Source: Rhizobium sp. Q54
GTDB lineage: Bacteria; Pseudomonadota; Alphaproteobacteria; SMXS01
DNA: 49,652 bases
Assembly: GCA_945907245.1 (NCBI GenBank)
Contig: CAMDTB010000019.1
Location: 1-49,652, forward strand
Reading direction: 5' to 3'
Each line of letters starts with the position of its first letter. Positions within the stretch are counted from its first letter, which is position 1. The notes beneath the pieces are model-generated. The model made no database searches. It saw only the letters and a list, made by a program, of their open reading frames with translations, and was not told the origin of the DNA. Shown piece by piece: positions 1 through 49,652 of the stretch. A program made the translations under genes and the position numbers.

Positions 1-737
1 GGCGGCTTCCTGTCCGAGCCGGGTGCGTCGACCAGCCGCTCGGGCGGCAACTCCGGCGGCAGGTCGGGCTCGCGCACCTCGGGCTCGGCCTGCTTTTCGG
101 GCACTGGCGCCATCGAGGCGGCCTGGCCGGCGATTCGCAGCATGGACGATTGGAGCGCGCGGGCGTTCTCCATCACCTGGTCGTCGTCGCGGGCTTCCCA
201 CATCACCGAGAAGTCGTAGATCAGCTTGCCGGCGAGATAGACCTGTCCGTATGGCATCACCGGCTGGCCCTGGATGGTCGCGCCGTACTGGCCGAGGGTG
301 TTGTTGGCGTAGTACTTGAACAGCTCCTTGTCGTAGATCGCGCGGCCATCGGAAGACGCGACCATCACGTCCAGCAGGCGCACCTCCACATTGGGCAGCT
401 TGCTCGACAGGTAGTAGAGGATGCGGCGCAGGATGGCCTGCTGGTAGTTCGAGTACCGGCCGCCGTCATAGTAGAAGTTCACCACGAGCAGCGCCCGGTC
501 CGAATCGTTGATGGCCGTCGCCACGTCAAGGAACGGCATCTCCATCTGGGTGGAACGGTCCATCCGGAAGTAGAAATAGGGCGACCGCCACTGGCCGTAG
601 TCGTCGATGCTGCCGCCGATGCGCGGGACATCGGGCGCCTGCGACGGCACCGGGCCGCGCGGCTGGGCGGCCGCGGGCGACAGCGCGAGCATGCCTGCCA
701 CGCAGCCGGTCATGGTCGCCGTTAACATACGTTTCAT
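1..737 (-). CDS. Secreted protein of unknown function, 3' end outside window
   Basis: The frame opens at an ATG (complement of 735-737) and stays open for 245 residues to the left edge, so the C-terminus is missing. The first about 25 residues look like a signal peptide: MKRM start, hydrophobic stretch, cleavage-like AAAQP. A Met-Thr-Gly-Cys inside the leader is a poor lipobox, so a soluble or surface periplasmic protein is more likely than a lipoprotein. The middle is rich in aromatic residues (YFYF, YYDGGRY, RRILYYLSS). The visible C-terminal part is rich in Pro and Glu, which suggests an unstructured linker. It lies 75 bp downstream of the lyase gene on the same strand. I do not recognise the family and assign no function. 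Confidence 0.75.
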   Translation of the reverse strand, partial: MKRMLTATMTGCVAGMLALSPAAAQPRGPVPSQAPDVPRIGGSIDDYGQWRSPYFYFRMDRSTQMEMPFLDVATAINDSDRALLVVNFYYDGGRYSNYQQAILRRILYYLSSKLPNVEVRLLDVMVASSDGRAIYDKELFKYYANNTLGQYGATIQGQPVMPYGQVYLAGKLIYDFSVMWEARDDDQVMENARALQSSMLRIAGQAASMAPVPEKQAEPEVREPDLPPELPPERLVDAPGSDRKP

Positions 738-812
738 GGAAGCCCCGATTCCACGCTGAGCCCTGTGCATGTTCTCGTACGCCCTAGCGCGCGATGCAAG
801 AGGCGCGGTGGG

Positions 813-1736
813 TCAAACCCCTGTAGGGACGGGGAAACCGCCCGCATGGCTGACCGCGCTGGGCGCCCGGCGTCCCAGGATACCTTCGAGCCATGCCGCG
901 CCGGCGACCAGCGCGTCGAGGTCGAGGCCGGTGACGACGCCGCTGCGCTCCAGCATGTAGACCACATCCTCCGTGGCCACGTTGCCGGTGGCGTTGGGCG
1001 CGAACGGGCAGCCCCCCAGTCCGGCCATGCTGGCGTCGATGGTGTCGACCCCGGCCTGCCACGCCGCCCAGGCGTTGGCGACGCCGGTATGCCGCGTGTC
1101 GTGGAAATGCACCCGGGTCGGGATATGGGGAATCTCTTCCCTCAGCCGCCCGAGCAGGTCGCTGACCTGCGGCGGGATGCCGACGCCGATCGTATCCGCG
1201 AGGCCGATCTCGGCCGGCTCGCCCTCGGCCAGCCGCTTGGCGATTTCGATGACGTGCTTCGGATCCACCTCGCCCTCGAACGGACAGCCGAAGGCGACCG
1301 CGATGGTCGCCTGGGCGCTGATGCCGTCCTGCTTCGCCAGCCTGAGGATATCGAGGCCTTCGCGCACGGAGTCGGCGGATGTCTGGCCCTGGTTGCGTTG
1401 GCCGAACGTATCGGTGGCGACGGCGACGAAGCCGACCTGGTCGACGCCGCGCCGGTTGCCCTCGCGGGTCGCCAACGCCCGCAGGTAGCCGCGCTTGTTC
1501 AGCACCAGGCCGATATACTGCACGGCCCCGTTGTCGGGCAGGCCGGCGACGACGGCCTCGGCGTCGGCCATCCGCGGCACCTTGCCCGGATGGACGAAGC
1601 TCGCCACCTCGATGCGCCTGGCGCCGGCGGCGATGGCACGGCCGATCAGTTCCAGTTTCTGCGCGGTCGAGAACACGACGGACTCGTTCTGCAGTCCGTC
1701 GCGCGGGCTCACTTCGAGGATGGTGACCTGGCGCAT
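813..1736 (-). CDS. mvaB: Hydroxymethylglutaryl-CoA lyase family protein
   Basis: A 307-residue TIM-barrel lyase, the normal length for this family. Members cleave HMG-CoA to acetoacetate and acetyl-CoA, the last step of leucine breakdown. Relatives act on citramalyl-CoA or similar 3-hydroxy-3-methyl acyl-CoAs. Visible active-site elements are PRDGLQNE at residues 11-18 (catalytic Arg12, metal ligand Asp13), the metal-binding pair His210 and His212 in VHFHDT, the signature AGLGGCPF with catalytic Cys243, and Asn252. The gene is divergent from a class III CoA-transferase with a 56-bp gap. That pairing suggests the transferase activates an acid that this enzyme then cleaves. No other leucine-pathway genes are in the window, so the exact substrate is inferred only. 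Confidence 0.9.
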   Translation of the reverse strand: MRQVTILEVSPRDGLQNESVVFSTAQKLELIGRAIAAGARRIEVASFVHPGKVPRMADAEAVVAGLPDNGAVQYIGLVLNKRGYLRALATREGNRRGVDQVGFVAVATDTFGQRNQGQTSADSVREGLDILRLAKQDGISAQATIAVAFGCPFEGEVDPKHVIEIAKRLAEGEPAEIGLADTIGVGIPPQVSDLLGRLREEIPHIPTRVHFHDTRHTGVANAWAAWQAGVDTIDASMAGLGGCPFAPNATGNVATEDVVYMLERSGVVTGLDLDALVAGAAWLEGILGRRAPSAVSHAGGFPVPTGV

Positions 1737-1792
1737 GGTCTTATGTATATCGACCGGAAGGATCGGACGAAAGCGGTTAGAGGAGGCAATCC

Positions 1793-2986
1793 ATGGCGCC
1801 AGGCGACCCGTTCGGCGCGCTTCAGGGTCTGCGCGCGATCGAGCTCGGCCAGCTCATCGCCGGGCCGTTCTGCGGCCAGCTGATGGCCGATCACGGCGTC
1901 GAGGTGATCAAGGTCGAGCAGCCCGATGTGGGCGATCCCATGCGCGAATGGGGCCGCAACAAGCCGGTGTGGTGGTCGGTGATCGCCCGCAACAAGAAGT
2001 CGGTGACCCTGAACCTGCGGACGAAGGACGGACAGGACATTCTGCGCGAACTGGTCGCCAAGGCCGACTTCCTGATCGAGAACTTCCGCGCCGGCACGCT
2101 GGAAAAATGGGGCCTGGGCTACGAGGAACTGTCGAAGATCAATCCCGGCCTGATCATGATCCGGGTGTCCGGATATGGACAGACCGGTCCATATTCCCCG
2201 CGCGCGGGCTACGGCTCCATCGGCGAGGCCATGGGCGGCATGCGCAACCTGGCCGGCGATCCCAGCACGCCGCCGTCCCGCGTCGGCCTGTCGATCGGCG
2301 ACTCGCTGGCCGCCACCATGGCCTGCCTCGGCGCCATGATGGCGCTGCACCGGCGGCACCTCACTGGCCATGGCCAGGTGATCGACAGCGCCATCTACGA
2401 GGCGGTGCTGGCGATGATGGAATCGACCATTCCCGAATATACGGAGGCCAACTTCATCCGCGAGCGCACCGGCGCGGTGCTGCCCAACGTGTCGCCGTCC
2501 AACGTCTATCCGACCAGCGACGGCGACATCCTGATCGCCGCCAACCAGGACAGCGTGTTCGGCCGGCTGTGCGAGGCCATGGACAAGCCCGAGCTGGCCA
2601 CCGATCCGCGCTACGCCACCCACACGGCGCGCGGCAAGCACCAGCAGGAACTGGACGACCTGATCGGCGAGTGGACGAAGGATTTCCCGGCCAGGGAACT
2701 CGCCGACCTGATGGAAGCGAACGGCGTACCAGCGGGCAAGATCTACAAGGCGCCCGACATGATGGAGGACGAGCACTTCAAGGCGCGCGAGGCCCTCGTC
2801 CACCTGCCGCACCCGGACTTCGCCAACATCTGGATGCAGAACGCTTTCCCCCGGCTGTCGGAGACGCCCGGCAAGGTCGCCTGGGTCGGCGAACCGCTCG
2901 GCGCCCACAATGACGAGGTGTATGGCGGGTTGCTCGGGAAGTCCGAGGACGAGATCGCGGTGCTGAAGGAGCAGGGGACGATCTGA
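1793..2986 (+). CDS. CaiB/BaiF family (class III) CoA-transferase
   Basis: A 397-residue cytoplasmic CoA-transferase, family III (CaiB, formyl-CoA transferase, succinyl-CoA:citramalate transferase). The N-terminal fold opens with LRAIELGQLIAGPFCG and VIKVEQPDVGDPMR, both typical of the family. Asp170 in SIGDS sits where the family's aspartyl nucleophile is expected. The start is supported by a strong AGAGGAGG a few bases upstream of the ATG. It is divergent from the HMG-CoA-lyase-type gene and followed 11 bp later by the GFA-family gene, so those two are probably co-transcribed. The acid substrate and CoA donor cannot be read from the sequence. Confidence 0.9.
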   Translation: MAPGDPFGALQGLRAIELGQLIAGPFCGQLMADHGVEVIKVEQPDVGDPMREWGRNKPVWWSVIARNKKSVTLNLRTKDGQDILRELVAKADFLIENFRAGTLEKWGLGYEELSKINPGLIMIRVSGYGQTGPYSPRAGYGSIGEAMGGMRNLAGDPSTPPSRVGLSIGDSLAATMACLGAMMALHRRHLTGHGQVIDSAIYEAVLAMMESTIPEYTEANFIRERTGAVLPNVSPSNVYPTSDGDILIAANQDSVFGRLCEAMDKPELATDPRYATHTARGKHQQELDDLIGEWTKDFPARELADLMEANGVPAGKIYKAPDMMEDEHFKAREALVHLPHPDFANIWMQNAFPRLSETPGKVAWVGEPLGAHNDEVYGGLLGKSEDEIAVLKEQGTI

Positions 2987-2997
2987 GGAGAGGTGCC

Positions 2998-3391
2998 ATG
3001 TCTCAACCCATCACAGGCGGCTGCCTCTGCGGCGCCTGCCCGCTACGAAACCACCGCCGAGCCGCTCAACATCCGTGTCTGTCACTGCCATGTCTGCCAG
3101 AAGGTGACCGGCGCCGCGTTCTATGCCCGGGTCATGGTGTTTCTCGACCGGGTAAGCATCACCGGTCCGGTCGGCTGGCATCCTTCGTCGCCAAGGCTTC
3201 GGCGCGGCTTCTGCCCGAGTTGCGGCACCACCCTGTTCTCCGAGCGGCAGAGCTCCAACCGGATCGGCCTGGCCATGGGAAGTCTGGAAGATCCCGGCCG
3301 TTTCCAGCCGACAGAACACATCTGGGTGTCGTCGAAACAGGCCTGGATCGTGCTGGCCGATGGACTGCCGCAGCATGCGGAAAATCCGTAA
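2998..3391 (+). pseudogene. GFA (CENP-V/glutathione-dependent formaldehyde-activating) family protein, single-base frameshift
   Basis: The ATG at 2998, behind GAGGAGAGG, opens the frame MSQPITGGCLCGA, the usual N-terminus of GFA-fold zinc proteins. The rest of the family (RYETTAEPLNIRVCHC, TGAAFYARV, GPVGWHPSSPRL, FCPSCGTTLFSE) continues in another frame from about 3038 to a stop at 3389-3391. Removing one base near 3037 joins both parts into a normal protein of about 130 residues. All zinc-ligand clusters (CLC, CHCHVC, CPSC) are present, which argues for a sequencing error or a very recent mutation. As written, translation from 2998 would become an unrelated frame. The family contains many proteins not tested for formaldehyde metabolism, so function is uncertain. 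Confidence 0.8.
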
Positions 3392-3560
3392 AGGCCGCTA
3401 CACGGCCAGCGTTCATGGTTGGCGCGGGGAATCCATGGTTGACGCCCGCCTTGCCTCCACCGCCGATTGCGTCCCTTCCGCTCCCGCGTGATACTTGCCC
3501 TGTCCGGTTCCGGCGCGGGCATTCTCCGCGCGCTGGTTGACCGGCACGGGGAGGGCGTGT

Positions 3561-4856
3561 ATGGCGGCCGGTGGTCCAGCGTTCGACTTCAATGCACTCA
3601 GTCATCCGGCGCGGGCATCGCTGTCGGAGGAGATGCATGTCCGCAAGTTTCCGCCGTTCGCGCCGCCGGCACGGCTGATGCAGATCGTCATGCTGTGCGG
3701 CGAGGGAACCTTTGCCGCCAGCCTGGAACAGGTGCGCGCCCTGTGCGCGCCGTTCGGCGTCGAGATGGCCGATGGGCGCAAATATTTCACCTGCCAGCTC
3801 GGGGGCCTGGGCTTCGCCTGGGAGCGGCACACGGAATTCGTCACCTATACTTTCATCGCTCCCGCGGGCGGCGCCGACCTTTTCGACACGGCGCCGTTCT
3901 CGGAGATTCCGCATGGTTGGCTGTCGGCACTGCCTGCCGAGGCGATCCGCGCGACCCTGATCACCGTTCTCGGCCAACAGGACGCATTGCCTGATGACGA
4001 GGCGCTGGAGCGGCATTTCGCCGCAAGCGATCTGGTGACCTGCGACGTGGGCGGTGGCATGGCGCGCATCTGGTCCGACTTCCGGCTCAAGCCGGAAGGC
4101 TTCGGTCGCCTGCTGGTGGCCGACCGCGGGCTGGCGGGCGGCGAGACCGCGCAACTGGTGCAACGGCTGCAGGAGCTGGGCAACTACCGCAACATGGCGC
4201 TGCTCGGCCTGCCCATCGCCCAGCGGCTGACCCCCGAGGTGTCGCGGCTGGAGCAGCGGCTGGCGGCGCTCACTGCCGCCGTCTCGGGCCAGCAAAGCAC
4301 CGATGACGCTCTGCTGGAGGAGCTGTCCTACCTCAGCGCCGAACTGGCGCGGCTGATGGCCGAGACGCGCTACCGGATGAGCGCCTCGCGGGCCTATGCC
4401 CAGCTCTGCCATGACCGCGTCGAGGAACTGGACGTCGTCGCGGTGCGCGGCTTCCAAACCCTGATCGACTTCACCGAGCGGCGGCTGACGCCGGCCCTGC
4501 GCACCTGCGAATCCTTCTCCGCCCGGCTGGAGGACCTGTCGCAGCGGGCGGCCTGGACCAGCTCGCTGCTGACCACGCGGGTCGACACGGCGCTGAGCCG
4601 GCAGAACCGCGACCTGCTGGCATCCATGAACCGCCGGTCCGACCTGCAGCTCCGGCTGCAGCAGACCGTCGAGGGCCTGTCGGTGGTGGCGATCAGCTAC
4701 TACGCCATCGGCCTCGTGGGCTATGTGGTGAAGTCGGTGCACGCCGAGTATTCGACGATCAAGCCGGAGATCGTCACCGGCGCGCTGGCCGTTCCCGTCG
4801 TACTGCTGGTCTGGTTCTTCATCTCGCGCCTGCGCCGCCGGCTGCACGGCGACTAG
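3561..4856 (+). CDS. DUF3422 family membrane-anchored protein
   Basis: A 431-residue protein of the uncharacterised DUF3422 family. Supporting motifs are the opening HPARASLSEEMHVRKFPP and the block FAWERHTEFVTYTF. A long, Leu/Glu/Arg-rich central section (about residues 200-350) is probably helical or coiled coil. Two hydrophobic segments near the C-terminus (around GLSVVAISYYAIGLVGYVV and IVTGALAVPVVLLVWFF) end in a basic RLRRRLHGD tail. I prefer the ATG at 3561 because GGGAGG lies just upstream. An earlier in-frame ATG at 3495 would add 22 non-family residues. It converges on the next gene with a 9-bp gap. No biochemical function is established. Confidence 0.88.
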   Translation: MAAGGPAFDFNALSHPARASLSEEMHVRKFPPFAPPARLMQIVMLCGEGTFAASLEQVRALCAPFGVEMADGRKYFTCQLGGLGFAWERHTEFVTYTFIAPAGGADLFDTAPFSEIPHGWLSALPAEAIRATLITVLGQQDALPDDEALERHFAASDLVTCDVGGGMARIWSDFRLKPEGFGRLLVADRGLAGGETAQLVQRLQELGNYRNMALLGLPIAQRLTPEVSRLEQRLAALTAAVSGQQSTDDALLEELSYLSAELARLMAETRYRMSASRAYAQLCHDRVEELDVVAVRGFQTLIDFTERRLTPALRTCESFSARLEDLSQRAAWTSSLLTTRVDTALSRQNRDLLASMNRRSDLQLRLQQTVEGLSVVAISYYAIGLVGYVVKSVHAEYSTIKPEIVTGALAVPVVLLVWFFISRLRRRLHGD

Positions 4857-4865
4857 GGCGTCCGC

Positions 4866-5162
4866 CTAATAGCCGCAGGACGTCCAGGCGACTCCGAGGC
4901 CGATGGCCACCATGACGAACAGGTTGATGACGGTGGAGATCGCGCCGATGGCGAGACGCGGCCAAAGCCTCCGCTCAGGGCCGCCAACCGCGCCGATGGC
5001 CGCGAAGGCCGGCGCCGCGAGGAGGCCCCAGGCCCCGGCATCGGTGCCACAGGAAAAGGTCATGCCCAGTCCCAACGCGAGCAATGCCGATGCCGCGGCG
5101 GGCAGGAACAGGCTGCGCATGGCGAAAGTGCCGGACTCGGCGCGCTCATGGTGAGGCTGCAT
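4866..5162 (-). CDS. Small membrane protein of unknown function
   Basis: A 98-residue hydrophobic protein with about three probable membrane helices: one near residues 16-38, one near 43-60, and one near 70-92 ending in TSCGY. The ATG at 5162 has AGGGGA upstream. A shorter form from the internal Met15 (MRSLFLPAA) would start directly with the first helix. It lies downstream of the dehydrogenase/reductase pair on the same strand with a 71-bp gap. I do not recognise a family. Amino-acid use (Ala, Gly, Leu rich, few charges) supports a real membrane protein rather than a chance frame. Confidence 0.65.
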   Translation of the reverse strand: MQPHHERAESGTFAMRSLFLPAAASALLALGLGMTFSCGTDAGAWGLLAAPAFAAIGAVGGPERRLWPRLAIGAISTVINLFVMVAIGLGVAWTSCGY

Positions 5163-5233
5163 GGGATGTCCCCTGGTTGCGCAGGCAGCATAGCATAGGT
5201 GGCCGTGCTACTTTTGCGCGTACGCAATTCTGT

Positions 5234-6310
5234 TCAGGCGGACCAGAGCCGGCCGGCCTCCGCGCACAGCGCTTCGGTAAATGCGCGGGTTCCCAGCGTC
5301 CCGCCCAGGTCGGCGGTCCGTGCCGCCGGATCGGCGATCAGCACATCGACGGCCGGTTCGATGACGGCGGCGGCGCGAACGTAATTCGCCAGGCCGTGCT
5401 TCCGGCCCAGCCAGCCGAGTAGCATGCCGGCCGACAGGATCAGCGACGCCGGGTTGGCCTTGTCTTGGCCGGCTATGTCGGGCGCCGAACCGTGCTGGGC
5501 CTGCGCCATGCAGTGGTTGTCCCCGGCGTTGATGGAGCCGGCGAGGCCCAGGCTGCCGGACAGCTCAGCGGCCTCGTCGGACAGGATGTCGCCATACATG
5601 TTGGTGGTCACGACCACGTCGAAGCGGGCGGCGTCGCGCACCATCATGGCGGTCATCGAGTCGACCAGCTGCTCGTCATAGGCGACGTCGGGAAATTGGG
5701 CCGCGACGGCGCGCACCTCGCGCAGGAACAGTCCGTCGGACACCCGCAGCACGTTGGCCTTGTGAACGGCGGTAACGTGCCGGCCACGCGCCATCGCCAG
5801 TTCGAAGGCCACGCGGGCGATGCGTTCGCAGGCCTGCGCGGTGATCTTGCGGACCGCCAGCGCCATGTCCGGCGTCGGCATGAACTCGCCCGGTCCCATG
5901 TGCATGGAACGGTCGGCGTAGAAGCCCTCGGTGTTCTCGCGCACGATCACCAGGTCCATGGGCGTTCGGCCCCAGAATTGCAGGCCGTCGCGGGAGCGGG
6001 CAGGCCGGATGTTGGCGTAGAGGTCGAGCGAGAGCCGCAGATCGCCCGACACGTTGATGCCGCCCTCGGCCTTCGGCGGATAGTCGTTGTGCGAGATCGG
6101 GCCGAGGATGATGCCGTCCGCCGCCATGGCCGCGTCCTTCGCCGCGTGCGGGAAGGTGGTGCCATCGCGCTCCAGCCTCTTCAGGCCGATGTCATGGCTC
6201 TCCCAGGTCAGGCCAAGCCCGAATTTCTCGTTCAGCAGCGCAAGCACGGCCAGCGTCGCGTCGCAGATCTCCGGGCCGATGCCGTCGCCGGGCAGGATGA
6301 CCAGATGCAT
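5234..6310 (-). CDS. Isocitrate/isopropylmalate dehydrogenase family protein
   Basis: A 358-residue NAD(P)-dependent beta-decarboxylating dehydrogenase; the family includes isopropylmalate, isocitrate and tartrate dehydrogenases. Visible motifs are PGDGIGPEI near the N-terminus, ENTEGFYADRS (substrate and cofactor loop), HKANVLRVSDG, and TTNMYGDILSDEAAELSGSLGLAGS with the metal-binding aspartates. The start at 6310 (MHLVILPGDGIG) has AGGAG upstream. The frame is open further upstream but that part overlaps the neighbouring reductase and is not family sequence. It follows the PRISE-like gene by 8 bp, so the two form an operon. No leuCD genes are nearby, which makes a catabolic role more likely than leucine synthesis. 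Confidence 0.88.
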   Translation of the reverse strand: MHLVILPGDGIGPEICDATLAVLALLNEKFGLGLTWESHDIGLKRLERDGTTFPHAAKDAAMAADGIILGPISHNDYPPKAEGGINVSGDLRLSLDLYANIRPARSRDGLQFWGRTPMDLVIVRENTEGFYADRSMHMGPGEFMPTPDMALAVRKITAQACERIARVAFELAMARGRHVTAVHKANVLRVSDGLFLREVRAVAAQFPDVAYDEQLVDSMTAMMVRDAARFDVVVTTNMYGDILSDEAAELSGSLGLAGSINAGDNHCMAQAQHGSAPDIAGQDKANPASLILSAGMLLGWLGRKHGLANYVRAAAVIEPAVDVLIADPAARTADLGGTLGTRAFTEALCAEAGRLWSA

Positions 6311-6318
6311 GGGAACTC

Positions 6319-7407
6319 CTACAGCGGCGGCAGGATTTTCAGGGCGCGCAGCCGGTCGAACCAGTGGGCGACCATGTCCTCGGTGTCGATGCAGTCGTGG
6401 AAGCCCAGCCGGCGTGCCTTGATGGTGCTGACGATGGCGGGCGGCGGCGCGCGCTCGCGGCCGGTGGCGCCGATGCCATCGACGTAGTGGAAGGAGTCGC
6501 CGACCAGCTCGCGGATGGAGTAGGGGCGCAGGCCGTGGCGCGTCACGAGGTCCTGCCAGACGGCCTCGTATTTCGGCATCTCCTCGGCCATGAGCATGGG
6601 TTCGGGCCTGCCCTCGTCCATGCCGAAGCAGCGGGCGATGGCGGGCCAGACGCCTGGCCATGTGAACACGTCACCATTGGTCACGTTGAAGATTTCGTTG
6701 CCGGCCGCCGGTTCGGTCGCCGCCCAGGCCAGCATCTTCGCGACGATGCGCGCGTCGGCGGCTTCCATCACGCAGGGCGGGCCGCCCGGGTAGGACAACG
6801 GCAGGCCCAGTTCGCGGCGGATCGCGGCGTAGACGCCGATGGCGGCGATCGGGTTCATCGGCGCGCCGACGGCGTGGCCGAACACGATCTGCGGCCTGAC
6901 CACGGTCCAGCTCCAGGCCTTGCCCGGCTGGCGGTCGCGCAGGAAGTCCTCCTGCAGCCAGTAGAAGTTCTCGTGGTTGTCGCGCGGACGGTTTTCGCGC
7001 GCCGGCACCTCGATGGGCTTGAAGTGGGCGCCGTAGGCTTTCGTGCCCTGCAGGATCGACACGTGGCGCAGGCCTTTCGCCGCCCGTTCCAGCGGCTCGA
7101 ACAAATTGGCGAGCATGGCCAGGTTGGTCTCCATCTGGTCGCGCTCGCGCCAGCCGGCGAACAGGCCCGGCTTCTCGTAGAGCGCGGCGAAGACCAGATG
7201 GGTGACATCGTCCATGGCGCCGAACACGGCCTCGCAGGCGGCGCGGTCCGTCAGGTCGACGGAGATCAGCTCGGCCTTCGCATCAAGATCGTCCGGAACG
7301 CGCCGCGACACGCCGGCAACCTCCCAGCCGCGCGCCGAGAATTCCTCGGTCGCCGCGCGTCCCACCAAGCCGGTCGCGCCGGCCACCAGCACCTTGTTCT
7401 TTGCCAT
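6319..7407 (-). CDS. PRISE-like SDR family reductase
   Basis: A 362-residue extended short-chain dehydrogenase. The Rossmann motif GATGLVG is at residues 10-16. The usual SDR YxxxK is replaced by the arrangement of progesterone 5-beta-reductase/iridoid synthase (PRISE) enzymes: Lys123 in LQGTKAYGAHF and Tyr149 in ENFYWLQEDFL. Such enzymes reduce activated C=C bonds of enones with NADPH; the substrate here is unknown. The start at 7407 (MAKNKVLVAG) is chosen for AAGGGAGAG upstream; a longer frame from 7449 lacks a ribosome site. It is translated just ahead of the dehydrogenase gene and is divergent from the SnoaL-like gene across 59 bp. Confidence 0.85.
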   Translation of the reverse strand: MAKNKVLVAGATGLVGRAATEEFSARGWEVAGVSRRVPDDLDAKAELISVDLTDRAACEAVFGAMDDVTHLVFAALYEKPGLFAGWRERDQMETNLAMLANLFEPLERAAKGLRHVSILQGTKAYGAHFKPIEVPARENRPRDNHENFYWLQEDFLRDRQPGKAWSWTVVRPQIVFGHAVGAPMNPIAAIGVYAAIRRELGLPLSYPGGPPCVMEAADARIVAKMLAWAATEPAAGNEIFNVTNGDVFTWPGVWPAIARCFGMDEGRPEPMLMAEEMPKYEAVWQDLVTRHGLRPYSIRELVGDSFHYVDGIGATGRERAPPPAIVSTIKARRLGFHDCIDTEDMVAHWFDRLRALKILPPL

Positions 7408-7466
7408 CTGGTCTCTCCCTTTGGATGCAATATAGTCGGGCCACATCAATCAAGGGGAGAGAACAT

Positions 7467-7967
7467 ATGGACGGTGACATCCAGAAGCTGATCGACGATT
7501 ACAAGATCCGCGCGCTGCTGGCCCGCTATACGCGCGGCGTCGACCGGGGCGACGCCGAGTTGGTCAGCTCGGTCTATCACGAGGAATCGACCGACGACCA
7601 CGGCGGCTACAAGGGCAACGGCAAGGCGTTCGGTCCCTACGTGACCGAGGCGCTGGCCGGACACACCGAAGCGACCTCGCACACGCTCAACCAGTCGATC
7701 ATCGACATCCACCACGATACCGCCAAGGCCGAAACCTGGTTCGTCGCCTATCACGTCCGCAAGGATGGTGACGCGACCTATCTCGACCGGTTCGGCGGCC
7801 GTTACCTGGACAAGCTCACCAAGCGCAATGGCGAGTGGCTGATCATCAAGCGGGTCGTCGTGCGCGACTGGAGCACCACCGCGAAGGTCGAGGGCTCCTA
7901 CTACAAGGCCGAGGACTTCGAGCCCGGCAAGCGCTCGAAGGAAGACCTGGCCTACACCCTGTCGTGA
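7467..7967 (+). CDS. SnoaL-like / NTF2-fold family protein
   Basis: A 166-residue NTF2-superfamily protein. The pattern IRALLARYTRGVDRGDAELV, HTLNQSIIDI, ETWFVAYHV, GRYLDKLTKRNGEWLIIKRVVVRDW is typical of SnoaL-like polyketide-cyclase and dehydratase-like families. These small alpha-plus-beta barrels bind hydrophobic ring compounds and act as isomerases, dehydratases or binding proteins. The ATG at 7467 follows AAGGGGAGAG. An in-frame upstream start at 7401 overlaps the divergent reductase and is rejected. Its TGA overlaps the GTG start of the next gene (GTGA), which indicates translational coupling. Being divergent from a PRISE-like enone reductase suggests, by context only, work on a cyclic or terpenoid substrate. 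Confidence 0.85.
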   Translation: MDGDIQKLIDDYKIRALLARYTRGVDRGDAELVSSVYHEESTDDHGGYKGNGKAFGPYVTEALAGHTEATSHTLNQSIIDIHHDTAKAETWFVAYHVRKDGDATYLDRFGGRYLDKLTKRNGEWLIIKRVVVRDWSTTAKVEGSYYKAEDFEPGKRSKEDLAYTLS

Positions 7968-8269
7968 CCGGACGGCGGCGGCGCATCCTGCTCGGGGTGC
8001 TCGCCGCCCTGGGCGTGGTCGTGGCGCTTGCCGCCTGGAAGCTGCCGCCGACGGCCCAGCTCGCCGTCGACGTCAGCGCCAAATGGGCCTGCCAGTGCCG
8101 CTACATCGACGGCGGCGACGACAGCTTCTGTGTCGCCGAGGATCCGCTGGGCTTCGGCGGCACGGATTTCCGGTTCGAGCCGGACAAGAGGCAGGTTACC
8201 GCGTCGATCCCGGGCCTCGCCAGCGCCACCGGCCGTTACGAGCCGGGCAGCGGCTGCATGGTGCACTGA
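7964..8269 (+). CDS. Small membrane-anchored protein with cysteine motif
   Basis: A 101-residue protein starting at GTG 7964, overlapping the stop of the SnoaL-like gene, and ending in TGATG that overlaps the start of the serine hydrolase. After a basic TGRRRR start comes one hydrophobic helix (ILLGVLAALGVVVALAAW). A compact presumably periplasmic domain follows with Cys residues in ACQCRYIDGG, SFCV and SGCMVH. These could form disulfides, since the N-in orientation follows from the arginines. I do not recognise a family. The two start-stop overlaps strongly suggest it is made in a fixed ratio with its neighbours. Confidence 0.7.
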   Translation: MTGRRRRILLGVLAALGVVVALAAWKLPPTAQLAVDVSAKWACQCRYIDGGDDSFCVAEDPLGFGGTDFRFEPDKRQVTASIPGLASATGRYEPGSGCMVH

Positions 8270-9356
8270 TGCGGCTGCTGCTCGCCATCCTGTTGCTGTG
8301 GGCCGGCCCGGCTCTGGCGCTGACACCGCTGCCGCCGCAGCCGGAAAGCGTGCCTTGGCCGACTAGGGAATGGACCAAGGCAGCGCCAGCGCCCGACGTG
8401 GATGCCCCTGACCTCGACCGCCTGCTGGATGGCGTCTTCGCCGATACCGCGTCCGTGCCTGGCACGCGGGCCTTGCTGATCGTCCACCGCGGCGCGCTGG
8501 TGGCGGAACGCTACGCGCCGGGGTTCGGCCCCGACCGCAAGTTCCTGTCGCAGTCGGTGGCCAAGACCGTGCTCGGTGCGCTCGCCGGCATCGCGGTGCG
8601 CGACGCCGGGCTGAGCCTCGACGGTCCCGCGCCGGTCGCGGCCTGGACGGACCCGGCCGACCCGCGCCATGCCATCACGGTCCGCCACCTGCTGCAGATG
8701 ACCGAGGGGCTCGACTTCAACGAGGCGTATTTCAATCCGTTCACTTCGGACGCCCTGCCCATGCTGTTCGGCAGGGAGCGCGGCGACATGGCGGCCTATG
8801 CCGCCAGCAGTCCCCTGGCGGCCAAGCCCGGAACGCGCTGGGCCTATTCAAGCGGCACGACGAACTTGCTGTCGGGCATTGTGCGGGACGCTGTCGGCGG
8901 CACGCGGGAACGCTATCTGGCCTTCATGAAAGACAGCTTGTTCGATCCCACCGGCATGGCCAGCGCCGAGCCCGAATTCGATGCCTCGGGCACCTTCGTC
9001 GGCTCGTCCTGGCTGCACGCCACCGCGCGGGACTGGGCGCGCTTCGGCCTGCTGATGCTGCGCGGCGGCGTGTGGGACCGGCGGCAGGTGCTGCCCGAAG
9101 GGTGGGTCGACTTCATGCGGACACCGCAGGACAACGGCGCCTACGGAGCGATGACGTGGGCAATCCCACCAGGCGCATGCCGACGATCCCCGCCGACGCC
9201 TTCATCGCCAGCGGTCACCGGGGCCAGGTGATCGCCATGGTGCCTTCGAAGGATCTGGTGGTGGTGCGTTTCGGACGCACCAGTTATGACAGGTACGACA
9301 CCCTTTACGATTGGCTGGGGAAGGTCATGGCGGTGTTTCCGTACGTTTCACGGTAA
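8269..9356 (+). pseudogene. Serine hydrolase (class C beta-lactamase family), single-base frameshift
   Basis: The protein starts MRLLLAILLLWAGPALAL, a signal peptide, then shows a beta-lactamase/esterase fold: SxxK as S96-V-A-K99 and the YxN-like AYSSGTTN. The frame then becomes unrelated sequence and stops at 9231. The expected C-terminal part (NPTRRMPTIPADAFIASGHRGQ, SKDLVVVRFG, ending at 9356) lies in another frame. One extra G in the GGG at 9158-9160 would join them into about 362 residues with WGNP at the junction. The SGHRG segment holds the third active-site motif (HxG), so the frame as written should be inactive. Either a homopolymer sequencing error or a fresh pseudogene. Its ATG overlaps the previous stop by one base. 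Confidence 0.82.
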
Positions 9357-9435
9357 GTGGCATCGCCCAGATCGACCAGGGTTGCGCGTGGCCGCGCCCG
9401 GTGTATGGTCGCGCGCGCAACCGAAAGGCCGTTCC

Positions 9436-10101
9436 TTGATCCCCTGGCAACACCTGGACACCGCGACCATTCCCGGCGGCGGTGAGCTGCGCCTCAACCA
9501 GCGCGGCACCGAGTTCTCGATCATGCTGGGGCGCATCGAACTGATGAACAGCCGCCTCAGCGGCTCCGAGGAGGCGCTGGCCACCCTGTCGGCCGCGCGC
9601 ATCCGCTCGCGCAGGCAGCCGCGGATCCTGATCGGCGGGCTGGGCATGGGCTTCACCCTGCGGGCCGCACTGGCCGGATTCGGTCCCGACGCGCGCATCG
9701 ATGTCGCCGAGCTGGTGCCGGAAGTGGTGGCGTGGGCGAGGGGGCCGCTGGCCGGCGTCTTCGGCACGTGTCTCGATGACCCGAGGGTAAGCATCCATGT
9801 GGGCGATGTGGGCGCGCTGATGCGGGCGCAGCGCGCCACCTGGGATGCCATCCTGCTCGACGTGGACAACGGCCCGACCGGCCTGACCCGCGAGTCCAAC
9901 GACGACCTCTACGACATGGGCGGACTGGGCTGGGCCCGGGCGGCGCTTCAGCCCGGCGGCGTCCTCGCCGTCTGGTCGTCCGGCAGGGACAGCGTGTTCA
10001 CGAACCGCCTGCGCAAGGCCGGCTTCGCCGTCGAGGAGGTCATGGTCCGCGCGCGGGTGGGCAAGGGCGCGCGGCACAATCTCTGGTTCGCGACGGCCTG
10101 A
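9436..10101 (+). CDS. Spermidine-synthase-like SAM-dependent methyltransferase
   Basis: A 221-residue protein related to the SpeE superfamily. The section RILIGGLGMGFTLRAAL is the nucleotide-binding glycine-rich loop, followed by IDVAELVPEVVAWAR, VSIHVGDV, WDAILLDVDNGP and LQPGGVLAVWSS. Unlike true spermidine synthase it is short and lacks the usual N-terminal beta domain. Such stand-alone proteins are common in proteobacteria and not well characterised. I place the start at TTG 9436 (IPWQHLDTATIPGGGELRL follows), with GAAAGG upstream; no ATG precedes the conserved sequence credibly. It converges on the RND permease gene with only 3 bp between. Confidence 0.8.
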   Translation: MIPWQHLDTATIPGGGELRLNQRGTEFSIMLGRIELMNSRLSGSEEALATLSAARIRSRRQPRILIGGLGMGFTLRAALAGFGPDARIDVAELVPEVVAWARGPLAGVFGTCLDDPRVSIHVGDVGALMRAQRATWDAILLDVDNGPTGLTRESNDDLYDMGGLGWARAALQPGGVLAVWSSGRDSVFTNRLRKAGFAVEEVMVRARVGKGARHNLWFATA

Positions 10102-10104
10102 TGC

Positions 10105-13100
10105 CTATTCGGCGGGCACCGCCGCGCCGTCCGGCGCTGCGTGGGTGACCGCTTCCGGCTTCCTGCGCGACAGCAACGTGTAGAACGCCGGGACGATAAA
10201 CAGGGTGAAGGCGGTGCCGAAGGTCATGCCGCCGACCAGCGCCCAGCCGATCTCGTGGCGGCTCTCCGAGCCCGCGCCGGTGGCGATGGCGAGCGGGACG
10301 GCGCCCAGCACCATGGCGCCGGTGGTCATCAGGATCGGCCGCAGCCGCAGTACCGAGGCCTCGATCACCGCCTCGACCTTGTCCTTGCCCTGCTCCATCT
10401 GCCGGTTGGCGAACTCGACGATCAGGATACCGTGCTTGGTGATGAGTCCTATGAGCGCGATCAGGCCGATCTGGCTGTAGACGTTGAGCGAGCCGCCGCT
10501 GAGCTTCATGGTGGCTAGCGCGCCGCCGATGGCGAGCGGCACGGTCAGCATGATGATCAGCGGGTCGACGAAGCTCTCGAACTGGGCCGACAGGAACAGG
10601 TAGATGAAGCCCAGCGCCAGGATGAAGGTGATGACCATGCTGGCGCCGGACTGCTTGAACTCGCGGGCGTTGCCCTTGTAGTCGATCTGCATGGTGGGCG
10701 CGACTTCCCGCGTGATGTTCTCCAGCACGGTGAGCGCGTCGCCGAGGTTGTAGTCGGGCGTCAGGTTGGCGGTGATGGTCGCCGAGCGCAGCTTGTTGAA
10801 GTGGTTGAGCTCGCGCGGCGTGACCGATTCCGTCATGTCGACCAGGCTCTCCAGCGGGATCATCTGGCCGTCCTTGTTGCGCACGAAGATGGTCCGCAAG
10901 TGCTCAGGATTGCGCCGGTCCACATCCTCGATCTTCAGCACCACGTCGTACTGCTTGTTGCCGCGCTTGAAGTGGGTGACTTCCCGGCTGCCCAGCATGG
11001 TCTCCAGCGTCCGGCCAACGTCATCGACGCGCACGCCGGTGGCGGCGGCCTTGTTGCGGTTCACGTTGATCTTCAGCTCGGGCTTGTTGAGTTTCAGGTC
11101 GTTGCGCAGCGCCGCGAACCCCGGAACCTTGGAGGCCCGCTCTACTACCTTGTTGGCCGCCTCGTTCAGCTCCTCGTAGCTTCCGGTCGTCTGGATCACG
11201 AAGTCGATATTGGCGTCCTGCGGCGAGCTGCCGAACGAGCCCGGATTGTTCGGCAGGGCGATCACGCCGGGGACCGCGGCCATCTTCGGCGCGAACTCCT
11301 TCTGGATCTCCAGCGAGCCGCGTCCGCGATCCTTCCACGGTGTCAGCAGCACGAAGGAATATCCCTGGTTCACCGTTGGCCGGCCGACGGCGGTGTAGAA
11401 ATTCTTCTGCACGTCGGGATGGGCGATGTAGAGCTGCTCCAGCTCGGCTGCGTACTTGTTCATGTATTCGGGCGTCGCGCCTTCCGGGCCGAGGAAATAG
11501 CCGACGAAAAACCCGCGGTCCTCCTGCGGCGACAGCTCGTGCTTCAGCGTCGAATACAGGAATCCGGAGCCGACCGCGATGCAGCCCGCGATGATGAAAA
11601 TGGCGTTGCGCCGTTGCATCGCCGCGGTCAGCGCGCGCCGGTACCCGCGCATCAGGCTGCCGAACACCGTGTCGATGCGGCGTGACAGCCAGCCGCTTTC
11701 GCGCTCCTTCATGCTCAGCATCTTCGAGCACATCATCGGCGTCAGCGTCAGCGCGACGAAGCCCGAGATCAGAACGGCGCCGGCAAGCGTCAGCGCGAAC
11801 TCGGTGAACAGCTTGCCGGTACGGCCGGGCGTGAACGCCACCGGCGCGAACACCGCGACCAGGGTCAGGGTCATGGCGACGATGGCGAAGCCGATCTCCT
11901 TGCTGCCCTTGAGCGCCGACTCGCGCCGTGGCTCGCCATGCTCCATGTACCGGTAGACGTTCTCCATCATGATGATGGCGTCGTCGACGACGAGGCCGAT
12001 GGCGACCACCATGGCAAGCAGCGTCAGCGAGTTGATGGTGAACCCGAACAGGAAGATCAGGAAGAAGCCGCCGGTCAGCGCGATGGGAATGGTCAGCAGC
12101 GGTATCAGCGTGGCGCGCCACGACCCCAGGAACAGGAAAATCACCGCCAGCACCAGCACGAATGCCTCGGCGATGGTGACGTAGACCGCGTCGATCGACG
12201 CCTTCACATAGACCGACTTGTCCCAGTTGATCTCGCCGGTAATGCCTTCGGGAAGCGACTTCAGCAGGTCGGGCAGGATGGCGTGGACTTCGTCGGCCAC
12301 GGCCAGCGGATTGGCCTTGCCCTGCTTCACGACGCCCAGCGCGGTGGCGGGACGTCCGCCATAACGGGCGATCTCGCGGTTCTCCTCGGCGCCCAGCTCG
12401 ACCTTGGCGACGTCCTTTATCCGCACCAGGTAGCCGTCGGCGTCCTTGAGGACGATCTGCTCGAATTCCTTCGGCGTGTTGAGGTCGGTCTCGGCAAGGA
12501 CGGTGAATTCGCGCTCCTTGCTCTCGATGCGGCCGGCCGGAATCTCGACGTTCTGCTGGCGCAGCGCATCCTCGACGTCGGCGGGTGTGAGGCCGTAGGC
12601 GGCGAGGCGGGTACGGTCGAGCCAGATGCGCATGGCGTAGTAGCGCGGCGCGTAATAGATCACCTTGGCGACGCCGGGCAGTACCTGCAGCCGGTCCTTC
12701 ACCAGCCGGTCGGCCGCCTCGGTGACAACGAGCTGGTCGTATTTGTCACTGTAGAACACCACCCAGATCAGCGCGCCCGCATCGGCCTCGACCTTGCCGA
12801 TCACCGGTTCGTCGATCTCGTTGGGCAGCTGGCCGCGGGCGCGCGAGACGCGGTCGCGCACGTCGCTGGCCGCGGCGTCCTCGTCCCGGTCCAGCTTGAA
12901 GCGGATGGTGATCTCGCTCTTCTCGGCCCGGCTGATCGAGCTGATGTAGTCGATACCCTCGATGCCGGCCAGTTCCTCCTCGAGCGGGATCGTCACCTGG
13001 GATTCGATGACCTTGGCGCTGGCACCCGGATAGCGGGTCTCGACGCTGACCACGGGCTCGTCGATGTCGGGATACTCGCGCACCGAGAGACGGTCGAAGG

Positions 13101-13182
13101 CGATCAGGCCCAGCAGCACCACCAGCACGTTGATGACGGTCGCGAAGACCGGCCGGCGGATGCTGAGTTCCGAGATCTTCAT
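10105..13182 (-). CDS. RND efflux transporter permease (HAE1 type)
   Basis: A 1025-residue inner-membrane proton-driven exporter of the AcrB/MexB family, full length. It begins with the canonical SELSIRRPVFATVINVLVV helix. Two large periplasmic loops follow helices 1 and 7. The proton-relay aspartates are visible as Asp400-Asp401 in GLVVDDAIIMMENVYRYMEHG. The end repeats the pattern with GLITKHGILIVEFANRQ and RLRPILMTTGAMVLGAVPLAIATGAG. It starts 2 bp after the adaptor gene, forming a clear operon, but no outer-membrane TolC-type channel gene is nearby, so that part must come from elsewhere. Substrate is not predictable; organic compounds, bile-type molecules or drugs are typical. Confidence 0.95.
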   Translation of the reverse strand: MKISELSIRRPVFATVINVLVVLLGLIAFDRLSVREYPDIDEPVVSVETRYPGASAKVIESQVTIPLEEELAGIEGIDYISSISRAEKSEITIRFKLDRDEDAAASDVRDRVSRARGQLPNEIDEPVIGKVEADAGALIWVVFYSDKYDQLVVTEAADRLVKDRLQVLPGVAKVIYYAPRYYAMRIWLDRTRLAAYGLTPADVEDALRQQNVEIPAGRIESKEREFTVLAETDLNTPKEFEQIVLKDADGYLVRIKDVAKVELGAEENREIARYGGRPATALGVVKQGKANPLAVADEVHAILPDLLKSLPEGITGEINWDKSVYVKASIDAVYVTIAEAFVLVLAVIFLFLGSWRATLIPLLTIPIALTGGFFLIFLFGFTINSLTLLAMVVAIGLVVDDAIIMMENVYRYMEHGEPRRESALKGSKEIGFAIVAMTLTLVAVFAPVAFTPGRTGKLFTEFALTLAGAVLISGFVALTLTPMMCSKMLSMKERESGWLSRRIDTVFGSLMRGYRRALTAAMQRRNAIFIIAGCIAVGSGFLYSTLKHELSPQEDRGFFVGYFLGPEGATPEYMNKYAAELEQLYIAHPDVQKNFYTAVGRPTVNQGYSFVLLTPWKDRGRGSLEIQKEFAPKMAAVPGVIALPNNPGSFGSSPQDANIDFVIQTTGSYEELNEAANKVVERASKVPGFAALRNDLKLNKPELKINVNRNKAAATGVRVDDVGRTLETMLGSREVTHFKRGNKQYDVVLKIEDVDRRNPEHLRTIFVRNKDGQMIPLESLVDMTESVTPRELNHFNKLRSATITANLTPDYNLGDALTVLENITREVAPTMQIDYKGNAREFKQSGASMVITFILALGFIYLFLSAQFESFVDPLIIMLTVPLAIGGALATMKLSGGSLNVYSQIGLIALIGLITKHGILIVEFANRQMEQGKDKVEAVIEASVLRLRPILMTTGAMVLGAVPLAIATGAGSESRHEIGWALVGGMTFGTAFTLFIVPAFYTLLSRRKPEAVTHAAPDGAAVPAE

Positions 13183-13184
13183 GG

Positions 13185-14252
13185 CTAGTTCGCCGCGGCG
13201 CTTCGGACGTGCACCGGCGTGCCATCCTGCAGCTTGAGCTGGCCGGCGGTCACCACCGTGTCGGTCGCCGCCAGGCCCGACAGGATCTGGACCACGCCGT
13301 CGCGGCGGATGCCGGTCTTGACCTGCGTCATGGCCGCCTTGCCGCCGGTCACCTTGTAGACGAAATGTTCGGTGCCCTGCGGGATGATCGCCTCCTCGGG
13401 GATCATGATGGCGTTCTCGTGCCGCGTCAGGCCCAGCGAGGCGCGGGCGAACAGGCCGGGCCGCAGCACCCTGTCGGAATTGTCGGCGCGGGCTCGGATG
13501 GCCAGGCTCCGGCCGTCGACGTCGACCTGCGGGTCGATGGCGTAAACCTTGGCCTCGAAGGTCTGGCCGGGCAGGGCGTCCAGCTGGAACTTCACGGTCT
13601 GGCCCATGGCGACCTGCGCCAGGTAGAGCTCCGGCACGCGGAACTCCAGCTTGATCGGGTCGATGACGTCGAGGGTGACCAGATCCTGACCGGGCGTGAC
13701 GTAGTCGCCGACCGCCACCTTTCGCAGGCCGGCGACGCCGTCATAGGGCGCGGTGATGCGGGTCTTGGCCATGCGGGCGCGGGCGAGCGCCACGGTCGCC
13801 TCGTCCATGCGCATCTTCGACAGGCTTTCGTCGCGGGTGCGTTGCGAGGCCGCGCCCTTGGTCAACAGTTCCGCGGCGCGCTGGTTGTTGGCCTGGCTGA
13901 GGGTGAGGCTCGCCTGGGCCTGGGCCAGTTCGGCCTCGTAGATCGAGTTATCGAGCGCGATCAGCAGCTGGCCCTTGCGAACCGGCTGACCTTCCTGGAA
14001 GCCGATGGCCGTCACCACGCCCGCCAGCTCTGGCCGCATGACGATCGAGTCCTCGGATCGCAGCGTTCCGATCGCGCTGACTTCCTGCTGCATGGGCTGG
14101 ACCAGGACCGGCGCCGCCTCGACGATGACGCCGCCGGCGGTCGGGGCCACCGCGCTCGCCGGGTCGCCATGGCGCAGGAAACCCCAGTATACGCCAGCAC
14201 CGATGACCAGCGCGGCTACGGCCGCGACGCCGATTTTCCTGTAGTCCCGCAT
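13185..14252 (-). CDS. Efflux RND transporter periplasmic adaptor subunit
   Basis: A 355-residue membrane-fusion protein. An N-terminal membrane anchor (YRKIGVAAVAALVIGAGVYWGF) is followed by a lipoyl/hairpin region: VSAIGTLRSEDSIVMRPE, VTAIGFQEGQPVRKGQLLIALD, a coiled-coil hairpin around QAQASLTLSQANNQRAAELL, then ITAPYDGVAGLR. The barrel domain follows (IKLEFRVPEL) and a C-terminal part ends GTPVHVRSAAAN. It links the RND permease to an outer-membrane channel. I use the ATG at 14252; an in-frame GTG at 14309 would add 19 residues not typical of the family. It is the first gene of the efflux operon and no regulator gene adjoins it. Confidence 0.92.
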   Translation of the reverse strand: MRDYRKIGVAAVAALVIGAGVYWGFLRHGDPASAVAPTAGGVIVEAAPVLVQPMQQEVSAIGTLRSEDSIVMRPELAGVVTAIGFQEGQPVRKGQLLIALDNSIYEAELAQAQASLTLSQANNQRAAELLTKGAASQRTRDESLSKMRMDEATVALARARMAKTRITAPYDGVAGLRKVAVGDYVTPGQDLVTLDVIDPIKLEFRVPELYLAQVAMGQTVKFQLDALPGQTFEAKVYAIDPQVDVDGRSLAIRARADNSDRVLRPGLFARASLGLTRHENAIMIPEEAIIPQGTEHFVYKVTGGKAAMTQVKTGIRRDGVVQILSGLAATDTVVTAGQLKLQDGTPVHVRSAAAN

Positions 14253-14389
14253 CCCGTTGCCGGTCGCCTCTCGTTTCCCCGTTATCCGGCGGCCGCCATT
14301 AACCAGCACACGCGCAGATTTGGTCCAACTCTAGGCCGTGCGGGGCTGTTTGTCACCTGCAGTGGATGACAGGTGGCATTACCGTGCAC

Positions 14390-14419
14390 AAAAAAAACGG
14401 GGACCCCGAAGGGTCCCCG
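14390..14419 (-). terminator. Rho-independent terminator with UUCG tetraloop
   Basis: On the minus strand a perfect 9-bp stem (CGGGGACCC / GGGTCCCCG, plus coordinates 14411-14419 and 14398-14406) encloses the four-base loop TTCG and is followed by eight T residues (complement of A at 14390-14397). It begins 26 bp after the stop of the TonB-dependent receptor gene. This is a textbook intrinsic terminator and should also insulate the efflux operon downstream from receptor transcription. Confidence 0.95.
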
Positions 14420-14444
14420 AAGTTGTTGAATGATCGGCCGAGAT

Positions 14445-17018
14445 CTACATATCGAACGAGATCTTGATGCCGTAGGTGCGCGGGTTGTTGTCCTGGATGA
14501 AGTTGAACAACGTGGCCACCGCGGTCAGCGACTGCATGTAGCGCTCGTTGGTCAGGTTGCGCACGAACAGCGAGACCTTGTAGCGGTCGTCCGTCTCGCG
14601 GAACGTCATGCTGGCGTTCAGGATGTGAGCGGCCTCGCGAACCGGGGTTACGGTGAACCCGTTGAAGTTCGGGATGCCTGCGGTGCTGCCCGCCGGAACG
14701 CCGTTGGACGCCTGGTTCGACTTGGACTGGTAGCGCCAGTCGCCGGCGAACTCGAGGAAGCCCATGTTGCCGACCGGGATTTCATAGGACAGGCCGGCCG
14801 AGAACGTCCACTTGGGAGCGCGCACGAGAGCCAGGTCCGAGTTGTCGGTCGGGAAGATGTAGAAGGTGTTGCCGCCCGATACGAAGCTGAACGCGTTGTC
14901 CGGGTCGCACGAGCCGCTCGCCGGTCCGGGATTGACCGACGACGGGCCGTCGATGTCGACGCAGAAGTCGGTGCGCTTGGCATCGAGGTAGCCGACGGTG
15001 CTCCACAGCCGCAGGCCATCGGCCGGCACGGCGGTGATTTCCAGTTCGACACCGCGCGACACGGCGTCGGCCGCGTTGTCGGTGACCGTCTCCTGGCCGC
15101 CGCCCGAACCGGCGGACGTCCGGATGATGCCGACCTGCTGGTCCTTGTACTCCATCCAGAAGCCGGTCAGGTTGACGCGGAGACGGTTGTCGAGGCCGTC
15201 CCATTTCATGCCGATTTCGTAGTTGTCGACCTGCTCCTGGTCATAGGGCTGGCAGGTCTGGGTCGAGCCGCAACGGCCGTTGAAGCCGCCGCCACGGAAG
15301 CCGCGGGTCCAGCTGGCATAGAGGAACAGGTCCTCCATGGCCTGCCAGTTCAGGCCGACCTTCGGGCCGATGTCGTTCCACTTGTTCTTGTTGCCCGGCA
15401 GGATGTCGGTGTCGCTGTCGAAGTAGTTGCCGACCAGCGGATTGAGGTTGCATTCCCGGGTCGCCGGGCTGTTCACCGGCGACGGCGCGCAGGTCTGGAT
15501 GTCCTTGTTTTCCTGGTTGTAGCGAACGCCGGCCAAGAAGGTCAGCGTATCGGTGATGTGCCAGTTGGCCTGGGCGAAGACCGACCATGCTTCGTGATCA
15601 TGCAACGTCTCGCCGAAGCCTGCCGCGTTCGGGTTGAGCGCATTCAACGATGCCTTCGGATCGCCGGGAATGGCGCCGAGGCGTCGGCCGATGGCAGTGC
15701 CAAGCGCGCCGCCGAAGCCCGGGTCGAACAGCCAGCCGAAGGTGTCCTGCTCCATGCGGTAGTGCTGCTGGAAGTAGAACACGCCGGTCACGAAGTCGAT
15801 CGTCTCGGAGAAGTCCGACGCGAAACGAAGTTCGTGGGTGGTCTGCCAGTGCCACTGCTGGCGGCGGGTCATGAAGATCGGCAGGGGCGTGGTGTCGAAG
15901 TCGTTGTACACGTCCTCGTGCACATCGCGGTAGTTGCCCACATAGGTGATCGTGCCAATGTCGGGGATCGTATAGTTGATCTCGCCCGTCAGGCCGAATA
16001 CGTCGAAGTCCGAACCGCGGCCGCTGGTGTTGTCGTGCTCGACCACGAAGTCCTGCTTGCCGCGTTCCTGGCCGCAGAACCGGGTGAAGCTGTTGCCTTC
16101 ATACGCCCAGCCGATCAGCGGGACGGTCTGTGACGTGAACGGGCTGAAATTGCCGTTGGCGTCGGCGCGGCAGACATTATAGGGGGTGTTTGCCCAGGAG
16201 TCGTCGCGTTCGCGGACAATCTCGCCACGTACGATGATTTCCAGGTTGTCGGTCGGGGTGAACAGCAGCGACGGCAGGATGGTGAAGCGGTCGGTGCCGC
16301 CGTAATTGCTGCCGTCGGTGAGGTTCTTGTAGAAGCCGTCATTGTTGGTCGACTTGGCGGCGAGGCGCATCGCGAACTTGTCCTCGACGATCGGAACGTT
16401 GATGACGCCTTCGATGTTGATCGTGCCGTAGTTGCCTGCCTCGAACGAACCCTTCACGTCGAATTCGGTCGTATCGGGCTTGTTGTGCCGGACGAGTACT
16501 GCGCCGGCGACCGTGTTGCGGCCGAACAGGGTGCCCTGCGGACCGCGCAGCACTTCCACCGCCGAGATATCGAGCAGATCGGACAGCGAGGTGGAGTTGC
16601 GCGCCATGTAGACGCCGTCGATGAACACCGGCACCGACGGGTCAGCCGAGGATTCGATGTCGGCGGTGCCGAAGCCGCGGATCGAGAAGGCGGAGGCGTT
16701 CTGGAACGCGCCGATCGGCTCAAGCATGACGTTCGGCGCCTGGTTGGTCAGGTCGCGAAGGTCGACCACGAACGCGCGGGCGAGGGTGTCGCCTTCGATG
16801 GTCGTGGTGGCGACCGGGGTCGTCTGGGCCGAAGATTCGATCTTCTGCGCCTGGGTGACGACCGTTTCCAGCTTGGTCCGTACGCCACGTGGGCCCGGAT
16901 CTTCCGCCGCCGGGGACGGATCCTGCGCGAGCGCGGCGCCGCCCGACAGCGCAATCGCCGACACCGTCGCCAGCGCGAGCGGCCATTTCGGCGCGTAAAT
17001 AAATCTGGATTGCTTCAT
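14445..17018 (-). CDS. TonB-dependent outer-membrane receptor
   Basis: An 857-residue outer-membrane transporter. A signal peptide (residues about 1-32, ending GAALAQDP) precedes the TonB-box-like LETVVTQAQK and the plug domain: DLRDLTNQAPNVML, FSIRGFGTADIESSADPSVP, FIDGVYMARNST, VEVLRGPQGTLFGRNTVAGA. The rest is a 22-strand-type barrel ending with the aromatic/hydrophobic GIKISFDM. The plug style is that of the large, poorly characterised receptor groups expanded in sphingomonads and related oligotrophs, not of classical siderophore receptors. The ATG at 17018 has GGGGAG upstream. It has its own terminator, and the upstream region carries direct repeats and a 22-bp palindrome. The ligand is unknown; neighbouring catabolic genes suggest an organic carbon source. 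Confidence 0.95.
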   Translation of the reverse strand: MKQSRFIYAPKWPLALATVSAIALSGGAALAQDPSPAAEDPGPRGVRTKLETVVTQAQKIESSAQTTPVATTTIEGDTLARAFVVDLRDLTNQAPNVMLEPIGAFQNASAFSIRGFGTADIESSADPSVPVFIDGVYMARNSTSLSDLLDISAVEVLRGPQGTLFGRNTVAGAVLVRHNKPDTTEFDVKGSFEAGNYGTINIEGVINVPIVEDKFAMRLAAKSTNNDGFYKNLTDGSNYGGTDRFTILPSLLFTPTDNLEIIVRGEIVRERDDSWANTPYNVCRADANGNFSPFTSQTVPLIGWAYEGNSFTRFCGQERGKQDFVVEHDNTSGRGSDFDVFGLTGEINYTIPDIGTITYVGNYRDVHEDVYNDFDTTPLPIFMTRRQQWHWQTTHELRFASDFSETIDFVTGVFYFQQHYRMEQDTFGWLFDPGFGGALGTAIGRRLGAIPGDPKASLNALNPNAAGFGETLHDHEAWSVFAQANWHITDTLTFLAGVRYNQENKDIQTCAPSPVNSPATRECNLNPLVGNYFDSDTDILPGNKNKWNDIGPKVGLNWQAMEDLFLYASWTRGFRGGGFNGRCGSTQTCQPYDQEQVDNYEIGMKWDGLDNRLRVNLTGFWMEYKDQQVGIIRTSAGSGGGQETVTDNAADAVSRGVELEITAVPADGLRLWSTVGYLDAKRTDFCVDIDGPSSVNPGPASGSCDPDNAFSFVSGGNTFYIFPTDNSDLALVRAPKWTFSAGLSYEIPVGNMGFLEFAGDWRYQSKSNQASNGVPAGSTAGIPNFNGFTVTPVREAAHILNASMTFRETDDRYKVSLFVRNLTNERYMQSLTAVATLFNFIQDNNPRTYGIKISFDM

Positions 17019-17036
17019 CTTATACTCCCCTGGACG

Positions 17037-17054
17037 ACGGTTTCGTACGGTTTC
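17037..17054. repeat. 8-bp direct repeat spaced one helical turn, upstream of receptor gene
   Basis: ACGGTTTC occurs at 17037-17044 and again at 17047-17054, a 10-bp period, 19-36 bp before the receptor start codon. On the receptor strand this reads GAAACCGT twice. Direct repeats on the same DNA face are typical of response-regulator or other tandem-dimer binding sites. No regulator gene is adjacent, so any regulator is unknown. Confidence 0.5.
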
Positions 17055-17169
17055 AGTGCCCGCTTATGGTAACGGGGTGTGGATGCTGCCCACGGACAAC
17101 AGGAGTGACGGTTGTAATCCTCCCCCGGCCGCCCCATCAGCTTGAAGTACTGATATGCAAAGGCTTGGC

Positions 17170-17191
17170 GCTATTACCGCGCGGTAATAGC
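17170..17191. promoter_or_regulatory. Perfect 22-bp palindrome, operator candidate
   Basis: Positions 17170-17180 (GCTATTACCGC) are the exact reverse complement of 17181-17191, with no spacer. Related half-site-like GGTAA sequences recur at 17064 and 17209. A perfect, spacer-free 22-bp palindrome between divergent promoters is a good candidate for binding by a dimeric repressor or activator. It has no T-run and is unlikely to be a terminator. Confidence 0.65.
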
Positions 17192-17455
17192 TAACGCCAC
17201 CCGTTCCCGGTAACGCAATTGAAAAAAGCAGCAAAGATGCCGGCACATGAATTTCGAATCCCGACTGTGGCGAAAGTGCAACTGGACTGGCTGCTTGTTG
17301 CCAAATTGCAAGCATCAATGACTTTTAATGCGTCGACACGCAGGCGTGAGGCAGTCATAAGTGGCAAGGTGCAAGATGGCTCCGCGTCAAGCGCCGCTCT
17401 TGACGGCCCGGGCTGCGTGACGCGAACTGTGCCGGTCCATCGAAAGGAGAACATC

Positions 17456-18118
17456 ATGTCATTTTGCGAAGGGGTCTGGCAGCAGGCGCTACCCATGCGC
17501 ACCGCCATCCTCGACCTGCCGTTCAACCGTGAACTGGCTGCCGGGACCCTGCCGCGCGAGACGTTCCAGTTCTACATGCTTCAGGACAGCCTCTATCTCG
17601 ACGGCTATTCGCGCGCCCTGTCGCTGCTGTCGGCGCGGTCTCCGGAGACCGACATGATGTTGGAGTTCGCACAGGCCGCGCAGGTTGCGCTGGTGGTCGA
17701 GCGCTCGCTGCACGAGGGTGTGTTTCGGGAATACGGCCTCGACCAGTCGGTGGTGGACGCGGCCGAGCCGTCGCCGACGTGCCTGGGCTACGTCAATTTC
17801 CTGATCGCCACGGCGCATCAGGCGAGCGTCGAGGAAGCGGTGGCCGCGGTCCTGCCGTGCTTCTGGGTCTATGAGGAGGTGGGCAACGTCATTCACGAGC
17901 GGGCCGCCGCCGGCAATCCCTACCGCGCCTGGATCGATGCCTATGCCAGCGAAGAGTTCGCGGCGGCGGTGCGGCGGGTGATCGCCATCACCGACCGGCT
18001 GGCGCTGCACGCGTCGCCGAAGGCCGTCGCCGGAATGACGCGGGCGTTCGGGCGCTCGGTTCAGTACGAGTGGATGTTCTGGGACAGCGCCTATGCCCGC
18101 GAGACCTGGCCAGTCTAA
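17456..18118 (+). CDS. tenA: TenA family thiaminase II (aminopyrimidine aminohydrolase)
   Basis: A 220-residue all-helical TenA protein. These enzymes hydrolyse thiamin-breakdown pyrimidines (aminopyrimidine to HMP) and, weakly, thiamin, serving thiamin salvage. All five residues known for the Bacillus subtilis active site occur at the same numbers: Asp44 and Tyr47 in LQDSLYLDGYSRAL, Cys135 and Tyr139 in LPCFWVYEEVG, and Glu205 in QYEWMFWDSAY. The ATG at 17456 has AAGGAG upstream. It lies away from any thiamin-synthesis genes but in the same window as a TPP-dependent E1 enzyme. Transport-linked or catabolic roles for TenA-like proteins cannot be excluded. Confidence 0.92.
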   Translation: MSFCEGVWQQALPMRTAILDLPFNRELAAGTLPRETFQFYMLQDSLYLDGYSRALSLLSARSPETDMMLEFAQAAQVALVVERSLHEGVFREYGLDQSVVDAAEPSPTCLGYVNFLIATAHQASVEEAVAAVLPCFWVYEEVGNVIHERAAAGNPYRAWIDAYASEEFAAAVRRVIAITDRLALHASPKAVAGMTRAFGRSVQYEWMFWDSAYARETWPV

Positions 18119-18207
18119 GGTATGATGGCTGACCCGGACCGGACGGCAACGGTGCCTCGACATCGACCTGCGCCCCTGCTTTAATTGCCGTAAACGGGAG
18201 ACAGATC

Positions 18208-19905
18208 ATGAGCTACGACATCAAGATCGTGGGCGGCACCATCGTCGACGGCACCGGCGCGCCGGGCTACACGGGCGACGTGGGCATCAGGGGCGGGCGC
18301 GTGGTCGCGCTGGGCGATGCGCCCGAGGATGGCGGCACGGTGATCGACGCCGCAGGCAAGGTGGTCTGCCCGGGCTTCGTCGACATCCACACCCATTACG
18401 ACGCCCAGGTGCTGTGGGACCGGATGATGACCATCTCGCCGTGGCACGGCGTCACCACCGCTGTTGTTGGCAATTGCGGTTTCGGCATCGCGCCGACCCG
18501 GCCCGAGCATCGCCGGCTGATCCTGCAGACGCTCGAGAACGTGGAAGGCATGTCGCTCGACGCGCTCGAGGCGGGCCTCGGCGACGACTGGGGCTTCGAG
18601 ACCTTCCCGGAATATCTCGACGCGCTGGAGCGTCACGGCATGGCGATCAACATGGGCGTGCTGCTCGGCCACACGCCGCTGCGCATGTATGTGATGGGCG
18701 AGGACGCCGTCGAGCGCGCCGCGACACCTGAAGAGGTTGCGCGGATGCGCGACCTGGTCCGCGAGGGGCTCGAGGCCGGGGCTGTCGGCTTTTCCACCTC
18801 GAAGGCGGTCACCCACTGGGGCTATCACGGCAAGCCGGTTCCCAGCCGTCTCGCCGAGATTGACGAGATCGAGGCACTCGCCAGCCCGATCGGCGATGTG
18901 GGCGGCATGCTGCAGGTGAATGTGGGGCCGGGCTTCTATCTCAAGGAACTGGCGCCGATCGCCCGGAGCACCGGCCGCAACATCAGCTGGACGGCCATGC
19001 TGACCGGTCTGTTCGGCCCCGGCGGCCACCGGAAGCAGCTGGACCGCACGGCCGATCTGGTCGAGGAGGGGCTCAACATCATCCCGCAGGTGGCCTGCCG
19101 GCCGCTCAACTTCGAATTCCAGTTCGAGGCGCCGTTCCCGTTCGAGGCCATGCCCATGTTCGCCGAACTGGGCGCCGGCACGCGCGAGGCCAGGCTGGCG
19201 AAATACGCCGATCCAGCGTGGCGCCAGCAGGTGCGCAACAAGCTGATCCCGGTGCTGGTCGGGTGGACCGACCGGACCACCATTGCCATCTATCCGCCCG
19301 AGCCGGCGCTCGAGGAGCGCAGCCTGGCCGAGGTCGCCCGCGAGCGCGGCATGGATCCGACGGACCTGGCGTTCGACATGGCGCTGAACACCGATCTCAA
19401 GGCGCGTTTCCGCACCGCCGTGCTGAACACCGACGAGGAAGCCATCGGCGAGATGCTGCATGATCCCAATACCGTGCTGGGCCTGTCCGATGCGGGCGCC
19501 CATGCCAGCCAGCTCTGCGATGCCTGTTTCTCCACCCATCTGCTCAGCCACTGGGTGCGAGAGAAGGGCGTGTTGACCCTGGAACAGGGCGTCCGGGCGC
19601 TGACGTCGCGTCCTGCCGAGGTGTTCGGCATCACCGACCGCGGCCGGCTCGAGGTCGGACTGCCCGCCGACGTCGTGGTGTTCGATCCGGCGACCATCGC
19701 CGCAGCGCCGATCACGCGCGTCTATGACCTGCCGGCCGGTGCCGACCGACTGCAGTCGGATGCGATCGGTGTCGATGCCGTGATCGTCAACGGTACCCTG
19801 CTGCGGCGAAACGGCGTCGACCAGGTCGATCCGGCCGGTGCCCTGCCGGGCCGCCTGCTGCGCCGGGGCCGGGCGGCCCAACCGGGCCGCATGGCGGCCG
19901 AATAG
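18208..19905 (+). CDS. N-acyl-D-amino-acid deacylase-like amidohydrolase
   Basis: A 565-residue amidohydrolase of the D-aminoacylase group, which removes acyl groups from N-acyl-D-amino acids using zinc. It shows the beta-sandwich start DIKIVGGTIVDGTGAPGYTGDV, metal-binding His61 and His63 in FVDIHTHYDAQ, the family's metal-ligand Cys90 in VVGNCGFG, and the catalytic Asp428 in GLSDAGAHASQ. It is about 80 residues longer than the classical enzyme (roughly 480), like many uncharacterised members. The C-terminus ends in an Arg/Pro-rich tail. GGGAGAC precedes the ATG. It lies 89 bp after tenA and 101 bp before the PQQ dehydrogenase on the same strand. Substrate class is inferred from the family only. 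Confidence 0.85.
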   Translation: MSYDIKIVGGTIVDGTGAPGYTGDVGIRGGRVVALGDAPEDGGTVIDAAGKVVCPGFVDIHTHYDAQVLWDRMMTISPWHGVTTAVVGNCGFGIAPTRPEHRRLILQTLENVEGMSLDALEAGLGDDWGFETFPEYLDALERHGMAINMGVLLGHTPLRMYVMGEDAVERAATPEEVARMRDLVREGLEAGAVGFSTSKAVTHWGYHGKPVPSRLAEIDEIEALASPIGDVGGMLQVNVGPGFYLKELAPIARSTGRNISWTAMLTGLFGPGGHRKQLDRTADLVEEGLNIIPQVACRPLNFEFQFEAPFPFEAMPMFAELGAGTREARLAKYADPAWRQQVRNKLIPVLVGWTDRTTIAIYPPEPALEERSLAEVARERGMDPTDLAFDMALNTDLKARFRTAVLNTDEEAIGEMLHDPNTVLGLSDAGAHASQLCDACFSTHLLSHWVREKGVLTLEQGVRALTSRPAEVFGITDRGRLEVGLPADVVVFDPATIAAAPITRVYDLPAGADRLQSDAIGVDAVIVNGTLLRRNGVDQVDPAGALPGRLLRRGRAAQPGRMAAE

Positions 19906-20006
19906 CCGGCCGCGAAACACCGGACGCAATATCCGGCTGGCGTGCTGCCCTCGACAGCCACCGCGGCTTGGCTATGCTGCCCAAGGGAAACGGTGGGGGA
20001 TCGGCG

Positions 20007-21974
20007 ATGAAATTCGCGTTGTGGTTCGCGGCGGCATGGCTGCTGGCGGTTCCGGCATACGCAGAGCAGGCTGGCTGGCCGCTCTATGGCGGCGATGCCG
20101 CCGGAACCCGCTATTCTTCGCTCGACCAGATCACCCCAGAGAACGTGGACGAACTGGAAGTCGCCTGGGTCTACCGCACCGGCGAGGTCGCCCGGCGCGG
20201 ACCGAAGGCGACCGCCTATAGTTCGGTCCAGAACACGCCGATCCTGGTCGACGGCTCGCTGATCGTCTGTACGCCGTTCAACCGCATCATCGCGCTCGAC
20301 CCGGCGACGGGGCGCGAGCGCTGGGTGTTCGATGCCGGCATCAAGCTCGACCTCGAAGTGCCGCATTATAACTGCCGCGGCGTCACCCAGTGGACAGATC
20401 CGGAAGCGCCGTCCGACGGGGCTTGCCGCAAGCGAATCCTGTTCGGCACCAACGACCTGCGGCTGATGGCCATCGACGCTCATACCGGAAAGCCCTGCGC
20501 CGGCTTCGGCGAGGCGGGTGCGGTGCCGGTTCCCGCGGTCATGCCGGCCGATGCGCGCAAAGGTGAGGCGCGGATCGTCGCCGCGCCAGTGATCGTGAAC
20601 GGTGTTCTGGTCACCGGCACTGTCGTGCTCGACAATCAGCGCGCCAATGCGCCGCTGGGGACCGTGTTCGCCTTCGATCCGCGCAGCGGCGCGCTCAAAT
20701 GGACGTTCGACCCGATCCCGCGCGATCCCGCCGATCCGGCGTACGCCACATGGCTCGACGGCGGCGCCGAGAGGACGGGCGCCGCGAATGTCTGGTCGAC
20801 CATGGTAGTGGACGAAGCGCGCGACCTGGTGTTCCTGCCGGTGTCGAGCCCGGCGCCGGATTTCTGGGGCGGCGGCCGCAAGGGCGACAACCTCTATTCC
20901 AGCTCGCTGGTGGTGCTGAAGGGCGCGACCGGCAAGGTGGTCTGGCACCGCCAACTGGTGCATCACGACATCTGGGACTGGGACGTCTCGTCGCCCCCGA
21001 TGCTGATCGACATCCGCCAGAACGATGGGCGCAAGGACGGGACGGTGATCCCGGCGGTGGTCCAGAACACCAAGCAGGGCTTCGTGTTCGTGTTCGACCG
21101 CGAGACCGGCGAGCCGGTTTTCGGCGTCGAGGAGCGGCCGGTGCCGCAGTGGCGGCTTCCCGGTGAGTGGCTGTCGCCGACCCAGCCCTTTCCGGTCAAG
21201 CCGTTGCCGCTGATAGACACGGACGTGACTCCGGACGATGCGTGGGGCTTTACCTTCTGGGACAGGGGCAAGTGCCGCGAGAGACTTGCCGCCGCCCGCT
21301 ATGACGGCATGTTCACCGCGCCCGACATCGGCGGCGGTACCCTGTTCATGCCGGGGAACGCGGGCGGCGCCAATTGGGGCGGCCCGGCCTACGACCTCCG
21401 GCGCCAGTGGATGATCGTCAACATCAACAAGATCCCGCAGATCACCACGCTCATTCCGCGCGACAAGGCGCCGGCGGGCTTGCAGGGATTGATGCGAGAC
21501 GGCGACTACGGCGTGATCTACGAGCAGAAGGGCACGCCCTACGCGGTGAAGGTGGAGTGGCTCCTGTCGCCGTTCGGCGCGCCCTGCACGAGGCCGCCCT
21601 GGGGCGAGCTGGTGGCCATCGACATGGCGAGCGGCGATCTGGTCTGGCGGGTGCCGCTGGGGTCGGTCGAGAACGAGCTGTCGCTGCCGTTCCGCTGGAA
21701 TCTGGGCCAGCCGAATGTGGGCGGACCGATCGTCACCGCGGGCGGCGTGATCTTCATCGGCGCCGCGCGCGACCGCATCTTCCGCGCGTTCAGCGTGGAG
21801 GACGGCAGCGAACTGTTCCGCCACCAGTTCAAGGGCGGCATCGGCGCGACGCCGATGACCTACGAAGCGGATGGGCGTCAGTTCGTCGTCATCGCCAGCG
21901 GCAACCTGGTGTTCCTGCGCGCGCCGCCCGGCGACGAGATCGTCGCCTTCGCTTTGCCCAGAAAGCAGAGATAG
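20007..21974 (+). CDS. Periplasmic PQQ-dependent dehydrogenase (glucose/quinate/glycerol type)
   Basis: A 655-residue quinoprotein. A signal peptide (LWFAAAWLLAVPAYAE) replaces the five membrane helices found in membrane glucose dehydrogenase, so the enzyme is probably soluble or attached through a partner. Family features are GWPLYGGDAAGTRYSSLDQI at the N-terminus, VQNTPILVDGSLIVCTPFNRIIALDPATG, HHDIWDWDVSSPP near residues 317-330, and repeated tryptophan-docking blades. No vicinal Cys-Cys is seen, unlike the alcohol/methanol group. No heme motif is present, so electrons must go to ubiquinone or another carrier. The start at 20007 gives the proper signal peptide. The gene ends directly against the stop of the opposite-strand quinohemoprotein gene. 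Substrate is unknown. Confidence 0.9.
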   Translation: MKFALWFAAAWLLAVPAYAEQAGWPLYGGDAAGTRYSSLDQITPENVDELEVAWVYRTGEVARRGPKATAYSSVQNTPILVDGSLIVCTPFNRIIALDPATGRERWVFDAGIKLDLEVPHYNCRGVTQWTDPEAPSDGACRKRILFGTNDLRLMAIDAHTGKPCAGFGEAGAVPVPAVMPADARKGEARIVAAPVIVNGVLVTGTVVLDNQRANAPLGTVFAFDPRSGALKWTFDPIPRDPADPAYATWLDGGAERTGAANVWSTMVVDEARDLVFLPVSSPAPDFWGGGRKGDNLYSSSLVVLKGATGKVVWHRQLVHHDIWDWDVSSPPMLIDIRQNDGRKDGTVIPAVVQNTKQGFVFVFDRETGEPVFGVEERPVPQWRLPGEWLSPTQPFPVKPLPLIDTDVTPDDAWGFTFWDRGKCRERLAAARYDGMFTAPDIGGGTLFMPGNAGGANWGGPAYDLRRQWMIVNINKIPQITTLIPRDKAPAGLQGLMRDGDYGVIYEQKGTPYAVKVEWLLSPFGAPCTRPPWGELVAIDMASGDLVWRVPLGSVENELSLPFRWNLGQPNVGGPIVTAGGVIFIGAARDRIFRAFSVEDGSELFRHQFKGGIGATPMTYEADGRQFVVIASGNLVFLRAPPGDEIVAFALPRKQR

Positions 21975-23720
21975 TTATTCGGGCGTTGGGGCGACCGGGG
22001 CCGGGGCAACGTCCGGTACCGGACGCGCCCAGGACGGCTCCAGTGTGAGCACCAGATTGCCGGGCAGGCCGCTCCTGTGGCTGCCCGAGCCGACCAGGAG
22101 CCTGCTTCCCACGGCGACCGGGGCGGCATCGATGGCGCCGCCTCGCGCCCGGGAGCCATCGACGGCGACGATCTCCGCCGTGGTGTCGAACGACCACAAT
22201 TCCATGCCGGTCAGCGGATCGTGGGCGCGCAGCCTGCCGTCAAGGCCGCCCGTCATTACCGCGCCCGGGACAAGCAGTGGCGGCGCGGACAGCCTGCCGG
22301 AGGGTGCGGCCCAGAGCGGGTTTCCCGTTGCCGAATCGAGCGCATGCAGCCCGGCGGCGTCGGCGACGTAGATCGCCGAGCCGTCCCGCGTCGGCGTCCA
22401 GCCCATTGCGCCGGCGCTCAGCGTCCGGCGCCATGCCGGCTTGCCGGTCTCGGGGTCGAGGGCTTGTATATTGCCGGACTTCTGCCGGGCGAGCAGCAGG
22501 TCGCGGCCGCCGGGCAGAGCAATCAGCAGCGGCGGCGCGGTGAAGTCGTCGCCGCGGCCATGCGGCGTCGGGCAGTTGGTCCTGTCGGCCATGCGGCAGG
22601 ACATGGTCCAGGCGTCGTCCGCCGTCGCCTGGTAGCGCCAGATTCGCTTGCCGGTCTCCAGATCGACGGCGATCACCGCGTCCGTGTCGGCGGCGCCCGT
22701 CGCCATGTGGAGGCGTTTGCGCCTCGCGTCGATGGCCGGGCTCGACCAGACGGCCGCGCCGGCCGGCTTCCAGGTCGGCGAGCCGGCGGCGTTGGTATCG
22801 CCGGTCAGCCGGGGTTCGGCGGCGATGGCCCAGTTCTGCCACACGCGCTGTCCGGTCGCGGCATCGAGCGCGGCGACGCTGCCCCTGAACGTGCAGCATT
22901 CATGATCCGGATCGGCCGCAGCCACCCATTCCGTCGACGCGACCGGCACGTAGAGCCTGCCTTCGTGCAGCACCGGCGTGCCCGCGATCACGGCGGTGGC
23001 ATGGGCATCGGGCCTGGCTTTCCAGACGAGCTGGCCGGTGGCGGCGTCGAGCCGGTAGACGTTGCCCGCGTCGTCGCCGAAGAACACTCCCGGCGTCGTC
23101 GCCGTGTCGCCTTGCGGCCATGGGCCGATCACGATGCCGCCGCGCACCTCCGCATCGGCCTCGAACCGCCAACGCACGCAGCCGCTGCCCTCGTCGATCG
23201 CCTGGACCGACCCATCCTCACCGCCCGCGAACACGGCGCCGAAGGCCGCCGTCGGGCTGGGCGCGCGGCTGGCGCCCGGTAAGGCGACTGCCCACTTCAC
23301 CGCCAGTCGCGGCAGCAGGTCGGGCGTGAGGCGCGGCGCTGCGCCCGGCGGATTATTTAGGTCCAGCTGCTGTTGCCACTCGGCGCACATGACCGGCGGC
23401 GGGGCAGGCGGGTCGCCCAGCATTTTCCCGGTGACGTATTGGGCGACCTCGGCTCGTTGCTCGAGCGTGAGTTCGGCGGCCTGCGCGGCCATGACGCCGC
23501 TCATGGCGCGGATCACGGTTTCCGGCTGAAGCGTCTTGAGGGTCTCGGTGGTGGGCTCGACCGCGTGGGGACCGTCATGGCAGATGGCGCAGGCGTCCCG
23601 GTAGACCGTGGCCGCGTTCCGCTCGTGCAGCGGCGGTGGGGCGGGCTTGTCGGCGCCGCCCGGACCGCACGCGGCCACGAGCAGCGCCAGCGCCAGTATC
23701 CAGCGACGCTCCAGCGCCAT
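21975..23720 (-). CDS. Quinohemoprotein lipoprotein (heme c plus PQQ propeller, polyvinyl-alcohol-dehydrogenase-like)
   Basis: A 581-residue exported protein. The leader ends in the lipobox VAAC with Cys18, so it should be lipidated. A small cytochrome c domain follows with one heme site, C44-A-I-C47-H48. Beta-propeller repeats of PQQ type fill the rest: GAVFAGGEDGSVQAIDEGSG, NVYRLDAATGQLVW, GSVAALDAATGQRVW, VIAVDLETGKRIW, NIQALDPETGKPAW. A vicinal Cys275-Cys276 in HECCTFRG matches the quinoprotein alcohol-dehydrogenase style. The heme-first order is that of polyvinyl-alcohol dehydrogenase; true PVA use is not implied. The ATG at 23720 follows GGAGGG. It is isolated from the upstream E1 genes by a terminator. 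Confidence 0.85.
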   Translation of the reverse strand: MALERRWILALALLVAACGPGGADKPAPPPLHERNAATVYRDACAICHDGPHAVEPTTETLKTLQPETVIRAMSGVMAAQAAELTLEQRAEVAQYVTGKMLGDPPAPPPVMCAEWQQQLDLNNPPGAAPRLTPDLLPRLAVKWAVALPGASRAPSPTAAFGAVFAGGEDGSVQAIDEGSGCVRWRFEADAEVRGGIVIGPWPQGDTATTPGVFFGDDAGNVYRLDAATGQLVWKARPDAHATAVIAGTPVLHEGRLYVPVASTEWVAAADPDHECCTFRGSVAALDAATGQRVWQNWAIAAEPRLTGDTNAAGSPTWKPAGAAVWSSPAIDARRKRLHMATGAADTDAVIAVDLETGKRIWRYQATADDAWTMSCRMADRTNCPTPHGRGDDFTAPPLLIALPGGRDLLLARQKSGNIQALDPETGKPAWRRTLSAGAMGWTPTRDGSAIYVADAAGLHALDSATGNPLWAAPSGRLSAPPLLVPGAVMTGGLDGRLRAHDPLTGMELWSFDTTAEIVAVDGSRARGGAIDAAPVAVGSRLLVGSGSHRSGLPGNLVLTLEPSWARPVPDVAPAPVAPTPE

Positions 23721-23737
23721 CCGTTGCCCTCCAGCCG

Positions 23738-23769
23738 AAAAAAGAGGGGCGATGCTGGCACCGCCCCTC
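23738..23769 (-). terminator. Rho-independent terminator after the E1 genes
   Basis: On the minus strand a perfect 8-bp stem (GAGGGGCG / CGCCCCTC, at 23762-23769 and 23744-23751) with a 10-base loop is followed by six T residues (complement of A 23738-23743). It lies about 25 bp after the E1 beta stop and just before the ribosome site of the quinohemoprotein gene, which therefore needs a promoter of its own or read-through. Confidence 0.9.
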
Positions 23770-23793
23770 GGGTATTTCAACGCTGTTGGACGC

Positions 23794-24804
23794 TCAGTAT
23801 TCGAGCAGGTCGCGGACGACGACCTCGATCTTGTCCGGCGTCGGCAGATAGAGCGCTTCCAGCGTCGGCGACGCGGGCACCGGCGTGTGCGGCGCGGTCA
23901 CCTTCTTGATCGGCGCGTCCAAATAGTCGAACGCATCCGACGCGGCGATGCTGGCGATCTCCGAGGCCACCGAGCACATCGGGTTGGCCTCGTCGACGAC
24001 GACCAACCGGCCGGTCTTCTTGACGCTCTCCAGGATCGTCGCGGCGTCGAGCGGCGAGGTGGTGCGGATGTCGATCACTTCGATGCTGATGCCGTCTTTC
24101 TGCAGCCGGTCGGCCACCTCGTTGCAGAACTTCACCATGCGCGAGATGCCGACCAAGGTCAGGTCGCTGCCCTTGCGGGTAATGGCGGCCTGGCCGAACG
24201 GGATGGCATAGGGCTCGTCCGGCACCTCGCAGCTGTCGCCCAGCAGGCTCTTGTGCTCGCAGAAGATCACCGGATCGTCGTCGCGGATCGCCTGGATCAG
24301 CAGGCCCTTGGCGTCATAGGCGTTGGACGGCACGATCACCTTCAGGCCAGGGATCATGGTCAGCATGGGATAGATCGCCTGGCTGTGCTGCGGCCCGGCG
24401 CCCATGCCCGCGCCGATCATGGTGCGGACGACGAGCGGCGTGCGCGCCTTGCCGCCGAACATGTAGCGGAACTTGGCGGCCTGGTTGTAGATCTGGTCGA
24501 GGCAGACGCCGATGAAGTCGGCGAACATCAGCTCGGCCACCGGCCGCATGCCGGTGAGCGCCGCGCCCGCCGCCATGCCGATGATGGCGGATTCGGTGAT
24601 CGGCGTGTCGATCACCCGGTCGCGGCCGAATTTGGTGGCCAGGCCCGCGGTGATGCCCATGACGCCGCCAGCGGCTTCCGCGCCGCCGGCCGAGCCGCCG
24701 GCGCCGCCGGCCACGTCCTCACCGATGATGATGACGCGGTCATTGGCTTCCATTTCCTGGCGCAGCGCCTCGTTGATCGCCTCGCGATAGGTCTTGATTG
24801 GCAT
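23794..24804 (-). CDS. 2-oxoacid dehydrogenase E1 component, beta subunit
   Basis: A 336-residue transketolase-like subunit that forms an alpha2beta2 decarboxylase with the preceding gene. Conserved pieces are YREAINEALRQEMEANDRVIIIGEDV with the TPP-activating Glu, GLATKFGRDRVIDTPITE, AAGAALTGMRPVAELMFADF, VRTMIGAGMGAGPQHSQ, and VVDEANPMCSVASEIA. The spacing fits acetoin, pyruvate or branched-chain E1 beta. A glycine/alanine-rich insert (GGAGGSAGGAEAAGG) just after the first block is unusual and may be a flexible loop. GGGAGAC precedes the ATG. No E2 or E3 gene follows, so acyl-group transfer depends on subunits encoded elsewhere. Confidence 0.9.
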   Translation of the reverse strand: MPIKTYREAINEALRQEMEANDRVIIIGEDVAGGAGGSAGGAEAAGGVMGITAGLATKFGRDRVIDTPITESAIIGMAAGAALTGMRPVAELMFADFIGVCLDQIYNQAAKFRYMFGGKARTPLVVRTMIGAGMGAGPQHSQAIYPMLTMIPGLKVIVPSNAYDAKGLLIQAIRDDDPVIFCEHKSLLGDSCEVPDEPYAIPFGQAAITRKGSDLTLVGISRMVKFCNEVADRLQKDGISIEVIDIRTTSPLDAATILESVKKTGRLVVVDEANPMCSVASEIASIAASDAFDYLDAPIKKVTAPHTPVPASPTLEALYLPTPDKIEVVVRDLLEY

Positions 24805-24820
24805 ATCGTGTCTCCCGCGA

Positions 24821-25792
24821 TCAGTTGTACGAGACGTAGACGTCTTTGTAGAGCGACTCCGGATCGGGCTGCGGATCGGCCTTGGCTTCGGCCACCGCGT
24901 CCTCGATCAGCTGCATCACCTCGACGTCGATGGCGTTCATCTCGGCCTGGTCCAGCAACGCGGCCTGGGTGACCTTGTCGGCGAAGATCTTCAGGCAGTC
25001 GTGGTTCTCGCGCAGCTCCTTGGTCTCGCCGGCGGCGCGGTAGCGCTGCGGGTCGCCCGCGAAGTGGCCCCAGAAACGGTAGGCCTTGGCCTCGATGGCG
25101 CTCGGGCCGCCGCCGTTGCGGGCACGCTCGATGGCCTCGCGGGCCGCTTCATACACGGCGAAGAAGTCGGCGCCGTCCACCGTCACCGCCGGGATGTTGT
25201 ATGCCTTGGCGCGCGCCTCGATGCTGCCCGCCGTCGCATAGGACGCGGCGGTGAACTCGGCATAGCCGTTGTTCTCGAACATGAACACCATGGGGAGCTT
25301 GAGCACCGCCGCCATGTTCATGGATTCGGCAACCGTGCCCTGGTTGGCCGCGCCGTCGCCGATGAACGGCACGGCGACGCCGCCAGTCTTCAGCAGCTTG
25401 GCGCTCAGCGCCGCGCCCAGCGCCAGGGGCGGCGCGCCGCCGACGATGGCGTTGGCGCCCAGCATGCCCTTGTCCAGGTCGGCGATGTGCATGGAGCCGC
25501 CCTTGCCGCCGCAGACGCCATTCTTCTTGCAGTAGATCTCCTTCATCATCGCCTTCACGTCGACACCCTTGGCGATGCAGTGGCCGTGGCCGCGATGGGT
25601 CGAGCCGATGTAGTCGCGGTCGTCGTCGAGCTGCTCACAGATGCCGACGGCGATGGCTTCCTGGCCGGAATACAGGTGCAGGAAGCCCGGAACCGTGCCC
25701 GACAGGAACTCGACGTGGAGACGTTCCTCGAACTCGCGGATGGTCCGCATGCGGCGATAGGCGCTCAAGAGTTGGTCCCGGCTCAGCTGCAC
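24821..25792 (-). CDS. TPP-dependent 2-oxoacid dehydrogenase E1 component, alpha subunit
   Basis: A 323-residue decarboxylase subunit. The TPP-binding motif runs from Gly-Asp-Gly 145-147 to Asn-Asn 174-175 (GDGAANQGTVAESMNMA ... MFENNGYAEF). The substrate-channel motif STHRGHGHCIAKG and the GGKGGSMHIADL block match acetoin/pyruvate dehydrogenase E1 alpha (AcoA or PdhA types). The start is GTG at 25792, preceded by GGGGAGAG. It is followed after 16 bp by the beta gene. The order alpha-beta without E2 and E3 resembles partial aco-type clusters. The substrate may be acetoin, pyruvate or another 2-oxoacid; sequence reading alone cannot decide. Confidence 0.9.
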   Translation of the reverse strand: MQLSRDQLLSAYRRMRTIREFEERLHVEFLSGTVPGFLHLYSGQEAIAVGICEQLDDDRDYIGSTHRGHGHCIAKGVDVKAMMKEIYCKKNGVCGGKGGSMHIADLDKGMLGANAIVGGAPPLALGAALSAKLLKTGGVAVPFIGDGAANQGTVAESMNMAAVLKLPMVFMFENNGYAEFTAASYATAGSIEARAKAYNIPAVTVDGADFFAVYEAAREAIERARNGGGPSAIEAKAYRFWGHFAGDPQRYRAAGETKELRENHDCLKIFADKVTQAALLDQAEMNAIDVEVMQLIEDAVAEAKADPQPDPESLYKDVYVSYN

Positions 25793-25852
25793 GACACTCT
25801 CCCCAGTGAATAATGGATGATGTTCTTTACATATCCCGAGGTCGGCGGGCTG

Positions 25853-26746
25853 TCACCCCGCATATCGCGCGATGGCTTCATTGGTGTCGCGCCACTCGGG
25901 AACGGGTCCGCCGGTCAGATCATAGAACGCGCGGGCATTGGCGGCGACCTGTGCCCTGGTTGCCTCGTCAATGTCGGCGGCCGTGATATCGGAGGATTTC
26001 AGATTGTCGGTGTAGAGCAGTCCCTTCACCAGGCGCTCAAGCGGTCCCGGCGCGTATTTTCGCCCCAGTTTCCACAGCGCCGTGTCACGCACCCTTGTCC
26101 GCGCCAGCATGCCGCGCGGCAGACCGACGATGGCGGGCGTGACATGGTATTCGCCGGCCTCCGCCCGCGCCTCGGCCGGGTCGAGCCCCAGCCAGTGAAA
26201 GATCCGCGCCGCCTCGCTGACGGTGTCGGCCTGGAAGCGCTCGGCGACGACGATGCGGATGTTCTCGCGCGGGAACAGGTCCAGATAGGGGGCGAGCTGC
26301 ATGGCGTAGTCGCCGTAGTGGACGAACCGGCGGTCCTCGCTGACGGTCGCCGTGAACGGGCCGCGCAGCGAGGCCGTCCGGCGTTCCTGGAAGAACTGGC
26401 TGATGATCCGGCGCAGCGGGTCGCGCACCATGTAGACCAGCCTGGCATCTGGATTGTAGGCGTGAATCCGCCCTGCCGCGCCCGTCGCGTCCGGCAGCAT
26501 GCTGTAGTGGGTGCTGGCTTCGCACAGGTAACGCGTGCCGGCCCGCACGTCGAACAGCGCCATGTAGGCGTCCATGTCCTGATAGGGCAGCATCTTCGGC
26601 CATATGCGCGCGAGTTCCGCCTTATCGGCGAAGTGGCACGGCTCCTTTTCCCTCGATGCCGCAATGGCGGGATGCGAACCGAGCACCGCATGCGCGGCGT
26701 GAGTGCCGGATTTCATGGCACCGATGATGAACAGGTTGACGAGCAT
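25853..26746 (-). CDS. PAPS-dependent sulfotransferase family protein
   Basis: A 297-residue cytosolic sulfotransferase. The 5'-phosphosulfate loop is seen at residues 9-15 (GAMKSGT). The 3'-phosphate-binding segment is VRDPLRRIISQF with Arg108 and Ser116. Such enzymes move sulfate from PAPS to hydroxyl or amino groups of carbohydrates, lipids or small molecules. The start at 26746 (MLVNLFIIGAMKSGT) begins the domain cleanly, although no strong ribosome site is visible. The frame is open further upstream, but that part overlaps the divergent LLM gene and has no family character. It stands alone, 60 bp downstream of the E1 alpha start, reading away from it. The acceptor is unknown. Confidence 0.88.
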   Translation of the reverse strand: MLVNLFIIGAMKSGTHAAHAVLGSHPAIAASREKEPCHFADKAELARIWPKMLPYQDMDAYMALFDVRAGTRYLCEASTHYSMLPDATGAAGRIHAYNPDARLVYMVRDPLRRIISQFFQERRTASLRGPFTATVSEDRRFVHYGDYAMQLAPYLDLFPRENIRIVVAERFQADTVSEAARIFHWLGLDPAEARAEAGEYHVTPAIVGLPRGMLARTRVRDTALWKLGRKYAPGPLERLVKGLLYTDNLKSSDITAADIDEATRAQVAANARAFYDLTGGPVPEWRDTNEAIARYAG

Positions 26747-26936
26747 CTTGCCGCGCGGTGAAGAGATGTTGGCCCAACCATAAGGTGCAGGGACACCACC
26801 ACCAAGTGTGATCGTCGAGCGAGTTTGCCATGCGTGGACGGCTGAACGCTGCTTCAGGGCGCCGGCATTATCGAGAGTGAGCTTGCCTCCGGCGTCCGGA
26901 CTGTTACCGTCCGGTACATGATTCTGGGAGGGTGAC

Positions 26937-27782
26937 ATGAAACTGGGGATCGTCTTCATCAATACCGGCGCGCGTTCGGGCCAGTCGATCATCGAGCTGG
27001 CGCGGCGGGCCGAGGCCGTCGGCATCGAGTCGGTCTGGACCGGCGAGCATGTGATCATCCCGCTCGAATACAGCTCGCCCTATCCCTACAACGACACCGG
27101 CAAGATGGGCGTGCCGCCCGAGACCAATCTGGTCGACCCGCTGATCACCCTGGCCGCCATCGCCGGCGCGACCAGCACCATCCGGCTTGGGACCGGCGTC
27201 AACATCCTGCCGCAGGTCAACCCGCTGCTGCTGGCGAAGCAGGCCGCCGGCCTGGATTTCATGTCCAATGGCAGGCTGATGCTGGGCCTCGGCATCGGCT
27301 GGCTGAAGGAGGAGTTCGACGCCATGGGTGTGCCGTTCGAACGGCGCGGCGCCCGGTTCGACGACTACATCCAGGCCATGCGCAAGGTGTGGTCCGGCGA
27401 CGTGGTCGAGCACCACAGCGAGTTCATCGACTGGCACAACTTCAAGTCCTATCCGCTGCCGGTGCAGTCGCCGCTTCCCGTGGTGATCGGCGGCGACAAG
27501 GGCAAGGCGTTCGAGCGGATCGCCAGATACGGCAATGGCTGGTACACGCCGCGCCCGACGCTCGAGGAGGTGACCCGCGGCCGCGACGAGATCGCCAGCG
27601 CCTGCCGCGCCGTGGGCCGCGACCCGGCCGAGATCGAGATCACCGCCATGTGGCACATGGCGACCGGCCTGGACAACGTCCGCCGCTACCGCGACGCGGG
27701 CATCCATAGAATGCTGGTTCCGGTGGTCGGCAATCCCGGCCCGACCATCGAAGCGCTGGGCGAGGCGATCGCGGCGCTTTAA
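26937..27782 (+). CDS. LLM class flavin-dependent oxidoreductase (F420-type subgroup)
   Basis: A 281-residue luciferase-like TIM barrel. Landmarks are MKLGIVFINTG, ESVWTGEHVIIP, LVDPLITLAAIAGATSTIRLGTGVNILP, NPLLLAKQAAGLDFMSNGRLMLGLGIGWLKEEFDAMGV, and PLPVVIGGDKGKAFERIARYGNGWY. This subgroup is annotated as F420-dependent in actinobacteria, but many proteobacterial members may use FMN; the cofactor cannot be settled here. GGGAGG precedes the ATG. The 190-bp upstream gap shared with the divergent sulfotransferase includes two copies of CGTCCGG. It ends just before a palindromic repeat. Substrate is unknown. Confidence 0.88.
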   Translation: MKLGIVFINTGARSGQSIIELARRAEAVGIESVWTGEHVIIPLEYSSPYPYNDTGKMGVPPETNLVDPLITLAAIAGATSTIRLGTGVNILPQVNPLLLAKQAAGLDFMSNGRLMLGLGIGWLKEEFDAMGVPFERRGARFDDYIQAMRKVWSGDVVEHHSEFIDWHNFKSYPLPVQSPLPVVIGGDKGKAFERIARYGNGWYTPRPTLEEVTRGRDEIASACRAVGRDPAEIEITAMWHMATGLDNVRRYRDAGIHRMLVPVVGNPGPTIEALGEAIAAL

Positions 27783-27787
27783 CTCGA

Positions 27788-27891
27788 TCGTCACCCCGGC
27801 GAAGGCCGGGGCCCAGACTGGGCAGTACGGCGCGCTTCGCGCCGGTCTTTTCGCAAAAGGGGCTGGGTCCCGGTCTTCGCCGGGATGACGA
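27788..27891. repeat. REP-like palindromic intergenic repeat
   Basis: The left arm begins TCGTCACCCCGGCGAAGGCC and the right arm ends CGGTCTTCGCCGGGATGACG, near-perfect inverted repeats of about 29 bp. They enclose a smaller stem (GGCGCG CTTC GCGCC). The arm motif is the widespread alphaproteobacterial CCCGGC-GAAGGCCGGG repeat. It sits between the ends of two converging genes (LLM and cupin), where it can fold into a strong hairpin and probably acts as a two-way terminator or mRNA stabiliser. Confidence 0.85.
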
Positions 27892-27911
27892 GCAGTGGGG
27901 TAGGGCCCGCC

Positions 27912-28367
27912 TTATTTCCCGTCGTAATACTGGGCGAAGAAGTTGAGTTTCAGGTAGTCGACGATCTTGTCGTCCTTGTCGAGGATCTCCAGCATCACGT
28001 CGCTGTCACCCTGGAAGCTGCCGAACAGGAACATGCCGTCGGCGGTGGAGTAGGGCGTGTGGATGCTGCCCGGCGGCTCGTAGGAATAGGTGCCGGGAAA
28101 ATGCAGTTCCTCGCCTTCGCGGTAGCCCCAGAGACCGCCCAGCGTGTAGGCGATGGCGAGGCAGCGGTGGTTGTGCTTGGCGAACTCGGCGTGCGGGTCC
28201 TGCCGGAACAGGAAGTCCACCCGGTTCCTCGACGTATCGAGGGCCAGCACCTTGATGTAGTTGCCCTTCTGGCCTTCCACCTCGCGCCAGTCGACCAGGT
28301 CCGAATTGACGTTCTGGATGGCGCCGTAGCGCGTGCGGGCGATCGTGTCGAGTATTCCACGGTTCAT
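27912..28367 (-). CDS. Cupin-domain protein, possibly a dihydroxyacetophenone-dioxygenase-like enzyme
   Basis: A 151-residue single-domain cupin. The metal-binding set looks like His65 and His67 in KHNHRCLAIAYTLGGLWGY and His103 in EPPGSIHTPYS. The arrangement with PGTYSYEPPGS is like the 2,4'-dihydroxyacetophenone dioxygenase and acetylacetone dioxygenase-like cupins, which cleave C-C bonds with a mononuclear Fe(II). The assignment is by motif pattern and moderate. GGAGGAGAAGG precedes the ATG at 28367; the frame is open upstream but overlaps malic-enzyme sequence. It lies 52 bp after the malic enzyme gene on the same strand and is probably co-transcribed. Confidence 0.75.
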   Translation of the reverse strand: MNRGILDTIARTRYGAIQNVNSDLVDWREVEGQKGNYIKVLALDTSRNRVDFLFRQDPHAEFAKHNHRCLAIAYTLGGLWGYREGEELHFPGTYSYEPPGSIHTPYSTADGMFLFGSFQGDSDVMLEILDKDDKIVDYLKLNFFAQYYDGK

Positions 28368-28419
28368 CGTCCTTCTCCTCCCCAGGAGCGACCGAGTGTG
28401 AGCGCGGCCCGGGCGCGAG

Positions 28420-30135
28420 TCAACGCGGCCCCAAGGCACTCTCCTCGACATACTCGATGACCGGATAATCGCCCTTCCAGCGCCGATGCTCGATCCTCCG
28501 GCGCAACGCGTCCTCGCCGCTCGGCTCGGCGACGCCATCGGCCTGGGCTTGCATGCCGACGGCGGCGGCGATCTCGATGCTGACGCGCGGCAGGTCACCC
28601 AGTGGCGGCAGCAGGTCGGCGCTTTCGTTCGACAGCGCCGGGCATTGCGCGGCCAGGGTGCGCGAGGCGGCCATCAGCATGCCGTCGGTGACGCGCGTGG
28701 CCTGTGCCGCGATCACCCCGAGACCGAGGCCCGGGAAGATGTAGGCATTGTTGCACTGGGCGATCCTCAGGCCGCGCCCCTCGAACGGCACGTCGGGGAA
28801 CGGGCTGCCGGTGGCGATCAGCGCTCGGTCCGTGGTCCAGGCGACGAGCTCGTCCGGCCGCGCCTCGGCGCGCGAGGTCGGGTTCGACAGCGGCATGATG
28901 AGGGGCCGCGGCGTGTGCGAGGCCATCTCGCGCACCACCGCCTCGGTGAACAGGCCCGGCTGGCCGGAGACGCCGATCAGCGCCGTGGGCCGGGCGTTGC
29001 GCATCACATCCAGCAGGGTGATGCGCCCGGCCGCGTCGTTGCTCCAGCCGGCGACGCGTTCGGCCGGCTGGGCCAGTCTTGCCTGGAAGTCCAGCAGCCC
29101 GGAAACGCCCGTATGCAGCAGGCCCGGCCGGTCCACCATGAAGACGCGGGCACGAGCCTCGGTGTCGCTCAGCCCGTGCTCGCGCATGCCGGCGACGATC
29201 TGCTCGGCGATGCCGCAGCCGGCCGATCCGGCGCCGACGATGGCGACAGTCTGCTCACGCGTCGTCAGCCCGAGCACGTTGCCCGCCGCCATCAGCGTGC
29301 CCAGCGCGACGGCCGCCGTGCCCTGGATGTCGTCATTGAACATGCAGAGCTGGTCGCGGTAGCGGGCGAGCAGCGGGCCGGCATTGACCTGGGCGAAGTC
29401 CTCGAACTGCAGCAGCACGTTCGGCCAGCGGCGGCGCACGGCGGCCACGAACATGTCGACGAATTCCAGATAGTCCTCGCCCCTGATGCGCTCATGGGTC
29501 CAGCCCAGATAGAGCGGGTCGCGCAGCAGCTCGTGATTGTCGGTACCGGCGTCGAGGAAGATCGGCAGCGTGCCGTCCGGGTCGATGCCGCCGCAGCCGG
29601 TGTAGAGTGCCAGCTTGCCGATCGGAATGCCCATGCCGCCCGCGCCCTGGTCACCCACGCCGAGGATCCGCTCGCCGTCGGTGACGACGATGACGTCGAC
29701 GTGCTCTGCGCCCCAGTTCGCCAGCATCTCGTCGATGCGGTCGCGCTCCGGGTAGGCGATGAACAGGCCGCGCGGCCGCCGGTAGATGTCGCTGAACCGC
29801 TGGCACGCCTCGGCGACGACCGGCGTGTAGATGATCGGCATCATCTCTGCCAGGTGCTCCATCAGCAGCCGGTAGAACAGCGTCTCGTTCCGGTCCTGCA
29901 GCGCGCGCAGATAGATGTGCTTGGCGATGTCCGACGAATTGGCCCGGAACGCCTCGTAGGTGCGGGTGAGCTGTTCATCGAGGGTCGCGACGTCGGGCGG
30001 CAGCAATCCCAGCAGGCCAAGCTGCTCCCGCTCGGCATGGGTGAACGCCGTGCCCTTGTTGAGCAGCGGCTGGCTCAGCAGCTCGGCGCCGCGCAGGCTG
30101 GTTCGGTAGATGTTGCCGCTGTGTCGCGTGTGCAT
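28420..30135 (-). CDS. NAD-dependent malic enzyme
   Basis: A 571-residue oxaloacetate-decarboxylating malate dehydrogenase, the length of the MaeA/SfcA group. It converts malate to pyruvate, CO2 and NADH. Visible blocks are [66 protein letters not shown], the metal-binding [18 protein letters not shown], the Rossmann [13 protein letters not shown], and [11 protein letters not shown]. No phosphotransacetylase fusion is present, unlike many alphaproteobacterial NADP-malic enzymes. The cupin gene follows by 52 bp. The upstream ribosome site is weak, so the exact start is less certain than the identity. Confidence 0.94.
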
Positions 30136-30217
30136 TCGGGATTCCGGCTGGGCAGGAGGGCAGAGCCTAGGAGATGGTGATTACGGCGCCGTGGCACGCG
30201 CAAAAATTCGACGGGAG

Positions 30218-31774
30218 TTACGCCGGGTCGGACCAGTACGCCTCGCGCAAGGCCCGTTTGATCACCTTGCCGAGGGCGTTTCTCGGGAATTCCGCCCGCA
30301 GTTCCACCGCCGAGACCCGTTGCGGCTTGGCCAGCCGCGCGTTGGCCCAGTCGCGAATCGCCGCGCAATCGGCGCCGGCCCGGCCGATCACCAGCGCCAG
30401 CGGCGTCTCGCCCCACTTGTCGTGCGGAATGCCGATGACGGTCACGTCCGACACGTCGGGATGGCCGCCGATCACCTGCTCGATGTCGGCGGGGAACACG
30501 TTGAAGCCGCCCGAGATGATCATGTCCTTCTTGCGGTCGAGGATGGTGAGGAAGCCGTCCTCGTCGAACCGGCCGATGTCGCCCGACCTGATCCATGCGC
30601 GGCCCATGTCGTCGCGCCAGACCAGTTCGGCGGTGGCGTCCGGACGCTTATGGTAACCGGTCATCACGCCGCCGCCGCGCGCCACGATCTCGCCGGTCTC
30701 GCCGAACGGCAGGGCGTTGCCGCCCTCATCGATCACGCCGATGTCGAAGCCGATCACCGGGGTGCCGACCGAGCCCCATTTGGCTTCCGCGTCCTCGGGC
30801 TTGATCATGGTGGCGGCGCCTTCGGAATAGCCGTAGAGCTCGTGGATGCCGCGCCCCATGCGGGCGATGACCTGCTTCTTGGTGTCGATCCGCAGCGGCG
30901 AACCCGCGGACAGCATGACCTCCAGACTCGACAGATCGGCGCCGTCGAGCGCCGGATGTTCCAGGGTCACGATGTACTGGGTCGGAACCATGAAGGTATG
31001 GGTGATGCGCTCGCGCTCCACGGTGTCGAGGAACGCCTGCGGCGTGAACGACGGCAGGATGTGCAGCGCGCCGCCGACGAACAGCACCGGCAGCGCCATC
31101 AGCCAGGTGCCGTTGGAATAGAGCGCGGTGGTCGCAAGCGCCCGGCTGCGGCGCGAGAACCGCATCTCGATGGCATTCGACCAGGCAAAATGCAGCCGCG
31201 CCGCATGGCTCATGACGATGCCCTTGGGCAGGCCGGTGGTGCCCGACGAATAGATGATGTTCACCTCGTCGTCGGCGGAATATGCCGCGTCCGGCTCCGC
31301 GATATCCTGTTGCGCCATCCAGCCGCCGAGACCACGCCAGCCGTCCGCCTCGAAGCCATGGGCGAAGAAGCCGTTGCGGCGGATACGGGCAAGCCGGTCC
31401 ATGACCGGCTCGATCAGTGCACGCGTGGCGGCGTCTGCGAACAGCACCTGCGCGCCCGAGTCCTCGACCATGCCGAGGATCTGCTCGGATGACAGCAGTG
31501 CCGAGACCGGCACCACGCAGGCGCCCGATTTGATGATCCCGTAGAGGACGGCGGCCATCTCGGCCGAGTTGGACATCACCACCGCGACCTTGTCGCCCTG
31601 GCCGGCGCCCAGCCCGAGCAGGCCGTTGGCGACCTGGTTCATGGCCGCGTTGAATTGCCGCCAACTCCAGCGCTCCGTGCCGCAGACCACCGCCTCGCGG
31701 TTTGGAAAGTGACGGGCGTGATTGGCCCAGACATGGGGCAGGAAGGCGCTGGGCGCGTCGAGAATTTGCCGCAT
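30218..31774 (-). CDS. AMP-dependent acyl-CoA synthetase/ligase
   Basis: A 518-residue adenylate-forming enzyme that activates a carboxylic acid to acyl-AMP and then acyl-CoA. Core motifs are YSSGTTGLPKGIVMSHAA (phosphate loop), ALYSNGTWLMALPV, ELYGYSEGAATMI, WIRSGDIGRFDEDGFLTILDRKKDMIISGG, and PRNALGKVIKR with the catalytic Lys near the C-terminus. The start at 31774 (MRQILDAPSAF) has GGGGAG upstream. It lies 82 bp upstream of the malic enzyme on the same strand and is divergent from the TPR/oxygenase gene across 61 bp. The length fits medium/long-chain or aromatic acid ligases; the acid is unknown. Confidence 0.92.
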   Translation of the reverse strand: MRQILDAPSAFLPHVWANHARHFPNREAVVCGTERWSWRQFNAAMNQVANGLLGLGAGQGDKVAVVMSNSAEMAAVLYGIIKSGACVVPVSALLSSEQILGMVEDSGAQVLFADAATRALIEPVMDRLARIRRNGFFAHGFEADGWRGLGGWMAQQDIAEPDAAYSADDEVNIIYSSGTTGLPKGIVMSHAARLHFAWSNAIEMRFSRRSRALATTALYSNGTWLMALPVLFVGGALHILPSFTPQAFLDTVERERITHTFMVPTQYIVTLEHPALDGADLSSLEVMLSAGSPLRIDTKKQVIARMGRGIHELYGYSEGAATMIKPEDAEAKWGSVGTPVIGFDIGVIDEGGNALPFGETGEIVARGGGVMTGYHKRPDATAELVWRDDMGRAWIRSGDIGRFDEDGFLTILDRKKDMIISGGFNVFPADIEQVIGGHPDVSDVTVIGIPHDKWGETPLALVIGRAGADCAAIRDWANARLAKPQRVSAVELRAEFPRNALGKVIKRALREAYWSDPA

Positions 31775-31835
31775 GGTCGCTCCCCGAAACCGGCTATGAT
31801 GGTGAGGCAACCACAACCGGGACCGCCGGACAAGC

Positions 31836-33011
31836 ATGTCGAACCGCCAGCAGCGCAGGATGCAGGAGAAGTCGCTCCGCAAGCAGCCGGGCGACGGCCA
31901 GCAACCGCTGGTGACGGCCGCGAACGCCCTGTCGGCGTTCCAGGCCGCGGTGCAATACCACCGGACAAACCGGTTCCGCGAGGCCGAGACGCTGTACCGG
32001 CAATTGCTGGCGATCGATGCCAATCATATGGGCGCGCTCAGCGGCATGGGCATGATCGAGTTCCAGGCGGGAAACTACCAGGCCGCACTCGACATGGTGC
32101 AGCGCTCCATCGCGCTGGGCGCGTCGGAGCCCGGCTATTTCATGAATCTGGGCGCGGTCTGCGTGAAGCTGGGCCGGCCGGATGAGGCGGAAGCGGCGTT
32201 CCGCGAGGCCATCGCCCGCGATCCGCGCTACGGCGATCCCTATTACGACCTGGGAAATCTTTATCTGGCGCAGGGCAGGGCAGGCGACGCCGTTGCCGTG
32301 TTCGACGCCTGCATGGCGGCGCGGGGGCGGGACTATCACGCACTCGCCTACCAGGCCCACGCACTGGCCGAGGCCGGGCGTCTCGACGAGGCGGGCCGCC
32401 TGCTCGACTTCGACACCTATGTGAAGACCCGGACGTTCGAGCCGCCGGACGGCTTCGCCGACATGGCCGCGTTCAACAAGGCTCTCGGCCGCTACATCAA
32501 GACCCACCCGACGCTGCAGGGGAATGTCATGTCGACCGAGAACGGTCGGCATACGGGCGAGCTGATCAAGCCGCCGCTCGGTCCCATGGAGGGCATGGTG
32601 GCGCGCATCGACGAGGCCGTGCGCTGGTACAAGTCGGAGCTTCCCGACGATCCCACCCACCCGGCGGTCCGCTGGGCGCCCGACCGCTGGCGGCTGACGG
32701 CGTGGGGCGTGGTGATGCACAACCGGGGGCACGAGCGGCCGCACATCCATCCGAATGGCTGGCTCAGCGGCGTGTTCTACTTGCAGCTCCCGTCGGTGAT
32801 CGGCGATCCGGCGCGGCGTCCCGAAGGCTGGCTGGAGTTCGGCAGGCCGACCAGCCATCTCAATGTCTCGGGCGGATTCGATGTCCGGCAGTACCAGCCG
32901 GCCTATGGCCAGATGTTCCTGTTCCCGTCCTACTACTATCACGGCACCGTGCCGTTCCGCAGCGATGAGCGGCGCGTCTGCGTCGCGTTCGACGTGGAAC
33001 CGCTGGCTTAG
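31836..33011 (+). CDS. TPR protein fused to a putative 2OG-Fe(II) oxygenase domain
   Basis: A 391-residue two-part protein. A basic start (SNRQQRRMQEKSLRKQ) precedes tetratricopeptide repeats at about residues 31-190 (for example FREAETLYRQLLAIDANHMGA, PDEAEAAFREAIARDPRYGD). The C-terminal part has the jelly-roll of uncharacterised 2OG-Fe(II) oxygenases: HERPHIHPNGWLSGVFYLQLP with His303 and His305, and FLFPSYYYHGTVPF with His369 and a following Arg for 2-oxoglutarate. TPR-linked oxygenases commonly hydroxylate proteins or peptides, the repeats acting as a binding platform; that is inference. No strong ribosome site precedes the ATG. It is divergent from the acyl-CoA ligase and converges on an unknown gene. 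Confidence 0.85.
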   Translation: MSNRQQRRMQEKSLRKQPGDGQQPLVTAANALSAFQAAVQYHRTNRFREAETLYRQLLAIDANHMGALSGMGMIEFQAGNYQAALDMVQRSIALGASEPGYFMNLGAVCVKLGRPDEAEAAFREAIARDPRYGDPYYDLGNLYLAQGRAGDAVAVFDACMAARGRDYHALAYQAHALAEAGRLDEAGRLLDFDTYVKTRTFEPPDGFADMAAFNKALGRYIKTHPTLQGNVMSTENGRHTGELIKPPLGPMEGMVARIDEAVRWYKSELPDDPTHPAVRWAPDRWRLTAWGVVMHNRGHERPHIHPNGWLSGVFYLQLPSVIGDPARRPEGWLEFGRPTSHLNVSGGFDVRQYQPAYGQMFLFPSYYYHGTVPFRSDERRVCVAFDVEPLA

Positions 33012-33037
33012 TCGCCGCTGGATTCACAACAATACCG

Positions 33038-33547
33038 TCAGTGCACGGCGGTCGAAATTGCTATGCTTTCGAGCGGGACGGCGCCGGGCAGCGGATAGGT
33101 GCCGGAACGCACGGTCAGCCGCAGTCCGCTGTCGCGGAGCGCAGCCGCCAGCGCCTTGAGTGGCGCCGAGGCGGCGCGGGTGCCGGCCGGCGTCAGGAAA
33201 CGACGATGCAGGAACGCCACATCGACCTTCACCTCGGCCTGTGCGAGCGCCACCGCGTCGATCAGCAGCAACTCGTCGGTGCTGACGGCGGCGCAGCACG
33301 GCGCATGCACGGCGATGCGCCGCGCCGCGCCGCTGGTGATCGCCCGCATCAGCGCGTCCAGATGGGCGAACGCGCCGCCCGCGCTGGTCCGCGCATAGGC
33401 GCTCTCGAGCAGGGCGAGCGCGGTGGGCGAGCCTTTGTGGCCCATCACCCATTTTCGCACCGACCAAAGCACGAATTGGTCAGCGAAGCCGTGTGTCTCG
33501 GTGTCGAAAATCCGCGTGGTCGGTTCGGCGTTGGTTTCGTGGTTCAT
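33038..33547 (-). CDS. Unknown protein, likely Fur-controlled
   Basis: A 169-residue soluble protein of no family I can name. Distinct features are the aromatic helix FADQFVLWSVRKWVMGHKG, a glycine-rich GGAFAHLDALMRAI, the cysteine pair in HAPCCAAVSTDEL, and LHRRFLTPAG. The PCC with nearby His and Asp could bind metal or a redox cofactor. The ATG at 33547 follows GAGGCG; the frame extends upstream but crosses the operator and is not convincing. A close match to the Fur consensus lies 38-52 bp before the start. The neighbour beyond that is a TonB remnant. Iron-linked function is therefore a reasonable guess, unproven. Confidence 0.72.
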   Translation of the reverse strand: MNHETNAEPTTRIFDTETHGFADQFVLWSVRKWVMGHKGSPTALALLESAYARTSAGGAFAHLDALMRAITSGAARRIAVHAPCCAAVSTDELLLIDAVALAQAEVKVDVAFLHRRFLTPAGTRAASAPLKALAAALRDSGLRLTVRSGTYPLPGAVPLESIAISTAVH

Positions 33548-33584
33548 GACGGCGCCTCGATTCGGTTGAGGCAGAAAGTGTAAA

Positions 33585-33599
33585 TGATAATTACTAGCA
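33585..33599 (-). promoter_or_regulatory. Fur-box-like operator
   Basis: TGATAAT T ACTAGCA matches the 7-1-7 Fur consensus TGATAATnATTATCA at 12 of 14 positions, in an AT-rich island of otherwise GC-rich DNA. It ends 38 bp upstream of the start of the unknown gene at 33547, a typical place for promoter occlusion by Fur. An iron-responsive Irr or Mur regulator would be an alternative reader in some alphaproteobacteria. Confidence 0.65.
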
Positions 33600-33702
33600 A
33601 TTACAAGTGAAAACCGGAACGCCGCCCTGGTTGGCGCTAGAACGCGCGACCGTTGCGATACGCAGGTTGTTGGGGGAGCGATCCAGATGTTCGCGCGCAT
33701 GA

Positions 33703-33927
33703 TCTCGGCATTTCGGCCAAGGTCAGGTGAGCATTGCTGCCGATATCAATGAGATTGGAAGGGTGGTCAATGTGCGGATAGCGGAATCACGACTGTCCAC
33801 GCCGTTTGACAGCGCCGCGCTGAAGGCTGTTCGACGTTCTCGCTACAAGCCTATGGTAATTAGAGGAAATTTAGTGAGGCGCGATGATATCCGCATCCGG
33901 GTGGTCTTTGCGGCCACTGGCCGTTAA
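33703..33927 (+). pseudogene. Remnant of a TonB C-terminal domain
   Basis: An open stretch of about 74 codons after a TGA at 33700 (possible GTG start at 33727) gives GQVSIAADINEIGRVVNV, FDSAALKAVRRSRYKP and DDIRIRVVFAATGR. This is the last two-thirds of a TonB energy-transducer C-terminal domain (G-V-V motif, FD-AAL-AVRR-RYKP, basic end). The membrane anchor, Pro-rich linker and first part of the domain are missing. Base composition is noticeably less GC-rich than the surroundings, which hints at transfer or decay. It could still be expressed as a small protein, but without an anchor it cannot work as a normal TonB. Confidence 0.6.
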
Positions 33928-33997
33928 CGAGTTCCCCGCGCGTGGCGATTCCATTACACTCACGGTGGAGCGCATGGAAACTTTTAGGGGAAAGCAT

Positions 33998-34456
33998 ATG
34001 AGACTTGCCGTTCGGTCCGCGCTGGTCGCGGGGCTTCTGATGACTGTCGCGTCGCCAGGCGCATTCGCCGAGGACAAGGCCGAGGACGCGGTAAAGTACC
34101 GCCAGTCGCTGATGGGTATCGTTGGCGATCACACTCAGTCGTTCTTCGCCCTGCTGCAGGGCAAGGTCAGCCATCCCGAGGACTTGGCCTGGCACGCTGA
34201 CTCGCTGGCGGCGGCCTCTAAGCGGGTGAAGGGTGCTTACGTCCAAAATACCGCGGGCTCGGGTGTCAAGACCGAGGCCAAGGACGGCATCTGGGCGGCC
34301 GGCTCGGAATTCAATAAGCTGGCGGGCGACTTCGAGACGGCGGCTGCGGCGCTGTCGGCGGCGGTGAAGTCCAAGGATCAGGCGGCGATCGGCGCGGCGG
34401 CCAAGGGCATCGGCGCGTCGTGCAAGGGCTGCCACGACAAATTCAAGGAAGATTGA
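33998..34456 (+). CDS. Cytochrome c' (c-prime)
   Basis: A 152-residue periplasmic heme protein. The signal peptide ends around SPGAFAEDK. The mature part is a four-helix bundle with the heme site at the very C-terminus, C142-K-G-C145-H146, the hallmark of class II cytochromes c. It starts with the usual YRQSLMGIVGDHTQSFFALLQG, including the Met and aromatic residues of the distal pocket. The family binds NO and can protect against nitrosative stress. AGGGGAA precedes the ATG at 33998. It converges on a cytochrome b561 gene, a common neighbour that may be its electron donor. Confidence 0.92.
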   Translation: MRLAVRSALVAGLLMTVASPGAFAEDKAEDAVKYRQSLMGIVGDHTQSFFALLQGKVSHPEDLAWHADSLAAASKRVKGAYVQNTAGSGVKTEAKDGIWAAGSEFNKLAGDFETAAAALSAAVKSKDQAAIGAAAKGIGASCKGCHDKFKED

Positions 34457-34462
34457 TCCCCC

Positions 34463-34497
34463 GGCCAGCACTATCAGGCCAGCACTATCAGGCCAGC
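34463..34497. repeat. 14-bp tandem duplication at a gene end
   Basis: GGCCAGCACTATCA is repeated exactly at 34463-34476 and 34477-34490, followed by a partial third copy (GGCCAGC). The second copy contains the stop codon of the cytochrome b561 gene (complement of 34488-34490). The repeat fills the gap between the two converging genes and looks like a recent replication-slippage product. Confidence 0.85.
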
Positions 34498-35192
34498 CAG
34501 GTAAGGGCGGCGCCGACCGCGCCGCCCGTGACCGCCAGGATCAGCAAAGCCAGCCACAGGGGCCGGAACCGCAGGGTTTCGGCGCCCTGCACCGTGTCCC
34601 GGCCGGTGATCATCGCACCGATCAGGTTCTGCCGCTTGACAAACAGGTAGAACAGCGCCGCCGCGATGTGGATGAAGAACACGATCATGAAGATCTCCCA
34701 GGCATCGCCGTGCCAGTGGGCAAGGTCGTTGGCCAGGTCCTCGTCGATCATGTCGCTCAGCGGTCCCGCCGGTCCGGCGCCCATCAGGTCCGCGTCGGCG
34801 GCGAACAGGCCGACGAGCGGCATGCCGAGCAGAAAGCCCAGCATCAGCACCATCGACCAGCCGCCCACCGGATTGTGGCCGGCCGGGTGGGTCTTGCCGC
34901 GCGAGAACAGGCCGCCGAGATAGCGGACGACCGCAATCGGTCCCTTCAGGAAATGACCGAAGCGCGCGGTCGTGCTGCCGACGAAACCCCAGACGATGCG
35001 GAACAGCACCAGCGCCAGGATGCTGCAGCCGCTCCAGACGTGCAGGACGAACGGATCCCAGCCGCCGGCGACCACCGGCTCGTCGAGATTCTCGCCGGTC
35101 CACCATTGCACGCCGACCAGCAGGATGATCAGACCGTGGAACAGGCGGATGGGCAGGTCCCAGACCCTGGTTTTCACGCCGTTGGCATTCAT
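34488..35192 (-). CDS. Cytochrome b561 family protein
   Basis: A 234-residue di-heme membrane protein of the cytochrome b/b561 type. Four main hydrophobic segments hold candidate heme histidines: WDLPIRLFHGLIILLVGVQWW, FVLHVWSGCSILALVLFRIVWG, the block after PVGGWSMVLMLGFLLGMPLVGLF, and WEIFMIVFFIHIAAALFYLFVKR. It passes electrons between quinone and periplasmic acceptors, and the cytochrome c' gene converging on it is a plausible partner. GAGGAGC precedes the ATG at 35192 and overlaps the stop of glpK. The 10-bp gap to glpK means it is read from the same message. Confidence 0.9.
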   Translation of the reverse strand: MNANGVKTRVWDLPIRLFHGLIILLVGVQWWTGENLDEPVVAGGWDPFVLHVWSGCSILALVLFRIVWGFVGSTTARFGHFLKGPIAVVRYLGGLFSRGKTHPAGHNPVGGWSMVLMLGFLLGMPLVGLFAADADLMGAGPAGPLSDMIDEDLANDLAHWHGDAWEIFMIVFFIHIAAALFYLFVKRQNLIGAMITGRDTVQGAETLRFRPLWLALLILAVTGGAVGAALTWLA

Positions 35193-35202
35193 CGGGTGCT
35201 CC

Positions 35203-36687
35203 TCAGCTATCTCTCAGCGCGCGTTTGACGGCACGGTTCCAGCCGGCGAGCAGGCTGTCGCGCGGGCCGGCGGCCATGACGGGATCGAAGCGGGCCTGGC
35301 GCCGCCACAGCGCCTCCACGTCTTCGGGTGACGAGATCAGGCCGTGGCCCAGCGCGGCCAGCAGCGCCGCGCCCAGGGCGGTGGTCTCGGTGGTGTGCGG
35401 CCGCTCGACCGGCGCCGCGACCACGTCGCTCAGGAACTGCAGCAGCCAGTCATTGGCCGCCATGCCGCCGTCGACCCGGATGGCGGCGACCGGACCGGGA
35501 TAATCGGCCCGCATGGCGGTCAGCAGGTCGTGGGTCTGGTAGCACGCCGCCTCCAGCGCCGCCCGTGCCAGATGCGCGCGGCCGGTGTTGCGGGTGAGGC
35601 CGGTGATCAGGCCGCGGGCGTCCGGGTCCCACCACGGCGCGCCCAGGCCGGTGAAGGCGGGCACCATGTAGACGCCCTCGTTGGTGTCGATCGAACTGGC
35701 CAGCACGGCGCTTTCGCCAGATGTCTCGATGATGCCGAGACCGTCGCGCAGCCATTGGATCGCCGCGCCGGCAATGAAGATGCTGCCTTCGAGCGCATAG
35801 GTCGCGACACCGTCGATCCGGTAGGCGACGGTGGTCAGCAGCCGGTTGTGCGAGGTGACGGCTTCGGTGCCGGTGTTGAGCAGGGCAAAGCAGCCAGTGC
35901 CGTAGGTGCTCTTGATCATGCCGGGCCGCAGGCAGGCCTGTCCGACCGTTGCCGCCTGCTGGTCGCCGGCCATGCCGCGGATCGGCAAGGTGCCGCCCAG
36001 CAGCGTGGTCTCGCCCAGCGGACCGGCACAATCAGTGACTTCGGGGAGCAGGGCGCGCGGCACGCCCAGCGCGGCGAGCAATTCGTCGTCCCATTGCTGG
36101 GTGTGGATGTTGAACAGCAGGGTGCGCGACGCATTGGTGGCGTCGGTGGCGTGCCTGCCGCCGGTCAGCCGCCACAGCAGGAAGCTGTCGATCGTGCCGA
36201 ACGCCAGCTCGCCCGCTTCGGCGGCGGCGCGGGCGCCTGGGACGGTGTCGAGCAGCCAGGCGATCTTGGTGCCGGAGAAGTACGGATCGAGCAGCAGGCC
36301 GGTACGCTCGGCGAACAGCGGCTCGTGCCCGGCGTCGCGCAGCGTCTTGCATAGCGGCGCGGTGCGCCGGTCCTGCCAGACGATGGCGCGGTGGATCGGC
36401 CTGCCGGTCTTGCGGTCCCAGACGACCGTGGTCTCGCGCTGGTTGGTGATGCCGATGCAGACGGCGGTGAAGCCCTTGGCCGACGCCTCGGCCAACGCCT
36501 GCCGGCACATGGCGAGCGTGTCGGTCCAGATCTCCTCGGCGTCGTGCTCGACCCAGCCATCGGCGGGATAGTGCTGTGTCAGCTCCTTCTGCGCGGTGGC
36601 GACGACGTTGCCGGACAGGTCGAACACCAGCGCCCGGCTGCTGGTGGTTCCCTGATCGATAGCCAGTATGGCGGTCCCCGTCGTCAT
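35203..36687 (-). CDS. glpK: Glycerol kinase
   Basis: A 494-residue FGGY-family kinase, ATP + glycerol to glycerol 3-phosphate. Visible are the phosphate loop [69 protein letters not shown] (substrate and catalytic part), [32 protein letters not shown], and the closing [19 protein letters not shown]. The ATG at 36687 gives the normal N-terminus; a TTG at 36702 would overlap the glpD start. It is divergent from glpD with only 14 bp between the two ATGs, and is followed 10 bp later by the cytochrome b561 gene. No glpF transporter is in the window. Confidence 0.95.
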
Positions 36688-36701
36688 GCTACGACTATGC
36701 A
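36688..36701. promoter_or_regulatory. 14-bp gap between divergent glpK and glpD starts
   Basis: Both family-consistent start codons face away from each other across only 14 bp. Neither side has room for a ribosome site plus a -10 box inside the gap. Each promoter must therefore lie within the other gene's coding sequence, or one transcript must be leaderless. Upstream of the glpD ATG no purine-rich ribosome site is seen. Confidence 0.6.
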
Positions 36702-38225
36702 ATGGAAGGCGAGCAAAGCCAATCAGTTGACCTCTTGGTTGTCGGGGGCGGCATCAACGGCGCGGGCATTGCCCGCGACGCGGCGGGGCGCGGCCTGAAG
36801 GTGATGCTGGTCGAACGCGGCGACCTGGCGGGCGCGACATCGTCGGCCAGCTCCAAGCTGATTCATGGCGGCCTGCGCTATCTGGAGCAGTACGAGTTCG
36901 GCCTGGTGCGCAAGGCGCTGGCCGAGCGCGAGGTGCTGCTGGCGGCCGCGCCGCACCTGGTCGCGCCGCTGGAGTTCGTGCTGCCGCAGGGCGAAGGCTC
37001 GCGCCCGGGCTGGATGCTGCGCATCGGCCTGTTCCTCTACGACCATCTGGGTGGCCGAAGACGCCTGCCCGGATCGCATGGCATCGACCTGCGCAAGCAT
37101 CCCGCGGGCCGGCCGCTGAAGGACGGCTACAGGCATGGCTTCACCTATGCCGATTGCTGGACCGACGACGCCCGCCTCGTCGTGGTCAACGCAATGGACG
37201 CGGCCAGCCACGGCGCGGTCATCCGCACCCGTACCGAACTGGTCAGCGCGAGGCGTGACGGAACGGTCTGGCGCGCGGTGCTGCGCGACGTCCACATCGG
37301 AAGGGAGGACACGGTACCCGCCCGGATCCTCGTCAACGCCGCCGGACCCTGGGCCGCCGACCTGATCGAGCACCAGCTCGGCATGGACGGCGGCAAGCGG
37401 CTGCGGCTGGTCAAGGGCAGCCATATCGTTGTGCCGCGCCCGGATGGCGCCGATGATGCCTACCTGCTGCAGAACGCCGACGGGCGCATCGTCTTCGTGC
37501 TACCGTTCCTCGATAAGTTCTCGCTGATCGGCACCACTGAAGTGGAGCTGGACCACATGCCCGACAGTGTCGCGATCACGCCGGACGAGGTCGACTATCT
37601 CTGCGGCATCGTGAACGCGTATTTCCGCACGCCCATTGCGCCGTCCGACGTGGTCTGGTCGTTCGCCGGCGTCCGGCCGCTGGTCGACGACGCCGACGAC
37701 GATCCGTCCTCGGTCACCCGCGATTTCCTCATCGCGCTCGACGCGCCCCCACTCGATGCACCTGGTGGCGCTGCGCCGCTGCTGTCGGTCCTGGGCGGCA
37801 AGATCACCACCTACAGGGTGCTCGCCGAAGCCGCCATGGACGACCTGGCGCCGTTCCTGCCGGACCTACCCGGTCCGTGGACAAAGGGCGCCCCGCTCCC
37901 CGGCGGCGACATGCCGCGCGGCGATTTCGATGCCTATTCCTCCGGAATCCTGCAGGACGTTCCGTGGCTGCCACCCGGGGTGACCCGGCGGCTGGTGCAG
38001 GCGTATGGTAGCCGGATCGAGGCGTTGCTGGGCGGCGCCCGGTCGCCCGCCGACCTGGGCGCGCATTACGGCGATGGTGTCTACGAGGCGGAAATCAGCT
38101 ATCTCTTGCAATATGAATGGCTTGAGACGGTGGAGGACTTTCTGTGGCGGCGCACCAAGCTGGGCCTGGTCGCCTCGGAAGCGACCGTTCAAAGGTTGCG
38201 GCAACGGCTGAGCACGGCAGGATGA
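36702..38225 (+). CDS. glpD: Glycerol-3-phosphate dehydrogenase, FAD-dependent
   Basis: A 507-residue membrane-associated flavoprotein that oxidises glycerol 3-phosphate to dihydroxyacetone phosphate and reduces ubiquinone. The FAD-binding Rossmann site is [23 protein letters not shown] at the N-terminus. Other family blocks are [72 protein letters not shown] and [17 protein letters not shown]. Residue 15 already lies in the glycine loop, so the start at 36702 cannot be moved downstream. Its TGA overlaps the ATG of the following Sel1 gene (ATGA), which implies translational coupling. With glpK it makes a complete glycerol entry route. Confidence 0.95.
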
Positions 38226-39289
38226 AGAGGACAGCAACCGGTATTGTTGCGGTGTTCATGCTGGTGGTAGCTGCCGCCGGTGCCGCAGCGCAGCCGACGG
38301 CGTCCGACGACCGGACGGTCCGACTCGCGGGTCCGTCGCCCGACGCCACCTATGGTTATGACCGGAAAAATCCCATCCTGCTGGGCGGCATGGCCGAGCG
38401 CGATTTCGACAAGCGGGTGGAGACCTATTTCAGCCTGCTGTTCTCCGCCGACGGGCAGCCGCTGAAGGTGTTGCTCAACGAAACCTGCTGCCCGTTCCGG
38501 GCGCCGGGCGTGGCCGATCCTCTCAGCCTGCAGGTGATCGAGGCCGGGCAGGACGGCAAGCGGCCGTTCCGCTTCTATGTCAACGGGTTCCAGGATGGCC
38601 CGCTTCATGCGCCGCGCGGCCTGTTGGCGACGCTCAGCGAGGACAATGCAGAAATCCTGCAGGGCGCGCTCGACAATGTGCGCGCCGGTTTCACCGACGG
38701 CGCCATACAGGCGCTGCGGCCGCTGGCCGAGGCGGGCGACATGATGGCCCAGTACCAGATGGGACGTGTTCTCGCGGACCGGAAGGACTTCAAGGGCGCC
38801 TATGGCTGGTTCCTGATGGCCGCGAAGAACGGACACTCGGTGTCGCAGGCCGCTGTCGCATCCATGCTGGACGCGGGCACCGGCGTGACTGCCGACGAGC
38901 AGGCCGCCGCAAGCTGGCGCCGCCAGGCCGCGTCCAACGGCCACGCCGGTTCGCTGATGGCGCTCGCGCTCGCCGCGCTGTCGGGCAACCCGGACGCGGC
39001 GGCGACGGCGCGCGCCGCATCCATGCTGCGGCTTGCCGCCGACTTGGGCGACCCCGCCGCCCAGGCCGCCTACGGCGCCATGCTGATCCAGGGCAGGGGC
39101 GTGCCGAAGGACAACTTCCAGGGGCTGATGTGGCTGCGCGTCGCCAGGGAGGCCGGCAACGCGAACGCCGAGGCCGCCTACACCGCGCTGGCCGCCAGCC
39201 AGACCGCCCAGACTATGGCGCGGGTGGAGCAGGCCGCCGACCAGTGGTCGAAACGCCGCTCGCCGCCGCCGGTGGCGAGCGCAAAATAG
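38222..39289 (+). CDS. Secreted Sel1-like repeat protein
   Basis: A 355-residue exported protein. The signal peptide (GIVAVFMLVVAAAGAAAQ) is followed by a unique domain (about 30-150) with a notable NETCCPF and LHAPRGLLATLSEDNAEIL. Sel1/TPR-type repeats then fill about residues 160-330 (AQYQMGRVLADRKDFKGAYGWF, VSQAAVASMLDAGTGVTADEQAAASWRR, DPAAQAAYGAMLIQGRGVPKDN). Such repeats are protein-protein interaction scaffolds. The ATG overlaps the glpD stop by four bases. A link to glycerol metabolism is suggested by coupling only. It converges on purU with a 17-bp gap. Confidence 0.82.
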   Translation: MKRTATGIVAVFMLVVAAAGAAAQPTASDDRTVRLAGPSPDATYGYDRKNPILLGGMAERDFDKRVETYFSLLFSADGQPLKVLLNETCCPFRAPGVADPLSLQVIEAGQDGKRPFRFYVNGFQDGPLHAPRGLLATLSEDNAEILQGALDNVRAGFTDGAIQALRPLAEAGDMMAQYQMGRVLADRKDFKGAYGWFLMAAKNGHSVSQAAVASMLDAGTGVTADEQAAASWRRQAASNGHAGSLMALALAALSGNPDAAATARAASMLRLAADLGDPAAQAAYGAMLIQGRGVPKDNFQGLMWLRVAREAGNANAEAAYTALAASQTAQTMARVEQAADQWSKRRSPPPVASAK

Positions 39290-39306
39290 CCGGCGGCCGT
39301 TACGGA

Positions 39307-40176
39307 CTACGACTTGAAAACAACCGTCTTGTTGCCGTTGTCCAGGATCCGGTGCTCGGCATGCCAGCGCACCGCCCGGTTCAGCACCACGCTTTCGATG
39401 TCGCGGCCGATGCGGACCATGTCTTCGGGCGTCTGGACGTGGTCGATGCGCTCGACGGACTGCTCGATGATCGGGCCTTCGTCCAGCGCCGGCGTCACGT
39501 AATGGGCGGTGGCGCCGATGATCTTCACGCCGCGGGCATGGGCCTGGTGATAGGGCCGGGCGCCCTTGAAGCTGGGCAGGAACGAGTGGTGGATATTGAT
39601 CGCCTTCCATTCCAGCGCCCGGCACAGGTCGTCGGACAGGATCTGCATGTAGCGGGCCAGCACCACCAGGTCGATTTCCAGCGAGCGGACCAGCTCCTTG
39701 ATCCGCTCCTCCTGCCGCTGCTTGGTGTCGGGCGTAACCGGCAGGTACTGGTAGGGGATGCCGTGCCACTCGACCAGCGAGCGCATGTCCTCGTGGTTCG
39801 AGACGACGGCGCGGATATCGATCGGCAGCGAGCCGTTGCGCCAGTCGTGCAGCAGGTTGTTCAGGCAGTGGCCCAGCTTGCTGACCATCACCATCACCCG
39901 CACCTTCTGGGCGGCCGGGACGATGCGGAAATCCATCGAGAACCGGTCCGATACCGTCAGGAACTCCTGCTGCAGCTTCTCGCGCTTGGGCAGCTTGGGG
40001 CCGCCCGCGTGGAACACGGTGCGCAGGAACGACCGCTTCGACACCGGGTCGGCATAATGCGACAGCTCGGTCAGGAACCCGTCGCGCTCGGCGAGGAAGC
40101 CGGTGACGGCGGCGACGATGCCGGTACGGTCAGGGCAGGTCAGCGTCAGGACATAGCTGTCTTCGGGGCCGTTCAT
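39307..40176 (-). CDS. purU: Formyltetrahydrofolate deformylase
   Basis: A 289-residue enzyme that hydrolyses 10-formyltetrahydrofolate to formate and tetrahydrofolate. An N-terminal ACT domain (about 5-85, YVLTLTCPDRTGIVAAVTGFL) is followed by the formyltransferase-like domain. Its catalytic residues are Asn194 and His196 in INIHHSFLPSFKGA and Asp232 in TPALDEGPII. GAGAAG precedes the ATG. It follows soxG by 34 bp and is the third gene of the sox operon. In sarcosine oxidase operons PurU handles one-carbon units released by N-demethylation, which fits this position. Confidence 0.94.
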   Translation of the reverse strand: MNGPEDSYVLTLTCPDRTGIVAAVTGFLAERDGFLTELSHYADPVSKRSFLRTVFHAGGPKLPKREKLQQEFLTVSDRFSMDFRIVPAAQKVRVMVMVSKLGHCLNNLLHDWRNGSLPIDIRAVVSNHEDMRSLVEWHGIPYQYLPVTPDTKQRQEERIKELVRSLEIDLVVLARYMQILSDDLCRALEWKAINIHHSFLPSFKGARPYHQAHARGVKIIGATAHYVTPALDEGPIIEQSVERIDHVQTPEDMVRIGRDIESVVLNRAVRWHAEHRILDNGNKTVVFKS

Positions 40177-40210
40177 TATCTTCTCGTTGCGGGGAGCTGT
40201 TGGGGCTCGT

Positions 40211-40789
40211 CTAGGCGCTCAGGTCGGCGGCCCTGTCCTTTAGCCACATCCAGAGGTCCATCGCAAGCGAGCGATCGACGATCAGCTCATAGGAATCCGG
40301 CTCGCTCGTGGCGTGGATGATCACGTCGATGGCGGCGAGCTCCGTGGCGGCGAAGCGGCCCTGGCCGAACGCCCGGCGATGCAGGTCCTGCTCGCAGCCC
40401 CTGACCAGCAGGTCGTAGGCCAGCTTGCCCGACAGGTGGATGGAGACATAGCCGTCGGACACATCGTTGACCGCGGCCGCCATGCTGGACGAGGTGCGGA
40501 CCAGCCGCTCGCCCAGCCCATGCGCCTTCTCGTAACTCACCAGCCAGCGGTTGCGCGCCAGCCGGTAACAGGACGGATCGTCCCCTGTCACCGCGTCGGC
40601 GGTCTCCGGCAAAGGCACGCCCAGCGCGTTGGCCACGCTCCTCGAGACCGCCGGCGATCCGTCGGTCACGACCAGCAACTTGCGGCGGGACGGATTCTCG
40701 CGCACCAGCAGCCCGTTACGCTGGATACGCGCGGCCACGTTGTCCTTGGCTTCGTCGCGCAGCGGCGACGCGGCGACGATGTCAGCCAA
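40211..40789 (-). CDS. soxG: Sarcosine oxidase gamma subunit family protein
   Basis: A 192-residue SoxG-type protein, the normal size for the gamma subunit of heterotetrameric sarcosine oxidase. Recognisable stretches are RKLLVVTDGSPAVSRSVANALGVPLP, RLARNRWLVSYEKAHGLGERLVR, and VNDVSDGYVSIHLSGKLAYDLLVRGCEQDLHRRAFGQGRFAATELAAIDVIIH near the C-terminal half, typical of this aminomethyltransferase-fold subunit. The start is TTG at 40789 with GGGAGAC upstream, and the first eight bases overlap the soxA stop. Its role in the tetramer is structural and foldase-like. The missing soxB and soxD genes make its current partner set unclear. Confidence 0.85.
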   Translation of the reverse strand: MADIVAASPLRDEAKDNVAARIQRNGLLVRENPSRRKLLVVTDGSPAVSRSVANALGVPLPETADAVTGDDPSCYRLARNRWLVSYEKAHGLGERLVRTSSSMAAAVNDVSDGYVSIHLSGKLAYDLLVRGCEQDLHRRAFGQGRFAATELAAIDVIIHATSEPDSYELIVDRSLAMDLWMWLKDRAADLSA

Positions 40790-43589
40790 AGCGTCGTCTC
40801 CCGCTGGGATCGAACATCGGTGGCTTGACGATCCGCGCCGGCACGCTGCCGGTGCGCGACGCCACGCGAACCGTGTCGGCCAGCCGCTGGTGGCCGTTGA
40901 CCACCAGTGCCAGGGTCACGGGCTGGCCCACGGCGTCGCTGTCGAAGCTGAGGATGATGCGGCCCTGCCGGTGGTCGGCGCTGCCGTCGAGCGGCACGAT
41001 GGTGCCGGACTGGGGCAGCACGATCGCCGCGTCCTCGCTGCGCAGCGCGACGAGCTGTGGCCGGTCCTGAGGACCGCTGCGCGCCCGCGCCAGGGCGTTC
41101 TTGCCGACGAAATCCTGCTCCTTCGGCCGGTACTTGCCGCCCGCATCGAGATCGAACGGCGTCAGGCTCCTGGGCGCCACGCCCGGGACGTCGATACGGC
41201 CCTTCTCGGCGGCCAGCCGGTGCATGGCCAGCTCGCCCACCGGCCGCAGGCCGTAGCGCGACCCGGTCATGGCGATCGTCTCCCAGAGGGCTCGGCCGTA
41301 ATTGGCGGGAACGTTGATCTCGAACGATACCTCGCCGATATTGCCGGTGCGCACCATCCGGACGGGCGCGCCGGCCAGTTTGCCCTCGCGTACCGCCAGG
41401 AAAGGGAATGCCGCCGTCGATACGTCAATATCGCGGTCCAGCTCGAGCAGCACCTGGCGCGCCCGCGGGCCGGCCAGCACCAGCGTCGACCACGCCGAGG
41501 TGATCGGCGAGACCAGCACCGACATGCCCTTGAGATCGCTCGCCAGCCAGCTTTCGAACCAGTCGCACACCGGGCCGTCATTGCCCGCCGAGGTGTGGAC
41601 GATGAAGCGGTCGTAGTCCAGCCGCACCACGACGCCGTGATCGACTACCGTGCCGCCATCATCGAGCATGCGGCCATAGCGGGCGGTGCCTACGGGCAGG
41701 TCGGCCATTCTGTTGCAGTACAGGTACTCCAGGAATTCCGGGGAATCCTCGCCGCTCACTTCGATCTTGCCCAGCAGCGACAGGTCGATCAGGCCGGCGG
41801 AATTGCGCGCGGCGTGCATCTCCTGGGTGACCGTCTCTTCGGGCGTCACACCGTCGATGGGATAGTAGGCCGGGCTGAGCCAGCCGCCGGTGCGGCGGAA
41901 CGCCGCGTCGCGCGCCGCGAACAGCGGATGCGCCGGCAGCAGCCGAAGCGGCGGATCCGGGCGCTTGTCGACGTTCATGGTGACGAAGTCGAAGCTGACG
42001 ACGGGCTTCGGCGGCGTCAGCAGGGTGTCGGCGATGCCGCCCAGCCAGGTCTCGTCCGGGCCGCGTCCGGCAGCGGTGTGGTCGCTGGTGGTCATGTCGC
42101 GGCGCCAGTCCACCCATTGCCGCGCCCGGTTGCTCAGGCCCGACTGCGGCACCTGCCACAGGCCCATGCCGGTGGTCGGGCCGGGCTGGGCGTCGGTCTC
42201 CGGTACGTTGATCTCGTCGCCGCTGCTGAACCCGGCCGCTCGCGCGGCGGCGGCGCCTGCGTCGCGGCCCGAGGCCAGCGCGAAGCCGAGCGAGCCGTTA
42301 CCGCTGATGCTGCCCACGGTGTAGGAGATCGAGCCCAGTTCGGACGGCACCAGCGCCGCCACCACCGGGTCGTAGACCACGTTGCCGCCGGCCTGGCGGA
42401 GCAGGTCGATGCGTGGGTTCCAGCCGCCCGAGGCGGCGACGAACCGGCAGTCGAACCGGCGCTTGTTGCCGTCGACCCTGCCGTCGCCCAGATGGTTCAC
42501 CTCCAGGTAGTCCACGTGGGTGTCGCCGGCGATCTTGGTCACCACGTGGCCGCCGAACAGGTTGATGCCGCGGTCGCACATGGCGGCGATCATCTCCGCG
42601 CGAATCTCGCGGCGGGCGTCGATCACCGTCTCGACCGGCAGACCCTCGTCATGCATGCGGGCGGCCAGCTCCAGCGTGCGGTCGTTGTTGCCGACCAGGG
42701 CGATCGGGCCTTCGACCGGCCGCAGCGCGAATTGGCGCGAATAGCCCAGCACCGCGCTGGTCAGCATGACGCCGGGCGTGTCGTTGTCGGGGAACACGAA
42801 CGGGCGCTCGATGCAGCCCGAGGCGAGCACGATCTGTTTCGCGACGACCTTCCAGACCTGCCACTGCCGTCCGCCCGCGCCGCTCGAGTCCGGAACCTCG
42901 CGCAGGATGACCACATGGCCGCGGCCGTCGATGCCCGTCACCGTGCTGCGATTGAAGATCCGCACGTCATCGAGCCCGCGCAGCGCCTGCTCGGCTTCGG
43001 CGAGCCATTCGTCACTCGGCATGCCGTCGATCGCGGCGGTGCACCACAGCAGGCTGCCGCCCAGCGTCACGCCGTCGTTGGCGAGAATCACGCGCGCGCC
43101 GGCATAGCCGGCGGTCAGCGCCGTCATCAGTCCCGCGGGGCCGCCGCCCACCACCAGCACGTCGCAATGTGCGAAGCCGGATTCGGCCGAGAAGTCGGGG
43201 CGCATGGGTGTATGGACCGGATCCGTGGAGGGCGGTTTCGGCTGGTCGCGGCGTAGCCGCTCCATCAGCGACGGCGGCGGCCACGGCAGCAGGCTTTCCG
43301 CCGCCAGCCCGTCATACAGGTCGACCTGGGTGGCGAGAACGGTCCGGGTCGAGCCGTTCTCCAGCAGCTTCAGGTAGGCGCCAGGGTCCGAATAGCCCGC
43401 GCCCATGATGCTGCGCGGCCGGTTGTGCCGCAGGCTGCGTCCGATGATCGAGATGTCGTTGGCCAGGAGCGCGGACGCCAGCGTGTCGCCGGCGAAGCCG
43501 GTGCATGGTCTTCCATTGAAGGTGAACGAGAGCGGACGAGCACGATCTATCCGGCCTCCCGTTTCACGTCGGCGCATCAAAGCGGGCAT
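40782..43589 (-). CDS. soxA: Sarcosine oxidase alpha subunit family protein
   Basis: A 935-residue multi-domain flavoprotein. In order: an N-terminal ferredoxin-like domain without cluster cysteines (LSFTFNGRPCTGFAGDTLASALL), a NAD/FAD-type binding domain beginning CDVLVVGGGPAGLMTALTAGYAGARVI (about residues 142-400), and a C-terminal glycine-cleavage T-like domain that binds tetrahydrofolate (from about 570: GWLSPAYYPIDGV, FIVHTSAGNDG, GEVSFEINVPANYGRALWE, AAEKGRIDVPGVAPRSLTPFDLDAGG). In the classical enzyme this subunit captures methylene groups on folate while SoxB demethylates sarcosine. No soxB or soxD lies upstream; the next gene on that side is divergent. Related secondary-amine or opine oxidases are therefore possible substrates. 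Confidence 0.88.
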   Translation of the reverse strand: MPALMRRRETGGRIDRARPLSFTFNGRPCTGFAGDTLASALLANDISIIGRSLRHNRPRSIMGAGYSDPGAYLKLLENGSTRTVLATQVDLYDGLAAESLLPWPPPSLMERLRRDQPKPPSTDPVHTPMRPDFSAESGFAHCDVLVVGGGPAGLMTALTAGYAGARVILANDGVTLGGSLLWCTAAIDGMPSDEWLAEAEQALRGLDDVRIFNRSTVTGIDGRGHVVILREVPDSSGAGGRQWQVWKVVAKQIVLASGCIERPFVFPDNDTPGVMLTSAVLGYSRQFALRPVEGPIALVGNNDRTLELAARMHDEGLPVETVIDARREIRAEMIAAMCDRGINLFGGHVVTKIAGDTHVDYLEVNHLGDGRVDGNKRRFDCRFVAASGGWNPRIDLLRQAGGNVVYDPVVAALVPSELGSISYTVGSISGNGSLGFALASGRDAGAAAARAAGFSSGDEINVPETDAQPGPTTGMGLWQVPQSGLSNRARQWVDWRRDMTTSDHTAAGRGPDETWLGGIADTLLTPPKPVVSFDFVTMNVDKRPDPPLRLLPAHPLFAARDAAFRRTGGWLSPAYYPIDGVTPEETVTQEMHAARNSAGLIDLSLLGKIEVSGEDSPEFLEYLYCNRMADLPVGTARYGRMLDDGGTVVDHGVVVRLDYDRFIVHTSAGNDGPVCDWFESWLASDLKGMSVLVSPITSAWSTLVLAGPRARQVLLELDRDIDVSTAAFPFLAVREGKLAGAPVRMVRTGNIGEVSFEINVPANYGRALWETIAMTGSRYGLRPVGELAMHRLAAEKGRIDVPGVAPRSLTPFDLDAGGKYRPKEQDFVGKNALARARSGPQDRPQLVALRSEDAAIVLPQSGTIVPLDGSADHRQGRIILSFDSDAVGQPVTLALVVNGHQRLADTVRVASRTGSVPARIVKPPMFDPSGRRRFG

Positions 43590-43645
43590 CTATGACCCTT
43601 GCCTGTAAAACCGGTGGTCTGGCACATTGTCGGCGGCTCGTCCGA

Positions 43646-43659
43646 CCTGTTCTAACAGG
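43646..43659. promoter_or_regulatory. Inverted repeat in the soxA/fad divergent region
   Basis: CCTGTT and AACAGG are exact inverted repeats separated by CT. They lie in the 141-bp gap between the divergent soxA and fatty-acid-oxidation genes, 57 bp from the soxA start codon and 72 bp from the other. It may be a dimer binding site; no regulator gene is near. Confidence 0.45.
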
Positions 43660-43667
43660 AATGCCTC

Positions 43668-43683
43668 ACGGGTGGCCACCCGT
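43668..43683. promoter_or_regulatory. Perfect 16-bp palindrome, operator candidate
   Basis: ACGGGTGGCCACCCGT is fully self-complementary with no spacer. It lies 8 bp from the neighbouring inverted repeat and 47 bp before the ATG of the bifunctional beta-oxidation gene. No T-run follows, so it is unlikely to be a terminator. It could control soxA, the beta-oxidation gene, or both. Confidence 0.55.
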
Positions 43684-43730
43684 CGTGCGAGCTTTCCAAC
43701 CAGAAAAGAACCAACTCAGGGAATTCAGTC

Positions 43731-45830
<2,100 letters not shown>

Positions 45831-45904
45831 CGGGTGGTATTGCGCCCGGAATGGCTATTTGATCCCTGTCCGAGGCACCCTACATCAAGCTCACACCTAG
45901 CCGG

Positions 45905-45937
45905 GCGCCGCTTCCTTCAGGGGGGTGGAAGCGGCGC
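45905..45937 (+). other. Strong hairpin between beta-oxidation gene and pepN
   Basis: GCGCCGCTTCC (45905-45915) and its exact complement at 45927-45937 form an 11-bp stem with an 11-base loop containing GGGGGG. No T-run follows, so it is not a standard rho-independent terminator. It lies 74 bp after the previous stop and 37 bp before the pepN start, so it may be a transcription attenuator, an mRNA stabiliser or a leader structure. Confidence 0.55.
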
Positions 45938-45973
45938 ACGACCGGCACCACCCCTTATTCAGTGAAGAAATCC

Positions 45974-48613
45974 ATGGATCAAGCCAGCCCGCAGACCATC
46001 CGCCTCCAGGACTACCGTTCCCCGGCCTTCGCCATCGAGACCATCGATCTGCGGTTCGATCTTGACGAGGAACAAACCACCGTCACGTCCCTGATGACCG
46101 TGGTGCGCCAGCGGCCGGACGAGCCGCTGGAGCTGGACGGCGACGAGCTGGAGCTGGTCTCGCTGAAGCTCGACGGCCAAGCGCTGGGCCGCGACGTTTA
46201 CACGGTCACGCCGCATTCGCTGGTCATTCCGGCGGTCGGCGACCGGGCGGAAGTCGAGATCGTCACCCGCATCCAGCCCCAGAACAACACTCAGCTGTCC
46301 GGCCTCTACAAGTCCAGCGGCAATTTCTGCACCCAGTGCGAGGCGCAGGGCTTCCGTCGCATCACCTTTTTCCTCGACCGTCCCGACGTGCTGTCGCGCT
46401 ACACCACCACGATCACCGCCGACAAGGCGAAGTATCCGGTGCTGTTGTCGAACGGTAATCTGATCGAGGAGCGGGAGCTGGATGGCGGCCGGCACCTGGC
46501 GGTCTGGGAAGACCCGTTCCTGAAGCCCTGCTATCTGTTCGCGCTGGTCGCCGGCGACCTGGCGCATATCGAGGACCATTTCATCACGTCATCGGGCCGC
46601 GACGTGACGCTGCGCATCTACACGGTCGCCGACGACGCCGACAAGTGCGCGCACGCCATGGAGTCGCTGAAGAAGTCGATGAAGTGGGACGAGGACACCT
46701 ACGGCCTCGAATACGACCTCGACATCTACAACATCGTCGCGGTGCGCGACTTCAACGCCGGCGCCATGGAGAACAAGAGCCTCAACGTCTTCAACAGCGC
46801 CTATGTGCTGGCGACGCCGGAGACCGCGACCGACGCCAACTTCAACGCCATCGAGAGTGTCATCGCCCACGAATACTTCCACAACTGGACAGGCAACCGC
46901 ATCACCTGCCGCGACTGGTTCCAGCTCAGCCTGAAGGAAGGTTTGACTGTCTTCCGCGACCAGCAGTTCTCGGCCGACATGCAGTCAGCCGCCGAGCAGC
47001 GGATCGACGACGTGAAGGCGCTGCGCGCCCGCCAGTTCCCCGAGGACGCCGGCCCGCAGGCGCACCCGGTCCGGCCGGAATCCTATATCGAGATCAACAA
47101 CTTCTACACCTCGACGGTCTACGAGAAGGGCTCCGAGGTGATCCGCATGATGCAGACCATCATCGGCGAGGACAATTTCCGCAAGGGCATGGACCTCTAC
47201 GTGAAGCGCAACGACGGCACCGCCGCCACGGTGGAGGATTTCGTCGCCGCCATGCAGGACGCCTCGGGCGTCGACCTCACCCAGTTCAAGCGCTGGTACG
47301 GCCAGGCGGGCACGCCGCATCTCGAGGTGCGCGGCCAGTGGGACCAGGGTGCGCAGACCTACACGCTCAATGTCAGGCAGTCGGCCAAGCCGACGCCAGG
47401 GCAGCCGGTCAAGCAGCCGCTACATATCCCGCTCGCCATGGGCCTGCTGGGGCAGGGCGGGCAGCCCTTGCCGCTGACGCTCGATGGTGAGAACGACGAC
47501 GGGCCGCTCAGCCGCGTGCTCGACGTGAAGGAGCCGGAGCAGAGCTTCACCTTCACCGGCGTCAGCGAGCGGCCGGTGCCCTCGCTGCTGCGCGGGTTCT
47601 CTGCGCCGGTCACCCTGGACGCCGGCTACAGCCGTGACGACCTCGCGTTCCTGCTGCGTAGCGACCCGGACAGCTTCGCCCGCTGGGAAGCCGGCCAGAC
47701 GCTCGCCACCGGCCTGATGCTCGATCTCGTCGCCGCATACCGGCGCGGCGACCCGCTCGCGCTCGACCCAGCCTTCCTGGTGGCGTTCGAGAGCGTATTG
47801 ACCAGCGCCGATCTTGATCCGGCGCTGATCGCGCTCACCATCATGCTGCCCAGCCAGGCCTATCTGGCGCAGCAGATGGCCGAGATCGACGTCGAGGCCA
47901 TCGAGAAGGTCCATCGTTTCGTGCGGGGCGAGTTGTCGCGGCGCTTGCGGGATGACTTCCGCGGCATCCACGACCGGCTCAACGACCGCGGCGCCTATGT
48001 GTTCGAGACCGCCGCGGTGGGCCGCCGCAGCCTGAAGAACGTGGCGCTGTCCTACCTGATGGCCGATCCGACCCAGGAGATCGTCGCGCTGTGCCGCGAC
48101 GAGTTCTTCCGCGCCGATAACATGACCGACTCGATGGCGGCGCTGACCGCGCTCGCCAGCACGAACACGCCGGCGCGGCAGGAAGTGATCGACGCCTTCT
48201 ACGCCAAATGGGCGAAGAACCCGCTGGTGATCGACAAGTGGCTGTCGGTCCAGGCCCTGTCCGATCTGCCGGACACGCTGCAGCGGGTGAAGAAGCTGAT
48301 GGGGCACGAGTCGTTCTCGATGCGCAATCCGAACCGGGTGCGGTCGCTGGTCGGCGCCTTCACCCAGTCCAACCAGCCGCGCTTCCACGACGCCGATGGC
48401 GGCGGCTACCGGTTGCTCGCCGACGTGGTGCTGGAGCTGAACAAGATCAACCCGGGCATCGCCGCCCGCATGACCGGCGGCTTCAACCAGTGGCGCCGCT
48501 TCGACGAGAAGCGCCGCGGCCTGATGCGCGCCGAGATCGACCGCATCCTCAGCCAGCCCGGCCTGTCGAAGGACGTCTACGAGATCGCCTCGAAGAGCGT
48601 GGCGGCGGAGTAG
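45974..48613 (+). CDS. pepN: Aminopeptidase N (M1 zinc peptidase)
   Basis: An 879-residue cytoplasmic metallo-aminopeptidase that trims N-terminal residues from peptides. The exopeptidase motif GAMEN is at residues 263-267. The zinc site is HEYFHNWTGNR with His299, Glu300 and His303, and the third ligand is Glu322 in LSLKEGLTVFRDQQF. The N-terminal domain and the long C-terminal helical domain (from about 540) match the proteobacterial PepN type; Gln-Cys-Glu-Ala (CTQCEAQGFRR) is the usual substrate-anchoring region. I use the ATG at 45974; an in-frame GTG at 45962 would add four residues. It probably has its own promoter after the hairpin. Confidence 0.95.
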   Translation: MDQASPQTIRLQDYRSPAFAIETIDLRFDLDEEQTTVTSLMTVVRQRPDEPLELDGDELELVSLKLDGQALGRDVYTVTPHSLVIPAVGDRAEVEIVTRIQPQNNTQLSGLYKSSGNFCTQCEAQGFRRITFFLDRPDVLSRYTTTITADKAKYPVLLSNGNLIEERELDGGRHLAVWEDPFLKPCYLFALVAGDLAHIEDHFITSSGRDVTLRIYTVADDADKCAHAMESLKKSMKWDEDTYGLEYDLDIYNIVAVRDFNAGAMENKSLNVFNSAYVLATPETATDANFNAIESVIAHEYFHNWTGNRITCRDWFQLSLKEGLTVFRDQQFSADMQSAAEQRIDDVKALRARQFPEDAGPQAHPVRPESYIEINNFYTSTVYEKGSEVIRMMQTIIGEDNFRKGMDLYVKRNDGTAATVEDFVAAMQDASGVDLTQFKRWYGQAGTPHLEVRGQWDQGAQTYTLNVRQSAKPTPGQPVKQPLHIPLAMGLLGQGGQPLPLTLDGENDDGPLSRVLDVKEPEQSFTFTGVSERPVPSLLRGFSAPVTLDAGYSRDDLAFLLRSDPDSFARWEAGQTLATGLMLDLVAAYRRGDPLALDPAFLVAFESVLTSADLDPALIALTIMLPSQAYLAQQMAEIDVEAIEKVHRFVRGELSRRLRDDFRGIHDRLNDRGAYVFETAAVGRRSLKNVALSYLMADPTQEIVALCRDEFFRADNMTDSMAALTALASTNTPARQEVIDAFYAKWAKNPLVIDKWLSVQALSDLPDTLQRVKKLMGHESFSMRNPNRVRSLVGAFTQSNQPRFHDADGGGYRLLADVVLELNKINPGIAARMTGGFNQWRRFDEKRRGLMRAEIDRILSQPGLSKDVYEIASKSVAAE

Positions 48614-48662
48614 GGCAAGAGCCATAAGGTTGGCTCGCTTCCGACGGAAGTTCTTCCTGCGG

Positions 48663-48686
48663 TGCTTCTGCGAGCGTAGCGAAGCA
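48663..48686. repeat. Short imperfect palindromic repeat
   Basis: TGCTTCTGC at the left pairs with GCGAAGCA at the right (one bulge), around GAGCGTA. The motif resembles short intergenic repeats with GAGCG-AGCGAAG cores seen in alphaproteobacterial genomes. It lies in the 254-bp gap after pepN, where no convincing gene is present. A second copy was not found in the window, so the repeat status rests on resemblance. Confidence 0.35.
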
Positions 48687-48797
48687 GAATCACAGAAAGG
48701 TGAACTTTCGGATGGAGGAGCTGAGCGGCTAACGCTCTCGCACCGCGCAATGACCGAACTTGACAGCAACATCGGGTGTCATCCGGTCAGATCGCCG

Positions 48798-48827
48798 TTG
48801 ACAGAAGTCAAACATGTTTGAAATATA
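48798..48827 (+). promoter_or_regulatory. Sigma-70-like promoter with a 14-bp palindrome in the spacer
   Basis: TTGACA at 48798-48803 is a perfect -35 box. After 17 bases comes AAATAT (or AATATA at 18), a fair -10. The spacer contains the perfect palindrome TCAAACATGTTTGA at 48808-48821. Repressor binding there would block RNA polymerase directly. The promoter serves the LLM gene starting at 48868, giving a leader of roughly 35 bases with GGGGAGG as ribosome site. Confidence 0.75.
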
Positions 48828-48867
48828 TCGGAGGTAAGTCGGCTCACAGCTTCGGGGAGGAAGTGAC

Positions 48868-49652
48868 GTGACCAATTTCGGCCTCAGATTCGATTTGCGC
48901 CGTCACCCGGACGGCGCCAGCCACCAGGCGCTCTACAAGGCCTGCATCGAGCAATGTGCCTGGGCCGACCGGCTCGGCTTCAGCACCATCATGATCTCCG
49001 AGCATCACATCGCGCCCAGCGGCTACATGCCGTCGCCGATCGTGCTGGGCGGCGCCATCGCGGCGCGGACCAGCCGGGCGCGCATCCGCTCTCGTCGCTG
49101 GTCGCGCCGCTGCACAACCCGCTGCGGCTCGCCGAGGATCTGGCGACGCTGGATATCATTTCGAATGGGCGGCTTGAGCCGGTGTTCAGCGGCGGCTATG
49201 TGGGCGACGAGTTCGAAGCCATCGGCACCTCGCTTGCCGCGCGCAAGGACTTCATGGAGGAACTGCCGCCGTTCCTGCGCGCCGCCTGGGCAGGCGAGGA
49301 GGTGTCGTGGCGCGGCGGCCCCAAATTCCGGCTGACCACGCTCCCGGTGCAGCAGCCCTTCGTGCCGATCTGGATGGGCGGCGCCTCGAAGGCCGCCGCC
49401 CGGCGCGCGGCGCGGCATGCCGACCAGTTCCAGCCGGCGCACAAGGCGCTGTGGGAGACCTACGAGGAAGAGCTGACCGCCCTGGGCAAGCCGATCCCGA
49501 AGCGCCTGCCGCCGTCCGCCATGTTCTGGGTCGCCGAGGATCCCGAGGCGTTCTGGGCCAAATTCGCCCCGCACGCCGTGCTGGAAAACGATGAATATGG
49601 CGGCTGGTACGAGAAGTGGAACGCCTGGAACGGCTATGTCATCGAGCCGGAT
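48868..49652 (+). pseudogene. LLM class flavin-dependent oxidoreductase, frameshifted and cut by the window edge
   Basis: GTG at 48868, behind GGGGAGG, begins TNFGLRFDLRRHPDGASHQALY and ADRLGFSTIMISEHHIAPSGYMPSP, a luciferase-like TIM-barrel start. After AARTSRARIR the frame turns to nonsense and stops at 49335. The expected continuation (SSLVAPLHNPLRLAEDLATLD, SNGRLEPVFSGGYVGDEFEA, PFVPIWMGGASKAAARRAARHAD) runs in another frame from about 49092 to the window end without a stop. One missing C near 49089 explains it, giving ARIRLSSLVAPLHNP. All later motifs are intact, so this is a sequencing indel or a recent mutation. About 260 residues are visible; the C-terminus lies outside. Confidence 0.82.

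Follow-up and report, generated by a model that had tools for sequence, protein, structure and literature searches.

The stretch of DNA analysed here, referred to as the window, comprises 49,652 nucleotides of contig CAMDTB010000019.1 of Rhizobium sp. Q54. It raises the question of whether a small gene that lies behind a Fur-type palindrome and beside a fragment of a TonB domain is what is left of an iron-acquisition locus or a protein of the iron-starvation response in its own right. The gene is an open reading frame of 169 codons on the minus strand (33038..33547; ATG at 33547, stop at 33038), coding for a predicted cytosolic, all-helical protein of an undescribed family. As the initial annotation had described, it is located in an AT-rich island, with a G+C content down to 0.53–0.57 over 33400–34000 and about 0.66 in the flanks, and the protein contains a PCC motif, at residues 83–85. 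It had also been called unrecognised, in agreement with our searches of Pfam, NCBIfam and PHROGs, which gave no match above the cut-offs. Matches of the protein to VirD1 and TilS (E about 0.04) were judged to be noise. A weak stem resembling an intrinsic terminator is present at the gene end (33034..33049, minus strand; one found, 0.8 expected by chance).

The Fur-type palindrome TGCTAGTAATTATCA is situated on the minus strand at 33585..33599, reads TGATAATTACTAGCA on the plus strand, and matches the 7-1-7 consensus TGATAATNATTATCA in 12 of 14 positions. The earlier report of such a match was thus confirmed, with 0.07 sites of this quality expected by chance in the whole window; the site is upstream of the gene as reported, but it is separated from the ATG by 37 bp and not 38 bp. 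A sigma-70-like promoter (TTTTCA, 18 bp, TATCAT; 33584..33613, minus strand) is predicted by consensus match only, and its -10 hexamer TATCAT (33589–33584) is overlapped by the Fur box.

The degenerate palindrome TGMDAATNATTHKCA was found with at most one mismatch at six sites in the 3.34-Mb genome, the window site among them; another of the six is about 50 bp upstream of exbB-exbD-tonB and another near a gene for a TonB-dependent receptor. With at most two mismatches, 55 sites were obtained across all 3.34 Mb, versus 16 for the reversed pattern, and bfd-bfr is preceded by a double site, each half of which has two mismatches. The window site is like those that precede known iron genes of the same genome, which encodes three proteins of the FUR family. 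We assigned Fur to the top scorer (about 140 aa, E 3.5e-38); the remaining two resemble, from their sequences, Irr and Zur. A near-perfect Fur-like palindrome was also observed about 88 bp 5' of the gene for arginyl-tRNA-protein transferase (Ate) of this genome (L056; G000:C125:4625-4639).

The link to iron was tested on the upstream regions of homologues. In the first set, a box of at least 12/14 was detected within 200 bp of the start in 55 of 68 alphaproteobacterial homologues, compared with 17 of 450 other genes of the same loci (Fisher p = 3e-46), and the reversed pattern reached 12 in none of the 68. The box pattern had been drawn up after the first 17 upstream regions were viewed, and for this reason a second set of loci, from which those regions are absent, was fetched. 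In this second set, 38 of 70 homologues had a box versus 11 of 305 control genes (p = 5e-23), the AT-rich controls were boxed in 10 of 123 cases, and the reversed pattern was found in 0 of 70. Both p-values overstate the strength of the result and are to be read as upper limits, since each set includes some closely related sequences, which are not independent; the start codons of the homologues were assigned by rule. A safer measure is the number of genome families with at least one boxed member, which was 39 of 48, leaving nine without a box. The median position of the site was -64 bp in one set and -63 bp in the other. The site is accordingly conserved before the homologues well beyond other genes of their loci, and Fur control of the family gene is strongly supported by this comparison of sequences.

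Members without a Fur box may be under other regulators. Those of one group (f163) lack a Fur box, and four of its loci (L189, L191, L192 and L120) have in common a stretch TCTAGAA..CCTCGATA located about 120 bp before the gene, possibly another operator. An Irr-type (ICE) box was searched for before the members without a Fur box, with a best score of 11/14, there overlapping a Fur-like site, and of 10/14 in the f163 group. In a second group (f23), Rhodobacteraceae-like by context, hemP immediately precedes the family gene and overlaps it by 4 bp in 10 loci, so that the sequence upstream of the family gene is hemP itself. A search before hemP in this group gave no good Fur site, save one 12/14 site at -407, and a regulator other than Fur is likely to act there. 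The hemP-irpA-bfd-bfr operon of Rhodobacter sphaeroides responds to iron and has an Iron-Rhodo box that is bound by IscR (PMC3413700, PMC4618611).

The gene was found by single-sequence search in 17 of 96 relatives, and with profile A1 in 109 of the 387 genomes sampled from the class; a wider profile, run over 397 genomes of the phylum, recovered it in 57, of which 55 belong to the same class. On these data the family is essentially alphaproteobacterial, large and undescribed. Seven named loci were obtained with a narrower profile (A4), including those of Dongia mobilis and Desertibaculum subflavum, and a relative on an Azospirillum plasmid is annotated as a hypothetical protein. Within its own genus the distribution is patchy, as the single-sequence search found the gene in G002, G005 and G006 and not in G001, G003 and G004. 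No paper that names the family in a Fur regulon was found in the literature, where an earlier mention by Rodionov and colleagues (2006) is possible. Family members are arranged in tandem or divergent pairs at six loci (L079, L105, L109, L110, L114 and L155), which suggests paralogues that may work together.

Clustering of the neighbouring proteins showed that bacterioferritin and bfd recur beside the family gene across genome families. Bacterioferritin lies at most 5 kb away in 14 of 119 loci, a proximity whose chance probability is about 1e-15 on the assumption of two copies per 4.3-Mb genome and 6e-8 on that of eight, and bfd adjoins the family gene in some loci. Other recurring neighbours are imelysin, ferritin/Dps, di-haem oxidoreductase, a solute-binding protein, an HmuT-like binding protein and TonB. 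Frequent neighbours also include LysR regulators and MFS transporters, which are common everywhere, and the majority of the family loci have no adjoining iron genes. In the hemP-linked group, a protein resembling a distant paralogue, with the motif VSFDEAWL and no match in Pfam, is encoded between Dps and di-haem oxidoreductase (L165:6883-7317(-)).

In a comparison of 138 sequences, the invariant residues are Arg31 and Glu92 (100%), followed by Asp91 (88%), Trp33 (75%), Pro at position 145 (72%) and Gln103 (70%). The cysteine pair of the PCC motif is retained only in part: Cys85 is kept in 69% of the sequences and Cys84 in only 28%. The last residue is His in 57%, against 3% across the preceding 24 residues, and the penultimate one is Leu, Val or Ile in 66%; the linker before this tail is not conserved. 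Since the C-terminal His is often missing (in 13 of 48 families), as is Cys85 (in 31% of sequences), no single scheme of metal binding can apply to every member. The AlphaFold2 model, made with eight sequences, consists of six helices with a mean pLDDT of 80.7, a core above 90 and a low-confidence segment over the last 18 residues. Structural comparison of the model with the PDB gave a best E of 2.8 with Foldseek and a best Z of 3.0 with VIA-align, a profile search of PDB sequences a best E of 0.48, and a viral fold library no significant match; the lack of a fold match among PDB and viral structures does not prove a new fold.

Among described families, the closest likeness is to DUF6628 (PF20333), whose profile aligns weakly with the middle part of the protein (17.6 bits, E 0.004). 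The window protein is, however, below the 27-bit cut-off, and a match at E 0.01 was seen for only two of 67 proteins of the wider family. The Cys-Cys...E region of the window protein recurs in a true DUF6628 gene (L126), which also has a Fur-like site, TGATATTGACTTGCA (12/14), some 40–55 bp upstream; no paper on DUF6628 was found under that name. HemP/HmuP (PF10636) is likewise small and iron-regulated, and is in one operon with the family in one genome group, but it is unrelated in sequence, about 55 aa long and characterised by the motif ITRxGKLILTK. Bfd (PF04324), as a Fur-boxed small protein beside bfr, is a functional parallel, although the window family lacks its four-Cys [2Fe-2S] signature and has no match to the Fer2_BFD profile. 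Caulobacter crescentus CC_2367 and CC_2904 are undescribed and strongly induced by iron limitation and by deletion of fur (PMC3751524); these Fur-regulated hypothetical proteins are likened to the present family by description only.

The explanation that we favour, with moderate confidence, is a cytosolic, Fur-repressed protein of iron starvation that acts at the iron-storage and haem end of metabolism. The suggestion of a new iron-stress protein, made at the outset, is the best reading, as Fur boxes are kept before homologues in two data sets. To judge from the site and its conservation, Fe-Fur would occupy the palindrome over the promoter and block transcription when iron is plentiful; on loss of iron, Fur would be released and the small helical protein made, and a member of the family is very probably produced when iron is short. 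A link of the family to iron storage and haem is supported by the gene neighbourhood. The molecular role of the protein, its action in the cytosol alongside bacterioferritin, Bfd or HemP, and the function of its C-terminal tag are what we infer. The protein would serve bacterioferritin/Bfd and the entry of haem (HemP) rather than uptake at the outer membrane, most likely as an accessory or adaptor whose helical core, with Arg31, Asp91-Glu92 and the usual Cys85, would carry out binding or chemistry, and whose flexible Leu/Val/Ile-His tail would dock to a partner or supply a metal or haem ligand.

The same tail could instead make the protein a carrier of haem or iron, with the C-terminal His and the Cys85 region as ligands and with haem received together with HemP, or iron mobilised from bacterioferritin, as the source. 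The translational-coupling distance to hemP in the 10 loci cited above agrees with such a function, as do the hmuT-like gene, tonB and bfr near the member at L119 and the retention of the C-terminal His where the linker is not retained. Both ligands are nevertheless absent from many members (Cys85 from 31% and the terminal His from 43% of sequences) and no significant match to a haem-protein fold was obtained, and we regard a carrier, whether fed from haem or from bacterioferritin, as unlikely.

An iron-sparing regulatory adaptor under Fur, binding RNA, a protease or a target enzyme and lowering the use of iron, is distinctly unlikely. The RNA RyhB does elsewhere what such an adaptor would do. 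The family gene is a stand-alone, Fur-boxed gene with varied neighbours in most loci, and the short terminal motif, which resembles docking peptides, and the invariant charged residues would suit an adaptor of this kind; yet no match to a nucleic-acid or protease-adaptor family was found, and a more direct role is suggested by the linkage to bfr, bfd and hemP.

The neighbouring TonB fragment is the basis for reading the gene as the sole survivor of a decayed TonB-type iron-uptake locus. The truncated C-terminal TonB domain that had been claimed is real: the piece at 33727–33924 matches Pfam TonB_C (2.4e-7) and TIGR01352 (3.9e-9), and the start of the domain is missing. Although the remnant (33727..33927, plus strand) thus has a TonB_C domain, it retains 66 codons, with no N-terminal membrane anchor or Pro-rich linker of a TonB energy transducer. 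In the sister genome G001, the syntenic position between the genes for a TPR-oxygenase and cytochrome c' holds an intact gene (L223:7905-9005) for a 367-aa TPR protein with a C-terminal TonB_C domain 57–59% identical to the remnant. The remnant is consequently most simply its decayed tail and not that of an energy-transducing TonB, and the window may most simply be seen as a shared place where a TPR-TonB_C gene decayed; the remnant was judged to be outside the Fur unit. The gene order in G005 and G002 is TPR-oxygenase, family gene, cytochrome c' and cytochrome b561, with no TonB_C between, and it is the same in G006, where only the end of the TPR-oxygenase was matched; in G007, four TonB_C matches in a row are located some kb before the homologue. 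Adjacency of the remnant to a Fur-boxed gene is all that speaks for a decayed uptake locus, whereas the intact G001 gene, the order kept in relatives without TonB_C, the many different surroundings of homologues and the separate, Fur-boxed exbBD-tonB locus of this genome speak against it, so that the proposed remains of an iron-acquisition locus are highly improbable. The adjoining genes of the window are those for a protein that combines TPR repeats with a putative 2OG-Fe(II) oxygenase domain (PF13759; 31836–33011), whose gene adjoins the family gene in relatives too, and for cytochrome c' (33998–34456) and a cytochrome b561-type protein (34488–35192), in an order conserved in the genus.

A chance box before a gene unconnected with iron is very unlikely and scarcely tenable, for although such a site arose in 7 of 100 shuffled windows when taken alone, it is kept before the homologues in two sets with controls.

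The control of iron in alphaproteobacteria differs from that of Escherichia coli, and Fur regulons there hold many unnamed genes. The conserved sites and neighbours place a class-wide family, present in 109 of the 387 genomes sampled, in the Fur regulon, and the protein of strain Q54 is a probable newly recognised member of the Fur iron-starvation response. A more specific proposal, that this is an overlooked Fur-response family with a new helical fold, marked by its invariant Arg/Glu pair and a conserved hydrophobic-His tag at the C terminus and controlling the release of iron from bacterioferritin or the intracellular hand-over of haem or iron, is put forward as a real but tentative possibility. 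The family now has a signature and a confident model, and its role is directly testable in laboratory strains; it would add a new player to the handling of bacterioferritin and haem iron.
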